Of a stretch of DNA of 64,000 nucleotides, positions 1 to 64,000 are shown piece by piece. Location of the stretch: contig JAPNXP010000003.1 in assembly GCA_028753945.1 (NCBI GenBank), positions 434,001 through 498,000 of the forward strand, read 5' to 3'. Source of the DNA: Hexactinellida sp. DTS-2022. Lineage: Eukaryota; Porifera; Hexactinellida. Within the stretch, counting starts at the first letter, position 1. Each line of letters starts with the position of its first letter. A program made the translations under genes and the position numbers. The notes under the pieces are model-generated. The model did not search any database. It saw only the letters and a program-made list of their open reading frames with translations, and was not told where the DNA came from.

Positions 1-944
1 TTATATTGCTTTAACTTGTTAAATCCTACTCTAGTGATTCAACTTGCGATAATTATATTGATTTAACTTAGAAATTCCAGCTGGCTTCTATTTAATTCTA
101 ATATTACTATACAATGGATTAAATAAATATTATAATATAAGGAATTTGTTGACTAAATTCAACTTAACCGTGGATAACATTGCTAAAATTAATAACTAAT
201 ACTATAATTTATTAACAATAAATATTGAATGATTGGCTTTAAACTCAAGATGGTTTATGATAGAACTAACTGTTAAGATTTTACAATCCACAACAACGAC
301 AGATTAAGTGAATATATTTATTTCGGCGAGAATATTCTTGCACAATTAATGTACTTACGTAATTAATTATAATTAATTCCTTTTGTATTTAACTTATAGA
401 CGGTTCAAATTGGATTATTGGGGTTATCGAGTGCGTGGAATTCAAACCTGATAGTGAAATTCAATTTAAATTAATAATAATTCGCTAATAATTGAACATA
501 ATTTTTTTTGCTGTATATAATAATGGTGTTAAATAATTAATACATTAATTAAATTTTTATACTAATTAGCTAAATTTCATTAATCTCAGAGATGATACTA
601 GATAGAAACAAACTTTCAATTTATCAATTGGTCCTTATGCCAGGTACCACCTATACAAGTGGGTCTTGACACCCTGAGGTGATGATGACATCGTTAAAAA
701 AATGTATTTTTACAATTTTTTTAATTCAACATTTAAAATGGGTTAGTTGGTGTTGGGTGATGACCCAACACTCACATAAAAAATGCTGGCTCATCACATA
801 TTATATTCTACTGAAACTTGAATATCTTTGAAACGAAGTGAGCAAAATGGAAACTTCCACGACTCTAAGGGTCGTTGCCTTCTGAAACACCTTTCTGAAA
901 TAATTTAACACCTTCATAGTGATGATGACATGGCGGGAAAAAAA

Positions 945-1059
945 TCCAAAATTGCAGCCTGTGCCGAGAGCATGTTCCCTTGGAGGCACTATCAATAAAC
1001 CACCATCAAAATATAGTGCCACCAAAGGAACATGCGTAGGCACAGGCTGCAATTTTGGA
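945..1059. repeat. 115-bp hairpin, copy 1
   Basis: Imperfect inverted repeat starting TCCAAAATTGCAGCC and ending GGCTGCAATTTTGGA, arms about 50 bp, short loop. The arms carry GTGCC, GCATGTTCC and CTTTGG. It ends each array unit. Confidence 0.85.
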
Positions 1060-1792
1060 TTTTTTTATTATTTTTTCTCCGTAGACGGTGCCCTGGCCTG
1101 AGCTTTATAGTTGATGGGCTGAAACTTGGCATGTAGGTGCGATGGGACCGTCTAATTTGCACCTGGGGTTACGATTTTTGATTAACAAATTTTGGCCACA
1201 TCTTTAACACCTTTCAAAATTTTTCTGGTCCATAACTCAAAATATGTTTACTAAACCCCCAAATTTTATTTCATATTTGGATTCATCTTAAAATTCTGCG
1301 TCTGTTGGGAGAAATATTTTCTTTTTAATGGGTTTAATTTTTGCCATAAATGGGGGTTGAAATTTACTTGTTTACTCAGACTTCAATTTCAGTAAAGTGT
1401 TAAATCTAATTCTATTGTTTCAACTTGTAATAATTATATTGATTTAACTTGTTAAATCCTACTCTAGTGATTCAACTTGCGATAATTATATTGATTTAAC
1501 TTATAAATTCCAGCTGGCTTCTATTTAATTCTAGTATTACTATACAATTGATTAAATAAAATAATATAATATAAGGAATTTGTTGACTCAACTCAACCAA
1601 CCGTGGATAACATTGCTAAAATAAATTACTACTAATATATTTCATTATCAATACAAAATGAATGAATGGCAATAAACTCTAGATGGTTTATGATAGAAAC
1701 AAACTTCAAATTCAACAATCGTTCCTTGTGACTCCGACCACTTAACAAATGGTTCTTCACACCTTGGGCGTTGATGACTTTTCGAAAAAAAA

Positions 1793-1907
1793 TCCAAAAT
1801 TGCAGCCTGCGCCGACAGCATGTTCCTTTGGAGGCACTATCAATAAATAACCAACAAAATATAGTGCCACCAAAGGAACATGCGTCGGCACAGGTTGCAA
1901 TTTTGGA
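1793..1907. repeat. 115-bp hairpin, copy 2
   Basis: Second copy of the TCCAAAATTGCAGCC hairpin, in the short array unit, directly followed by the 34-bp palindromic motif array. Confidence 0.85.
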
Positions 1908-1913
1908 TTTTTA

Positions 1914-2120
1914 CTGTGCCGACTATACTATACTATAGTGGCCCAGTATTGGAATCACTGCCTTTATTACTGTGCCGACTATACTATAGTATAGTGGCCC
2001 AGTATTGGTCTTAGTGCTTTGGTTATTATTACTGTGCCGACTATACTATAGTATAGTGGCCCAGTTCTAATCTCACTGCCTTTATTACTGTGCCGACTAT
2101 ACTATAGTATAGTGGCCCAG
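1914..2120 (+). repeat. Four-copy array of a 34-bp palindromic motif
   Basis: Four copies, spaced about 60 bp, of a motif that starts CTGTGCCGACTATAC and ends GTGGCCCAG. The core ACTATACTATAGTATAGT is a perfect palindrome in most copies and could form a cruciform. Spacers alternate between two short variants. Single copies lie at 15,985, 17,250 and 18,740, inverted copies at about 19,983-20,072, and a half copy at 62,094. Confidence 0.85.
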
Positions 2121-3468
2121 TTCTAATCTCAGTGCCTTGGTTAGTTATTATTATTATTTATCCGTAGCCACTCCACAGAACAGAGTTTTATCAACTAAGA
2201 GCCCAAATTTTTAGGATGGGTGTCTCATGGGTTACAGATGTGCACCTGGGGTTACGATTTTTAATTAAGAAATTTTGGACACATGTTTAACACCTTTCAA
2301 AATTTGTCTGGTCCATAGCTCAAAAATTGTTTTACTAAATCCCCAAATTTTATTTCACATTTGGATTCGCCATAAAATTCTGCGTCTGATGGGAGAAGTA
2401 ACTTTTCAATAAAGGGGTCAATTTCTGCCATAAATGGGGGTTGAAATTTCTTTGTTTACTCACACTTCAATTTCAGTAAAACTGTGAAATCTAATTCCAT
2501 TGTTTCAACTTGTAATAATTATATTGCTTTAACTTGTTAAATCCTACTCTAGTGATTCAACTTGCGATAATTATATTCATTTAACTTATAAATTCCAGCT
2601 GGCTTCTATTTAATTCTAGTATTACTATACAATGGATTAAATAAAATATTATAATATAAGGAATTTGTTGACTTAATTCAACTTAACCGTGGATAACATT
2701 GCTAAAATACATAACTAATACTATAATTTATTAACAATACATAATGAATGAATGGCTTTAAAGTTTAAACTCAAGATGGTTTATGATAGAACCGTAAGAT
2801 TTTACATTCCACAACAACGACAGATTAAGTGAATATATTTATTTCGGCGAGAATATTCTTGCACAATTAATGTACTGACGTAATTAATTCTAATTAATTC
2901 GCTCTGTGTTTAACGTATAGAGACGGTTCTAAATTGATTATTGGGTTTATCGAGTTCGCTGAATTCAAATATGATAATGAAATTCAATTTAAATTAATAA
3001 TTATTCCAAATAATTGAACTTAATTTATTTTGATGTACATAATTTTGGTGTTAAATTATTAATAGATTAATTAAATTTTTATACTAATTAGCTAAATTTC
3101 ATTAATCTCAGAGATGATACAAGATAGAAACAAACTTTGAATTTATCAATTGGTCCTTATGCCAGGTACCACCTATACAAGTGGGTCTTGACACCTTGAG
3201 GTGATGATGACATCGTCAAAAAAATCTATTTTTACAATTTTTTTAATTCGACATTTAAAATGGGTTAGTTGGTGTTGGGTGATGACCCAACACTCACATA
3301 AAAAATCCTGACTCATCACTTAATATATTCAACTGAAACTTGAATATCTTTGAAATGAAGTGAGCTAAAACATAACTTTCAACTCACTAAGCGTTGTTGC
3401 CTTTGGAAACACCTTTTCGAAATAATTTAACACCTTCATAGTGATGATGACATGGCGAAAAAAAAAAA

Positions 3469-3583
3469 TCCAAAATTGCAGCCTATGCCGAGAGCATGTT
3501 CCTATGGAGGCACTATCAATAAACCACCACCAAAATATAGTTCCACCAAAGGAACATGCGTCGGCACAGGCTGCAATTTTGGA
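3469..3583. repeat. 115-bp hairpin, copy 3
   Basis: Third copy of the hairpin that ends array units, with the same arms and loop as copies 1 and 2. Confidence 0.85.
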
Positions 3584-4404
3584 TTTTATTATTATTTATC
3601 CGTAGCTCACCTACAGAACAGAGCATAATTAACTAAGAACTGAAATTTTCAGGACAAGTGTCTCATAGGTTACAGATGTGCACCTGGGATCACGGTTTTT
3701 TATCACATTTTTTTGGCCACATTTTGCACCTGTTTAATATTAAAACAGGAACAATAAAGAGTACCCGAATACTCAATTTATATCCATTCGATAGAGAATT
3801 CAATTCTACACCTTATCACAGTGCACGAATTTTCAAATTGGGCTTCGTATCTGCCGCAATTTAGTTGCAAATTCCCTTTGTTTACTAACACTTCTGTTCA
3901 ATTAAAAGTGCTAAATCTAATTCTATTGTTTCACCTTTTAAAATTATATTGATTCAACTTGTTAAATCTTACACTATTGTTTCAACTTGCGATTATTATA
4001 TTGATTCTACTTGTGACTTCGAACTGGCTTCTATTTCAACTAATGTTAGGCATTTCGTTGCTATTTATACTAGAGTTCTCCAGTTTTAATTAAAACTATT
4101 ATATTTTCAATACAACTTGCTACTTTTATTTGCTATTTACAATTTGCTACTTTTTCGATACTTTAACGAAGCTCATCCATTCCTAAGGTTAGTATGAATT
4201 AAGTTATTACATTTATGAATTAATTAAGTTAGTAGATTCGAAGTTAATTAAGTTATTATATTTATTAATGAAGTTATTACAATAGAAGTTTCGATTAATT
4301 CCTCTATTACTTCTCGATGAATTTATTAACTTATTTTATTTATGCTTTGATGAATTCAGTTATTTTCTGATCACTACACCATTGTTAATTTACTTATACT
4401 AGAT

Positions 4405-4657
4405 ATGATTTCTATTGAGCTTTGGAGAGCAAGAATTGGAGGCTGGGGAGGAAAAGGTAGATTACCTAGGGGATGTGATGAGACCCAGAATTTCTACCCC
4501 ATTACGAAACAGGCGGATCCGATATTAGCACTATCATGTTGCCTGTTGTTCGTAGTCATCAGGATACTCCTAATTATTGGTGGAGTTGAGCTAAATCCTG
4601 GACCTACCGGAGGAGATCCTAATGCCTCATCTTCTGAAGACTTCTCATCTGAAACAG
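4405..4657 (+). CDS. Helentron exon 1 with 2A-like ribosome-skipping peptide
   Basis: The exon starts at ATG 4,405 and encodes a leader whose residues ~40-58 are hydrophobic, followed directly by GGVELNPGP (4,579-4,605). This matches the 2A/StopGo signature (D/G-V-E-x-N-P-G-P), where translation skips the Gly-Pro bond, here Gly66-Pro67. The donor is CAG/GTATTT at 4,658. Joining to the acceptor TTTTAG at 5,443 keeps the frame, since the lone G completes a GAT codon. The 2A would therefore detach a 66-residue leader from the transposon protein. 2A motifs are known from RNA viruses and from some non-LTR retrotransposons, where the leader can also act as a targeting signal. The motif is seen; its activity is inferred. 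Confidence 0.75.
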
Positions 4658-5209
4658 GTATTTATTTCATTGTCATTTAATTATGAAGTTTAGTCATTAT
4701 GTATTTTTGCATATTTTCGAAGCGAATTATCCATTTAATTAATTTAATTAATTAACTATGAAAGGATGTCATCGATAATTCTTAAAATGAATAGTTAACA
4801 GTTTTTATCTAAATCAACCATCTTCTCCATACACTAAGTACACTGATATTATAAGTCTGTAACTATAAGAGGCATACGTATTATATTACATTACAAACTA
4901 TGCTGCTTGATAATTACTCTTAGTTTTTTTTAAGTGAAGATGTGTTTCACAGAAGTGCAATGAAAACACTTGCATATTTACAGTTGATGATTTCAATTCT
5001 AATATTCAAATTAGTAACGAAATAATAAACTATTTATATCTCTTTTCTAATAATTATACTTACTGTTAATTAAACACTTGCACATCTACAGTTTTTGATT
5101 TCAATTATATTATTCAAATTATTAACGAAATAATAAGATATTTATATCTCTTTTGTAAATATAGCCGATTGTTGTTTTTATTCTTTACAGTTCAAACATA
5201 ATCTAAATA

Positions 5210-5364
5210 TACAATGATATTGCTTTATTAGCAACTGGCATTTTGTATTAAATTTGGTTGCTAATAGAGCACCAAAAATAACATTAAAAGTTTGCTTGGG
5301 AACTTAAAATAAGTGCTAGCAGAGTAATGTTGCTAATAGGGGAGTTGCTAGCAATTCCACTGTA
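5210..5364. mobile_element. Small pogo/Tc1-like MITE in Helentron intron 1
   Basis: Runs from a TA-CAATGATATTGC end to a GCAATTCCACTG-TA end; internal motifs TTGCTTTATTAGCAAC and GCTAGCAATTCC are shared with copies at 59,722-59,880 and 61,092-61,253. Lies inside the 786-bp intron 4,658-5,443. Confidence 0.6.
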
Positions 5365-5443
5365 TGTTTTAATAAGATGAAATGCAATTTGAGTATTGGT
5401 ATTCTATTTATATTGTTCCTATACCCATAATACAATATTTTAG

Positions 5444-6528
5444 ATACTATGGATATTTCGACTGATCTTACTATCCGAGAATTGAATCCAATGGAAGTAC
5501 AGTTATGCTCGCAAGGAGAAACTAACGAAGATTCGGAATCTGAAATGAATGCTGATCTAAGCCAGGACATTCAGCGTACCCCGATTACTTCTCAGGTTGT
5601 ACCGATGAATGATCTCGGGCTGTCTAGCCAGTGCTCCTCTAGTTGTGCTACTCCTAGCAAGGGCACACCTATCTCTACTCCTAAGTCTCGGAAGAGGAAG
5701 GGGTATAGAGCTACTAAGGATAGAAAGAGAGATGCTATTAAAAAGAGGAGAACGGATGATACTGAGTTTCGTGATAATGAAAACGAAACAAGACTTGTTA
5801 ATGCCAAGAAAGCTCTGGAAGATCCTGAGACACGAGCGAAACATAATAATGATATGTTGAAAATAATGACAAATAAGCTCAAAGATCCAGCTGAGAGGGC
5901 GAAACATAATGCATTTGTTGCAGATAAGCTCAAGGATCCAGCTGAGAGGGCAAAACATAATACCGCTGTTGCCAATAAGCTCAAGGATCCAGCTGAGAGG
6001 GCAAAACATAATACCGCTGTTGCCAATAAGCTCAAGGATCCAGCTGAGAGGGCGAAACATAATGCATCTGTTTCCAATAAGCTCAAGGATCCAGCTGAGA
6101 GGGCAAAACATAATACCGCTGTTGCCAATAAGCTCAAGGATCCAGCTGAGAGGGCGAAACATAATACCGCTGTTGCCAATAAGCTCACGGATCCAGCTGA
6201 GAGGGCAAAACATAATGCATCTGTTGCAGATAAGCTCAAGGATCCGGCTGAGAGGGCGAAACATAATGAACGCCAACTGAAGCTTGTTACCGAGAAACGG
6301 ATAGACTCTAACGAGAAAATAAAACACAACCTAGCTGAGTTAGATAGGTATAGAACTATGCAAAGTGCACTTAAGTCGGTTATTCTCAAATATCTATCTG
6401 AGATAGCTGAAGGGCCCACTTTTGTTTGTTCTTGCTGTGGATGTCTCCATTTCAGGAAAACAGTTGTAATTCTTAAGATAGAAAAACTTGTTTCAACGAA
6501 TGTGTGCAAACATGATTTCGTCAAACAG
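5444..6528 (+). CDS. Helentron exon 2: basic, repeat-bearing, zinc-binding N-terminal region
   Basis: In frame with exon 1. After an acidic, Ser-rich start comes a basic stretch (KSRKRKGYRATKDRKRD), then eight or nine near-identical 17-residue units built on KLKDPAERAKHN (about 5,870-6,270; 51-bp DNA repeat), then a Cys cluster FVCSCCGCLHF (about 6,418-6,450) typical of the Helitron N-terminal zinc region. The exon ends at CAG/GTAATT, 6,529. The repeats are very similar at DNA level, so the expansion is recent or kept uniform by gene conversion. Antisense ORFs of 256 and 323 codons here are shadows of the repeat. Confidence 0.75.
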
Positions 6529-6672
6529 GTAATTATATTGTACTCCATTGGTATTATTATCAATATCTTTAAATATAATAAGATTTAATTATAAATTAAT
6601 TATTGATAATTAGGTTTTAAATATAATCTTTAATTAATCTTATTAATTTTATCTATAATTATTTCTATTTAG

Positions 6673-7523
6673 GTTTTTCTCTATGAGACAGTCAACATTG
6701 AGTATGTGTGTAAGACCTGTCTGATTAATATCAAAGATGGCAGAGTCCCTAAGATAGCGTTGTGCCGTGGCTTAACTTTCCCCGAGATCCCTCCTGCTCT
6801 ATCTGGTCTGACTGTGATAGAACAGAGACTGGTATCTCCCAGGCACGAGTTCATGAACATCAGATCTCTGGGCAGGGAGAGACAGCACGGGCTGCACGGC
6901 ATGGTTGTTAATGTTCCCATAGACGTAGATAAGACTGTTAATCAGTTACCTAGGACGTTCTTACAGTCCCAAACCATTCAGTTACAGTTGTTTCGTAAGT
7001 TATCGTTCGCGAAACCTTATTTATACGAAACGATAAGACCGAATGTAGTGTTAGAAGCAGCTCTCTATCTCTCTACCACTGAGCTCTTCAAGCTAGAGAA
7101 GGTAGTAGTTTCAGAGAAATGGGTTAACTCTGTTCCACGAACTGGTATTGATAATGTTAATTTTATTGTTAACCCGAATGACGAGCCTTGTGATATAGTG
7201 GTAGATGAAGAGGAACAGGGTTCTGAGACCGTTCCTGGTATCGAGGAGCTCTTCGATAACCTTGAGGAGTTGTTGAAGGAGATTGATGATTGGGATGAGA
7301 CCAAGGATGATCTCCCCATTAACCCTGGTTCTCTAGACACACTGCTGCTGTCTAATGAGAACCTGCTAATGAAATTGGCTCCTGGAGAAGGGAGGAAGCC
7401 TCTGTACTTAACCACGGATAAGTTTATAGAGGAACTAGCGTACCCTTGTGTGTTTGCTGGTCAATGCAGAGACTTACCTCAGGACTTGTCTATCCTCAAG
7501 AAATCAAAGTCTGACATCTTGAG
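6673..7523 (+). CDS. Helentron exon 3: Helitron N-terminal (DUF6570-like) region
   Basis: Starts after the acceptor CTATTTAG (6,672), in phase with exon 2; intron 2 is 144 bp. It carries CKTCLINIKDGRVPKIAL, then GLTFPEIPPALSGL, then VIEQRLVSPRHEFMNIRSLG and VVNVPIDV with LPRTF. This is the conserved order found before the Rep domain in Helitron/Helentron proteins (GL-x-P-x-L, L-x-x-x-E-x-x-L-I-S-P, V-N-V-P, L-P-R). An acidic linker follows (about 7,180-7,320). The donor is GAG/GTTAGT at 7,524. Confidence 0.8.
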
Positions 7524-7632
7524 GTTAGTTATTATCTAATAATACTTATAATCTCAATCTCTACCATAAACATAATTTTGTTACTCAACCATGGATATTC
7601 TTAAAGTTTAATGACTATGTTATATGAGATAT

Positions 7633-7801
7633 CTTATATGTAGACCGTCTAGAAATAGACCAGGTTTTATTCCCTATACATTAGTATTACCCATAAAAAG
7701 CAGGGCAAGTGGTCTACAGAATTTATAGACGGTCTACAAATTTTTGGCTTATTTGTATGGGCTTTTATAGACCGTCTATTTCTAGACGGTCTACATATAA
7801 G
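7633..7801. mobile_element. Palindromic element in Helentron intron 3
   Basis: Foldback with arms CTTATATGTAGACCGTCTAG and the reverse complement at 7,782-7,801, and inner TAGACGGTCTA repeats. Lies within intron 7,524-7,905. Confidence 0.7.
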
Positions 7802-7905
7802 GATGCTCATGTTATATCCATGGTCCAATAACATATTTGTTTATTTAAATTACAATTAACTAAGTTTCAATATTATTTTCAATACTTCTAATGAGAGTTC
7901 CCTAG

Positions 7906-9669
7906 ATATGATAGGAGATGTAGCACTAACATCCCTCTGCTGCTTCTCAAGTACAAACTGGTGGAGACAGCTAGTCTTAACAGTGCTATCAGTATTTGTA
8001 TGAGAAAAACAAAGTCTACAGATGGACAGGCTATAACTGTATCTGATGTTCTCAATGACGAGAATCTGGAGAGAATGGTTGAGGACGATGAGGCTTTTAA
8101 GTTCTTAAAGCAATTCCGGTCTACCCCTGCATTCTGGCAGCAGAAACAGAGAGAGCTGATGTCTATGATAAGACAGCTGGGATGTCCCACGTTCTTTCTA
8201 ACTCTGTCTGCTGCTGAGACTAAATGGCTAGAGCTACTAAGGATACTGAAACAGATCCTCGATGACGTTAAGCTGTCTGTTGAAGAGGTTCTGGAATTCC
8301 AGTGGAGCGAGAGAGCAGATCTGATAAGGAGAGATCCTGTCACTTGTGCTAGGTACTTTGATCACCGCTCCAAGGAGCTATTTAAAGTACTTCGATCAGA
8401 GGTTATTCCCCTTGGTAAATTGACTGATTACTATTTGAGAATAGAATTTCAGCAAAGAGGGTCACCACATGTGCATTCATTACTTTGGGTACAAGATGCC
8501 CCTAAGTATGACCACAATCCGTTACCTGAAGTAATAGAATTTATTGATCGTACTATCTCATGTAAATTGCCAGATGAGACTAGTATAATAACTGAGGATG
8601 ACATTAAGTTACAGCGACATAAACACACGAATACGTGTTATAAGAAAAAGTCGTTTCGTCGTTGTAGGTTTGGTATTCCAGGGCCGTAGCCACCAAAATC
8701 AAAGTGATCAGGTTAACTTGACCAACCTGACCGAGTGGCCAGGTTAATCTGGCCAACTTGACCGAGTGGCCAGGTTAATCTGGCCAACCTGACCGAGTGG
8801 TAAGGTTAATCTGACCAACCTGACCGAGTGGTCAGGTTAATCTGGCCAACCTGACCGAGTAGCCAGGTTAATCTGGCCAACCTGACCGAGTGGCCAGGTT
8901 AATCTGGCCAACCTGACCGAGTGGCCAGGTTAATCTGGCCAACCTGACCGAGTGTTAAGGTTAATCTGACCAACCTGACCGAGTGGTGCCATATTGGGAA
9001 ATTCAACAACCAAAAGTGGTCAGGTTGAAACCTGACCAACCTGACCAGTGGCTACGGCCCTGTATTCCGTACCCTCCAATGGTATCAACTAAAATTCTAG
9101 AACCTTTGGAGTTTGCTGCCAGTACGGCTACCAAAGAGGAGATAGCAGCTAACGCAGCTCTTAAGGAGACTGCTAAGAAAATATATACTCTCATTGACAC
9201 CTATGATAAGAGCGATACTGACTTAGGTAGTATAACGATACAGGATTTCTTTAATGAACTCTATGTTACCGAAGAGCAATACATAACTGCATTGAGATCT
9301 TGTATTAATAGACCTACTATATTTCTGAAACGAAATTTGAATGAGATACGAATCAATGCTCATAATACGACTATTTTGCATTTATGGAAAGCTAATATGG
9401 ATCTCCAATACATATTGGATCCATACGCTTGTGCTGTTTACGTTATTTCGTATATCGGAAAGTCCCAACGTGGGATGTCTAAGTTGTTGAGAGATGCCTT
9501 AATGCATCTGAAAGCAGGCAATGCCACTATTAAAGAGAGACTGAGGGGAATTGCTTACAAATTTCAGAGCTGTAGGAGGTATCAGCTCAGGAGGTTTCTT
9601 ACCATCTCCTCAGTCTCCCTCTCTCTAAGTGCAGTAGAGCTAATGTCTATATTAACACTAGTCCGCTAA
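7906..9669 (+). pseudogene. Helentron Rep (HUH) domain, split by a 384-bp MITE
   Basis: The acceptor TTCCCTAG at 7,905 joins exon 3 to give the Helitron motif RYDRR. The domain holds RYFDHR (about 8,350), LGKLTDYYLRIEFQQRG and the HUH metal-site motif HVH (8,467-8,475), then CRFGIP, where the MITE 8,679-9,062 interrupts it. Past the MITE the frame resumes with YPPMV, then the Rep tyrosine region CAVYVISYIGKSQRG (about 9,430-9,480). Near 9,580 the reading frame changes: conserved residues that follow (VSAQE, YINTSPL) lie in another frame. HUH Rep proteins nick and join single strands during rolling-circle transposition. The copy cannot encode an intact Rep. Confidence 0.8.
8679..9062. mobile_element. 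hAT-like MITE with 31-bp repeats, inserted in Rep
   Basis: Terminal inverted repeats CAGGGCCGTAGCCAC and GTGGCTACGGCCCTG, perfect over 15 bp. Flanked by a 5-bp duplication TATTC (8,674-8,678 and 9,063-9,067). Removing the insert and one duplication restores the conserved Helitron residues CRFGIPYPP in frame. Most of the inside is about ten copies of a 31-bp unit built on GACCGAGTGGCCAGG and TGGCCAACCT, itself semi-palindromic. Confidence 0.9.
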
Positions 9670-9706
9670 TAAACGGGTTAGGATACTCAAGTCCAAACCC
9701 ATTCTA

Positions 9707-10828
9707 ATGGGTATGGAGCAGGATTCTGTAGATATACTTCTGTCAGGTCTAATTGAGCACTACATGCAACGACCTGATGAGTTAGAGGAAACATGCCTAG
9801 CAGAGTTTGCAGCTTGGTATGAATTTCAATCTAGTAAGAGGATATGTAAAACTAATCCCGACTTTGAGGAGGAAAATATGGAAGACGAGGCAGCGTCCCT
9901 GGTCGATAATCCGAGACTATTTCCTCTCAGAGATACAGGTTTTATGAGACTCCGTCGTAAAGCTAAAATTATCCGATTTAGAAGGTATAGTATTATACAG
10001 GACGAAGTTAACTTTTATAGAGAACAGTTAATGCTGTTTGTACCATGGAGAACTGACACTAATGATACTGATAATATCGACTTTAAGTCTATGTATGCTA
10101 CCCATCTTACTCTGATTACTCAGAATAGGGAACTATTTGAAAGCAACGACCAATCCTTAATTGACGCGGCTATTAATATCCTCGAGGACTTGGACCCTGA
10201 TGAGCTTAACTTTGATGGGATTGCTATTGAGGAAATAATGAACAATGAGGGTGCAGTGGTTATTGAGGATACTGACTTCCAGGTAAACAATCCAGGGAAC
10301 GACAATCCCTGGACTGTAGATCCCAATAGTGATCCCGGAACTAAATTTGTAGGAGGATTCTTCACTATTCCTAACATGAATACTGAGGAGGTATTCCTTG
10401 AGATGTGTCGCAACTTGAACAAGGTTCAGCGTACTGTATTCCTCCACACTCTGCACTGCTTTAAGGCTATGAAGCAGCTGCCCATGTATCTCTATATAGG
10501 AGGAGGTGCTGGTGTTGGTAAGAATACGGTGGTACGAGTCTTATACGAAGGTTTGGTAAGATTTATGAATTCACTGCCTGGCACTAAACCTGATGCTATT
10601 AAGGTACTGCTAACAGCTCCTACAGGTAAAGCTGCTTTTAATATCCGTGGTATGACACTACATTCTGCATTTGCTTTACCTGTAACGGAGTTTAACGGCG
10701 AAATGCCCAACTTATCTTCTGATGTTTGTAACACATTAAGAAGTAAACTAAGCTGTTTAAAAGTTATCATAATAGATGAAATATCCATGGTTGGTAGTAA
10801 ATTTTGTCTCAGGTTAATAAGCGATTGA
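9707..10828 (+). pseudogene. Helentron Rep C-terminus and PIF1-like helicase, N-terminal half
   Basis: Carries the end of Rep (HYMQRPDELEETCLAEFAAW, a conserved Helitron motif), an acidic linker, then a helicase with Walker A GGGAGVGKNT (about 10,498-10,530), TAPTGKAAFNIRG (motif Ia) with LHSAF, and Walker B IIIDEISMVG (about 10,765-10,795). The frame closes at 10,828; the next helicase motifs continue in the frame of the following ORF, so one frame change lies near 10,800. PIF1-type helicases unwind DNA during rolling-circle replication. Confidence 0.8.
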
Positions 10829-13374
10829 AAGCCATTATGGACAATTCACTGGACTTTGGTGGTGTCTCCATCATCTGTGTTGGAGATTTCCATCAGTTAC
10901 GTCCGGTTAAGGATAGCTATGTATTTCAAATTTCAGTATCCAGTGCCAATAATTACGACGGACTGGTTGATCCGTACCTTTGGGAAAAATTCTCATTTAT
11001 AGAACTGACGGAAATAATGAGACAAAAAGATGATCAGAAGTTTGCATTAGCATTGAACAATTTTGCTAACTGTTGTTTAACTGAGGATGACACAAATCTT
11101 TTTACCAGTAGAATTATTGCGAAAGATTCTTATGAGAATCTTCCCATAAAATCTATCCATCTGTTTAGTACAAACGCCAGTGTTAATGCTCATAACGAGA
11201 TTGTTCTCAATGCATTAACCACTGAAGGTTTTAGATTTATATCTATTTATTCTTTAGTAGGAGATACTGCTGGTGGTATTACTGACAAACTGAGTAACGT
11301 TATTAAACACCTAAAGGTATGTGACACCCAGGGACTACCCTGTGAGCTCTTCTTGAAGCTGGGCGCTAGATACCTCATGACGCTGAATATCGACATACAA
11401 GATGGTCTGGTTAATGGAGCTACTGGCCTCTTGAAGAAACTAGTGTATGGTACCAAGAGCGATTCTCTGGAACGAGTTCCCTGTATCCTCTGGATTGAGT
11501 TTGACGATCCAACAGTTGGAAAGGACAAACGAGCGAAGTCTCAGCATCGTTATCTTAGAGATAGTGCAATTCCAAGGAACTGGACTCCTATTGGATTGGA
11601 AACACGACGTTTCCAGAGAGGGAAAGCCGTGAGTTGTTATAAGATAGTTAGGAAGCAGTTTCCTTTCATAGTAGCTGAAGCTCTTACAATTCATAAGAGT
11701 CAAGGTGATACTTACGACTGTGTTGTAGTCCATATAGAAATACGTTTGCTACGTAATGCGTTATACACCGCGCTCAGTATGGCTAAATCGGCATCTGGTC
11801 TGTTTGTAGTTGGTAATCTAAAACTAACTAATAAGTTATCTGAAAAAGATCCTGTCCACTTAGAACTTAAGCGGTTAAGAGAACACTGTGCTATAATCTG
11901 GTCTATTCCACTAACTAGTCCAGATATCTATGTACACAATGTTCGTTCATTGAACAAACACTGGGAAGACTTGACCTTAGATCCACTCATAGTGCAATCC
12001 CAAGTGTTAATCTTACATGAGACAATGACTTTAGCCACTGATAACTTTAATATCCCTGGTCATACTCTCATTGGTAGAATTGATGGTGGTACTAGACTTC
12101 CTGGTTCTGGTACACACATATACTCCCGAAATCCAGCGATGTGTAAGTCTTTAGTTGCACACTCAGGCTGTTATAATGGCGCTAGGATCGAGATATTGAT
12201 TCTCCAGTACTATTATCCCATGATAATCGATAAACCTGTCGTGGTAATCTCTATATACCGATCACCACATTCCCCAATGAAGGAATTTTACTCTGAGTTT
12301 GATCAGGTTCTAAGTAAAATTGATAACTCTGATCCCTTGATAATTACTGGGGACTTCAATATAGATTTATTTTCCCGATCTCCTGAGAGAGATACCTTGA
12401 TAAAGTATTTTGCAAATATAGGGATGATGCAATCTTTGTCTGGAGTATCCACTAATTATGGATCTCAGCTTGATTGTGTATTCACTAAAAACTTGATCTG
12501 TTCATCTGGTTTTTATGAATCATACTTTAGTGATCATAAGCCAATGTTGATTTCTCTTGGAACTGTTGTTAGTGACTGTAGTAATGTGGATAATCAACCA
12601 ATTATATCACATGCTACTAGTCAACATGATATCATTGATATTGACCAAATACCAATTGATAATACAACTAAGGATATTCAGGATGTAATTGTTAGTCATG
12701 TACACATCCCTACTCCTGTGCTGCCTCCCGTAAATACATATGACAATGCTAATTCATTCACATTTGCGATGAGACAGTCATTAGCTCAATGCATTAATCT
12801 ACAGAGAATACCTTTAAGACCGACTAACTATACTGGGTCTAGAGTCTCTGCTACTAGTTATTATGATTTTATGCGTACAAATGTAAGAGATCGGTTTAAT
12901 TTCAGGATAGTTCCTGTAACAAGTGATGGGAATTGTTTCTTTAGAACATTGTCTCACATTATTTTCGGTGATGAAAGTGAGCATCATAATATCCGTGGTT
13001 CTCTAATAGACACATTTGAACAAAGTCCTTATGTTGCTGCTTTCTGTGGCATCCAACGCTATAATGCAGTTGCTATTCAGCAACACTTGAGTAATATGAA
13101 GCGTAATTACTCTTGGGGAACTGTGAATGAACTTATTATGTTTGGAATCTTAGCTGGTATTAATGTTAGTTACATTAATGCTGTTGTTACAGATCCTTCT
13201 AAGTGGGTAATAACTGATGTGTCTACTGATAATATTCTCGGTAAACCAAGTGATCCAATATATGGAGGGAGACACCTTGTTGTGTTGTTTCATAGTATTA
13301 ATTTCTCTGGATCTTGTTCTAATCATTATGACGCATTGTATCCTGTTAATAATGCTCATAATTCTGTTTATTAA
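10804..13374 (+). CDS. Helentron helicase C-terminus, EEP endonuclease and OTU protease
   Basis: An 856-codon open stretch. Helicase motif III CVGDFHQLRPV comes first (about 10,877), and later AEALTIHKSQGDTYD and RRNALYTALS-like LLRNALYTALSMAKS (motifs V-VI). From about 11,930 there is an exonuclease-endonuclease-phosphatase fold: VHNVRSLN, LILHET, IYRSP, GDFNID (about 12,349), LDCVF and SDHKPM (about 12,530). From about 12,900 there is an OTU cysteine protease with SDGNCFFRTLSH (Asp and Cys) and terminal NHYDAL (His, about 13,320). Rep-Hel plus EEP plus OTU is known in Helentrons. This part is uninterrupted, the best-preserved piece of the element. Confidence 0.85.
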   Translation: MSQVNKRLKAIMDNSLDFGGVSIICVGDFHQLRPVKDSYVFQISVSSANNYDGLVDPYLWEKFSFIELTEIMRQKDDQKFALALNNFANCCLTEDDTNLFTSRIIAKDSYENLPIKSIHLFSTNASVNAHNEIVLNALTTEGFRFISIYSLVGDTAGGITDKLSNVIKHLKVCDTQGLPCELFLKLGARYLMTLNIDIQDGLVNGATGLLKKLVYGTKSDSLERVPCILWIEFDDPTVGKDKRAKSQHRYLRDSAIPRNWTPIGLETRRFQRGKAVSCYKIVRKQFPFIVAEALTIHKSQGDTYDCVVVHIEIRLLRNALYTALSMAKSASGLFVVGNLKLTNKLSEKDPVHLELKRLREHCAIIWSIPLTSPDIYVHNVRSLNKHWEDLTLDPLIVQSQVLILHETMTLATDNFNIPGHTLIGRIDGGTRLPGSGTHIYSRNPAMCKSLVAHSGCYNGARIEILILQYYYPMIIDKPVVVISIYRSPHSPMKEFYSEFDQVLSKIDNSDPLIITGDFNIDLFSRSPERDTLIKYFANIGMMQSLSGVSTNYGSQLDCVFTKNLICSSGFYESYFSDHKPMLISLGTVVSDCSNVDNQPIISHATSQHDIIDIDQIPIDNTTKDIQDVIVSHVHIPTPVLPPVNTYDNANSFTFAMRQSLAQCINLQRIPLRPTNYTGSRVSATSYYDFMRTNVRDRFNFRIVPVTSDGNCFFRTLSHIIFGDESEHHNIRGSLIDTFEQSPYVAAFCGIQRYNAVAIQQHLSNMKRNYSWGTVNELIMFGILAGINVSYINAVVTDPSKWVITDVSTDNILGKPSDPIYGGRHLVVLFHSINFSGSCSNHYDALYPVNNAHNSVY

Positions 13375-13419
13375 GAATATGTTGATACCTATTTATGTAT
13401 TGGATGCATATTGAGTACA

Positions 13420-14195
13420 CATTGGTGCAAAAAGACCCGGCTTGTAGAACAAAGGTCATGAGTGATGACCAGGCTTGTAGAACAAGATGTAACACTTTAA
13501 TTAGTGTTACATAGTGTCTTACTCTCATGTCACTTGAGTTTTGGCACAAGTGTGTAGTAAGACTGGCTTGTAGAACAAGGATGCAGAAAGGCCTGGCTAG
13601 TAGAACAAGAGTGTATCACTTTAATTAGTGTTACGCTGTGTCTCTAGCACTTGGGCATGAACAAGTGTGTAAGAGTACCTGGCTTGTAGAACAGCGTGTA
13701 ATTTATGTAGTTACACTGAGTCTTAGCATCAGGTTTGTAGAACAGGCGTGTAACACTTTTATTAGTGTTACTCAGAGTCTTATAGCACCTGAGTTACGAG
13801 TACGTATTTATCGATTTCTGATTATACGTGTATACCTTTATTTGTATATTGGAGATGTGTACAATTGATATATTTATCTGGGCTTGGTTCTGTCCGCTAT
13901 ACTAGTACCTGGTTTAAGTGTATAACATTGAATGTGTATACAAGATACCTAGTTTGAAGTAAGTGTGTTTACACCTGGCTTGTTTACAAGTGTGTAGAGA
14001 GACCTGGCTTGAGCAATCAAGTGTCTTATATTTACACCTGGCTTGTCTACAAGTGTATAGATAGACCTGGCTTGAGAAATCAAGTGTCTAGGAACACCTG
14101 GCTTGAGAAATCAAGTGTCTAGGAACACCTGGCTTGAGAAATCAAGTGTCTAGGAACACCTGGCTTACGTGATTCAAGTAGGTATACTAAACGGG
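13420..14195 (+). repeat. Diverged CCTGGCTTGTAGAACAAG repeats after the Helentron
   Basis: Many imperfect copies of CCTGGCTTGTAGAACAAG or CCTGGCTTGAGAAATCAAG, often with AGTGTTAC segments, and ending in a cleaner 31-bp tandem (about 14,070-14,165). Each unit holds a small inverted repeat (CTTG...CAAG). Immediately 3' of the coding region, so possibly the 3' subterminal region. Nothing coding is seen. Confidence 0.7.
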
Positions 14196-14212
14196 TTTGT
14201 AATAGTATAGAG

Positions 14213-14830
14213 CAGTGGTTCCCAACCTTTTTCTGCTGGCGGCACCCTTTTACAACGTATTCGTTTCATCGGCACCCCAAATCTGAGATTGAAGCAGACC
14301 GGTTAATGCTAGTATTAGAATTAAAAGAACTGTCACGGAAATCTTGGTCCTCAACGAAAATTTCCCGGGGGGACCAAGGTTTTCATGGAAATTTGGTCCT
14401 GTGGAAAATTTGTCCCTCTGAGGTTTGTGTTTATTTAGTTACCGTATTTACTAGAATAGTGCTTAGGCGTTTTTTCGCCATATTTGGACCAAAATCTTTT
14501 ATGAATAATCCTGTCACTGCAAAATTGACCCCCGAAGATTTATTCGGGACAATATTCCATGAAAAATGGACTAGGACAAGTTTTCCATGGATTATAATTA
14601 TTGGTCCCCGGACCAATTTTCCAGTCACAAAACTATAAATACTAGAATAATATAAGACTAAATTGAATGCATCCTACAGTTAATTAATTAATTAATGGTA
14701 AATTTTAGATCATTTACTAAATATCAAAAGTCACAAGATCAGTAAACAAGTATAATGGTAAGTCTGCGGCACCCCTAAAGGAAGCGAACGGCACCCAAGG
14801 GTGCCGCGGCACCCTGGTTGGGAAACACTG
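14213..14830. mobile_element. Non-autonomous hAT element with 8-bp TSD
   Basis: Ends CAGTGGTTCCCAACC and GGTTGGGAAACACTG match the classic hAT terminal repeat. An exact 8-bp target duplication GTATAGAG lies at 14,205-14,212 and 14,831-14,838. The interior includes a further imperfect inverted repeat (GGTCC...GGACC, about 14,330-14,635). Confidence 0.93.
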
Positions 14831-14838
14831 GTATAGAG

Positions 14839-15175
14839 TGTAGAACTCATTGTTTTTTTTTTCCAAATTTTGATTGAATTCTCTTGAGAATTGATTTGGG
14901 GAAAATCGGGGAAAGGTACTGAGGTGTGACCCAAGTGCACCCACTGATTGTTATCAGCAACCCTGAGGGACCGAATTGAAATTCTTCATAAATTTAAAGC
15001 AGTATTCTGTAATTATATTGTATATGGGGGTAATTGTGGATGATGAATTCAAGTATTGCATCTTAATTTAGGTTAAATTATTAGTTGATAATGAATTAAG
15101 ATCGTATTGCTAATATCAACGAATAAACTTATTGCACATTACGTATATGATAATGTAACATTCCGCCTATGCGGA
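14839..15175. other. Unassigned AT-rich DNA
   Basis: Between the hAT element and the right repeat array. A partial hairpin-like match (AAAATCTAAAATTACAG) starts near 15,178. No gene seen. Confidence 0.5.
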
Positions 15176-15858
15176 GAAAAAATCTAAAATTACAGATGTG
15201 CATACAACATGTTCATAATTAATTTTCTCCGTAGACGGTGCGCCAGAGCTTTATGGTTGATGGGCTGTAACTTTGCATATTGGTGCGATGGGACCGTATA
15301 ATTTGCACCTGGGGTTACGATTTTGCATCTTTCAAAGTTTGTCTGGTCCATAACTCAAAGAATATTTTACTAAACCCCTAATTTTTATTTCACCATTGGT
15401 TCACCATAAAATTCTGAGTCAGATAGGAAAATAAAATTTAGAATAATGAGTTTAATTTCTGCCATAAATGGGGGTTAAGATTTCTTTGTTTACTCACACT
15501 TCAATTTCAGTAAACTGGTAAGTAAATATATTTCTAATGTTTCAACTTGCGATAAATATATTGATTTAACTTATAAATTCCAGCTGACATCAATTTAATT
15601 GTAATATTACTATACAATGGATTAAATAAAATAATAATATAAAAAATTTGTTCACTCAACTCAACCAACCGTGGATAACATTGCTAAAAAAATAACTAAT
15701 AATATAATTTATTATCAATACATAATGAATGAATGGCAATAAACCCAAGATGGTTATGATAGAAACAAACTTCAAATTCAACAAACGTTCCTTGTGACTA
15801 CGACCAATTAACAAATGGTTCTTCACACCTTGGGCGTTGATGACTTGGCGAAAAAAAA

Positions 15859-15973
15859 TCCAAAATTGCAGCCTGTGCCGACAGCATGTTCCATTGGAGG
15901 CACTATCAATAAACCACCACCAAAATATTGTGCCACCAAAGGAACTTGCGTCGGCACAGGCTGCAATTTTGGA
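15859..15973. repeat. 115-bp hairpin, copy 4
   Basis: Same TCCAAAATTGCAGCC hairpin; the 34-bp motif follows at 15,985-16,022. Confidence 0.85.
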
Positions 15974-17125
15974 TTTTTTTTATTACTGTGCCGACTATAC
16001 TATAGTATAGTGGCCCAGTATTGGTCTTAGTGCTTTGGTTAGTTATTATTATTTATCCGTAGCCACTCCACAGAACAGAGTTTTACTAACTACGAGCCCA
16101 AATTTTCAGGATATGTGTCTCATGGGTTACAGATGTGCACCTGGGGTCACGGTTTTTTATAACACTTTTTTGGACACATTTTTACACCTGTTTAATGTTA
16201 GAAAAAGCACAATAAATAGTGCGAGAATATTAAATTTATATGCATTCGATAGAGAATCTAATTCTACACCTTTTCACAGTGCACGAATTTTTAAATTGGG
16301 TTCCATTTGTGCCACAATTGAGTTGCAAGTTTCCTTTGTTTACTAACACTTCAGTTCAATTGAAAGTGTTAAATCTAATACTATTGTTTCAACTTGTAAT
16401 AATTATATTGATTCCACTTGCGAGATCGAGTAGGCTTCTATTTTCTAATTGAAAACTAAGATTATATATTTCATAACAACGACAGATTATGTGATTATAT
16501 TTATTTCTGCTTAGAATATTCTTGCACAATGGATACATGACATATTTAATTCTAATTAATTCGCTTTGTGTTTAACTTATAGAGACGGTTCCAAAGAGAT
16601 TATTGGGGTTATCAAGTGAGCTGAATTCAAATATGATAGTGAAATTTAATTTAAATTAATAATAATTGCAAATAATTGAACTTCATTTATTTTGCTGTAC
16701 ATAATAATGGTGTTAACTTACTAATAAATTAATAATTATTTATACTAATTAATTAAATATCAAAAATCTCAGAGATTATACGAGATAGAAACAAACTTCC
16801 AATTTATCAATTGATCCTTATGTCAAGTAACACCTCTACAAATGGTCTTGACACCTTAAAGTGATGATGAAATCGTCAAAAAAAAGTATTTTTACAATTT
16901 TTTGAATAAAATAATTCGCATTGGTTAGTTGGAGTTGGGTGTAAACCCAACAGCCACTTAAAAAATGCTGAGTCATTACAGATTATATTCTACTGAAACT
17001 TGAATATCTCTCAAATGAAGTGAGCAAAATGGAAACTTCCACCACTCTAAGGGTCGTTGCCTTCTGAAACACCTTTCTGAAATAAAATAACACCTTCAAA
17101 GTGATGATGACTTGGCGGAAAAAAA

Positions 17126-17241
17126 TCCAAAATTGCAGCCTGTGCCGACAGCATGTTCCTTTGGAGGCACTATCAATAAAACACCACCAAAATATAGTGC
17201 CACCAAAGGAACATGCTATCGGCACAGGCTGCAATTTTGGA
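17126..17241. repeat. 115-bp hairpin, copy 5
   Basis: Same hairpin; the 34-bp motif follows at 17,250-17,284. Confidence 0.85.
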
Positions 17242-18615
17242 TTTTTTTTACTGTGCCGACTATACTATAGTATAGTGGCCCAGTATTAGAATCACTGCCT
17301 TTATTATTTTTATTATTTTTTCTCCGTAGACGGTGCCCTGGCCAGAGCTTTATAGTTGATGGGCTTAAACTTGGCATGTAGGTGCGATGGTACCGTCTAA
17401 TTTGCACCTGGGGTTACGAATTTTGATTAAGAAATTTTTGACACATCTTTAACACCTTTCAAATTTTGTCTGGTCCATAACTCAAAAATTGTTTTACTAA
17501 ACCCACAAATTTTATTTCATATTTGGATTCACCATAAGGTTCTGCGTCTGATGGGTAAAGAAGATTTTCAATAAATGGTTTAATTTCTGCCATAAATGGG
17601 GGTTGAAATTTCTTTGTTTACTACACTTCAATTTCAGTAAAAGTGTTAAATCTAATTCCATTGTTTCAACTTGTAATAATTATATTGATTTAACTTGTTA
17701 AATCCTACTCTAGTGATTCAACTTGCGATAATTAAATTGATTCAACTTATAAATTCCAGCTGGCTTCTATTTAATTGTAGTATTACTATACAATGGATTA
17801 AATAAAATATAATGATATAAGGAATTTGTTGACTAAACTCAAATCACCGTGGATAACATTGCTAAAATAAATAACAAATAATATAACTTATTATCAATAC
17901 ATAATGAATGAATGGCATTAAACTCAAGATGGTTTATGATAGAACTGTTAAGATTTTACATTCCACAACTACGACAGATTAAGTGATTATATTTATTTCG
18001 GCGAGAATATTCTTGCACAATTAATGTACTGACTCAATTAATTATAATTCATTCATTTTGTATTTAACTTATAGACGGTTCCAAATAGATTATTGGGGTT
18101 ATCGAGTGCGTGGAATTCAAATTTTATAGTGAAATTCAATTTAAATTAATAATAATTGCAAATAATTGAACTTAATTTATTTTGCTGTATATAATAATGG
18201 TGTTAAATAATTATAAATTAATTAAATATTTATACTAATTAGCTAAATTTCATTAATTTCAGAGATGATTCAAGATAGAAACAAACTTTCAATTTATCAA
18301 TTGGTCCTTATGGCACGTGCCACCTATACAAGTGGATCCTGACACCTTGAGGTGATTATGACATCGTCAAAAAAATGTGTTTTTACAATTTTGTTAATTC
18401 GATATTTAAAATGGGTTAGTTGATGTTGGGTGATGACCCAACACTCACATAAAAAATGCTGAGTCATCAGCTATTATATTCTACTGAAACTTGAATATTT
18501 TTGAAATGAAGTGATCAAAAACGAAACTTACATCTCAATAAGGGTCGTTCCCTTCTGTAACACCCTTTTGAAATAATTTAACACCTTCATAGTGATGATG
18601 ACATGGCGAAAAAAA

Positions 18616-18729
18616 TCCAAAATTGCAGCTTGTGCCGACAGCATGTTCCTTTGGAGGCACTATCAATAAACCACAACCAAAATATAGTGCCCCCAAGGAC
18701 AATGCGTCGGCACAGGCTGCAATTTTGGA
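18616..18729. repeat. 115-bp hairpin, copy 6
   Basis: Same hairpin with small changes in the loop side; the 34-bp motif follows at 18,740-18,774. Confidence 0.85.
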
Positions 18730-19442
18730 TTTTTTTTTTACTGTGCCGACTATACTATAGTATAGTGGCCCAGTATTGGAATCACTGCCTTTATTATTAT
18801 TATTATTATTTTTCTCCGTAGACGGTGCCCTGGGCACACCTTTATACATAGAGAGCTGAACTTGGCATGTAGGTGCGGAGTGCCCTTCTAATTTGCACCT
18901 GGGGTTACGATTTATGATAATATAATTTTAATACCTATTTAATCCAATTATGGCTTAGCCAATTAAATTCGAGGGTTGTCCCAGTATGAATTAGCAGCTA
19001 GCATCCAATTAGTTTAAAAGGATTTTCTATCAATTGTTAGTGTGCATATAGAATGCCTAACCGAGGCTGTAATTTAATTGGTCGAGAGTATGAAGATTTA
19101 ACTTATTAAATCTTTCACTATTGTTTTAACTTGCGATAATTAAATTGATTTAACTTGTGAATTCGAGCTGGCTTCTATTTAATTGACTTATACAATACAA
19201 TGGATTGAATCAAATTAAATTAATTAAATAAGGAATTTGTTGAATTTAAACTCACCTTGGATAACATTGCTAAAATACTTAAATATTTATATTATTTATT
19301 ATCTATACATAATCAATGGCAATAAATTCAAGATGGTTTAAGATAGAAATAAACTTCAAATTCAACAATAGTTCCTTAGTCCCGTAACAACTTGTTAAAT
19401 GAGTCTAAACACCATGAGGCGTTCATGACATGGCGAAAAAAA

Positions 19443-19555
19443 TCCAAAATTGCAGCTGTGAAGACAGCATATTCCTTTGGAGGCACTATCAATAAACCAC
19501 CACCAAAATATAGTGCCACCAAAGGAACATGCGTCGGCACAGCTGCAATTTTGGA
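19443..19555. repeat. 115-bp hairpin, copy 7
   Basis: Same hairpin, slightly shortened (GCAGCTGTG in place of GCAGCCTGTG on both arms, so the loss is compensated on the other arm). Confidence 0.8.
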
Positions 19556-19644
19556 TTTTTTATTAATGTTCGAACTGTAAAGAATTAGAAATCAAGCAAG
19601 AATCGGCTATATTAATTATTAAACTAGCAAGTATCATTATTACA

Positions 19645-19725
19645 AAGAGAAATACGTCTATTTTGAAAAATATAATTTACATTTATGTAAATTCTATTAT
19701 TCAAAATAGACGTATTTCTTTTGAA
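19645..19725. repeat. Near-perfect palindrome
   Basis: Arms AAAGAGAAATACGTCTATTT and AATAGACGTATTTCTTTT around a TTTACATTTATGTAAA centre. Probably a small foldback element. Unrelated to the array hairpin. Confidence 0.7.
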
Positions 19726-19859
19726 ACTCTTGGAATACTTTTCCAAAAGGTGTAGAATTAAATTAGCTATCCAATATGAAAATTTTATCAAGTTCACAAG
19801 GTATGATTTCATGTAATAGCCATAATTAGTTTTAATAGTTGTTAAAATTATTTGATCAA

Positions 19860-20085
19860 AAATCGTAACCCCAGGGGTGCAAATTAAACGGTCACTCCGA
19901 AACTACATGCCAAGTTTCAACCCTCAATGTATAAAGGTGTGGCCAGGGCACCGTCTACGGAGAAATAATAATATAGGCAGTAAGATTAGAACTGTGTCGG
20001 CACAGTAATAATATACCAAAGCACTAAGACCAATACTGGGCCACTATACTATAGTATAGTCGGCACAGTAAAAACTGAACTCTAC
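19860..20085 (-). repeat. Inverted fragment of the array unit
   Basis: Reverse complement of the TCTCCGTAGACGG unit head (TAACCCCAGG...CTACGGAG) followed by two inverted 34-bp motifs, ending GTCGGCACAGTAAAAACTG. The same last segment recurs in the PHD-gene intron at 62,100. Confidence 0.75.
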
Positions 20086-20166
20086 TAGAGCTGAGCTCTA
20101 TATAAGTAATTTCATAAACAAAATGGATTATTATCTTTTTTGATTATTAGTATTCTCAAATTTTTA

Positions 20167-20197
<31 letters not shown>

Positions 20198-20209
20198 TCT
20201 CTCGCTATT

Positions 20210-20416
20210 ATGTCTAAAGCAAAGCGTATCCGGGCGTAGGACATTGAAGATCTCGACTCTTATATCGAGAGCAAAATGCTTAAGATCGACGAGGAAATGG
20301 GTCTAACGATTAAAAAGCTAATAGAAACCGTTGAGCTGCTCAAGAAGAAATTAAATCACTGGATGAGCAGTGTTCTCTCTCAGAATATAGATATTACCTC
20401 CTATTTAGTGAAATAG
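20210..20416 (+). pseudogene. Short coiled-coil ORF with in-frame TAG
   Basis: From ATG 20,210 the frame reads MSKAKRIRA, a TAG codon (20,237-20,239), then DIEDLDSYIESKMLKIDEE and a heptad-like stretch (KKLIETVELLKKKLN), ending at 20,416. The start resembles the 36.8-kb gene (SKRIREDIESLDDYL), so the two may be related. Alternatively GCGTAG is an acceptor and the exon begins at GACATTG. A TTATTATT tract lies just upstream. No family recognised. Confidence 0.4.
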
Positions 20417-20601
20417 AGGATTTGTACCTTGATATTTCGTCGATATAATTTAATGTTTAGATTAAACTATATACTATGTAGTAATAATTTATGGGTACCG
20501 ATAGAAAAGGCAACAAAAATGAGTACAACTAAACAATCAAGGAACCAAATTAATTAGTAGGCAATCCCATCAAATAGTTAGGAACAAGCTGAAAATACAA
20601 A

Positions 20602-20784
20602 TACAGTAGAACTTCGTTAATGCGAAAACCAACGAACGGTAATTTGCGCGCGTACTCCGTAATTATATTAACCGGAGTCTTACCCATTGAATAGCCATTG
20701 TAGGCACCTGATTTTGTGGAACTGTTGTTCATCTTATCCGGAAATTCGTATTAACCGTGTTCGTACTGACGAGGTTCTACTGTA
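20602..20784. mobile_element. pogo/Tigger-like MITE
   Basis: Ends TACAGTAGAACTTCGTTAA and GACGAGGTTCTACTGTA, consistent with TA target duplication. Interior non-coding. Confidence 0.75.
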
Positions 20785-21620
20785 GTTTGGATATTTTAGC
20801 ACGTCATAGGACATGAATATAAGCCTTATGGTTGCATAAATGTAGTCAATTCTGTCGAATATTCAATTTAATTGGTTAATTAATTCTTGCACTGAATATG
20901 TGTCTACATGAATGGAATATCTGTTTTGAGGTAACATAATCCATCCACGTGTAAGAAATGTAGCTTGGTTTATTCATGATTATATTAAGGACTCGAGACA
21001 AAACAAATTCCAAGGTTCATGAGATTCTCAGGAACTTATATTGTCATAATACCATTTATAGAGTGTAACAATTTAATCTACAATCCAAATTAAATATATA
21101 TTCATTTTCTATCTTATAATTATGGACTTGATACATAGTAATACTGTGACGTAACGCGTTAACTAATACAGTTTAATTCGCAAGTACAGTGACTGAAAAG
21201 ATTAGGACTTTTGGACGGAATAACCGAGCGAAAGTCTCTTCCTCCTGAGCCATCACACTCTCAGTGTATTTCGGGCAAGCTCAGTCCCTACGGGCGGAAC
21301 CGAGCACTCTCAGTGTTCAGGTGTTTAGTACATTTTATAGCCTTTATGTAGCTCCTTCATTATCTGTACTCAATATCCTTAGCCTTCAATTTGTACTCAT
21401 GAAATATGTCCTGAATAAATGATTTAATCTAGATAATTCTGAATACTACTAATTAATATAACTAAGTTACTAAGATAAACTAAACAACCAATATATAAAC
21501 TAACATTAATTAAGCAACTAAATAACTAACATTAACTAACAACTAATATAACTAAGAATAATTTACTAAACAACTAATATAACTAAGATTAATAATCTTA
21601 ACAACTAATATAACTAAAAC
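20785..21620. other. AT-rich DNA without a recognised gene
   Basis: Contains two CACTCTCAGTGT copies (21,256 and 21,306) and (ACTAATATAACTAA)-type short repeats at 21,440-21,620. No gene seen. Confidence 0.4.
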
Positions 21621-21624
21621 ATAA

Positions 21625-21963
21625 AAGTTCGCCTTTTCCACCATGATTTTCAGTTTCTCGTATCTTCTCGACAAATCTTTCCACTTCTCTCTCTGGCTAT
21701 GCAGCTCGCTCTCCAAGTCGCCTAATCGTTGTTTTGTTGTTTAACTGTTGTTTCCAAATCTCTACTTTGTTGTTTTGTTGTTTAACTGTTGTTTCCAACT
21801 CTGCTACTAGAATACTGTTGAATTTGCTAACAGTTGTATCCAACACTTTGGTATTTTCTTTAATCTTTTGTGCAACTAATCCCGCCAATAATCCCTCAAT
21901 TTCTTCAAAAACAATGTGATAACTTTTTCTGAATTCACCAGGTCCATCTCTATTGTGAGCCAT
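21625..21963 (-). pseudogene. Small coiled-coil gene, apparently frameshifted
   Basis: ATG at 21,963 opens an 88-codon frame (MAHNRDGPGEFRKSYHIVF...), mostly predicted helix: EEIEGLLAGLVAQKIKENTK and ETTVKQQNNKVEIWKQQL. It closes at 21,697. In the next frame, from about 21,725 to 21,625, the helix pattern continues (LGDLESELHSQREKWKDL, then RRYEKLKIMVEKANF). A one-base change near the ACAAAACAACG run would explain this: a broken gene, a sequencing error or an unmodelled splice. A ~47-bp internal duplication (TTGTTTAACTGTTGTTTCCAA, 21,728-21,800) lies in the coil. Function unknown. Confidence 0.4.
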
Positions 21964-22002
21964 ATATTTAAAAAATAATTTTAGTTATAATCAATAAGCA
22001 AA

Positions 22003-22192
22003 TACAGTCAACTCCGCTTAATAGAGCCACCTCGGGACCAGGTTGTTTTGACCCGATTAAGCGGAGAAACCGATTAACCGAAAATATTTTAAGCCAAACT
22101 GTAATTCTGTCCTATAAGTCCTGTGAAATTTTGACCCGATTAAGCGGAGAAACCGATTAACCGGTGGCTCTATTAAGCGGAGTTGACTGTAT
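22003..22192. mobile_element. Tigger-like MITE
   Basis: Ends TACAGTCAACTCCGCTTAAT and ATTAAGCGGAGTTGACTGTA; inner subterminal repeats GATTAAGCGGAGAAACC. TA-flanked. Just upstream of the coiled-coil gene. Confidence 0.85.
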
Positions 22193-22643
22193 ACCAATTC
22201 AATGGTGTATTGCAATTTATAGTCCATTAGTCTACTTTGGTCAGTCACTCTTAGAATAACAATTGCAATTAGTATAGTATGTAATACTACTAGTGTAATT
22301 GTAGGAATCATCATCACAAGATAAAACACATTTATTGATATTACAGGGGTGGGATTGGTTAACCGTTCTGAGGGATAACTTATATAACTTGTATATGATC
22401 CAATTTCTCCCCACGGTTTTAACCGGTTAACCGTCCATTCTACTCAATACAATTAATCCTATCGAAAATCTTGATTATACAACCGCTTTATAAGCAGAGC
22501 CCCTAAGGTACATTTATCTGATACATTAAGTAGTTTGTGTAAAATAAAAACAATGTTGTCAAATAAATTTTCTTATGTGGTGAAGGGAAATGAATATATA
22601 TGTCAATCCTAAATTCAAATAAAATACAGATAATTGTAATAAT

Positions 22644-23561
22644 TTATACAGTAATTACTTCCTGTTCATCAGAGGAGATGCGCAACGACGGCTTCCTCTC
22701 CAGGCATGGCTTGACAACTCGCCAATGCAGTAAAGGTGGAATACAAGCCTCGATGCGCCATGTGATGTCTGTAGTGCCTCTCCGTAGTTGATCTTGAGTG
22801 ACACATGAACTGTGACAATGACTCTTGGAGTTCAGGCTCATCCGGTGTGGCGCTTGCGTTGGAGGGGGACCACTTGAGGCAGGGGGTGGTGGAGATGGCG
22901 TCAAGCGGCGCAAGTGCTTTGGATGTGCAACAGAGCTACATTCAAAAGCACAATCGTCAGAAGATTCAGACTCGTAGCCAAAATGGTAGACATCTGTCGC
23001 AGCTAATGTCTCAGCTGAGACAGAAGAAGAAGAATGGCTGGATTTCTCCAATCGAATATTGGCCAGTGAATGGCAAGCCTCGTGAGAGTAAGAGAATCGT
23101 TTACGAGAAGGATTGTTCTGCTCAACATCATTGTCAAGGTTAACTAAAGTTGAGCGGTCCAGTTCACGCTTGACCGGCTTCTCGTTTAACCCCTTCTCAA
23201 CCAAGTCTTCGAATAAGGAACAACACCGGTTCAGATTATGTATAGTGACAAGGTGTCGCTTCAGATCTACTACAATGTGTCCACATACTCCATTTGACTC
23301 TGTCTGATAGTGACACATGTAACCACGTTGAGTTTGTTGGAGAGAATTCAAATTCTTAATATCGCACCGTGTAGAACGGCACCTGAACATGATCTCGTTC
23401 ACATCCTTGGCCTGTAGTTGTCCGTCTTCCACATGCGTCTGTAGATGACGCCGATATTTAGTATAACAGCGGGATTTCTCACATACAATACAAGTTATTT
23501 CGTTCGTCGATTTAGCCAGGCTAGAAATGCCTTCAGTAGAGGGTAGGTTCGCTTCTGCCAT
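22644..23561 (-). CDS. C2H2-like zinc-finger protein, intronless
   Basis: ATG 23,561 to TAA 22,644, 305 residues, one exon. Two putative zinc-binding motifs lie at the N-terminus: CIVCEKSRCYTKYRRHLQTH (residues ~24-43, C-x2-C...H-x3-H type) and CHYQTESNGVCGHI followed by LKRHLVTIH (~84-109). A basic patch (NPSRKRF), a Ser-rich segment, an acidic run (YESESSDD) and a Pro-rich segment (TPSPPPPASSGPPPTQ) follow. Nucleic-acid binding is inferred from the fingers; I do not recognise the family. GC content is higher than in the flanking DNA. The plus-strand ORFs opposite are shadows. Confidence 0.6.
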   Translation of the reverse strand: MAEANLPSTEGISSLAKSTNEITCIVCEKSRCYTKYRRHLQTHVEDGQLQAKDVNEIMFRCRSTRCDIKNLNSLQQTQRGYMCHYQTESNGVCGHIVVDLKRHLVTIHNLNRCCSLFEDLVEKGLNEKPVKRELDRSTLVNLDNDVEQNNPSRKRFSYSHEACHSLANIRLEKSSHSSSSVSAETLAATDVYHFGYESESSDDCAFECSSVAHPKHLRRLTPSPPPPASSGPPPTQAPHRMSLNSKSHCHSSCVTQDQLRRGTTDITWRIEACIPPLLHWRVVKPCLERKPSLRISSDEQEVITV

Positions 23562-24990
23562 TCTATTGGGATGGAATTAACATTAAAATTGTATTATAAG
23601 TAATAGAGCAAAAATGTGATTGGGAGAACTAAGGAAATGGGGTGTACAATCGCCTCTATCAATTCGGAGAGGGTGGAAGGGATACTATATATATGTATGT
23701 GTATATATCTATATATATATAGATACTATATTGATAGATTTTGTCAGTATCGCGAACTATGACACCAGGTTACCAAAGAAAATTATTCATAATAGAGAGA
23801 CTTCATATTAAGCGAACTCGACTCAACACAAATACTATTACAAATAATGTAATTGGGTACAGATGGTTTATAGTTCATAATACACGAATGTGTACATTAT
23901 GGGGGTTCATAATAAATGACCCTGACTGTATTGATATACACTACTCGGACAAACGACCTAAGCTTTTCCCAATTGAAAATAGTACTCTAGTATGTGCCTA
24001 ACAATGGCTGGCTATATTCAAAAATGAACAGCAAATACGCAGGTTCGATTTCAAAAGAATATTCTACGTATTGTAATTATTAATTATTTTATAATATAGG
24101 AAAATATTTACTTAATAATCACATAGTGATTGGGTAGAAAATTCCATAGTGGCACGGCACGGGGCGATAATTTTCAGGCTAATCAAATAGTGATCGAGGT
24201 GAAAACTTTGACTATTTGAATGCACAGAAAACCTATTTGAAATCGAATAAGCAATATCTCTGTAAATTGAATATTAAATTCGTGTATCGTTAGACCCACA
24301 TTGGTACTATTTTCAATGCAAAAATGTTGGGTGGTGGAATACTGTCCTTCGGGGGGTGTATATACATATTTTAAGTTAAAAAAATAAACAATTCTTATAG
24401 CAAGAAATGTCGAATTGATTGGAACCGACCCTGTAAAACCAAGGGCAATCAAGATTGTTAAAGGGAGAGCAATTCATTCGGTTTTAAATTTATACTACCC
24501 CGCTACACTTGGAAGGTCACTTCGCGACGTATGAAGCACGCACAACAGCCGATCTGCGGTTGTTGTGTGCTTCCTTATACTCACAGTCAGCACTCGGTGC
24601 CTCGAAAATCAATTAAAATCAATTAGGGGAATTTATAGAGAATCTTATAAGAAAGGGCATCAGTGCGATCATGTGAATTAATAATATAGATTAACTAAGC
24701 GCGCGCATGCTTTTGGGGTCTACTAATAAAGTACATTGAGGCTATGTGCAAGAAATCGAAAAGTTAGGAAATGAGAAACGAATAATTTATCATACATGGC
24801 CTTACGATCAGTGCTATAAGTAAGTGACAAATACGAATTAATATTAATATAATTGAAACTCACAGTAGAGAATGATATGTTGAGTTCTGGAGATATTCTG
24901 ATCAAGTCGGAAGATATAATACAGTGATGAGTCAATGAAAAAGTGATTTGGATAATATTCCACAATACTCACCCACTATACATATATACA
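23562..24990. other. AT-rich DNA with repeat fragments
   Basis: Holds a (TATA)n tract (23,680-23,725), a CGCGAACTATGAC segment like that at 33,950, a MITE-like piece (23,866-23,950, TTCATAATACACG and GACTGTA, shared with about 49,270-49,355) and a CTTCGCGACG fragment of the palindromic family (24,480-24,600). No convincing gene. Confidence 0.4.
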
Positions 24991-25007
24991 AGGACAGGAT
25001 GAGCAAA

Positions 25008-25087
25008 AACCATGTGTCTGTCAACCATAGAAACCATGTGTCTGTCAACCATAGAAACCATGTGTCTGTCAACCATAGAAACCATAG
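25008..25087 (+). repeat. 23-bp tandem repeat, three and a half copies
   Basis: Exact copies of a unit built on CCATGTGTCTGTCAACC. Confidence 0.85.
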
Positions 25088-25699
25088 TGATCTTTAGAAA
25101 ATTCCAAGCATTAATGTTTACTTTTCTAAAATTTAGGTATATTAATATAGACTCTTTTATTATTCGATCTTTAATTCAGTCAAGCTTCATTTTACGATGA
25201 ATATTCAGACTAGAATTGGGTGGTTTGTGTATGATGGACTTGACAAAGACTTCGTACTAACCAAATCTCAGAAAAGTATTATTTTGAGAAAAAGCCAAAA
25301 GATTAATCTCGTTTGCTATATTTTAGTTGGCAAAGACAATTAGCAATATTGATTATTCATTTTAATTCAAGTAACTTGTATTTATGAGTAGTATATTCCT
25401 AGATGTACACTGGGATATCATATTAAGAATATTTAACTTTCATTCTTATTTAACTGGAGTTTCAAACATATTTGTTGAATGTTTTATTTAATCTCTAAGA
25501 TAATTGGAATTTAAATAGGAATTTACCAGGCATTTTTGGACCATAAAATCTGGCCAGACACCCGGCACCTATTTAAGTGCCAACCCGGTGTAACAGCCCA
25601 GATTATACCCCCGTCCTCGAATAACCCCGGGTATAATCTGTCCTAACCCAGATTATTCCCGGGGTTATTCTGTCCTAGGACAGATTATACCCCCGGGTA

Positions 25700-26215
25700 T
25701 GAAGTGGGCTAGGCCAGATTATACCCCCATGTATAATCTGGGCTAGGACAGAATAACCCCGGGAATAATCTGGGCTAGGACAGAATAACCCCGGGAATAA
25801 TCTGGGTTAGGACAGATTATACCCGGGGTTATTCTGGGCTAGGACAGAGTATACCTGGGTATAATCTGGGCTAGGACAGAATAACCCCGGGAATAATCTG
25901 GGCTAGGACAGAGTATACCTGGGTATAATCTGGGCTAGGACAGAGTATACCTGGGTATAATCTGGGCTAGGACAGAGTATACCTGGGTATAATCTGGGCT
26001 AGGACAGAGTATACCTGGGTATAATCTGGGCTAGGACAGAATAACCCCGGGTATAATCTGGGCTAGGACAGAGTATACCTGGGTATAATCTGGGCTAGGA
26101 CAGAATAACCCCGGGAATAATCTGGGCTAGGACAGAGTATACCTGGGTATAATCTGGGCTAGGACAGAGTATACCTGGGTATAATCTGGGCTAGGACAGA
26201 GTATACTCCCTGGCC
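25700..26215. repeat. 32-bp tandem repeat of GGTATAATCTGGGCTAGGAC type
   Basis: About sixteen copies, each centred on GGGCTAGGACAGA with either TATACCTGGGTATA or ATAACCCCGGGAATAA between. Both variants are palindromic (TATACCNGGGTATA, TTATTCCCGGGGTTAT), and they alternate irregularly. Confidence 0.9.
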
Positions 26216-26460
26216 TCATTATGTCATGTGCGAAAATGTGGTGCGTGTGGTGTGATAACTTATATATGTATGCATAAAGCCCATTATATATGATGCAACT
26301 TTGTGCATGCAATTGTTGCATGCAACATGAAATATGTTGCATTTTCGTGCAACATGTTCCATGAAAGTCGAACACTGCTACACTTGCATGCAACAAGTTG
26401 CATGAAATATTGCAAAAGAAAATTGAATGCACATTCCAATATACACTATGTAGGTGTAGC

Positions 26461-27378
26461 CAGGGGCGTAACTACTATAGGACAAGGGTGGACAAAGTCC
26501 AGGGGCCTCAAGCCCCTAGACCGGCCTAGGGGCCTCCGAGAGTTCCGTAGAAGAGTCATAAAATATTATCAATTATAAGAATGTACAGCGAGAATTAGTT
26601 TTTATCGTGACCTTCGTTAGATAAGGCCTTACTACTACTCCGAACCATGGATTACTTAAAGGCCATTGATTATTAGCTGACATATCTTTATCTCAGTAGC
26701 TAGTATTGACAGACCTGAGAAATGCATTATAATTATATAGTAAGTTAGGAACATGATATCAAGGCATACATAACACCCTTTAAAACTGTGATATATCAAC
26801 ATTTGATTGCATGATCGCTATTTTTCGTGGGAATTATCGTGTTTTTATAGCTTGCTTTTAACACAGTTAAGTGCCTTATAAATGTTCAAAATTGGAACAT
26901 GAGGATGTCCATAACTAGTTGAATGAAATATATCGAATTATAAATGGAATGTTGACACATTCCTCGGTTGCAAGGGAAATGTATATTTCTTAAAATGAGC
27001 CATAACTCAAAAACTATCTATTTTATGTAAACTATGCTAGTACTGATCTATCCGCAATTGGTAACTTCGTATTCATTGATAATACATTTTCTAGGCCTGA
27101 CTACAATAATCTTTTTGATAATGAAATTATTAGCACTGAATTCTTTATATATCTCGGAGAAGAACATTCTAAATCCTTTTGTAAACCTCTGTTTATTTTA
27201 TGTTTCAACCTACGTGTATTGAATTTAGATACACATGGATAGTCTAATTTAGGATTACTAAATCATGATTAATATTTTAAGTTGAGGTTTGATGCTTAGA
27301 AAGCAATTGTCTAGGAAATGGGAGGGGCCTCAAAATTTTATTTGTCCAGGGGCCACCAAGCGCCTAGTTACGCCACTG
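26461..27378. mobile_element. Non-autonomous hAT element, 918 bp, 8-bp TSD
   Basis: Ends CAGGGGCGTAACTA and TAGTTACGCCACTG. Exact 8-bp duplication GGTGTAGC at 26,453-26,460 and 27,379-27,386. The subterminal GGGGCCTC motif lies at both ends. Interior non-coding. Confidence 0.93.
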
Positions 27379-27745
27379 GGTGTAGCACTACTAGATTATA
27401 CCCACTTTTGGGGTATAATCTGGGCTAGGACAGATTATACCCGGGTATAGTCTGTGCTATGACAGATTATACTCCCTGCCTCCCGTATATTGTGTCATGT
27501 TCAAAAATGTGAGGTGTCTGGTGTAATCTATGTATACATAAATGTAGAATGCAACATTGTAACATACAAGTACAACAATTTTGAATGAATATCGAACACT
27601 CAACAATTCGCATGAAATGAAATATCGCAAAACAAATTTGTATGCAACATTCCAACTATAAGATGCAACTTTGTTCTACTATCAATTTTTCTTCGTATAT
27701 AAACAAATAACTTATGTCCCATCTCTAAGTTGAATAATTCTTGAA

Positions 27746-27937
27746 TACAGTCGAAATCGGGGTTTTTTGCCACGGGTTTTTTTGCTTCTCCGGGTTATTT
27801 TGCCTCCTTGCTTCTCCTTGTTTCTTCATAACCTCATAGCACTGTATCATGTTAAATACGGTGTTTTTTTCGTATCGGGTTTTTTTGCCTCTTTTCCCAT
27901 GCATTTAGGGGGGCAAAAAAACCCGATTTCGACTGTA
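27746..27937. mobile_element. Tc1/pogo-like MITE
   Basis: Ends TACAGTCGAAATCGGG and CCCGATTTCGACTGTA, with TTTTTTGCC repeats inside. Confidence 0.8.
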
Positions 27938-28222
27938 TAACGAATTATTCATGAATTATTAACTTTTTGGCAAATTTTGGGTATTCGCGATATGGATAGT
28001 TTATTTGCGAAGTTTACCCGAAGAGAAGTTGAATTTGATCAAATATTTGTTCTCTTGGTAGTTTTAACAATCAATAATGGAATATTCAGCAAAAAGAATA
28101 GTTTATAATATATTCACAATTATTTGCCATTTTTTTCAATGAATTAGTACGTATTTAGTTATAAAAATTAAAACCACATAATATAAACTTGTGTTGGTTT
28201 TTTGTTCAATCGTCATTCGAAA

Positions 28223-28426
28223 TACAGTGGATGCCGGTTATAAGCACATCGTCGGGAACTGCACTTGATGTGCTTATAACCGGCATGTTCTTATAACCGA
28301 CATAATTTATATACGGCATAATAACCGGTATATGGCAAGTTTGGCAACCGTTTTCCAACATAGTGTTCTTATATCAGATATGTTATTATAACCGGCGTGC
28401 TTATATCCGACCCGACATCTACTGAC
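28223..28426. mobile_element. Tigger-like MITE
   Basis: Ends TACAGTGGATGCCGGTTATA and CCCGACATCTACTG, with several CTTATAACCGG repeats inside. Confidence 0.7.
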
Positions 28427-29287
28427 TACATATTTGGTGACCTACTACTACTGTCCCGTCCCGAAAATTGGGTATCTGGATTTTCCGGGACTGTCCCGTC
28501 CCGTTCCGAAAATTAGGCATACCCAATAAGAGGGGGATATATTCTGTCCTAGCCCAGATTATACCCCCAAGGGGTATAATCTGGGCTAGAGGGGTATATT
28601 TTGGGCTAGCCCACTTCATACCCGGGTATATACTGATGGGGGGTTAATCTGGGCTGCTACACCGGCACCTAAATCGGATCTCACATCAGGCACTTTTTAA
28701 CCACAAGTGAGGCCTGGCCGATACCTAAAAGTGCCGGCCAGGCACCTAGATAAACCCCTGACCATGGCCCTACCAGCCCTACCGGAGCCTATGCCTATGG
28801 AATGTCCTGAATAAATAGCATGTAGAAAGTCTTCAGTATAAAATAAGAAAGTTTTGAAGGGTTATTCAAAATAAGTATTGAATAAGTAGTATATCAGAAT
28901 GTCTTTAAGTACTATTTGAATACTAAATTTCGATAATTATTTTTATTGAATTTGATTGGGTATGAGATTGGAACTATTAATTCCATTCAACCAATATGTC
29001 CAATACGGTTGTTAGGGAATCTTAGACATAAAAAAATTAAATATTTACCTCTCCAATGTTTTATACAAAGAATACGCGAATAATTAACTCCGAATATTAT
29101 TTACAGTTAAGTTTGAGCAATTAGTTTAGCATTTTAGCTTCTAGTAAAAAACGTTATAGTAGGGTCCTGTTTTGACAGAAATGGACCCCCCTACAGATTT
29201 GGCCCGGGGGGGTCCAAATCTGTAAAATATCATTTTACTTTACAGAAATGGACCCCCTTTACAGATTTGGACTCCCCTTTTCTATAA

Positions 29288-29433
29288 CAGGGCCGTAGGA
29301 ACACGGGCGGCAGGTGCGGCATAGGCCGCACCAATATTTTAGGTGCCCGCATCATAATTCGGGTTATACACTGCGAATCAATTAAGTGACGTCACTTGGC
29401 CGCACCAATAATAATTGGCCTACGACGGGCCTG
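29288..29433. mobile_element. CAGGGCCGTAG MITE inside the left inverted repeat
   Basis: Ends CAGGGCCGTAGGAAC and CCTACGACGGGCCTG. The intact right inverted repeat reads TTTTCTATAATACTAC; the left copy has the MITE within it, with TATAA on both sides. This shows a 5-bp target duplication, as for the related MITE at 8,679. Confidence 0.85.
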
Positions 29434-29564
29434 TATAATACTGCAAAGTCATTTACTTGAGTGTGTGAATACAAAATATTTTACAAGACTCACAACCATT
29501 AGCTATTTCGTTTTAGTTTAAGTATAGGAATTTTGTTTAATGCATATGTTGTGTCAATTTTGTC

Positions 29565-29705
29565 AAATAGTCGATTTTACAAAATCAACTAATTAGAAAT
29601 GTCGATTTTACAAAATCAACTAATTAGAAATGTCGATTTTACAAAATCAACTAATTAGAAATGTCGATTTTACAAAATCAACTAATTAGAAATGTCGATT
29701 TTACA
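29565..29705. repeat. 31-bp tandem repeat with AT palindrome
   Basis: Five copies of a unit built on TCGATTTTACAAAATCAACT. TCGATTTTACAAAATCGA is palindromic; inverted copies follow at 29,910-29,970. Confidence 0.85.
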
Positions 29706-31254
29706 AAATCGACATATTTTATTCCTTGATTTTGCAAAATCACCCTGGAATATTTTTTCATTCTAGTAAAAAATTCATTTTGGTAAAAAAATATCTTCAT
29801 ACAAGTCAGTATATACTTGGATGAAGCGAATTCTGAACAAAATGCATTAAAACCTAGGCTTATCCGAGTAATATAGCCAAAGTCGAACATTTGTTTTAGT
29901 TCCGTTGATTCATGTTGATTTTGTAAAATCGACATGTTGATTTTGTAAAATCAACATTTGACAAAATCGACATAACACATACATAACATGACTAATAATA
30001 GTTAACTAGTACAAGTATAAGATTTTAATTAACTAACAGCTAACACGCAGCTAAGATTTATAACCAGTATGGGTACAAACATATATGATACAATTGATTC
30101 TTCCGACAAAGCTAGAGTTAGTATTTGGAAGAACTTGCTTTAGCTTGGGCTGTTCTATACCATCATATGTTAACATTTATCATTCAACAATGTATATTTT
30201 TGGAAATACTAGCCCTTCGGTCTCGGCTTCGCGACGGTTCGGCGCTTCACACCTCAACTGACGGCCGCTGCGCGGCCTTTTATGCCATGAGCTGAATTAT
30301 TTATTTGTATAAATCTGCTTGGCGTATTAATATACATATATTCCCCACAAAGTCATCTTTGTGGCCTTAGTTCATTTGTATCCGCGCGCCTAAAATTATG
30401 GACCATTTCAAATTATAAGATAGTATTTGAAACCTGTGGCTGGTAATTATACGTAATTAATTAATTCAGTAAATTATATTGCAAAGTTATATTCCTAATC
30501 CTGAATTTAACTTCTGCATAATAATTATATGTAAAAATTTAGGAAACATGCAATATATTTTATAATGTGTTAAAATTTTGTGTCCACGACTCCACGAATC
30601 AAAATTGTAAGAGCTAAAATAAAATAAGTTCCCTACATGACTTTAGGATCCCATAATCGGTATACGTGTATCTGATAAAAACCTGAAAGAATTATTCCCA
30701 AATATGTGCTTTTATGACGTCATAATCCCGTTATTTCGTTTAGAAAACCAATAGATTGTTGTTAGCGTGTAAATTTACCCCTGCATGCAAATTTTCAGAT
30801 CTCTAGACTAGAGCATATTGTCTTTCCTATTAAATTCTGGACAAACACACAAACAAAGGACTAGTGTGTTTTCAATAGATAGATAGATACGTTATTCAAC
30901 TCTGTAACAATGTTGCACAATGTATGTTTGGTTTGGTACAATTTAGTTGCATCAAGTAAATGACTTTGTAGTATTATAGAAAAGGGGGGTCCAAATCTGT
31001 AAAGGGGGGTCCATTTCTGTAAAGTAAAATGATATTTTACAGATTTGGACCCCCCGGGCCAAATCTGTAGGGGGGGCCATTTCCGGCAAAACAGTCCTAC
31101 TATAGTTTTATACTCGCCTGACTAGACCATTGGTAATAGAGATTTCAAATTTGGACAGGAGATACGCAGATAATTTTCAATGCATATTTATCTTTACAAA
31201 TTTAATTATTTGGAATAACTATGAATTTAAGATGAATTCCCTACAATATTGAAT

Positions 31255-31600
31255 TCAGCACACTCGATAACCCCAATAAACAAAGTGGAAGCGACTCTAT
31301 AAGTTAAATACAGACTGAATTAATTAGAATTAAATACGTCAGTATATTAATTGTGCAATAATATTCTCGCAGAAGGAAATATACTCACATAATCCGTCGT
31401 TGTTATGGAATACATAATCTTAGTTTTCAATTAGAAAATAGAAGCCCACTTGAAATCACAAGTTGATCAATATAATATTACAAGTTGAATCAATATAATT
31501 ACATGTTGAAACTTGGAGCAATATCACAATTACACGTTGAACAATAGAATAAAGTATCAACGATTGAACTTGCATTCCATTTAACAATAGCCACATTTCT
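31255..31600 (-). repeat. Inverted partial copy of the 1-19 kb array unit
   Basis: Reads, in reverse complement, the array body (CTATTTTCTAATTGAAAAC, CATAACAACGACGG, GAATATT...GCACAAT), closest to the 16.4-16.6 kb copy. Confidence 0.65.
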
Positions 31601-31724
31601 GTGAAATACAAAACAAACAAACAAACAAACTAACAAATAAACAAACTAATAAATAGAGAAGTGAATAAAAATTACAGTATTCAGATAAGGAAATCTTAAC
31701 GCAAACTAATATCAACATTTGAAA

Positions 31725-32199
31725 ATGAAGTCAACGAGTACTCCTATTCCTAAATGGCTCTGCAAGCGCATGTCTTCCATGCCCTTCGCAGGATTGGGAT
31801 TATTCGCAACCGAAATTATTCCCATCACAACGAGGATGGGGCCTTATAGTGCCAATAACTGCTAAAACATATTAATTCGTCTTCAAACAAAGAAGAGCAT
31901 AACTTGAAATTGGAACAGTATGGAGGGAAGATATATTATAAAAGTCACAAAATCATAAACCCTGGTGATGAGCTTTTGGTTGATCGTGAAGCAAAGCTCT
32001 TAGATTCAGAAGCAATTGAAATAAATTAAACTGCGGCTACAACTATTAATTCAGCAATTTTAAAACAAATTTATATCGAACACAGAAATTTAAAGCATTT
32101 AAGTGCAAACGAACAAGAACATCGTTTGCACTTAATCTATTCGTATGTGAGATATGTAATAAGAAGTTTACTGGCGACCCTAGCAATTTAGCAAGGCAT
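31725..32199 (+). pseudogene. PR/SET domain plus C2H2 finger remnant (PRDM-like)
   Basis: From ATG 31,725 the frame reads MSSMPFAGLGLFATEIIPI and TRMGPYSANNC, the start of a PR/SET domain (GLG-V-FA-x-x-x-IP...FGPY). After a stop and shift, 31,880-32,028 reads YGGKIYYKSHKIINPGDELL, its end (IYY-x-x-x-x-I-x-P-x-x-ELLV). The middle is missing. At 32,140-32,199 a C2H2 finger reads VCEICNKKFTGDPSNLARHV and is cut before its second His by a TACAGTAAAACC MITE. PR/SET proteins are histone methyltransferase-related regulators. With stops, a missing middle and a split finger this is a dead copy. Confidence 0.6.
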
Positions 32200-32420
32200 G
32201 TACAGTAAAACCTCCATTAGGGAACACCTCCGATTAAGGAACAACTCTGCTTAGGGGACACTTTTTTTAAGTCCCGATTTTCTACTATGCTTTAACATTG
32301 ATACCTACCTCCCATTAAGGAACACCTCCCTACTATGAACAGGGAACACCTTTTTGTGTCCCAAATGTCACTTAACCATTCAGATGGACCTCTCATTAAG
32401 GAACATTCGTATTTATCATA
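32200..32420. mobile_element. Tigger-like MITE fragment
   Basis: Starts TACAGTAAAACCTCCATTAG, with repeated CTCCNATTAAGGAACA. The matching far end (ACCTCTCATTAAGGAAC) is incomplete. It splits the PRDM-like zinc finger. Confidence 0.6.
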
Positions 32421-32462
32421 ATTTGTGGGGATAGTTTTAATCTCAAGCCCATTTTAGCCAAT

Positions 32463-32640
32463 ATACAGTGGAGCCTCCCATAACGGCCTCTCTTAATAGC
32501 GGACAACCTCTAAATAACGGACAACCCTCGTGGCACGGACGGATTGAATTTAGCATATGACTAATAGAAAAGCAACCTCTAAATAGCGAACAACGACTCC
32601 GGTCCCAAAGTGTCCGTTGTTCAGAGGCTCTATTGCACAT
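32463..32640. mobile_element. Tigger-like MITE
   Basis: Starts TACAGTGGAGCCTCCCATAA; inner AACCTCTAAATAACGGACAA and inverted CCGTTGTTCAGAGGCTCTA near the right end. The terminal TACAG on the right is lost. Confidence 0.6.
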
Positions 32641-32649
32641 GAATTGGCA

Positions 32650-33890
32650 TAAGTGTCTCTGCCACGTACCAATTCTGGCACAAGTGGCACTAATAAAATG
32701 TGCTGTATCTCAGTAGAAAATAATCGTATTAGTTTGAAATTATGCACTTAGAGTAATTCGACCATGTGGAATTCAAATCTGCAATCAGAACTTGTATATT
32801 CTAATTGCATCTTAATTAATGATCAGTATTTTTTATTTAATTAGCTAATTATATAGTTAATGAGTTTCAAAAATTTCGCTATTATATTTTAAATGACATA
32901 TAAATTTATCAAAATAGCCATGTTGAAAAAAAATCCTAAACTTAGGGGGCTCTCGAAATTTTTAATCTAACTTTGTCGAAGTTTTGACAATAACAATGTA
33001 TAATCGATGCTAAGGATAAAATTACGTATGTATAGTATTTTTCTAATAATAACAGGAGAAAAATTGATTTTCCGAGGGTATTCAATGCTATTCTTCACTC
33101 ATGGGATACAGTAAGCTATATCATATAAATGCTGAAAAAATGATCGCCAGTTTTGATCCAAATTGCACAAACATCTTGACGTGAAATTGATAATTACCAG
33201 TTTTTTTTTTAATTGCTTAAAATTTTTCAAACAGTTTTTGGTTAATTGTCAAATATAGTAGCCTCTCTAGCAAGGTGACCAGATGACCTTCAAACAGAAA
33301 AAATGTTTCAAATAAACAAAGACTGCAGGTTGAGAAACCCAGTATTAGACAGTAGAACATTTGAGAATAAAGGCTATAGTATAAGGATGTAGACCAACAT
33401 ACTTTAGAAAAAACTGAGTTTGGTTGAACAACAATAAAATTTTAGACATGTAAAGAAGTGGAGTGTTAGATTGAACAGACTGTGAACAATTTTTTTAAAG
33501 ATTGATGAACGACAGTGTAAGAAGGCAGTTAGCCTGAAAAGAATGTCCTTCTAAAAAAACATCTGGTTATCCTCCTCCAGGTCTGTAGCCAGAAAGTGAT
33601 AGTAGGTGGGGCTATGAGATCCTTATTTGAGTTACTACGCAACGCACACAGAATTCCCAGTATATTGACTTGCGGGTGAGCGCAGTCTAGTCCAGTGGCA
33701 GCGTCAGCTCGAAAAGTCAGGGGGTGACAGCACGTTAGAGGGGGGGGGGGGGCAAATACCTCGGATAATTGTGTCCAAGTCTAACATTAAATAGGTATAC
33801 TAGCACTTTAGTTTGCAAGGGCGCTATTTTGTCTGGAATTATAAACTTCAGTAAATCACTGTACTGGGATGCAGAAAATTTTAGTGAATT
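32650..33890. other. AT-rich DNA, no gene recognised
   Basis: Mostly unique by eye. Contains a G12 run (about 33,738) and MITE-like fragments (CTGTAGCCAGAAAG near 33,585; CCAGTGGCAGCG near 33,693). Confidence 0.4.
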
Positions 33891-33894
33891 TTAT

Positions 33895-33965
33895 TAACCT
33901 ATATTATTAAAAGAGCAGTGTCTGTGTGTGTGTGTGTGTGTGTGTGTTTCGCGATACTGACAAAA
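33895..33965 (+). repeat. Microsatellite-associated repeat start, (GT)n
   Basis: TATTATTAAAAGAGCAGTG followed by (TG)n and TTTCGCGATACTGAC. The TATTAAAAGAGC plus microsatellite layout recurs at 54,590, 55,150 and 62,960. Confidence 0.6.
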
Positions 33966-34156
33966 TCGAAACTAAAAAAAATACTGAAAAAAGTGGTCCT
34001 TTTGATCGACCAAGGCATGATAGAGGGTGAAAATCACGTATGTTTATCAATATATCCAGATTTTGTTTCTGAAGAAACAAATCTGGAAACATTTAGCAAA
34101 CCTCCCAGTGCCCCCCCCCCCAAGTGGGCCCCCCCATCTTTGATTATATATTCCAA

Positions 34157-34957
34157 CAGGGATGGATCCAGCACAAAATATCTGGGGGGGTGCAATGCCC
34201 AGGGTTGGGCCTTTGAATTGTAGACGCCGTAGGAAGCGCCCGCGGGTCAAATGAGCCAGTATTTGGAGGTTCTTTTTTTAAGAACTGCAATGAGAAAGCA
34301 GCTTTCAAGAAAGTTGAAATATATTTAATATACGTCAAAGAAATCTATTCTAAATTCATACACAACTATAAATTAATAATTAATTAATTAAACTATCAAT
34401 TAACCAACAATCACAATGAATCAATAGTTAACGATTTTTCCTGATATTTGATATACAACGTTCCCAAAAGTACTCACAGAAAAGATAGGGAAGAGAAATC
34501 TCATATATTTCTCTTAACCAATCTCGGAAATTGTGCCAGTCCCTAGATATAATTTTCGATTATATTATCATATTCTTGGGCGGGGTGGGCAGTGGCGTAT
34601 CCAGGATTATCGTGAGGGGTCGCTTTGGAGCGGGCGAAGCGAGCAACGGTAAGGGGGGGAGGGGATCTTGGGGACACCCCCCCAGAATTTTTTTGAATCT
34701 TAGACGCTCAAACATCGATGTACAGCTATTCATGTCACATAGTAGGAGGAGTGTAATATTGTGCAGTTGTACCAAAGGTGTTTAGATGTTTAGACATTAT
34801 AAATAACAACATATCCCTTTTGGAAACTAGTTATGAGGGGGGTGTTTGAACACCCAAATCCCCCCTAGATACGCCACTGGGGGGGGTTCGCACTCCCCCT
34901 GAGCCATTTTGGGGGGGGGTGCAACCCCCCTGAACCCCCCCGGTGGATCCATCCCTG
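34157..34957. mobile_element. Non-autonomous hAT element, 801 bp, 8-bp TSD
   Basis: Ends CAGGGATGGATCCA and TGGATCCATCCCTG. Exact duplication TATTCCAA at 34,149-34,156 and 34,958-34,965. Contains a second hAT-type element (34,590-34,879). Confidence 0.93.
34590..34879. mobile_element. Nested hAT-type MITE
   Basis: Ends CAGTGGCGTATCCAGG and CCTAGATACGCCACTG, inserted in the 34,157-34,957 element. The flanks are G-rich, so the duplication (GGGGTGGG versus GGGGGGGT) is not clean. Confidence 0.75.
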
Positions 34958-34997
34958 TATTCCAAAACTTGACGCCTATAGTCTGACTCTGACATCG

Positions 34998-35120
34998 TTA
35001 ATTCTTCTCAAATATCTGCACTTCTTGCCTTAAAACTTTGATCTCCTCCCTTAGTATTTCTATTTTGAGGTTTATCTCCTCTTGGGTTTGTTCACAATGT
35101 TCAGACCGGGCTGTTTCCAG
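34998..35120 (-). pseudogene. Coiled-coil fragment
   Basis: Reads SEHCEQTQEEINLKIEIL and REEIKVLRQEVQIFEKN, then a stop: a clear heptad pattern of about 38 residues. Upstream it runs into a MITE-like segment (AGGCGTAGCCAGGG, 35,120-35,215). It lies downstream of the coiled-coil gene on the same strand but is not obviously part of it. The hAT element at 34,157 ends 32 bp past the stop. Confidence 0.35.
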
Positions 35121-35286
35121 AGGCGTAGCCAGGGTGCGGAACTTGGGGCACAACAAGCCGCACCCAAAAAAAAATGTGTCCACAAAAATGCCCACTAGCG
35201 GAAATGCCGCACCTTCATGCAGGCCTAGCCAATCCTTTGATTAGTATTTCCCTGAATTACAGCAATCAGTAGGTTCGATTTAAATT

Positions 35287-35827
35287 TTAAACTAAGAGAA
35301 ATGGGTTATTATTCAGTTTCAGTTTCAGTTTGCTAAACTGTGCGACAAGTTGGTCCAATATAACTTCGAACTCCGACTCGTTACTAAGAGTACTACACAC
35401 GGGTATAATCTGTTTAGGGAGCTTATCCGGTGTCTCTCTAACATATCCGTTAATAGAGCTAACAGCTGATGAGTCAGCTACTCTCCCCTGCCGTATAAAG
35501 TTATCTAGCTCTCTCACAGTCTCCGTTACACACCCCGGGGCGGATACGGTCCCCTCTCTAATACTCCTAACGAGTCTGCTGTGAGTGTGAGTGAGCATAT
35601 CTCTGTACTCACTGCACCTGCGCTTAACACGCCGTAGCTCCGCCTCCTTGGCTACTATAGTCTCTGAGAACTGAGACCCGATGCTCAGACCGTCCAGCTC
35701 GGATCCGTGTGTCAGAGAGGACCCCAGCAGCTGTTTGGAGCGGACAGAGGCGCGGTAGAGCTCTGTTCCTCGCTCCAGCTCTGCGGCGTGAGGAGTCCTG
35801 TAGGTATCAAATTGTAATCTCAAGTAT
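35287..35827 (-). CDS. Coiled-coil gene, exon 2
   Basis: Starts after the acceptor TTGTTAG, where A-TAC completes the AGA codon begun by exon 1. Reads YLRLQFDTYRTPHAAELERG, then GSSLTHGSELDGLSIGSQF, the helical KEAELRRVKRRCSEYRDML, a middle linker, and FEVILDQLVAQFSKLKLKL, with a stop at 35,287. The exon is GC-richer than its neighbours, suggesting coding constraint. No family recognised. The antisense ORF at 35,330-35,584 is a shadow. Confidence 0.5.
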
Positions 35828-35834
35828 CTAACAA

Positions 35835-35876
<42 letters not shown>

Positions 35877-35884
35877 GAATTTAG

Positions 35885-36022
35885 TCAACTCTCGTTATAA
35901 CGATGTGCGTGGGACCTGTAAATTCCTTCGTTATATCCGGATATTCGTTAGAAGCGGATAATAATTAATTAATGCATTTCCATTTCGTTATACCCGACTT
36001 CGTTATAACGGGAGTTCACTGT
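35885..36022. mobile_element. Tigger-like MITE in the intron
   Basis: Ends GTCAACTCTCGTTATAACGA and TCGTTATAACGGGAGTTCAC, followed by TGTAG. Lies within intron 35,828-36,097; a (TC)n(TA)n tract sits at 35,838-35,875. Confidence 0.8.
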
Positions 36023-36097
36023 AGTAGATATAGCCTACAGGTGAATTTCAATTAATTTCCTCTGCTTGATTTGTAATTTATTGAATCCTTACTATAC

Positions 36098-36789
36098 CTG
36101 TTTCTCTCCACGAACTCGCTGAGCTCTGTCCTGAGCTGCTAAAGAGTGCCGCTGAGAAAGTTCCATTGTCGCTTCGCATCCGACAGCTGCTGCGCCAGAT
36201 CGTCCCTGTGAAGCAGCAAACGCCGGAGACAGCTCTGGAGCCTCTGGCAATGCTTAGAGAGGACGCGCTTATGCTCAGAGAGGACGCGCTTATCCTCCGA
36301 GATTCTGAGGAGCTCCTCTCTCAGCTGTGTCTCCACCCCGACAGCCGGCCGGTCCGTGCTAGTGCCTATCTCGTGTCGGACTATATGTGAGTAGGAGTGC
36401 GCCCTGAGGTCGGAGGCGCAGAGCGGCCGGTGCTCTGAGGGCGGCGGTAGCGGACTCGGGTTGGTGGAGTCGATGAGCTGTAGGCCTGCCATAGCTGCAG
36501 ACTTTGTGTCGGGCGTAGGGGACAGCCTGGTAGGCAAATCAACGGGGTTGTGGTTTGAGGAGAGAGGGAGTGCGGGCTGTGGGGACAAAACTCTACTGGA
36601 GGTGGCCCGTCTCTTGAGGGGGGGGGGCCGCGGGTACTGAGTAACGGGGAGCTTCTTTCTATGTTGTCTCGACTGTGTCTTGTCGGCTGTAGGTTCGCTG
36701 AGAACATGTTTGCGAGACCGTTTTACTTTACATAAATAATCATCCAAAGATTCTATATCTTCTCGAATTCGCTTACTTCCAATATTCAT
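36098..36789 (-). CDS. Coiled-coil gene, exon 1, with an in-frame TAG
   Basis: ATG 36,789: MNIGSKRIREDIESLDDYL, a basic KVKRSRKHV, a Pro/Ser-rich low-complexity middle, then a coiled coil (EELLRISEDKRVLSEHKRVL and HCQRLQSCLRRLLLHRDDL). A TAG lies at 36,139-36,141; the same frame continues with QLRTELSEFVERNR to a donor AG/GTATAG at 36,097, joining exon 2 in phase. Exon lengths 692 + 541 bp give 411 codons. Options: a nonsense allele, TAG read-through (next codons CAG CTC) or a sequencing error. The 20.2-kb ORF shares its N-terminal motif. Function unknown; a structural coiled-coil role is a guess. Confidence 0.5.
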
Positions 36790-36799
36790 TATTATGATT

Positions 36800-38060
36800 C
36801 AAAACGATGATGTTCCATTTGTTACAATTTATATTCACTATAATCTACTTAGGTGGTCTGTCACACTTAGAATGACTAATCGGAATTTTCTATAAATATC
36901 TCGAATTCTAAAAAATTATGATTAGTCATTCGAGTGGTAGCCTACCCCGTGCTACTAGTTAGTACTGTTTCGTAAAAATATGTCCGGGTGTAATAAAATG
37001 TCCGGATATATATAAGGACATTCTATTACAGACCTGGATATCACTGTAATAAAATTCCAGTTGTAAAATAATGTCTAGGAAGCTATAAATAAGTAGACTG
37101 TCTAATTAATTTACTAAATATCATATTATTACCCTAGTCAGTAGTCACCCTTGCAATGGATATAGGTATAGTGATAATGATGGAGTGGTGTTCGGCTAAT
37201 AGCAATTGCATATTATATATACGACCCCTTCCATACCTGCCAACCGTACAGGGATTCCCTGTACAGTACAGGGATTTTGACCATTTTGGCTGGACCGTAC
37301 AGGGATTTTTAAATTTGTATTGTACATGGATTTTAGCTAGGGAAAAATTATTGATTGCGAGTCTATTAATACCTAAACATGTCTACACCATCTAAATATA
37401 GCATTTTGTTTTGTGTAAATAATCTGTTCCTATTCAAGCATACAGGGATTCCCTGTACAGTCTCTTTACAAGAAAGATTTTTTGGGGTGTACAAGGGATT
37501 TTGGCCAATGTACATAATTGTAATTGTAATTGTAATTGAAAAACACAAATCCCTATAATTGTAATTGTAAATGTAGTTGAAATACACAAATTCCTATAAT
37601 TGTAATTGTAATTGTAATTATAAAGGACTAATCCATTTTGGAAATTTTGATTGTAATAAATTATTCTTAAAAGCAGACCGAAAAATTGTCGATTACACGT
37701 TTTCTAGTGTTATTTATTAAAATATAAATTATTAGACACCAGTATGGCTTGGCTTGACATTTTTGCTACACTTCTAATCGGGGATTGATTTTACATGAAT
37801 AAATGGCTTCACTTTGTAATCATGAGGGTATATACGTAATATTGAGCATTCAGTACTCAGCCATCTACCTACTCATAGTATTGGATTCAATTATAACTGT
37901 AATTAATTTACTTTTTTGACATAATTGTAATTGTATTGTAATCGTAACTATAATTGAAAAACACAAAAAAGTATAATTGTAATTGTAATTGTAATTGGGA
38001 AACACAAATCCTTATAATTGTAATTGTCTTTGTAGTTGAAAATTATAATTGAACCCAACC
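36800..38060. other. Intergenic DNA with foldback and (TAATTG)n repeats
   Basis: 37,230-37,510 has several ACAGGGATTCCCTGTACA copies, which are palindromic. 37,515-37,625 and 37,925-38,050 are (AATTGT)n blocks with GAAAAACACAAATCCC between. No gene seen. Confidence 0.5.
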
Positions 38061-38094
38061 CTGTCGTCAGGGATATGTCTCAAATAGGTTGGTA

Positions 38095-38230
38095 GGTGTG
38101 CCTTCGGTCTCGGTCGCTTCGCGACGGGTCACTCTTTCACAAAGGTCGCTTTGCGACCTTTGTTCGTTCGTGTTAGGCACTACGCGACACAATAAATGGC
38201 CGCTTCGCGGCCTTTCCCCCCTCAAAAAAC
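38095..38230 (-). repeat. Palindrome-rich tail of the dispersed repeat family
   Basis: CCTTCGGTCTCGGTCGCTTC...GGCCGCTTCGCGGCC: three nested short palindromes (TCGCTTCGCGA, AGGTCGCTTTGCGACCT, GGCCGCTTCGCGGCC). A diverged copy without the microsatellite end. Confidence 0.75.
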
Positions 38231-38764
38231 CCATTAATATTAATAATGTGTAAGTTAACCTGTGGCTTGTAAATAACACACTACTACTTAAAGTTAAAGT
38301 ATGTGTCATCTCTTTTTGTCAAAATCCTCGAGAAATATTTTTCAAAAAATCTAGCATGTTGATATATTATTGTGCTCTTGTTGGATTTCTAATTAATATG
38401 TTCTATTAATATGTTCTAAATATTAAATACAAAGACTACAGGGTTTGATATTTTCCTCAAAATCATTGCGGCAGTCTACGGTTAATTCATTTCAGTATGT
38501 TGTTATTTGGAAGAGGATATTTATTAACCCAAGTTTTATCTTCTGCATCGTTCTAACCCGCGCGCGTAAATTTTAGAACAATTAATTGCGTACTCTCCTC
38601 AAGTTTTCATTTATAACTAATTCATTCTGGGCTATGATTCTTTAATGCAACATTAGGTACTTTAATTAATGGCTAGAAATTATTATACGTAATTAATTAA
38701 TCAGTAATTGTATTGCAAAGTAATTTACTAACCCTGGATCTAACATCTGCATAATAATGGTTTA

Positions 38765-39985
38765 AGTATATACTTAGTACTTAAGTACTGTTGTATGACA
38801 GTTTTACTACCATGACAGACTTACTACCTCTATTACTAGTACCATGGATGTTCTCTATCCATGACAGTTTTACTACCTTACATGACAGAATTAATACCCT
38901 TTGATCTTGACTTGACTATTACTATGCATTTTTAATTAATGGTTTCTTTCTTTCTTCTACTTGACTAATACAAACAGCATGTATTCAATATTATCAATAT
39001 AGCAAATATTAACTTGTATCTTTAAAAGTTTTTTATTGAATTTGACTTGCTCAATTATTTATATAATTGACATTTCCACATCCGCCTTCCCCGTATTCAT
39101 TATTCACTACGTTAATTAATATGTATAGCATTGTGAACGGCATAGCAAATAGATAATTATTCTATCATCGGAGATAGGACCTTTTAATGGATTTAACAAT
39201 ACATACATAACAAACCTATTGGGAAATCTGATAATATATTACGCTCTACTCAATAATCATTGCATCACTGAAGCTGTCTGTGTAAAAAAAGTTGTATATG
39301 ACTATGTATCCAGGCACGTAGCTACGGGGGGGCAAGGGGGGGCGACCGCCCCCCCAAAAGTACTTCTCGCCCCCCCTCCCAAGAGGATTAGGAAGTGTTC
39401 GTTATAGTAAATTAAGTGATTCGTCCCCCACTTGCCCCCCCGACTCCCTGCACTTGCCCCCCCAACATAAAACTTGCCCCCCTGAATTACATACTCTAGC
39501 TACGTGCCTGTATGTATCATGTCAATAACTTCACCAAGTTGATAGCCTGAGGCACGCATTTTAAAATTTCGTCTCGCGAATTTTGTTGAGTTCAATAAAT
39601 CGATCGGCAAAATTTCATGGGAAAGAAAATTCACAAGCTTTGAATATTCAGAGATATTTATTATTGTATGTGATTTATTGAATCAATACTATAATTTGTG
39701 TACTTTCTTAAATTGATGAATAGAATAAATATAAATGAATTACCATTTGCTATATTGAATACAGAATACATGCTGTTTGTATTTTGTCAAGTAGAAAGAA
39801 AGAAAGAAACCATTAATTAAAAGTGCATAGTAATAATCAAGTCAAGATCAAAGGGTAGTAATTCTGTCATGTAAGGTAGTAAAACTGTCATGGATAGAGA
39901 ACATCCATGGTACTAGTAATAGAGGTAGTAAGTCTGTCATGGTAGTAAAACTGTCATACAACGGTACTAAGTACGTACTTAACTT
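38765..39985. mobile_element. Foldback element with about 220-bp inverted repeats
   Basis: Left arm (38,765-39,000) and right arm (39,755-39,985) are inverted copies, e.g. TTGTATGACAGTTTTACTAC, CCATGGATGTTCTCTATCC and GATCTTGACTTGA against their complements. The interior is non-coding and carries a 200-bp hAT MITE. Target duplication not resolved. Confidence 0.8.
39311..39510. mobile_element. hAT MITE, 200 bp, 8-bp TSD
   Basis: Ends CAGGCACGTAGCTACG and TAGCTACGTGCCTG. Exact duplication TATGTATC at 39,303-39,310 and 39,511-39,518. Nested in the foldback element. Confidence 0.93.
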
Positions 39986-40026
39986 CTTAGTGAATACGGG
40001 CCCTGCAGGTCATATTTCATATATTA

Positions 40027-40142
40027 AAAAAACTACTATTCGCATGCGAATAACTTACTATTCGCATGCGAATTAGTTACTATTCGCATGCGAATTAGTT
40101 ACTATTCGCATGTGAATTAGTTACTATTTGCATGCGAATAAG
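40027..40142. repeat. 22-bp tandem repeat with ATTCGCATGCGAAT palindrome
   Basis: Five copies of TTACTATTCGCATGCGAA-type units just upstream of the KDZ coding start; may be a subterminal repeat of that transposon. Confidence 0.85.
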
Positions 40143-40323
40143 CGTTGATATTTCATTATTAATTATCATCTTGCAATATTAGTTTGGTAAATATCTTACA
40201 AGAAATGTCTCAACAATTCTCAACAGTACATCCAACCCATAAGAAACGTAAACTCGTTCAAGAGGAAAACATTTCCCAATTACAATCAATTGATGTTGGT
40301 TCGATACAGATATCACATTTACC

Positions 40324-41734
40324 TGTCACGAAATATTCGGTCCGGGGTAAATTTGGTCCGGCCGGACCTAAAATTTCCCGGACCGAATATTTCAGACATT
40401 TTTGGTCCGGGTTTGCAAAATGTCCGGCCGGACTAAATATTTCAGATGTTTTTGGTCCGGGCTATTTTTCGTTCCGGCCGGACCAAATATATCAGAAATA
40501 TTTGGTCCGGGTTGATTCTTAATATTATTTTAGAATGTTAAGATATCTTGCATTTGATTGCCCCAATTCATCGAATATGCATTGTATAACAGAAAATAGA
40601 CAGAATGTAATGTGTTCCGTTAGAAAATTGACTTGGAAGAGTTGTCTAGTTTAACATTATTTTTTTCGTCCGGTGGATCTTTTAAGCGGAGTATGCGTTT
40701 TTCAGGTCACAGGTTTATAAACATTGCACAATTTTGGTACCAGTCTCGACTTTCTACAGTCACTGGTTTGTACCGAACGTGCTGTGCTCAGGGATGGAAA
40801 CAGCCAAGCTGTTAACAGCCACTGGCTGTTAACAGCAAAGGAAAATCGAAGCTGTTAACAGCTAGATGCTGACCAATACAATAATTTAAATATTATTATA
40901 TAATCATTTAGTTTCAAATTTCACTGTTATCTAAATACGATATAGAATTCGAATTTAAACATTTTTGAGTATAATTTTCTTTGCTTGTCCCTTTTCCTTA
41001 ATTTTTATTGGTACAATTATTGAATTGGCTGTTAACAGCTCACATTGGCTGTTAACAGCTCAAAATGGGCTGTTAACAGCTTAAATTGGCGTTAATTAAC
41101 AACCTAAAGGCGACTTAAATGCAGTTAAGGTTAATGCCAATTGGGGACGAATTCTTGGCTGTTAACAGCAAACAGCCAAAATGGCTGTTAACAGCAAACA
41201 GCCAAAATGGCTGTTAACAGCAGATTCACCACCCCTGGAGCCTGTGCTGCAAACAGACAGACAGACAAACAGACATCAATCCTCGCTTAGTAAATAAAAT
41301 GAGAGGCACTGCACTAACTATTAGTCTATTATGTACTCATATAACAAGAATATACACAAGTTAATGGAGTCACACACAACATACTTGTGAGCCTCGTTCA
41401 ACTCGCGAACCATTGTATGAAGACCCCTGCTAAATGCGTACTATAGTAGATTTTCAAATAATTCTTAGTAAATTCAATTAACTGTCTATATTCTAAAATA
41501 ATATTAAGAATCAACCCGGACCAAATATTTCTGATATATTTGGTCCGGCCGGACCGAAAATAGCCCGGACCAAAAACATCTGAAATATTTAGTCCGGCCG
41601 GACATTTTGCAAACCCGGACCAAAAATGTCTGAAATATTCGGTCCGGGAAATTTTATGTCCGGCCGGACCAAATATTTCTGATATATTTGGTCCGGCCGG
41701 ACCAAATATACCCCGGACCAAATATTTCGTGACA
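40324..41734. mobile_element. TGT...ACA foldback element in the KDZ exon, 4-bp TSD
   Basis: Ends TGTCACGAAATATTCGG and AATATTTCGTGACA; inverted repeats of about 200 bp full of GGTCCGGCCGGACC-type palindromes (40,335-40,520 and 41,510-41,734). Duplication TACC at 40,320-40,323 and 41,735-41,738. TGT/ACA ends and a 4-bp duplication again fit an integrase-type mechanism. The interior is non-coding and holds a MITE with GCTGTTAACAGC repeats. Confidence 0.85.
40790..41240. mobile_element. MITE with many GCTGTTAACAGC palindromes
   Basis: Left end CAGGGATGGAAACAGCC, right end near CACCACCCCTG. At least nine copies of the 12-bp palindrome GCTGTTAACAGC or one-base variants lie in the two arms. Confidence 0.7.
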
Positions 41735-42074
41735 TACCAACTCCAAATTCTTCGCAAGGCCAATCTTTGACTAAATTAGATTCGTTATACTATCCCACTT
41801 CAAATGACATTTCTACAGAATTAGCAAGAATAGAATTATTACAGACGACCTTTGAAGATGACTGCCAAGATGAACATGGTTTAGCTAGCGTTGAAATATC
41901 AATCCTTGATCAATATATAAGCCTCCTCTTAAAGGATTCCTTATTTTTTAATCTATCTCAATCAAACGCGGTCGTCTTTGAAGATTATAAATGGAATCAA
42001 GGTTAGTTTCAGATAAAATTTAACATTAATAAACCAATTACTACTATGTATATTTTACTTTTGGATTGTCCAAA

Positions 42075-42892
42075 TAGGGAAACTTTTACTGTCCAAAAGA
42101 TTCATAATACTGGATTTAGAGAAACAATTTTGCAAAACATGTCAATCATCTGATTGTATTCACGGCATAGCCTATGAACAGTGTAAATGTCTGATAACAT
42201 TAGAAACTATAGATGCTTATTTCACAAAAACTATAGCATATGGTAGACACTGCTCATATAATATTGATTGACAATATTGGCATAGGAAGTCATGTATACT
42301 ACTTCCAAGAGAATAAATGGTACTGTGAAACTTGTGAGAAAGTTTGCAAAGTTAAATCAATAATAAATAGCCTCCATGAACATATTTCTCCCCCGATAGC
42401 TAATAACTTTAATCCGAAAACTGAATCAAAATCTATTTCGAGTACTCCGATCCCGTTTACTCTGCCACCATCTCTTTCAAATATTTATAAAGAACAACTA
42501 TTATCCGGTTTATATCTTCCTAACAATTTATACCCGAAGAGATAGTCCAAAGGTGTCCTTAGGGGTATGAATACCTCGCATCAAATGTGAAATTAGAACA
42601 AACAGGGATAATTGTTTATCTAGAAAACGAAGTTCGGGAGTACAAGCTACACAATGGTATAGTTATTTGCGTATATTATTAAATTACAGTGTTCATTTTA
42701 TGCTGTTAATGAATCTAATCTTGTAGTATACAGTTCAACTTGCAACGGTTGCTGTCAATGTAGAATTGATTATCAAGGCCACAGTAGTCTCCTGATGAAT
42801 GTAAATAATAAATATTTGGTTCACTATGGTCTCCTATTTGAGTATAGTGAACTAATGACTGTTTCAAGAAATCCTCTTTATAGCTTCTTAAG
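42075..42892 (+). pseudogene. KDZ transposase zinc-rich and CxC exons
   Basis: 42,080-42,235 reads KLLLSKRFIILDLEKQFCKT and CIHGIAYEQC; 42,240-42,370 reads ENKWYCETCEKVCKV and LHEH in another frame. 42,728-42,892 reads STCNGCCQCRIDYQGH and VHYGLLFEYSELM, the KDZ CxC region (C-x-C-x-x-x-Y-D/Q-G...Y-x-L-L), then a donor at 42,893. Internal frame breaks make this part non-functional. Confidence 0.6.
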
Positions 42893-42900
42893 GTATTAAA

Positions 42901-43980
42901 TATACGAGCCCTTCGGTCTCGGTCGCTTTGCGACGGATCACTCTCTCACAAAAGTCGCTTCGCGACTTTTGTTCGTTCTTGTAAGGCACTACGCAATACA
43001 ATTAACGGCCGCTTCGCGGCCTTTCCCTCCAAAAAAGCAATCACATTACTAATGAGAATTAATAGCTCAATAAATTTCAGTTGCACGATAAGAAAGCTCG
43101 AATCAAAAGAATACTAAAAGAAAAACAGGCAATAGAATAGACAAATGATTGATTGGTTATATTAATTTATTTTCAATCAATCAAATTGGAGCTTCAGAAA
43201 ATATTTCTATTATGCATAATCTATTTATACTAATTGATGAAATCTGCTAATCCATACTAACAAACCCTCGAATTTAATTGGCTAACATATTTTGTCACCT
43301 TCAAATGTGAATATTTCTCTTCAAAAACCAATAGATCGTTGTCGCAGTACAGAATTACCCCTGTATAAAAATTTTCAGCTTTCTGGGACTCGTAGTCTTT
43401 CCAATCAATTCTGGACAAACACACACACAAACAAACAAACAAACAACAATTCCTCTTTTTATATACGAGCCCTTCGGTCTCGGTCGCTTTGCGACGGATC
43501 ACTCTCTCACAAAAGTCGCTTCGCGACTTTTATTTGTTCGTGTTAGGCACTACAGGATACAATTAACGGCCGCTTCGCGGCCTTTCCCTCCCCAAAAAGC
43601 AATCACATTAATAATGAGTTTTAATAGCTCAATAAATTTCAGTTGCACGATAAGAAAGCTCGAATCCAAATAAAACTAAAAGAAAAACAGGCAATAGAAT
43701 AGACAAATTATTGATTGGTTAAATGAATTTATTTTCAATCAATCAAATTGCAGCCTCAAAAATTATTTCTATTATGCACAATCTATTTATACTAATTGAT
43801 GAAATCTGCTAATCCATACTAACAAACCCTCGAATTTAATTGGCTAACATATTTTGTCACCTTCAAATGTGAACATTTCTCTTCAAAAACCAATAGATCG
43901 TTGTCGCAGTACAAAATTACCCCTGTATACAAATTTTCAGCTTTCTGGGACTCGTAGTCTTTCCAATCAATTCTGGACAA

Positions 43981-44011
<31 letters not shown>

Positions 44012-44604
44012 AACACACAACAATTCCTCTTTTTATATACGAGCCCTTCGGTCTCGGTCGCTTCGCGACGGATTACTCTCTCACAAAAGTCGCTTCGCGA
44101 CTTTTGTTCGTTCGTGTTAGGCACTACGCAATAGAATTAACGGCCGCTTCGCGCCCTTTCCCTCCCCAAAAGCAATCACATTAATAATGAATTTTAAAAG
44201 CTCAATAAATTTCAGTTACACGATAAGAAAGCTCGAATCAAAATAATACCAAAAGAAAAACAGGCAATAGAATAGACAAATGATTGATTGGTTAAATGAA
44301 TTTATTTTCAATCAATCAAATTGGAGCCTCAGAAATATTTCTATTATGCACAATCTATTTATACTAATTGATGAAATCTGCCAATCCATACTTACAACCC
44401 TCGAATTTAATTGCTAACAAATTTTGTCACCTTCAAATGTGAATATTTCTCTTCAAAAACCAATAGATCGTTGTCGCAGTACAAAATTACCCCTGTATAC
44501 AAATTTTCAGCTTTCTAGGACTCGTAGTCTTTCCAATTAATTCTGGACAAACAAACAAACACACAAACAAACACACAAACACACAACAATTCCTCTTTTT
44601 ATAT
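42901..44604 (-). repeat. Three tandem copies of a ~565-bp dispersed repeat in a KDZ intron
   Basis: Copies at about 42,901-43,460, 43,462-44,036 and 44,037-44,604 abut exactly at TATATA/CGAGCCCTTCGG. In reverse complement each unit is: TATATAAAAAGAGGAATTG, a (TTTG/TG)n microsatellite, a ~320-bp AT-rich body (GACTACGAGTCC, AATTAAATTCGAGGG), and a GC-rich tail with three short palindromes (GGCCGCGAAGCGGCC, AAAGTCGCGAAGCGACTTT, GTCGCGAAGCGAC). Related copies: 38.1, 54.0-56.2 and 62.6-63.4 kb. The recurring ~48-residue ORF in the body is not evidence of coding; copies differ at its ends. Confidence 0.85.
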
Positions 44605-44626
44605 AGAGATAGATAGATAGATGAGA

Positions 44627-44795
44627 ATACTTATCCACCGAGCATCGGTAGCACTGATCATCGGCGTTTGTATTAAAAATGCTCGCTACTTTCTACCGAT
44701 TGTTTTTTTATGTTTATAAAAAACATCATCGGTAGAAAGTAGCGAGATTTTTAATACAAACGCCGATGATCGGTGGATAAGTATTCTCTAAATGT
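44627..44795. mobile_element. Foldback MITE
   Basis: Arms GAGAATACTTATCCACCGA and its complement at 44,772-44,790; inner arms CGGCGTTTGTATTAAAAAT and TACTTTCTACCGATG are inverted as well. Confidence 0.85.
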
Positions 44796-45339
44796 ATATA
44801 CCAGTCTTCTTAACCGGTGGGAAATAGAGCTTTGGGGAAAATATAGTTTATACGTAATAAATATTTTCTATAAACTCTTCGTGTTGTATTTTCGACCCTC
44901 CTCGCGAATACTCACAATACTAAACAAATTAGAGGCCCCTCATTTTCCGGCCAGTAAATAAGTGGCACAATCATAATTGAGTGGCTAAGAATTATCGATT
45001 TTTTAATGTCCAGAAGTCTTGTTAGATGACAGTATAGTTATGTCCCCCTTGTTTATAAAAAACTCTACTGAGATATTAGATGAGATATATTCGTTGTATA
45101 ACGTTTTGACAGAAGATCATATTGAGGTAGGAAAAGATTGATTGGCTTGTCTGATCTAACGTGGGAAATTTCACTGAAAATGTTAAGAATCACTGGCATG
45201 TGATATAATAAATTTTTTAATCCCTTTACTGGCTCATGAGGTTACTTAGGGAGATTGACAAATTTATTTTACTTATAATCCGAATAAAAACATGTGCTAG
45301 TATAATATATTTGATCTTTAATTAATATATTAATCAATG

Positions 45340-46801
45340 TAGGGCCAAGAATAACAAGCTTATCAGAATGGGGAGAGAACTGATGTACAAGTACCATATC
45401 TTCCAGCAAGCATGGAATTGCTATCTAAGAATGGTGGATATAGATTATGAATTAAGTTTACTTGTCCTATTTGTAAAGATCGGCCTTCAATAGTTGTCTT
45501 AGATGGGATTGCGATGGGTACTACTACTACCAAACAATTGCCAGATATTTCAAATCAAGTAGACACCGAACAAATCTTTCCTATAATACCTATGACTGAC
45601 CGTATATTTGTTGGTGATTCTCAAATGCGAGAAATGCTTAAGATTTATGCTGAATTTGGAGTTAACAAATCTATCTTTGATAGCATATTATCTAATTTAA
45701 AAACCCCTGAATTTGCTACTTATTTGAATATCACCACTAAAGTTCATGGCTCTTTGAACATTGTAGACCCAGGCTTACATGGTGTTACCAAAGTTATAAA
45801 TTTATTAGCACGATGTGAAACATTGGCAGCCCTAATAAGAGTGTCTGCACTGAATGGAAATGAAAGGAAAATTATTTCAGAGCTGTCTTTAGGAAAATCT
45901 GCTAAAGTTCGCGACTTAACATCTGTATTTTAAAAAACGTATAGCCTAGAAATTCTTATACATTCAATTCCTCCAGAAATAGATAATGGGAATATCACGT
46001 TGCACCCTGAAGTTGCTCAGCTATTGTATGCAATACTTTAAAAAAAAATCTCATCAAACATAAATCTCGAGCGATATTAAAAACAATACCCTCTTCACAA
46101 TTGGACTTTTTCAGCTACTTTCCAGCATTGAAAAGTAATTTTTGTAAGTTCAACGACTTTAGAGTGTTCCTTTTGTGTGTATAATGATTACTTGTACATT
46201 TACTTGTAGGATACCAAAATATGAGGATAGTTGTAATGAATCTTTGTCCAGATGCACCAAAGTTTACCCAAAGCATCAGAGATTTTCTCCTGGATTGTTA
46301 GTAATGACATGTAAACATCAACGTTGTTATGGTTTTGAAATCATGTCTTCGCGCGAGTCTACAATAATGGTCTACATTGACTCTACAATATGCTTTTGAG
46401 AAAATTTGAATATCCACCTAAAGTTATAATATATGATAACGCTTGCAACCTCTGCACAACGTGTTCAATGAGGTATTACTTTGATAAGTTTTCAGATATT
46501 TATATAGGATATTATTTGAGTGTTTGATAACATGATAATGTATACTCTTTTCGAATTAGTTTGAATTACATTTTTTAGGGATCCAGCGTTATTTAGCAAG
46601 ACTACGTTTTTAGTTGATAGATTTCATAACAGAAACCATTGCTGCGATCCAATATTTTCTATGAAAACTTATGACACAGAAGAAATTCGAAAGACTAATT
46701 CTCAAATTTGCGAGCAACTATTCTCTGCATTAAGACGCATCTCAACACAAATTGCATATATGCGAATAGACAATGTCTTTTGCAATACAAGATATTTTTA
46801 G
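45340..46801 (+). pseudogene. KDZ transposase catalytic region
   Basis: 45,370-45,520: FQQAWNCYLRMVDIDYELS and FTCPICKDRPSIVVLDGIAM, the KDZ start of the catalytic core (CP-x-C...DG). 45,514-45,933: a helical stretch to KVRDLTSVF. 46,240-46,399: KVYPKHQRFSPGLLVMTC, CKHQRCYGFEIMSSRES. 46,412-46,480: LIIYDNACNL, the second acidic motif. After an intron (acceptor TTTTTTAG, 46,579), 46,580-46,801: KTTFLVDRFHNRNHCCDP, TNSQICEQLFSALRRIS, QIAYM, then TAG. These are diagnostic of the KDZ family, which cuts and pastes DNA. Several frame breaks. Confidence 0.75.
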
Positions 46802-47711
46802 CTTGTTGGAATAAGCTAAAAACAGTGGATATCAAAATTATGAGTTAATTTAACCATTGTATAATCAATGTTTATTGTTGTTGTTTACAAAAATAGAAGA
46901 ACAAATTAATTGAAATTTCAAAATGTATGCTCCTTTTTTAACCGAGGCGAAGGGCTAGTATTTATTAAACTCACACAAAATGCGTTAATGGTTGTGAATG
47001 TTAGAAAAGTATTCCGATTTGACAATTCTGAGATAGATAAGCGTTTTATATTTGAATGTTGAGTAGTGATACCAGACTGGATTTAGGAGTAGGTGATTGA
47101 GGAACTGGAATAAGTTCATCTGAAGTGAATTCGGGTTGCCGAAAAATTGTAAGAAGGAAACACTACTCGTATCAACATCAGATTATTGGTGTAATAATTC
47201 TGTTGTTTTAGTAGTGGTAGCAAGAGGAGATCGATCTCGGTAGTCGGTATTTCGCGATACTTCAGAAGAGCTTGGAGATTTATGAGATCGAGATCGGGGG
47301 CTAATTGATAATTGCTCTTTCATAGTAAATTCCTTATAGGACTGCAATATCTTAAGCAGATTAATCTTAGTTGCACATTTTATGTTTTCGAAGGCGACAC
47401 GTTTGGGCCAAAAAAGCGGTTTAAGAGCGGGATCATTCCAAAAAAATATATCTTTCCCTAAATGCAAGATTCTGTCAAATCAAATAGCCTTAAAATCTGT
47501 AATATACCTTTGACTTACCAGTTGACTTTTTCGTGATTGCTGAAACAAGTTTTCTCAGTGTCTGGACATTGTAGCTATAGATATTTCCATTTAAGAGCTT
47601 GAGAAGTTCATGGTCACGGGCAGGTTTTGAACTAGCTGATTCAACTATCCTGCTTGTCAGCAAAGTTCGCGAAACCTCATCGTTATACTTTCAAGACTTG
47701 AACATAATCAA
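46802..47711. other. Unassigned DNA between two transposase remnants
   Basis: A minus-strand open stretch at 47,183-47,467 (SISPRSRSHKSPSSSEVS, basic and Ser-rich) has no recognised family and may be chance. Confidence 0.35.
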
Positions 47712-48665
47712 ATGAATATACAATATTTAATAAGTTATGGTGCAGACAATGCAGCAGTTAATTATGGGAAACATCATTCAGTTTTTACCAATCTTAGACA
47801 ACTATGTCCCAAACTTATTTCTTCTAATTGTAATTGTCATGTCATCCATAATAGCGCACGTTTTGGTTGTAAGGTCATGTCCCGTGATATAGAGTTGCTC
47901 GTGATAAAAATCTTCAATGAATTTTCCATATCAGCAAAAAGAGTGAAAGAGCTCAAATCTTGTTTCGAATTTCTAGATATTGAATACAAAGAATTATTAC
48001 GCCATGTTCAAACAAGATTGCTAAGCCTTCTACCTGCTTTAGATCGCTTATTATTGTCATGGCCAGCTGTAAAGGTGTACTTTTACAACTTGGTGAGGAA
48101 GAATGTCCAAATTTATTTGGGACTTTATTAAAGATCAAGAACATGAATTAAATGCAGAGGATGAACTATCCTTGAATGAATGTTTTCTATATTTCATACA
48201 TAGTTTTATGAATATTTTCCAAGAATCTATTAAGAAACTTGAAGATAATTATCACAACTCAATCACCTGAGGTATACAACATAATGGTTAATTTGAAATC
48301 AAAGATTGATAGACTCACTGATGGCTTTTACGGCTTCAGAGTTAATCAGTGTATACCTAAACTTCAAAAAAGAGAGCAAGTACAGTTTAAAGATGAAGCT
48401 AATCGTGTTTTCCAAAGGATAATTTCATACCTTAAAAGTGGTTTGATTACGAAGGGAGCGTTTATAAACACATTCAGATCTTTAATTTACACAGAATAGA
48501 ATTGAGCTTTGATGAATTTACGAAAACTGCTTCTCTGTTTCAAATCAAAATCAATGGTGATGAGATGTATGATGAATTTTGCTTGTTAAGAGAATGGCTA
48601 GTTAATCAACGAGACAATCTCTTACCCATCGATGAACAGTGGGTAGAATTTTTAGTGTGCTTCTT
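47712..48665 (+). pseudogene. hAT-superfamily transposase remnant
   Basis: 47,712-48,131 reads SYGADNAAVNYGKHHSVF, NCNCHVIHNSARFG and LLRHVQTRLLSLLPALDRLL, matching the hAT pattern (D-N-A-x-x-N, C-x-x-H-x-x-H-N, T-R-W/L-x-S-L). 48,239-48,499 continues in another frame with KSKIDRLTDGFYGFRVNQ and FQRIISYLKSG; 48,500-48,650 has FDEFTKTASLFQIKING. Frame breaks separate the parts and no intact dimerisation end is seen. Terminal repeats not found. Domesticated hAT relatives in animals share these motifs, but the breaks argue for a dead transposon. Confidence 0.65.
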
Positions 48666-48815
48666 CTAGTAAAAACGTTATAGTAGGGTACTATAGTTTT
48701 ATACTATAAGTGCACACTATTGAATTTACCTCTGTCGGACTTCCGGCCGGCCATACGCGATGGCCTGACTAAACCATTGGTGATAGAGATTTAAAATTTG
48801 GACAGGAGATATAGA
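48660..48815 (+). repeat. Paralogue of the 29.1/31.1-kb flanks, without the insert
   Basis: AAACGTTATAGTAGGG runs straight into TACTATAGTTTTATACT, and CCATTGGTGATAGAGATTT follows. At 29.15-31.18 kb the same segments are parted by the 1.93-kb TGT...ACA element. Confidence 0.75.
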
Positions 48816-49364
48816 ATTTCCTGGAGATGATCACCTCGAAGCCTGATTTCTCAATTTCGCTTTTGTTCGTCAGTTATGTCGAAATTTGTATTCTGGTCCA
48901 GTGACTCTTTAATAATTCGAATTAGTTATTGAAAATATAGAGGTTGTATTCTCCTAAGGATGTTCTTTCTATATATCAATTAAAATTATTAGATCGCTAA
49001 TCATTTCTACGTTTTATTAACGATTATTTACATAAATCAGCCATCTTCTCCATATTGTAATTACTCTATGTTTTAAGCTACGCAACAAGGGAAATACAAA
49101 AAATTAAATAATTCTTAAAAAAATTATACAGTCTTTATTGAAGTGTAGCAAGAGTTGCTACTTGCTAAATAATATAATGTTTACAAATACGATATATTAT
49201 AATGGTACCGAACAGTTTGGCGGTGGCAGTAGCACCTATGCCACACCTGTAGCAGTTGTGTTTACCAATACCATTGCTTCGCTTATTATGAAGTCTCTAT
49301 TATGAACACATTTTTGGTCCATTAAATGTTCATAATAAAAGAACCTGACTGTATATAGATCGGG

Positions 49365-49998
49365 TTGACATATTTTGCCAACTTCAGTCATAATTTACAT
49401 ACAAAATCCAAACCTGTTATTCAACTATTACGTATGCCACTTAAAGAACGTTCGCGTGTTCGTAATGATTGTAAACAAACGCCCAATACAGCGAGAAAGC
49501 GATTAAAACGTGAAAATGAAACTTACCACCAAATACAAAGCGTAGTAAAGCGTAGTAAACTAGCAGAAAACGCAGCCCGGAGGGCGGCTTTTCGGCTAGT
49601 AATAGATATGTATGTAGAATAATATACTAGAAAAAAGGTGTTAATTAAGTGGTGAGTTGTCCTCCGATTAAGAACTGAAATACAGGATTATCAAGTGCAA
49701 CCAGTAGCTTATCTTCTTGAGGTGACAAATTCATTTCACTCAACGGGTTACCAAGCAAGGCTCGTATCGAAATAGGCATACCAAATGCCGCACTCCCTCC
49801 TTTGAATATTTTATCGATTTTCACTAATTTATCTGCATGTTGGTCCTTCAACCATGAGATTAATGCGCGTAATACCTGTGTATGTGATTGGTTGAATACA
49901 CTGGTATTTTCTGACATGCTAATGGTATCGAAAAGTGTCTCAAACTTGACTTCAACCGACGGTCTATTTTGTACTATTGATTCTGAAGACACTGCCAC
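49365..49998. other. Two unrecognised short ORFs
   Basis: Plus strand 49,365-49,622: a basic stretch (LKERSRVRNDC, ARKRLKRENE, ENAARRAAFRLV) loosely like a nuclear basic/coiled region. Minus strand 49,645-49,998: a Thr/Ser-poor globular-looking stretch (RALISWLKDQHADKLVKI, KGGSAAFGMPISIRALLG), with a possible acceptor CTATATAG at its start, so perhaps an exon. No family recognised for either. A MITE-like segment (49,270-49,355) precedes them. Confidence 0.3.
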
Positions 49999-50547
49999 TA
50001 TATAGCATATAGTTATACATACTGTATAAGGTCCCTAATCTCATTTGTAATGTCAAGAGAGAATATCTGCCCACTATCTAGACCAGCTATTTGTGTTAAG
50101 TGGTCGCGAGCCACTTGGCTAGGATCAATGTTTGTGGTTAGCGGACATATTGGTAGGGGCCATGTGCCGATTGGTGATTCGCGTGTCAAACATAGTTCGT
50201 AGTCTCCTGTTGAGAAATCTTAGTTTGTTGTAACACGTTTTAGAGGAGCTGTTTTGACAAAAACTGTCCCCCCCCTACAAAACTTGTCCTGGGGGACACT
50301 TTTTGACAAATATCCATGGTCCATGTCAAAAATTGTCCCCCTACAAAATCTGTCCCCCCTCTATTTTTATTGATTAGTCATATCGTGTAGTTTAAGGTTT
50401 CTATTTGCGATAGAAATGTTTTTGTGAATATAATATCTAATCACAAAAATGATGATTGCATACTTAAGTTAAACATATTCCAACAAAGTAGCATTAATAT
50501 TTTTTCGTGCAATTTTGTATATTTTTGTTGAAATTTAATGAAGTTTT

Positions 50548-50578
<31 letters not shown>

Positions 50579-50938
50579 CTACGTACTTATTAATGACAGA
50601 TTTTTATATAAATGTGAATTACTCAGAAAATTAAATCGAATTATCACATCACCATAATTTGGTCCATAAATGTAGTTCTCGTATCTACCAGTGCCTCACG
50701 ATATGGAGAAGGCAATCAAACTAGTTACCAACATTTCTTCTATTCAGTATTCAAGGTTAATTAAAGTTCACTATGTTGCGTACAAAACTCAACTTACATG
50801 ATATGATTTTAAGTTAAACTTCCACAATGGAAAAATGTTTCATGCAACAAGTTAATCGTGTACAAGTTTAGCTCAACTGTTTTAATTGATCACTAAAACA
50901 AAGAATACTTAGTAACAAAAATCAAAATATTATTTTTA

Positions 50939-51775
50939 TTGTCTCACATTGTCAAAATCGTTTTCAAGTGGATAGTGTTTGAGAGGTCAACACGTAAAAG
51001 ACGCAGTTTATTCGACCTTGAGAACTATCATGGATTATCCTTTCAGCTTGCTTTAATTTCGGCCTTTCCATTCCATCATATACATACCAGATATCACTGT
51101 ACTTGGTCTTCATATGGAAGTGTATTCCAGAATGAATTGTGTAAGCGAGGAGTGAGTAATGCAGTAGCTTCTCTTGATGAGTGATCCTAATATGGGCTTC
51201 AATACTGCTCTCACGGATAGTACTAGTGGTAATTAATTAATATGTCCAACTTCAAGAATAATAAGAGGAGGCACAGAAGAAAATTCTTTTGACAAGCTCT
51301 CTATGTTGGCATTAGGCTCTCGACACTCCAAACAGTTATAAGCTGAATTGATTTGGTAGTCGATTGAAAATTGACAATTAGTTTTAAATTCCCAAACTGA
51401 ATTTAGATTGAGTCTTTTCTCTGACTCACAGCAACAACTCCAGCATTGAAATACAATTCTATATGTAAATGTCTTGACAAAAATTGTTATCTTGCAAGAA
51501 TTTGACCATTTTCCCCTCATATCCTAACATGTTACATTCAGAGTCGCTAATTGACATTCCTAGCTTAGAAGCTGTCCACAGTCTAAGTTTGTCAAACTTT
51601 GTTCATCAACCATTGAGAAGATAGATCGAAGTGTAGTATTTGGCGAATCTCCAGTTAGATCGAATGCTGTTAGTATGGCCTCTTTGTGTAGACTTAATAA
51701 TGTGATAAAATTATCGATTGAACACGTGTTAGTTAATTTTACTCCATCATAGTGACCTCCCCAAGTGGGGCACAT
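50939..51775 (-). pseudogene. C19 (USP)-like cysteine peptidase region of the fossil
   Basis: Short conserved-looking stretches in the order expected for a USP-type fold: a WGG...NTCSIDNFITLL Cys box near 51,700, a CLECREPN zinc-type pair and PPLIILEVGHI near 51,250, and a His-box-like stretch (HSGIHFH, WYVYDGM) near 51,080. The fold assignment is inference from pattern. This belongs to the integrase-bearing fossil and is not intact. Confidence 0.45.
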
Positions 51776-52054
51776 TTCTTCAAATGAAGCTCCTGAATTA
51801 GAAAATCTTTGAAGTGGTGGTAATTTTTGATATTATGAAGCTACCGAAGGTTCAAAGTGTGCGGCCAGAAGTTCCTTGACCACAGGTAGTAGAACTTTTG
51901 TTGCATAATTCACACTATCCGTAGACCATTTAGTGGAGAATTCAAAGTCTTGAGAGGTGTACTGGTACTCTGGAATTTTAACCTTATAGCTCTCCAAATA
52001 AAACTGTGTTAGTACTTCAGTTATCTCTTGCGTGGTATCGAGATCCATTTCAGA

Positions 52055-52300
52055 GATGGAACCGGTCGGGATTTTCATGACCCGACCCGACCGGTGCAGT
52101 TGGAAATTTGACCCGACCCGACCCGACCGGCCGGTCGACTGGTCAATCATAGCTAGCAATAATTTATAAATAATTGAAAACAAATTATGATACACGTATT
52201 ATGATATCGAATAGATCATATAGAGATCTCGACCGGCCGGTCAAGGTTCCGAACGGTACCCGACCCGACCCAACCCGACCGGTTCCGTCTCTGAGATTCC
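52055..52300. mobile_element. Foldback MITE inserted in the Ginger-like fossil
   Basis: Ends AGAGATGGAACCGGTCGGG and CCCGACCGGTTCCGTCTCT, with many (C)CCGACCCGACC repeats and CCGGCCGGTC palindromes near both ends. AT-rich centre. Confidence 0.85.
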
Positions 52301-52745
52301 ATTTCGAACTCTTCACTGTTGATTGAAGGATAGTGAGCATATCTCCAATCCATTAGATCTCTAAAATCAAAGTGGCTTCTGATATGAAGTTGAGAGTGAA
52401 GTGGGGATAAAGGAGTTGAAGTTAGAATGGAGTTTATGATTTTACTCTTGAATGAAACTAGCACTTGCAAAATTTCTTCTCGATTTCTGTTAGATTTGTT
52501 TGACAAAACAGGTATGATTTCTTCTTGCCCAAGAAAAGGAGAGGCAATAATTTCCTCTTCGTTTGAATCGAAATCTCCATCTAAATGTAAACGTTTGCTG
52601 TTAGGTGAATCTGGAAGTGGTAATGATCGTTTTTTCCAGAGCTTTGTTTTAGATTTCTTCACACGTTGAATTGATTTATTTCGGCTTACACGGACATTAG
52701 TAGGATTTACTTCATCTGCAAGATATGGGCCAATCCACTTATCTT

Positions 52746-53614
52746 CTAGCTTGCCTCCTTTTTTCTATTATATACATTTTCTATAAGAACTTCATTTCCT
52801 TTTTCGATTGTGTTTAAAGTGAGCGGGTTCAATCTTTTATCAAATTGCCTTTTCATCAATGTTTTAGAATGTTTGAGAGATTCTCCAGCAGTTTCTTGGT
52901 TATGCATTTGAGCTTCTTGCATTGTGCCGATGAATTCATTTATTTGCTCCTCTCCAGCCCATTCGTCCAGGTCTAAGGTATCAGCATCAGGATAATGAGC
53001 CGCAAGATTCTCCGCTTGGATTGGAAGTCGAGGTTTACGAGAGCCGTGCATCAACTCAAAGGCAGAGAACTGTGTTGTTTGTCGAGGTCGAATATTCAAT
53101 GAAAAAGTTATCTCTTCCAGATAGTCACTCCAATTCTCTTTTTTTCCATCTAAAGTTTTACAAGGGATCGCTTCAAAGCTCTATGCGACGATTCTACTAG
53201 CCCATTGGTCTGAGGGTGATATGGCGTTGAGAATATTAATTTGCAATCATATGCTTCGTATAAAGATTTTAAATTTATGTAACTTGTTTGTAAACTCAGT
53301 ACCATTGTCACTAATTATTTGAACAGGTGCTCCTAGTCTGCAGTAAATAGAAACAAACCTCTGGCTACTTCGATAGCTTCTTTCGTACGAAGAGGGCGTG
53401 TCTCAATCGATCTTGTAAAATGATCGATAACGGTTAATATGTACTTGTACCCATTCGATTCTATCAGAGGCCCAGTCAGATGCATACCAACGCGGAACCA
53501 AACTTTGGTGATTACTGGAAGCGGTTGTAGAGGAACCGTGGGACTTTTCAAACTAGGCTGATTTTTGATGCAACGGGCACAGGCTTGTACATAGAGCTCG
53601 ATATCCTTGAGCAT
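52746..53614 (-). pseudogene. Integrase region of the Ginger-like fossil
   Basis: Recognised by the end of the zinc-binding segment (ACARCIKNQ), the start of the catalytic core (YKYILTVIDHFTRSIETRPL), the later RQTTQFSAFELMHGSRKPRL and the C-terminal ADTLDLDEWAGEEQINEF and LMKRQFDKRLNPL. These are typical of Ty3/gypsy and Ginger integrases. Fossil copy, not intact. Confidence 0.75.
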
Positions 53615-53999
53615 ACGGGGCCAATATTAACAACTCGCGCAACAACTCTCGCAATAAGTTATCTCGTGCAATAACTGCGAACCATAATCGCGCAATAGCT
53701 TGCGTAATTATTACATTTACCAAAACATTTCGACCACAAATAGAAACCTTAAACTACACGATATGACTAATCAATAAAAATAGAGGGGTGACAGATTTTG
53801 TAGGAGGACAGTTTTTGACATGGACCATGGATATTTGTCAAAAAGTGTCCCCCCGGACAATTTTTGTAGGGGGGACAGTTTTTGTCAAAACACAACAATG
53901 TTAAAAATTTTTTTAGGTTCTGATGAAAAGTAAGTATTTATAGTCAGGCATACTAAAAAGAAATACATGCAATGTGTTACAGGCACAAATGATTGGTTA

Positions 54000-54560
54000 A
54001 ATGAATTTATTTTCAATCAATCAGTTGCAGGCTCATTTATTATTGAATAAGTTAGCTAATCCAACAAACCCTCGAATTTAATTGGCTAACATTTTTTGTC
54101 ACAAAAACCAATAGATCGTTGTCGCAGTACAAAATTACCCCTGTATACAAATTTTCAGCTTTCTGGGACTCGTAGTCATTCCAATCAATTCTCGACAAAC
54201 ACACACACACACAAACAACAATTCCTCTTTTAATATAGAGACGAGCCCTTCGGTCGCGGTCGCTTCGCGACGGATCACTCTCTCACAAAAGTCGCTTCGC
54301 GACTTTTGTTCGTTCGTGTTAGGCCTACGCGATACAATGAACGGCCGCTTCGCGGCCTTTCCCTCCCCAAAAGCAATCACATTAATAATGAGTTTTAGTA
54401 GCTCAATAAATATCAGTTGAACGATAAGGATAGCTCGATTCCAAATAATATTAAAAGAAAAACAGGCAATAGAATAGACAATGATTGATTGGTTAGATGA
54501 ATTTATTTTAAATCAATCAAATTGGAGCCTCAGAAAAATATTTCTATTATGCGCAGGCTA
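54000..54560 (-). repeat. Dispersed repeat copies, minus orientation
   Basis: A truncated copy (54,000-54,236) abuts the palindromic tail and part of the body of a second (54,238-54,560). Same family as 42.9-44.6 kb. Confidence 0.8.
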
Positions 54561-54564
54561 TTTA

Positions 54565-55150
54565 TCTATCTATCTATATATAAAAAGAGGAATTGTTGTG
54601 TGTTTGTTTGTTTGTTTGTGTGTGTGTTTGTGTGTTTGTCCATAATTAATTGGAAAGACTACGAGTCCCAGAAAGCTGAAATTTTTTATACAGGGGTAAT
54701 TTTGTACTGCGACAACGATTTATTGGTTTTTGAAGAGAAATATTCACATTTGAAGGTGACAAAATATGTTAGCCAATTAAATTCGAGGGTTTGTTAGTAT
54801 GGATTAGCAGATTTCATCAATTAGTATAAATAGCCTGCGCATAAAAGAATTTTTTTTCTGAGGCTCCAATTTGATTGATTGAAAATAAATTCATTTAACC
54901 AATCAATCATTTGTCTATTCTATTGCCTGTTTTTCTTTTAGTATTATTTTGATTCGAGCTTTCTTATCATGCAAATGAAATTTATTGAGCTATTAAAATT
55001 CAGTATTAATGTGATTGCTTTTGGGGAGGGAAAGGCCGCGAAGCGGCCGTTAATTGTATCGCGTAGTGCCTAACACGAACGAACAAAAGTCGCGAAGCGA
55101 CTTTTGTGAGAGATTGATACGTCGCGAAGCGACCGAGACCGAAGGGCTCG
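54565..55150 (+). repeat. Complete plus-strand copy of the dispersed repeat
   Basis: Starts TATATATAAAAAGAGGAATTG, has a (TG/TTTG)n block at 54,597-54,640, the body, and the tail GGCCGCGAAGCGGCC ... GACCGAAGGGCTCGTAT. It lies head to head with the minus-strand copy to its left. Confidence 0.85.
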
Positions 55151-55925
55151 TATTATTAAGAGAGCTTGGTCCGTCCGTCTGTCTGTCTGTCTGTCTGTCC
55201 GTCCGTCCGCCCCTGTAACTCTTTGCAAGATTACCCGATCCTGACGAAATAAATATCAATCGAAAGCTATTCCAAGGGAGACCTCGGGAAATATACTGGG
55301 TTCCACTAAAAGGTGTTAGTTCCAGAATTACACGGCATTTTGTGTTTACGTACTTGTGTGCATATATAAGCCAATTGTTAAAGGTCTAATCCTATTGGCT
55401 ATTGCTAACTGGGATATTAGTCCTATTGTGTACTACCAATTGCGGTGCCTGAAATAGATCATTTTGTTAAATTTACTTAATCATTTACTACATCATGCAA
55501 CGTAATCCAGTCAGACATTTCACCCACACACCGTTGCCGGCCGGATTGTTACAATCCTGAATCCTGCAATGTAATAAGTCCCCAAGGCAAAACGAATGCA
55601 GATTCCAAAATGCATGGTTGTCCCTCGAGGGGCTTACATTAACTTTGTCAGATCCCGCGTTGGTGACCCGAGGCAATCCGGTTCGTCATAAACCAGGAAG
55701 CATAAAAACTACCGCTGATGGCAGAAGCATATAGGAAGGGATATGCAGAGAAGAGTGTCATACAGTTTGGTTAGAAAGCTCGGGAATGGCTCTATACACT
55801 AATATTGTATATCGGGAAGTATTTAACATCCAAGCTGCAACCCGTAGCATTGTAAGAGGGTATAATTGGCACATCCCAACTGTTTATGCCGACTAATTCG
55901 TCGCAAGGCGACGGGTCACTTGGCT
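55150..55925 (+). repeat. Related repeat with (CTGT)n microsatellite
   Basis: Same architecture (TATTATTAAGAGAGC, (CTGT)n/(CCGT)n, unique body, end GTCGCAAGGCGACGGGTCAC), but the body is unrelated to the 54.6-kb copy. No gene seen in the 55,480-55,700 GC-richer part. Confidence 0.6.
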
Positions 55926-56165
55926 AGTACTAATTGATGAAATCTGCTAGTCCATACTAACAAACCCTCGAATTTAATTGGCTAACATTTTTTGTCACCT
56001 TCAAATGTGAATATTTTGTTTCAAAAACCAATAGATCGTTGTCGCTGTACAAAATTACCCCTGCATACAAATTTTCAGCTTTCTAGGACTCGTAGTCTTT
56101 CCAATTAATTCTGGACAAACACACAAACAAACACACAACAATACTCTTTTAATATAAAGATATGA
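55926..56165 (-). repeat. Partial dispersed repeat copy
   Basis: Body and microsatellite end only (CCCTCGAATTTAATTGGCTA to (CAAA)n CAACAATACTC), minus orientation. It sits just downstream of the RhoGAP exon. Confidence 0.8.
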
Positions 56166-56196
56166 TAGATAGATAGATTAAAATAAAGGATATTGA

Positions 56197-56584
56197 TTAT
56201 ATTTTTTTCGAATTCTGAATTATACATATCATGCATTCTTTTGCGTCATTGGACTCGTTCCTAAATAAAGTCGGCCCCAGCCTCATAGCGAGAGATATCA
56301 CGCTGAATTCATCGTGTGCTGCCATTTCCATTAAGAAAGTTGCTACGTATTTTAATACCGTATAGTTAACTGGCTGCAGCTGGTCTAGGAGCAGGCCGAG
56401 CTTTCGGATTAAGCCAGACGAGTCAAAGTGGAACTCCTGTTTGGCTTGGATTATCTGGTCGATCAGCTGATCGGAGATGAGGGGCTCTTTCAGTTCGCGG
56501 AAGAATTGCTTCATAAGCGAGGCGGCCGCGTGCGCGTCATTAGATTTCTCTAAATCCGCGTCGCCATCTGTTTCAAATTTGCAT
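56197..56584 (-). CDS. RhoGAP domain gene, exon 2
   Basis: Starts after the acceptor GTTTTTAG; A-TGC completes an Arg codon from exon 1. Reads CKFETDGDADLEKS, AHAAASLMKQFFRELKEPLI (the RhoGAP K-x-F-L-R-E-L-P-E-P-L-I block), FDSSGLIRKLGLLLDQLQPV, NYTVLKYVATFLMEMAAH and ISLAMRLGPTLFR (the N-x-x-x-L-A-x-x-x-G-P-x-L-F block). RhoGAP domains speed GTP hydrolysis by Rho GTPases. A stop at 56,197 follows CIIQNSKKI; a donor (TAT/GTATAA near 56,220) may precede it. The spacing resembles FAM13-type RhoGAPs by eye. Later exons were not found to the left, where repeats begin. Confidence 0.8.
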
Positions 56585-56643
56585 CTAAAAACAACTAATA
56601 AACAGGTGCATAGATACACAGTGCTACAATGGAAAGTACGTAC

Positions 56644-56832
56644 CTGAGGCTGTCCATAACTTTAATATTCCCATTCTTCCGGAACAAACCCTCCTTTTTT
56701 ACCCCGTGAATATTCAAGTACTCTGCGATTCTACAAACTATAAATGGGACCCCGTCCTTAGTTGGGCACTCCTTTGTGACCTCTTGGAGGCTACATCCAA
56801 ATAGATGTAGCTTCCAAGAGTTTTTTCTGTTT
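56644..56832 (-). CDS. RhoGAP domain gene, exon 1 of the domain
   Basis: Minus-strand frame: [19 protein letters not shown], then [19 protein letters not shown] and [18 protein letters not shown], ending CTCAG/GTACGT (donor 56,643). FG-x-x-L...G-x-P...V...I-x-x-x-G...EG-L-F-R-x-x-G-x-x-x-x-x-x-x-L is the N-terminal RhoGAP signature; the Arg in GLFRKNG is the expected catalytic arginine finger. Upstream, the frame continues without a stop into the 27-bp minisatellite (unit frame SPHALHIAL). An acceptor CGCCCTCGCCAG at 56,835 is the alternative left edge. Confidence 0.85.
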
Positions 56833-56839
56833 TTACTGG

Positions 56840-59010
56840 CGAGGGCGAGAGGGTGGGCGTGGGGAGATAAGGCGATATGGAGGGCGTGGGGAGATAAGGC
56901 GATATGGAGGGCGTGGGGAGATAAGGCGTGAGGGTGGGCGTGAGGAGATAAGGCGATATGGAGGGCGTGGGGAGATAAGGCGTGAGTGAGGGCGTGAGGA
57001 GATAAGGCGATATGGAGGGCGTGGGGAGATAAGGCGTGAGTGAGGGCGTGAGGAGATAAGGCGATATGGAGGGCGTGGGGAGATAAGGCGTGAGGGTGGG
57101 CGTGAAGAGATAAGGCGTGAGTGAGGGCGTGGGGAGATAAGGCGTGAGGGTGGGCGTGAGGAGATAAGGCGATATGGAGGGCGTGGGGAGATAAGGCGTG
57201 AGTGAGGGCGTGAGGAGATAAGGCGATATGGAGGGCGTGGGGAGATAAGGCGTGAGGGTGGGCGTGAAGAGATAAGGCGTGAGTGAGGGCGTGGGGAGAT
57301 AAGGCGTGAGGGTGGGCGTGAGGAGATAAGGCGATATGGAGGGCGTGGGGAGATAAGGCGTGAGTGAGGGCGTGAGGAGATAAGGCGATATGGAGGGCGT
57401 GGGGAGATAAGGCGTGAGGGTGGGCGTGAAGAGATAAGGCGTGAGTGAGGGCGTGGGGAGATAAGGCGTGAGGGTGGGCGTGAGGAGATAAGGCGATATG
57501 GAGGGCGTGGGGAGATAAGGCGTGAGTGAGGGCGTGAGGAGATAAGGCGATATGGAGGGCGTGGGGAGATAAGGCGTGAGTGAGGGCGTGAGGAGATAAG
57601 GCGATATGGAGGGCGTGGGGAGATAAGGCGTGAGTGAGGGCGTGAGGAGATAAGGCGATATGGAGGGCGTGGGGAGATAAGGCGTGAGGGTGGGCGTGAA
57701 GAGATAAGGCGTGAGTTAGGGCGTGGGGAGATAAGGCGTGAGGGTGGGCGTGAGGAGATAAGGCGATATGGAGGGCGTGGGGAGATAAGGCGTGAGTGAG
57801 GGCGTGAGGAGATAAGGCGATATGGAGGGCGTGGGGAGATAAGGCGTGAGTGAGGGCGTGAGGAGATAAGGCGATATGGAGGGCGTGGGGAGATAAGGCG
57901 TGAGTGAGGGCGTGAGGAGATAAGGCGATATGGAGGGCGTGGGGAGATAAGGCGTGAGGGTGGGCGTGAAGAGATAAGGCGTGAGTGAGGGCGTGGGGAG
58001 ATAAGGCGTGAGGGTGGGCGTGAGGAGATAAGGCGATATGGAGGGCGTGGGGAGATAAGGCGTGAGTGAGGGCGTGAGGAGATAAGGCGATATGGAGGGC
58101 GTGGGGAGATAAGGCGTGAGGGTGGGCGTGAAGAGATAAGGCGTGAGTGAGGGCGTGGGGAGATAAGGCGTGAGGGTGGGCGTGAGGAGATAAGGCGATA
58201 TGGAGGGCGTGGGGAGATAAGGCGTGAGTGAGGGCGTGAGGAGATAAGGCGATATGGAGGGCGTGGGGAGATAAGGCGTGAGGGTGGGCGTGAAGAGATA
58301 AGGCGTGAGTGAGGGCGTGGGGAGATAAGGCGTGAGGGTGGGCGTGAGGAGATAAGGCGATATGGAGGGCGTGGGGAGATAAGGCGTGAGTGAGGGCGTG
58401 AGGAGATAAGGCGATATGGAGGGCGTGGGGAGATAAGGCGTGAGGGTGGGCGTGAAGAGATAAGGCGTGAGTGAGGGCGTGGGGAGATAAGGCGTGAGGG
58501 TGGGCGTGAGGAGATAAGGCGTGAGTGAGGGCGTGGGGAGATAAGGCGTGAGTGAGGGCGTGGGGAGATAAGGCGTGAGGGTGGGCGTGAGGAGATAAGG
58601 CGTGAGTGAGGGCGTGGGGAGATAAGGCGTGAGGGTGGGCGTGAGGGAGATAAGGCGTGAGGGTGGGCGTGAGGAGATAAGGCGTGAGTGAGGGCGTGAG
58701 GAGATAAGGCGTGAGTGAGGGCGTGAGGAGATAAGGCGTGAGTGAGGGCGTGGGGAGATAAGGCGTGAGGGAGGGCGTGAGGAGATAAGGCGTGAGTGAG
58801 GGCGTGGGGAGATAAGGCGATATGGAGGGCGTGGGGAGATAAGGCGATATGGAGGGCGTGGGGAGATAAGGCGATATGGAGGGCGTGGGGAGATAAGGCG
58901 TGAGGGTGGGCGTGGGGAGATAAGGCGATATGGAGGGCGTGGGGAGATAAGGCGATATGGAGGGCGTGGGGAGATAAGGCGATATGGAGGGCGTGAGGTG
59001 ATGCCTGATT
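56840..59010. repeat. 27-bp minisatellite, about 80 units, with higher-order structure
   Basis: Units share GCGTGGGGAGATAAGGCG (plus strand) and end in GATATGGAGG, TGAGTGAGG or TGAGGGTGG. A variant with CGTGAAGAGATAAGG recurs at 162-bp (six-unit) and 270-bp (ten-unit) steps from 57,101 to 58,451, showing higher-order duplication. All units but one are 27 bp; the exception near 58,640 has one extra G. On the minus strand all three frames are open, so the 739-codon ORF is a consequence of composition. Near its right end the frame reads [12 protein letters not shown], which looks like ordinary protein, and the unit frame SPHALHIAL matches the RhoGAP exon frame apart from the single 1-bp change. 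Confidence 0.9.
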
Positions 59011-59390
59011 GGTTAAGATTGGAGATGTAACTGTAGCTTTTCCTGAATCCAAAGTAACTGAGGAAGGAGGGCCAGTTACCTATAGCATTAATTAATCTAT
59101 TAATTCATAACGAGATAGTAATGTAGGCAGTGTATTATACAGCCATTTATAAATACGCTCCTAATCCTGGTCTGATCCAATTTTCAAAAATCACAAATTA
59201 ATGTTACGGTATGGGAGAGGATTCCAAATTTTCACGTTCCTAAATTCAAATTTTCCCAAAATAATACTCCAAAAGGAGCGTCTCGTGCTCTTGGGTAATT
59301 CCTTGAATGTAGGTTAGTAATTACTGCTTACCTGAATTGGAATATATAAAATCTGTATAATGTTTCCATTAGTGTCCGTGGGACATACAC

Positions 59391-59491
59391 TTATAAAAAA
59401 CATTAGAACTGTGTATCGAGCTATCTGATACGATCTGAGCCGACGACATGCTTGATAGGTTTGCCATTGCTTTATCTTTTGCAACAGGATC
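59391..59491 (-). CDS. TEAD-like gene, exon 4
   Basis: Acceptor GAACAATAG; reads DPVAKDKAMANLSSMSSAQI then VSDSSIHS, matching the TEAD segment after the TEA domain (D-x-x-A-K-D-K-A...M-S-S-A-Q-I-V-S). The right edge is uncertain: the frame meets TAA soon after, so a donor is needed, perhaps ATAA/GTGTATG (59,390). The minisatellite begins about 340 bp further on. No YAP-binding domain was found in the window. Confidence 0.75.
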
Positions 59492-59556
59492 CTATTGTTC
59501 AGATAAATAGTAATAAACATACACTATAAGTATAAATAATATAATTAATTATTTAC

Positions 59557-59619
59557 CTTTATTTCCCCTTGGATTTCCCTAGCTTTCTTTTTTGCTAACA
59601 CTTGTATGTGACTTGACAC
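59557..59619 (-). CDS. TEAD-like gene, exon 3
   Basis: Acceptor TTAACAG, donor AAAG/GTAAAT. Encodes VSSHIQVLAKKKAREIQGEI: the third helix and end of the TEA domain, nearly invariant in animals (VSSHIQVLARRK). Confidence 0.92.
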
Positions 59620-59721
59620 CTGTTAACAATATTATAAATACTACCAATGGGCCGATCTAATTCAGTTATATTTATTTATTTAATTTATTCTAATATAAAC
59701 TGTTAGAGGGTGTTCGGTATA

Positions 59722-59880
59722 GCAATATTATTTAATATATTTATACTGCTCTATTAGCAAGTTATTTTCAGTCCCCAAGCGAGCATTAAATATTAATTCT
59801 GTTCGTCTAATAGCAAGTTCGCTTAGTAGCAAGCAAATTTCGTGCAAAATGCGACTTGCTATTACGCGAATATCACTGTA
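59722..59880. mobile_element. Small Tc1/pogo-like MITE
   Basis: Related to copies at 5,210 and 61,092 (CTATTAGCAAGTTATTTTC, GCGACTTGCTATTACGC, end CACTGTA). Lies in TEAD intron 2. Confidence 0.6.
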
Positions 59881-60126
59881 GGATAGATCGATATTGCATT
59901 TTGTGACTAATACAATAATTTAATTTCTGATATATATGTTAGGTTAGTTTGTGGAGATGTATGGATACATAACTTCATAATGTTAACTTGTTGCGCAATT
60001 TAGCCATGGAATCTAATAGGTGGCCTCTGTATTAACGAGTAGAGAGTACTTTCAACTACCCACTTAGAGCAATTATTGTTATATGATAATCTTAATTATT
60101 GATTCTATCAATTCGAAAGCACTTAC

Positions 60127-60191
60127 TTGTTTCCTCGATCTTGATGTGCCAGTCCGCAACTTAATATGTCGAGCTATTAGTTCATTTCTAC
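60127..60191 (-). CDS. TEAD-like gene, exon 2
   Basis: Acceptor TGTTTATAG, donor CAA/GTAAGT. Encodes RNELIARHIKLRTGTSRSRK: TEA domain helix 2 (R-N-E-L-I-A-R-Y-I-K-L-R-T-G-K-T-R-T-R-K-Q). Phase fits exons 1 and 3. Substitutions such as H for Y and T-S-R-S for K-T-R-T are unusual but conservative. Confidence 0.92.
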
Positions 60192-61091
60192 CTATAAACA
60201 GTATACAGTTTTAATTTAATGATAAACAACAAAGGGAAACGGTAAATACGTAGGTGTCTATTTAGATGGCACAATGATGATAAACAAAACACAGAATTAG
60301 GTTGTATCTTGATGCATTGTCTATTAAATCTAATGGATAATTTGAATATTAATAATAACCTTACATGGAACATAACGTAGTTTAAGTATATTCTTACATA
60401 GATGATTTTATGTGTCATGATATCGAATATAATCCAACAAGCCCAAATGTAGTTAACTAAATAGAGAGGCAAGTCTAATTTAATTCTCTGTGAATATAGG
60501 TCAATAGTTTAAGGAGGAGTTTGGAAATTATATCATAACGTTGAGACGAACTTTTGTACTCAAATACAATTCATTCTTCAGGTTTTATTTTTGCCATCAA
60601 GGATAGAAATAAATTCCTTAGGAAATTAATCCTATGATCTTTATTGGGCAGGTATTTATCTGTTTATGGAGGAGGGTTAGAAGTGCATCGGTGATCATGG
60701 GAGTAAGTGTAATTGTATAATAGAAAAATGTTAATGGATTGTATTACAGCACTTGAGATTGTCTTATAATATGTTAGTAAGAAATTCTTTAGGGAGGGGG
60801 ATTGATTTATATGCTAAGTTTCTTAATATAGATCATACATTCTTAGTAAAATTATCTTATTGTCAAGTAAACAAGCACAGTTCAATCATTTATAAGTTGT
60901 TAATGGGTTATTACATTGAGCCATGTTTCCGTGACAATTTTCAGATTTATTTAGGTTTGTGTTATGTTATTAATGATCAAATTAGAATTGATTTTAATTA
61001 ATTCTATAAAATTTCCATTATTTATAATGGCTTATAGCAATTATATTTGAATTATTTATCACATAATCCTGAATTTAATAAAGTAAGCAAC

Positions 61092-61253
61092 TACAGTGGA
61101 ATTGCTTTATTAGCAACTCCCCTATTAACAACATTGTTCTATAGCAACTTATTTTAAGTGCCCAAGCGAAGCTATTAATGTTATTTCTGTTCCTCTAATA
61201 ACAAGCAAATTTCATGCAAAATGCGAGTTGCTAATAAAGCAATTCCACTTGTA
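61092..61253. mobile_element. Tc1/pogo-like MITE
   Basis: Ends TACAGTGGAATTGCTTTATT and AATAAAGCAATTCCACTTGTA (right end split by one extra T). In TEAD intron 1. Confidence 0.8.
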
Positions 61254-61325
61254 TTCAAATTGGCAGACGTTAAAATCTTATTTAACTTATGACAACCTCG
61301 TGGCTATTATATGATTACTACTTAC

Positions 61326-61464
61326 CATACATTTTCCCATCTTCTGGGAGGAAGATTTTAGCCCGTCCGCAGGGCGGGTATTTCGTAGCTGCATCTTGAA
61401 ACGCCAGTTCAATGTCAGGAGACCACACCTCCTCTTCGTAGTCTATATAGGCTGGTGAATTCAT
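61326..61464 (-). CDS. TEAD: TEAD-like transcription factor, exon 1 (TEA domain start)
   Basis: ATG at 61,464: [20 protein letters not shown], then [20 protein letters not shown] and EDGKMY, ending ATG/GTAAGT (donor 61,325). This is the N-terminal TEA helix-turn-helix (VWSPDIE...YPPCGRRKI...GKMYGRNEL). TEAD proteins bind MCAT-type DNA and recruit YAP/Yorkie through a C-terminal domain in the Hippo pathway. With exons 2-4 the TEA domain is complete: introns are 1,134, 507 and 65 bp and all phases agree. The N-terminus is short. Animal TEADs have about 200 further residues (YAP-binding domain) that are not seen here. Confidence 0.9.
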
Positions 61465-61868
61465 CGTATAATAGGTAATATAATAATTTGAGATTCGCAA
61501 TATATACAAATTTATACTTATCTGAAGGCTTAATAAGTAATAACCAAATACCACGGACATACCTAAATTACGGAACGGAACTGACAGAGCTTGCATACTT
61601 TTATCAAATTTAGTATACACTTACACATTGCTAAGCATTTTTAATAGCATTTGTATACTTTTGACACATTTATAGAATTGTTGTAGTATTCATATACTCT
61701 TGACATAATGGTTTCTTCCTGACACATTAATATACTTCTGACAATATTTGGTTGGTACTTTTTAATGTTTGACATTACTTGACAGGTTGACTTGGATGGA
61801 ATACATACAATTCGTGAAATTACAATTCGTGACATGTTATTGATTTACAAAATGGTAGTCAGGAAATT

Positions 61869-62413
61869 TTGGTCGCCGAAAAAATTGGATATATAAGGAA
61901 ATTAATCAATTCCGATCTAATAAAGATGGAATTACCGCAACCATATATTGTTCGCTACACAGCGTATAGTCCTCGTGAAGCAGCTAATCTGCTTCATAGA
62001 ATAAATATTGAAGATACGATAGTTCTGCCTCCTGTAAAACCGAAAGCTGGCGATATTTTCATCTATGCGAACAAAGATGCTAAAGGTAATAAGAATATAG
62101 TATAGTCGGCACAGTAAAAACTGGTAAGTATCGCTTCAAACAAGAGCTATTTCGGAAACATTTGCAAACCTGCTTAGAACTTGAGCATTTTACAATGTTC
62201 CCTATAATTATAGAGAGGAGAAAGGGCGATATAATAAGCATGGAAAGAAATATCTGTGTATTTTGCTACTGTAGGATGCCACAGATCAATCCCATGATTC
62301 AGTGCTCCACTTGTACAGAATGGTTCCACATTGGACCATGCGTTTCTATAACAGATGCCCAAATGAAGGACAAAAACTTTAAATGGCATTGTAGAAGATG
62401 CACTACAGTTTGA
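61869..62413 (+). CDS. Two-exon PHD-finger protein
   Basis: Exon 1 (open to 62,085): LPQPYIVRYTAYSPREAANL, then PPVKPKAGDIFIYANKDAK, donor AAAG/GTAATA. Exon 2 (62,214-62,413), after AATTATAG, joins in phase and carries a C4HC3 PHD finger: CVFC, CSTC, WFH, PC and HCRRC (62,248-62,405), with a stop at 62,413. PHD fingers commonly read histone H3 tails. The start is uncertain: no ATG precedes residue ~18 in this frame; MELPQPYIV (61,926) is a candidate, or an upstream exon exists. The intron (128 bp) contains a copy of half the 34-bp palindromic motif. The family of the N-terminal part is not recognised. Expression is unknown; a transposon-derived origin is possible. Confidence 0.6.
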
Positions 62414-62640
62414 TATTGATAGTCTACCTTTTCTTTCTCACATATTTATAATAGTATTTATTATAGGGAAAATTCCAAAAATACTCAAGTTTTTTAAAAA
62501 TTTCCAAATATACTCAACTTTTTACTGATACTCAAATATAAAACTAGATCTTTCCGAATCTACTCAAGTTTTTCAAAATAATTCCAATTCTACTCAACTT
62601 TTCAGTAAATTCTACTCAAGTTTAGAAAGGCTATATTTAG
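62414..62640 (+). repeat. TACTCAAGTTTTT-type short repeats
   Basis: About seven copies of TACTCAAGTTTTT/TACTCAACTTTT with TTTCCAAAT between, 62,475-62,625, downstream of the PHD stop. Confidence 0.7.
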
Positions 62641-62905
62641 TCTATCTTATATATTAAATCACAATGTTTTTGTGTTTGTTTGTTTGTGTGTTTGTTCAGA
62701 ATTGATTGAGGAATTGGTAAAAGCTACAGACCTAAAATTTGGCAGTGGAGTGGGGAATACTAGTATTGTATGTACAACCAAGTTCAATATCTAACAAGAT
62801 ATTCAAATCTTCCATCACAAAAGGTGTCAAAACCTTTAGCCAATTAAATTCGAGGGTTGTTCCAGTATGGATTAGCAGCTAGCATTTCAATTAGTATAAT
62901 CGAAT
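62640..62905 (+). repeat. Diverged member of the dispersed repeat family
   Basis: TATATTAAATCACAATG, (TTTG)n, GAATTGATTGAGG, then a body ending AATTAAATTCGAGGGTTGTT and TAGCAGCTAGCA. The last segment also occurs near 18,965. Confidence 0.65.
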
Positions 62906-62959
62906 GCTTTAGTGTCTGTCTGTCAAATGTTAATCAGAAACGCTTCCAATTATCTATCT

Positions 62960-63355
62960 CTATATTAAAAGCGCAATTGTTGTGTGTTTGTGTGTTTGTT
63001 TGTTTGTGTGTTTGTTTGTTTGTGTGTTTGTTTGTTTGTGTGTTTGTTTGTTTGTGTGTTTGTTTGTTTGTGTGTTTGTTTGTTTGTGTGTTTGTTTGTT
63101 TGTCCAGAATTAATTGGAAAGACTACGAGTCCTAGAAAGCTGAAAATTTGTATACAGGGGTAATTTTGTAGTGCGACAACGATCTATTGGTTTTTGAAGA
63201 GAAATATTCACATTTGAAGGTGACAAAAAATGTTAGCCAATTAAATTCGAGGGTTTGTTAGTATGGATTAGCAGATTTCATCAATTAGTATAAATAGCCT
63301 CCGCATAATAGAAATATTTTTCTGAGGCTCCAATTTGATTGATTGAAAATTAATG
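62960..63355 (+). repeat. Dispersed repeat copy with long (TTTGTTTGTGTG)n
   Basis: TATATTAAAAGCGCAATTG, then about eight 16-bp units of the TTTG/TGTG type (62,985-63,105), then the common body. The palindromic tail is absent. Confidence 0.85.
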
Positions 63356-64000
63356 GTACTGCTATAGTAACGAGTAAGATCAGACGTGAGTTAAAATCAG
63401 ACGCAACAGGGCTATGGATGAGTCTATCTTCCCAATACATGAATCCTTATTTTATTAATTTTTAAAAAAAATTACCTATTTGCCACGGAGCCGCGAAACG
63501 CCCGAGACCCTAGGACATGGCCTACTTTTCCTATCCCGTAATCCTGCCCAGAGCGATCATGCTGATCCCGAATACGATATTGTTAACAGCCCCTTGTGTA
63601 TATATGTTGTTTTCATGTTGATAAAGAAAGTACACAAAATATAAAATTCTCGCAATGGCTTGTTTTTACCGACTAAGGAGTAATCGAGGATGCTTATTCC
63701 GAATATTATATCATCAACAGCCTTATAATTATATTTGTTGTTTCCGCGTTGATATTTGATAAATATCAAATATCTATATAGCGACTAAAAATTACATAAA
63801 GATAATATTATCTTTATGTAAATTTAGTCGCAATACGACTATCAACCGACTATACTACGTCAATATATTGTATCAACATGTGATATTCTCGAAAAGCCAC
63901 AAAAATTTTGTTCAGATTATGACCTAAAAACAATAATCGCCTAGGCCACTATTCGAATAAATACGGTATTCCCTGGATAGATACTGCGTTTCTCGGATGC
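63356..64000. other. No gene seen; one small palindrome
   Basis: A near-perfect palindrome centred on AAAGATAATATTATCTTT lies at 63,780-63,835 (arms GCGACTAAAAATTACAT and complement). The related segments CGAATATTATATCATCAACA and CGATATTGTTAACAGCCCC suggest a diverged tandem duplication at 63,560-63,760. Confidence 0.5.

Follow-up and report, generated by a model that had tools for sequence, protein, structure and literature searches.

A leader ending in a predicted StopGo core heads a Helentron and unrelated transposons in a glass sponge genome

What is a 2A-like ribosome-skipping motif doing at the start of a Helentron protein, and does it belong to the element? According to passages of Li 2026 (PMC12846837), StopGo occurs mostly in viruses and seldom in cellular genes. 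The locus that raises this question lies in a window of 64,000 nucleotides (C12:434001-498000) from Hexactinellida sp. DTS-2022; we read it in detail and searched the genome of 112.4 Mb, on 18 contigs, for its relatives.

The leader and the protein behind it

The leader starts at ATG 4405 and comprises 67 codons, its last residues being GGVELNPGP at 4579-4605. Reading from this ATG gives MISIELWRARIGGWGGKGRLPRGCDETQNFYPITKQADPILALSCCLLFVVIRILLIIGGVELNPGP, with TGGDPNASSSEDFSSET next and a GT donor at 4658 thereafter. The Helentrons compared include family A, to which the window copy belongs, family B, and the copy L013. The features at the 5' end of the window element are the following.

4405..4657, + strand: exon 1, coding part, 253 nt, ending in phase 1
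4405..4605, + strand: leader open reading frame, start to NPGP, MISIELWRARIGGW... hydrophobic ...IIGGVELNPGP
4405..4446, + strand: conserved N-terminal block MISIELWRARIGGW; M1, I2, S3, E5, R8 and I11 invariant in 16 aligned leaders
4522..4578, + strand: hydrophobic 19-mer ILALSCCLLFVVIRILLII, mean Kyte-Doolittle value (KD) 3.05, adjoining the 2A core upstream; not kept in family B
4579..4605, + strand: 2A/StopGo core GGVELNPGP, predicted break between the last Gly and Pro
4658..5443, + strand: intron 1, GT...AG, 786 nt; absent in family B and 118 nt long in L013 (worked out by hand from the sequence)
5444..6528, + strand: exon 2, with an acidic/basic N-terminal region, tandem KLKDPAERAKHN-type repeats and a CSCC end; boundary 6528/6529 placed by eye

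The window core, GVELNPGP, agrees with the StopGo rule (D/G/C/N)(V/I)ExNPGP, the broadened form given in passages of PMC12846837. Compared by eye, the residues before it (LLIIG-G, L-rich and ending in GG) resemble 'motif 5' (L-rich, G at p12), which passages of the same paper place outside the four motifs assayed.

In the window sequence, intron 1 has its donor GT at 4658-4659 and its acceptor AG at 5442-5443, and the codon across the join, G|AT, encodes Asp, followed by T-M-D-I-S (TMDISTDL...) in the spliced translation. The donor GT stands at or beside the expected place in 11 of 12 family-A copies, the window included and L011, which reads AAGT, counted among them; the exception is L010. 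An acceptor block was found in nine of the 12, with AG kept in eight and AA in L006. In L013 the intron is far shorter and of the same phase. In the family-B Helentrons L023, L024 and L029 the intron is missing: a single open frame runs through a homologous leader, NPGP and TPISSQVVPLNDLDLSSQ, and the TPISSQVVPLNDLDLSSQ after NPGP matches TPITSQVVPMNDLGLSSQ of window exon 2, which supports the frame across the window join. Together, this indirect evidence makes a good case that the 4657/5444 join is real. The initial annotation had proposed that splice sites at 4,658 and 5,443 join the leader in phase, and the G|AT frame, the family-A splice sites and the intronless family B uphold it; at the level of sequence, we regard the leader and its in-phase join to the Helentron protein as confirmed.

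Downstream of exon 2, the window contains the following features.

6673..7523, + strand: exon 3 with a DUF6570 region (6739-7113); exon ends placed by eye
7906..8689, + strand: start of exon 4, with the Helitron_like_N Rep domain (8042-8485); exon start placed by eye
8680..9061, + strand: tandem-repeat insert that breaks the Rep/helicase frame of the window copy
9662..11073, + strand: PIF1-type helicase, in two frames in the window copy
12241..12546, + strand: endonuclease Exo_endo_phos_2, fused behind the helicase, a Helentron hallmark
12922..13140, + strand: OTU-like stretch (PF02338, E 0.023, below the Pfam cut-off)
14895..14983, + strand: block common to the window and L029 at 91%; candidate 3' terminal region

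By its domain content the window element is a Helentron. According to passages of Thomas 2014 (PMC4067079), the defining set is Rep, a PIF1 helicase and, behind it, an endonuclease. Here we found a Rep domain of Helitron type (PF14214, E 7.3e-29), a PIF1-type helicase (PF05970 in both halves), and an AP-type endonuclease at the Rep/helicase C-terminus (PF14529/PF03372, following the helicase end in frame). Helentrons are further marked by sub-terminal inverted repeats, a 3' palindrome, insertion at T-T and, occasionally, an OTU protease, for which the window copy has the sub-threshold OTU-like stretch. Of such termini, it yielded the shared 89-nt block near its 3' side alone, its 5' end being buried in repeats. 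No reverse transcriptase was found downstream of the window 2A, where the domains are DUF6570, Rep, PIF1 and endonuclease, nor was an RT domain found in the Helentron pieces scanned, save in the Pfam name of an endonuclease model. The window copy is broken downstream by the insert near 8680-9061 and by frame breaks near 9660 and 10800; in many other Helentron copies the Rep domain sits in an open frame of 1652-1709 aa.

Two kinds of repeat were seen along the way. The array at 8680-9061 consists, read by eye, of roughly 31-bp tandem units, and related stretches precede the L002 leader and follow the L009 leader at about 600 bp. Another repeat (938-1069, 1785-1912, 3458-3593 and 15838-15985) matches itself on both strands and has stop-free frames; it is present in many copies in the window and at many compared loci, upstream of both family-A and family-B leaders.

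Core sites and leaders across the genome

The pattern (V/I)ExNPGP, which ignores the residue before V/I, occurs at 137 sites in the genome (in lists of 41 and 96), compared with 3 for the reversed pattern. This control rules out a chance origin of the motif. The original reading of GGVELNPGP at 4,579-4,605 as lying in frame on a Helentron was right. Searched against its own genome, the window leader gives 100 reported matches, one of them to itself; 64 of the 137 core sites overlap these matches and 73 do not.

Among 145 of 159 candidates scored, 31 are near-complete Helentron Rep copies (almost full length, at least 95% identity), two of which hold stops. In 26 of the 31 a same-strand core site lies upstream within 12 kb, and in 24 within 5 kb; 16 of the 26 have a core of I type (family B) and 10 of V type (A and L013). 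The initial annotation had named related Helentrons without NPGP as counter-evidence. Those that we found are the remaining five: one has a Q variant, IQINPGP (L059), two have a leader broken by an insert (L057, L060/L061), and two have neither leader nor exon 2 in the 3-kb stretch read (L056, L058).

Core sites were also counted by score class of the Rep domain. These counts come from 150 Helitron_like_N hits listed, from 150 of 292 candidates scored, and so are not whole-genome totals. Among the matches listed, a site lies upstream of 27 of 43 hits of 95-106 bits, of none of 13 weaker hits, and, within 12 kb, of none of 94 hits of at least 106 bits. We took the 94 to be canonical Helitrons because their scores exceed those of the Helentron class; in the four of these that we inspected individually, ORFs span 1890-1930 aa and ExNPGP is missing from all frames of at least 60 aa. 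Within 5 kb of the 43 hits of 95-106 bits, neither the downstream side of the same strand nor the opposite strand holds a core.

Homologous leaders are also found on other kinds of element. They head a Mutator-like lineage (PF20700) with ORFs of 879 and 912 aa; in the 29 PF20700 rows tabulated, out of 116 matches, the leader lies about 0.5 kb upstream in eight and is absent in 21. They also head an OTU-carrying inverted-repeat element without a Pfam transposase (L025-L028), whose 710-bp inverted repeats are 98.6% alike in L026. A leader specific to Helentrons is ruled out by these Mutator-like and OTU-carrying elements. Judged by these homologies, the leader is a module, not a part of the transposase, and heads at least three element types in this genome.

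Several further observations concern these and neighboring groups. L025-L028 and L062 have the blocks LDATGS and VE(I/V)DFSWAM in common and are possibly an unnamed DDE-type transposon; the AlphaFold model of the OTU-element protein was useless (pLDDT 28.7). In the L037 group GDVEVNPGP follows MGVDLCTLRNHIGIF, with the same core letters at seven sites and nearly the same at one more, and the element behind it is distantly related to the OTU element. Three matches of one leader type at C11:9014641, 9023170 and 9032766, with equal scores and a spacing of about 9 kb, look like a local duplication; the one that was read, L011, has NSGP.

We also read 20 representative core sites outside the window-leader match list, one of which (L052) has a weak leader match. 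The residue before the core is D, G or N in 18, a hydrophobic 10-mer (mean KD at least 1.9) lies within 30 residues upstream in 12, and in 11 a stop follows within 28 codons after the core, as if a splice donor came next. The cores of L036-L055 fall into several sequence groups outside the leader family; that of L047 is followed by an integrase in frame, and those of L048 and L050 lead into PHD-like fingers (weak Pfam hits). None of 36 pattern matches in viral contigs was confirmed as a relative.

Conserved leader ends and recombined 5' parts

Across families, leaders keep a first block, MIS-E-(W/Y)R--I, and a last one, GG(V/I)ExNPGP. In 16 aligned leaders, 60-69 residues long, L56, G59, G60, E62, P65, G66 and P67 are invariant in addition to the six N-terminal positions listed above, although E5 and the NPGP columns vary more once all leaders are counted, because omitted leaders break some columns; none of columns 18-54 is invariant. 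Left out were near-duplicates (L003, L004, L006, L008, L009, L024 and L026, and also L001, the window copy); L010 (insertion), L011 (NSGP), L018 (NPGL), L059 (IQINPGP) and L022 (start LIY); L019 and L021 (EHPGP, L021 also with E5G); and the broken or partial L030, L035, L052, L057 and L060. On these comparisons, the second conserved block at the leader start and the sharing of the leader by unrelated transposons take the picture beyond the initial annotation.

The exact core is present in 58 of 72 stop-free full leaders compared with 2 of 8 leaders with stops (Fisher p 0.0025, for copies that are not independent and a leader search that rewards the motif). Three of the stop-free leaders without it have EHPGP instead of ENPGP; these are the Mutator-like L016, L019 and L021, with open frames of 546, 313 and 541 aa. 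Passages of PMC12846837 report this p16=H variant as >95% active in its natural context. In L018 and L011, the skip signal looks lost. The middle of the leader is less uniform: the 19-mer has a mean KD of 2.75-3.05 in the window, L013, Mutator (L017) and OTU-element (L025) leaders, where it ends 5-8 residues before the break, and family B has no such stretch, with a KD of 1.0-1.3 in the four copies read (three with IEINPGP and one with IQINPGP).

The leaders appear older than the backbones behind them. The protein backbones of A, L013 and B Helentrons share 93-98% identity, and three segments give dS of 0.08-0.18. In contrast, A and L013 leaders are identical at 37 of 67 aa with dS 1.67, and A and B leaders at 32-33 of 60-62 aa with dS 1.94 or saturated. 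Along the gene, dS between A and B drops from 1.7 for mid-exon 2 to 0.48 where that exon ends, and to 0.13-0.14 for exon 3; these rate contrasts draw on few sites (67 codons for the leader, 40 synonymous sites for mid-exon 2), and the exon 2 comparison lacks two of eight fragments, the middle one of L013 and the end one of L029, which were not found. With synonymous sites near or at saturation in the leader and low dS in the backbone, these data indicate that old 5' parts have recombined with a young backbone: each Helentron would join a diverged 5' part (leader, intron or none, and exon 2) to a common young backbone. Because divergence drops stepwise along exon 2, there is no single clean breakpoint. 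Faster evolution of the leader protein is ruled out as the sole cause, since synonymous divergence approaches saturation in the leader and is high in exon 2, but stays low in the backbone.

Non-coding repeats further upstream are common to A and B at about 85-88%, so that not all sequence 5' of the backbone is old, unless the common repeats arrived independently. In the 300 nt before the ATG, cross-family identity is 0.42-0.57, while shuffles (20 of one pair) give a mean of 0.50 and a maximum of 0.55; the single cross-family pair above the shuffles is A_L002-B_L023, at 0.57, and three pairs within family A give 0.63, 0.48 and 0.48. Between families, leader pN is 0.27-0.37 and pS 0.67-0.81, and pN well below pS points to purifying selection. 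Both 5' parts have kept a same-family leader with a skip core, selection having probably preserved both leader ends.

What the leader may do

We propose that the Helentron mRNA is translated from ATG 4405 and that the ribosome, on reaching ...IIGGVELNPG, would skip the Gly-Pro bond (StopGo). The leader would be released as a separate 66-residue peptide, and synthesis would continue into a Rep/helicase/endonuclease protein starting Pro-Thr-Gly-Gly, leader-free and able to reach the nucleus. That release of the leader is the main event, and that the released peptide has a role of its own, we put at a probability of roughly 60%. The skip probably does not require the invariant first residues of the leader, more than 40 residues away from the core, which is why the peptide may have its own role.

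The initial annotation offered two possibilities, that the leader is detached during translation or that it targets a fraction of the protein. We favor detachment, which the comparisons support better than targeting; targeting as a general role is unlikely because family B has no hydrophobic stretch, leaving release as the common denominator. A specific form of targeting would follow the sea-urchin NLR leaders, with the uncut part anchored in or passed through the ER and the skipped part in the cytoplasm or nucleus. Passages of Roulston 2016 (PMC4981915) provide an experimental precedent, and the 19-mers of the window, L013, L017 and L025 leaders, at KD 2.75-3.05, are of the right kind, but we consider this unlikely: the stretch is missing in family B, whose core type heads 16 of 26 Rep copies, a transposase would have no evident use in the ER, and the stretch should still be inside the ribosome tunnel at the moment of the skip.

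We think it more doubtful still that the site acts as a throttle, at which some ribosomes stop and so limit transposase output while the leader is otherwise idle. Termination is one of three 2A outcomes in passages of PMC4981915, and limited output would be useful to any transposon, hence the sharing of the leader; this idea does not, however, account for the N-terminal block, invariant in 16 aligned leaders and so far from the core. Finally, it is very improbable that the leader is a hitch-hiking, non-functional 5' exon: the exact core is missing in 14 of 72 stop-free full leaders and changed in L018, L011 and L059, and L056 and L058 are otherwise near-complete Rep copies with no leader in the stretch read, yet amino-acid change is moderate while synonymous sites approach saturation, with pN well below pS, both leader ends are kept across families, and the core is kept more often in stop-free leaders.

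Returning to release of the leader, the module looks kept and reshuffled, and its likely job is to come off during protein synthesis. A broader proposal, to which we give slightly less than even odds, is that the StopGo-ended leader is a portable DNA-transposon module passed among Helentrons, Mutator-like and OTU-carrying elements, with 5' parts and backbones recombined. Selection would keep the skip and the N-terminal motif, and each transposon would co-produce a small leader peptide of the same kind with a useful role.

Known systems offer partial parallels. As in the 2A-like signal sequences of Strongylocentrotus purpuratus NLRs, described in passages of Roulston 2016 (PMC4981915), an N-terminal leader stands directly before the 2A core, once per protein, and the skip would detach it. 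The sea-urchin leaders in those passages have 26 residues and belong to host immune receptors, whereas the sponge leaders have 60-69, start with MIS-E-(W/Y)R, sit on transposons, are sometimes spliced on and are not always hydrophobic. With viral StopGo/2A, as presented in passages of Li 2026 (PMC12846837), they have in common the core rule and the p16=H variant, and their L-rich, GG-ending upstream residues resemble motif 5 by eye; unlike the viral sequences, the leader here does not lie between viral proteins. The text of PMC12846837 contains no word starting with 'transpos' or 'helitron', and 'retrotransposon' once. Like the Helentrons of Thomas 2014 (PMC4067079), the sponge elements have Rep, a PIF1 helicase and a C-terminal endonuclease; the leader and the recombined 5' part go beyond these, as the passages of that paper, retrieved with search terms other than 2A, contain no 2A leader.

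In the open-licence PMC literature, we found no paper with both NPGP and Helitron and none joining '2A-like sequences', 'DNA transposon' and 'NPGP'; among the matches listed for NPGP with transposase, none is on this subject by title and abstract. Work by Odon in 2013 reportedly found 2A sequences on APE-type non-LTR retrotransposons. Like these, the sponge leaders place a 2A on a mobile element of a multicellular organism; unlike them, the carriers here encode Rep/helicase or Mutator-like transposases. A 2025 survey by Rao, said from its title to cover eukaryotic and viral 2A, may already include some of the sites.

An N-terminal StopGo/2A is a known kind of arrangement, to which the leader of Helentrons and other DNA transposons adds a variant. 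For gene annotation, this means that a transposase may open with a short 2A leader as its first exon, linked to the rest across an intron. One genome with 137 core sites, 64 of them overlapping matches to one leader family that heads unrelated transposons, provides natural replicates for learning which leader residues are needed for the skip, why transposons want a detachable leader, and whether they carry 2A from genome to genome.
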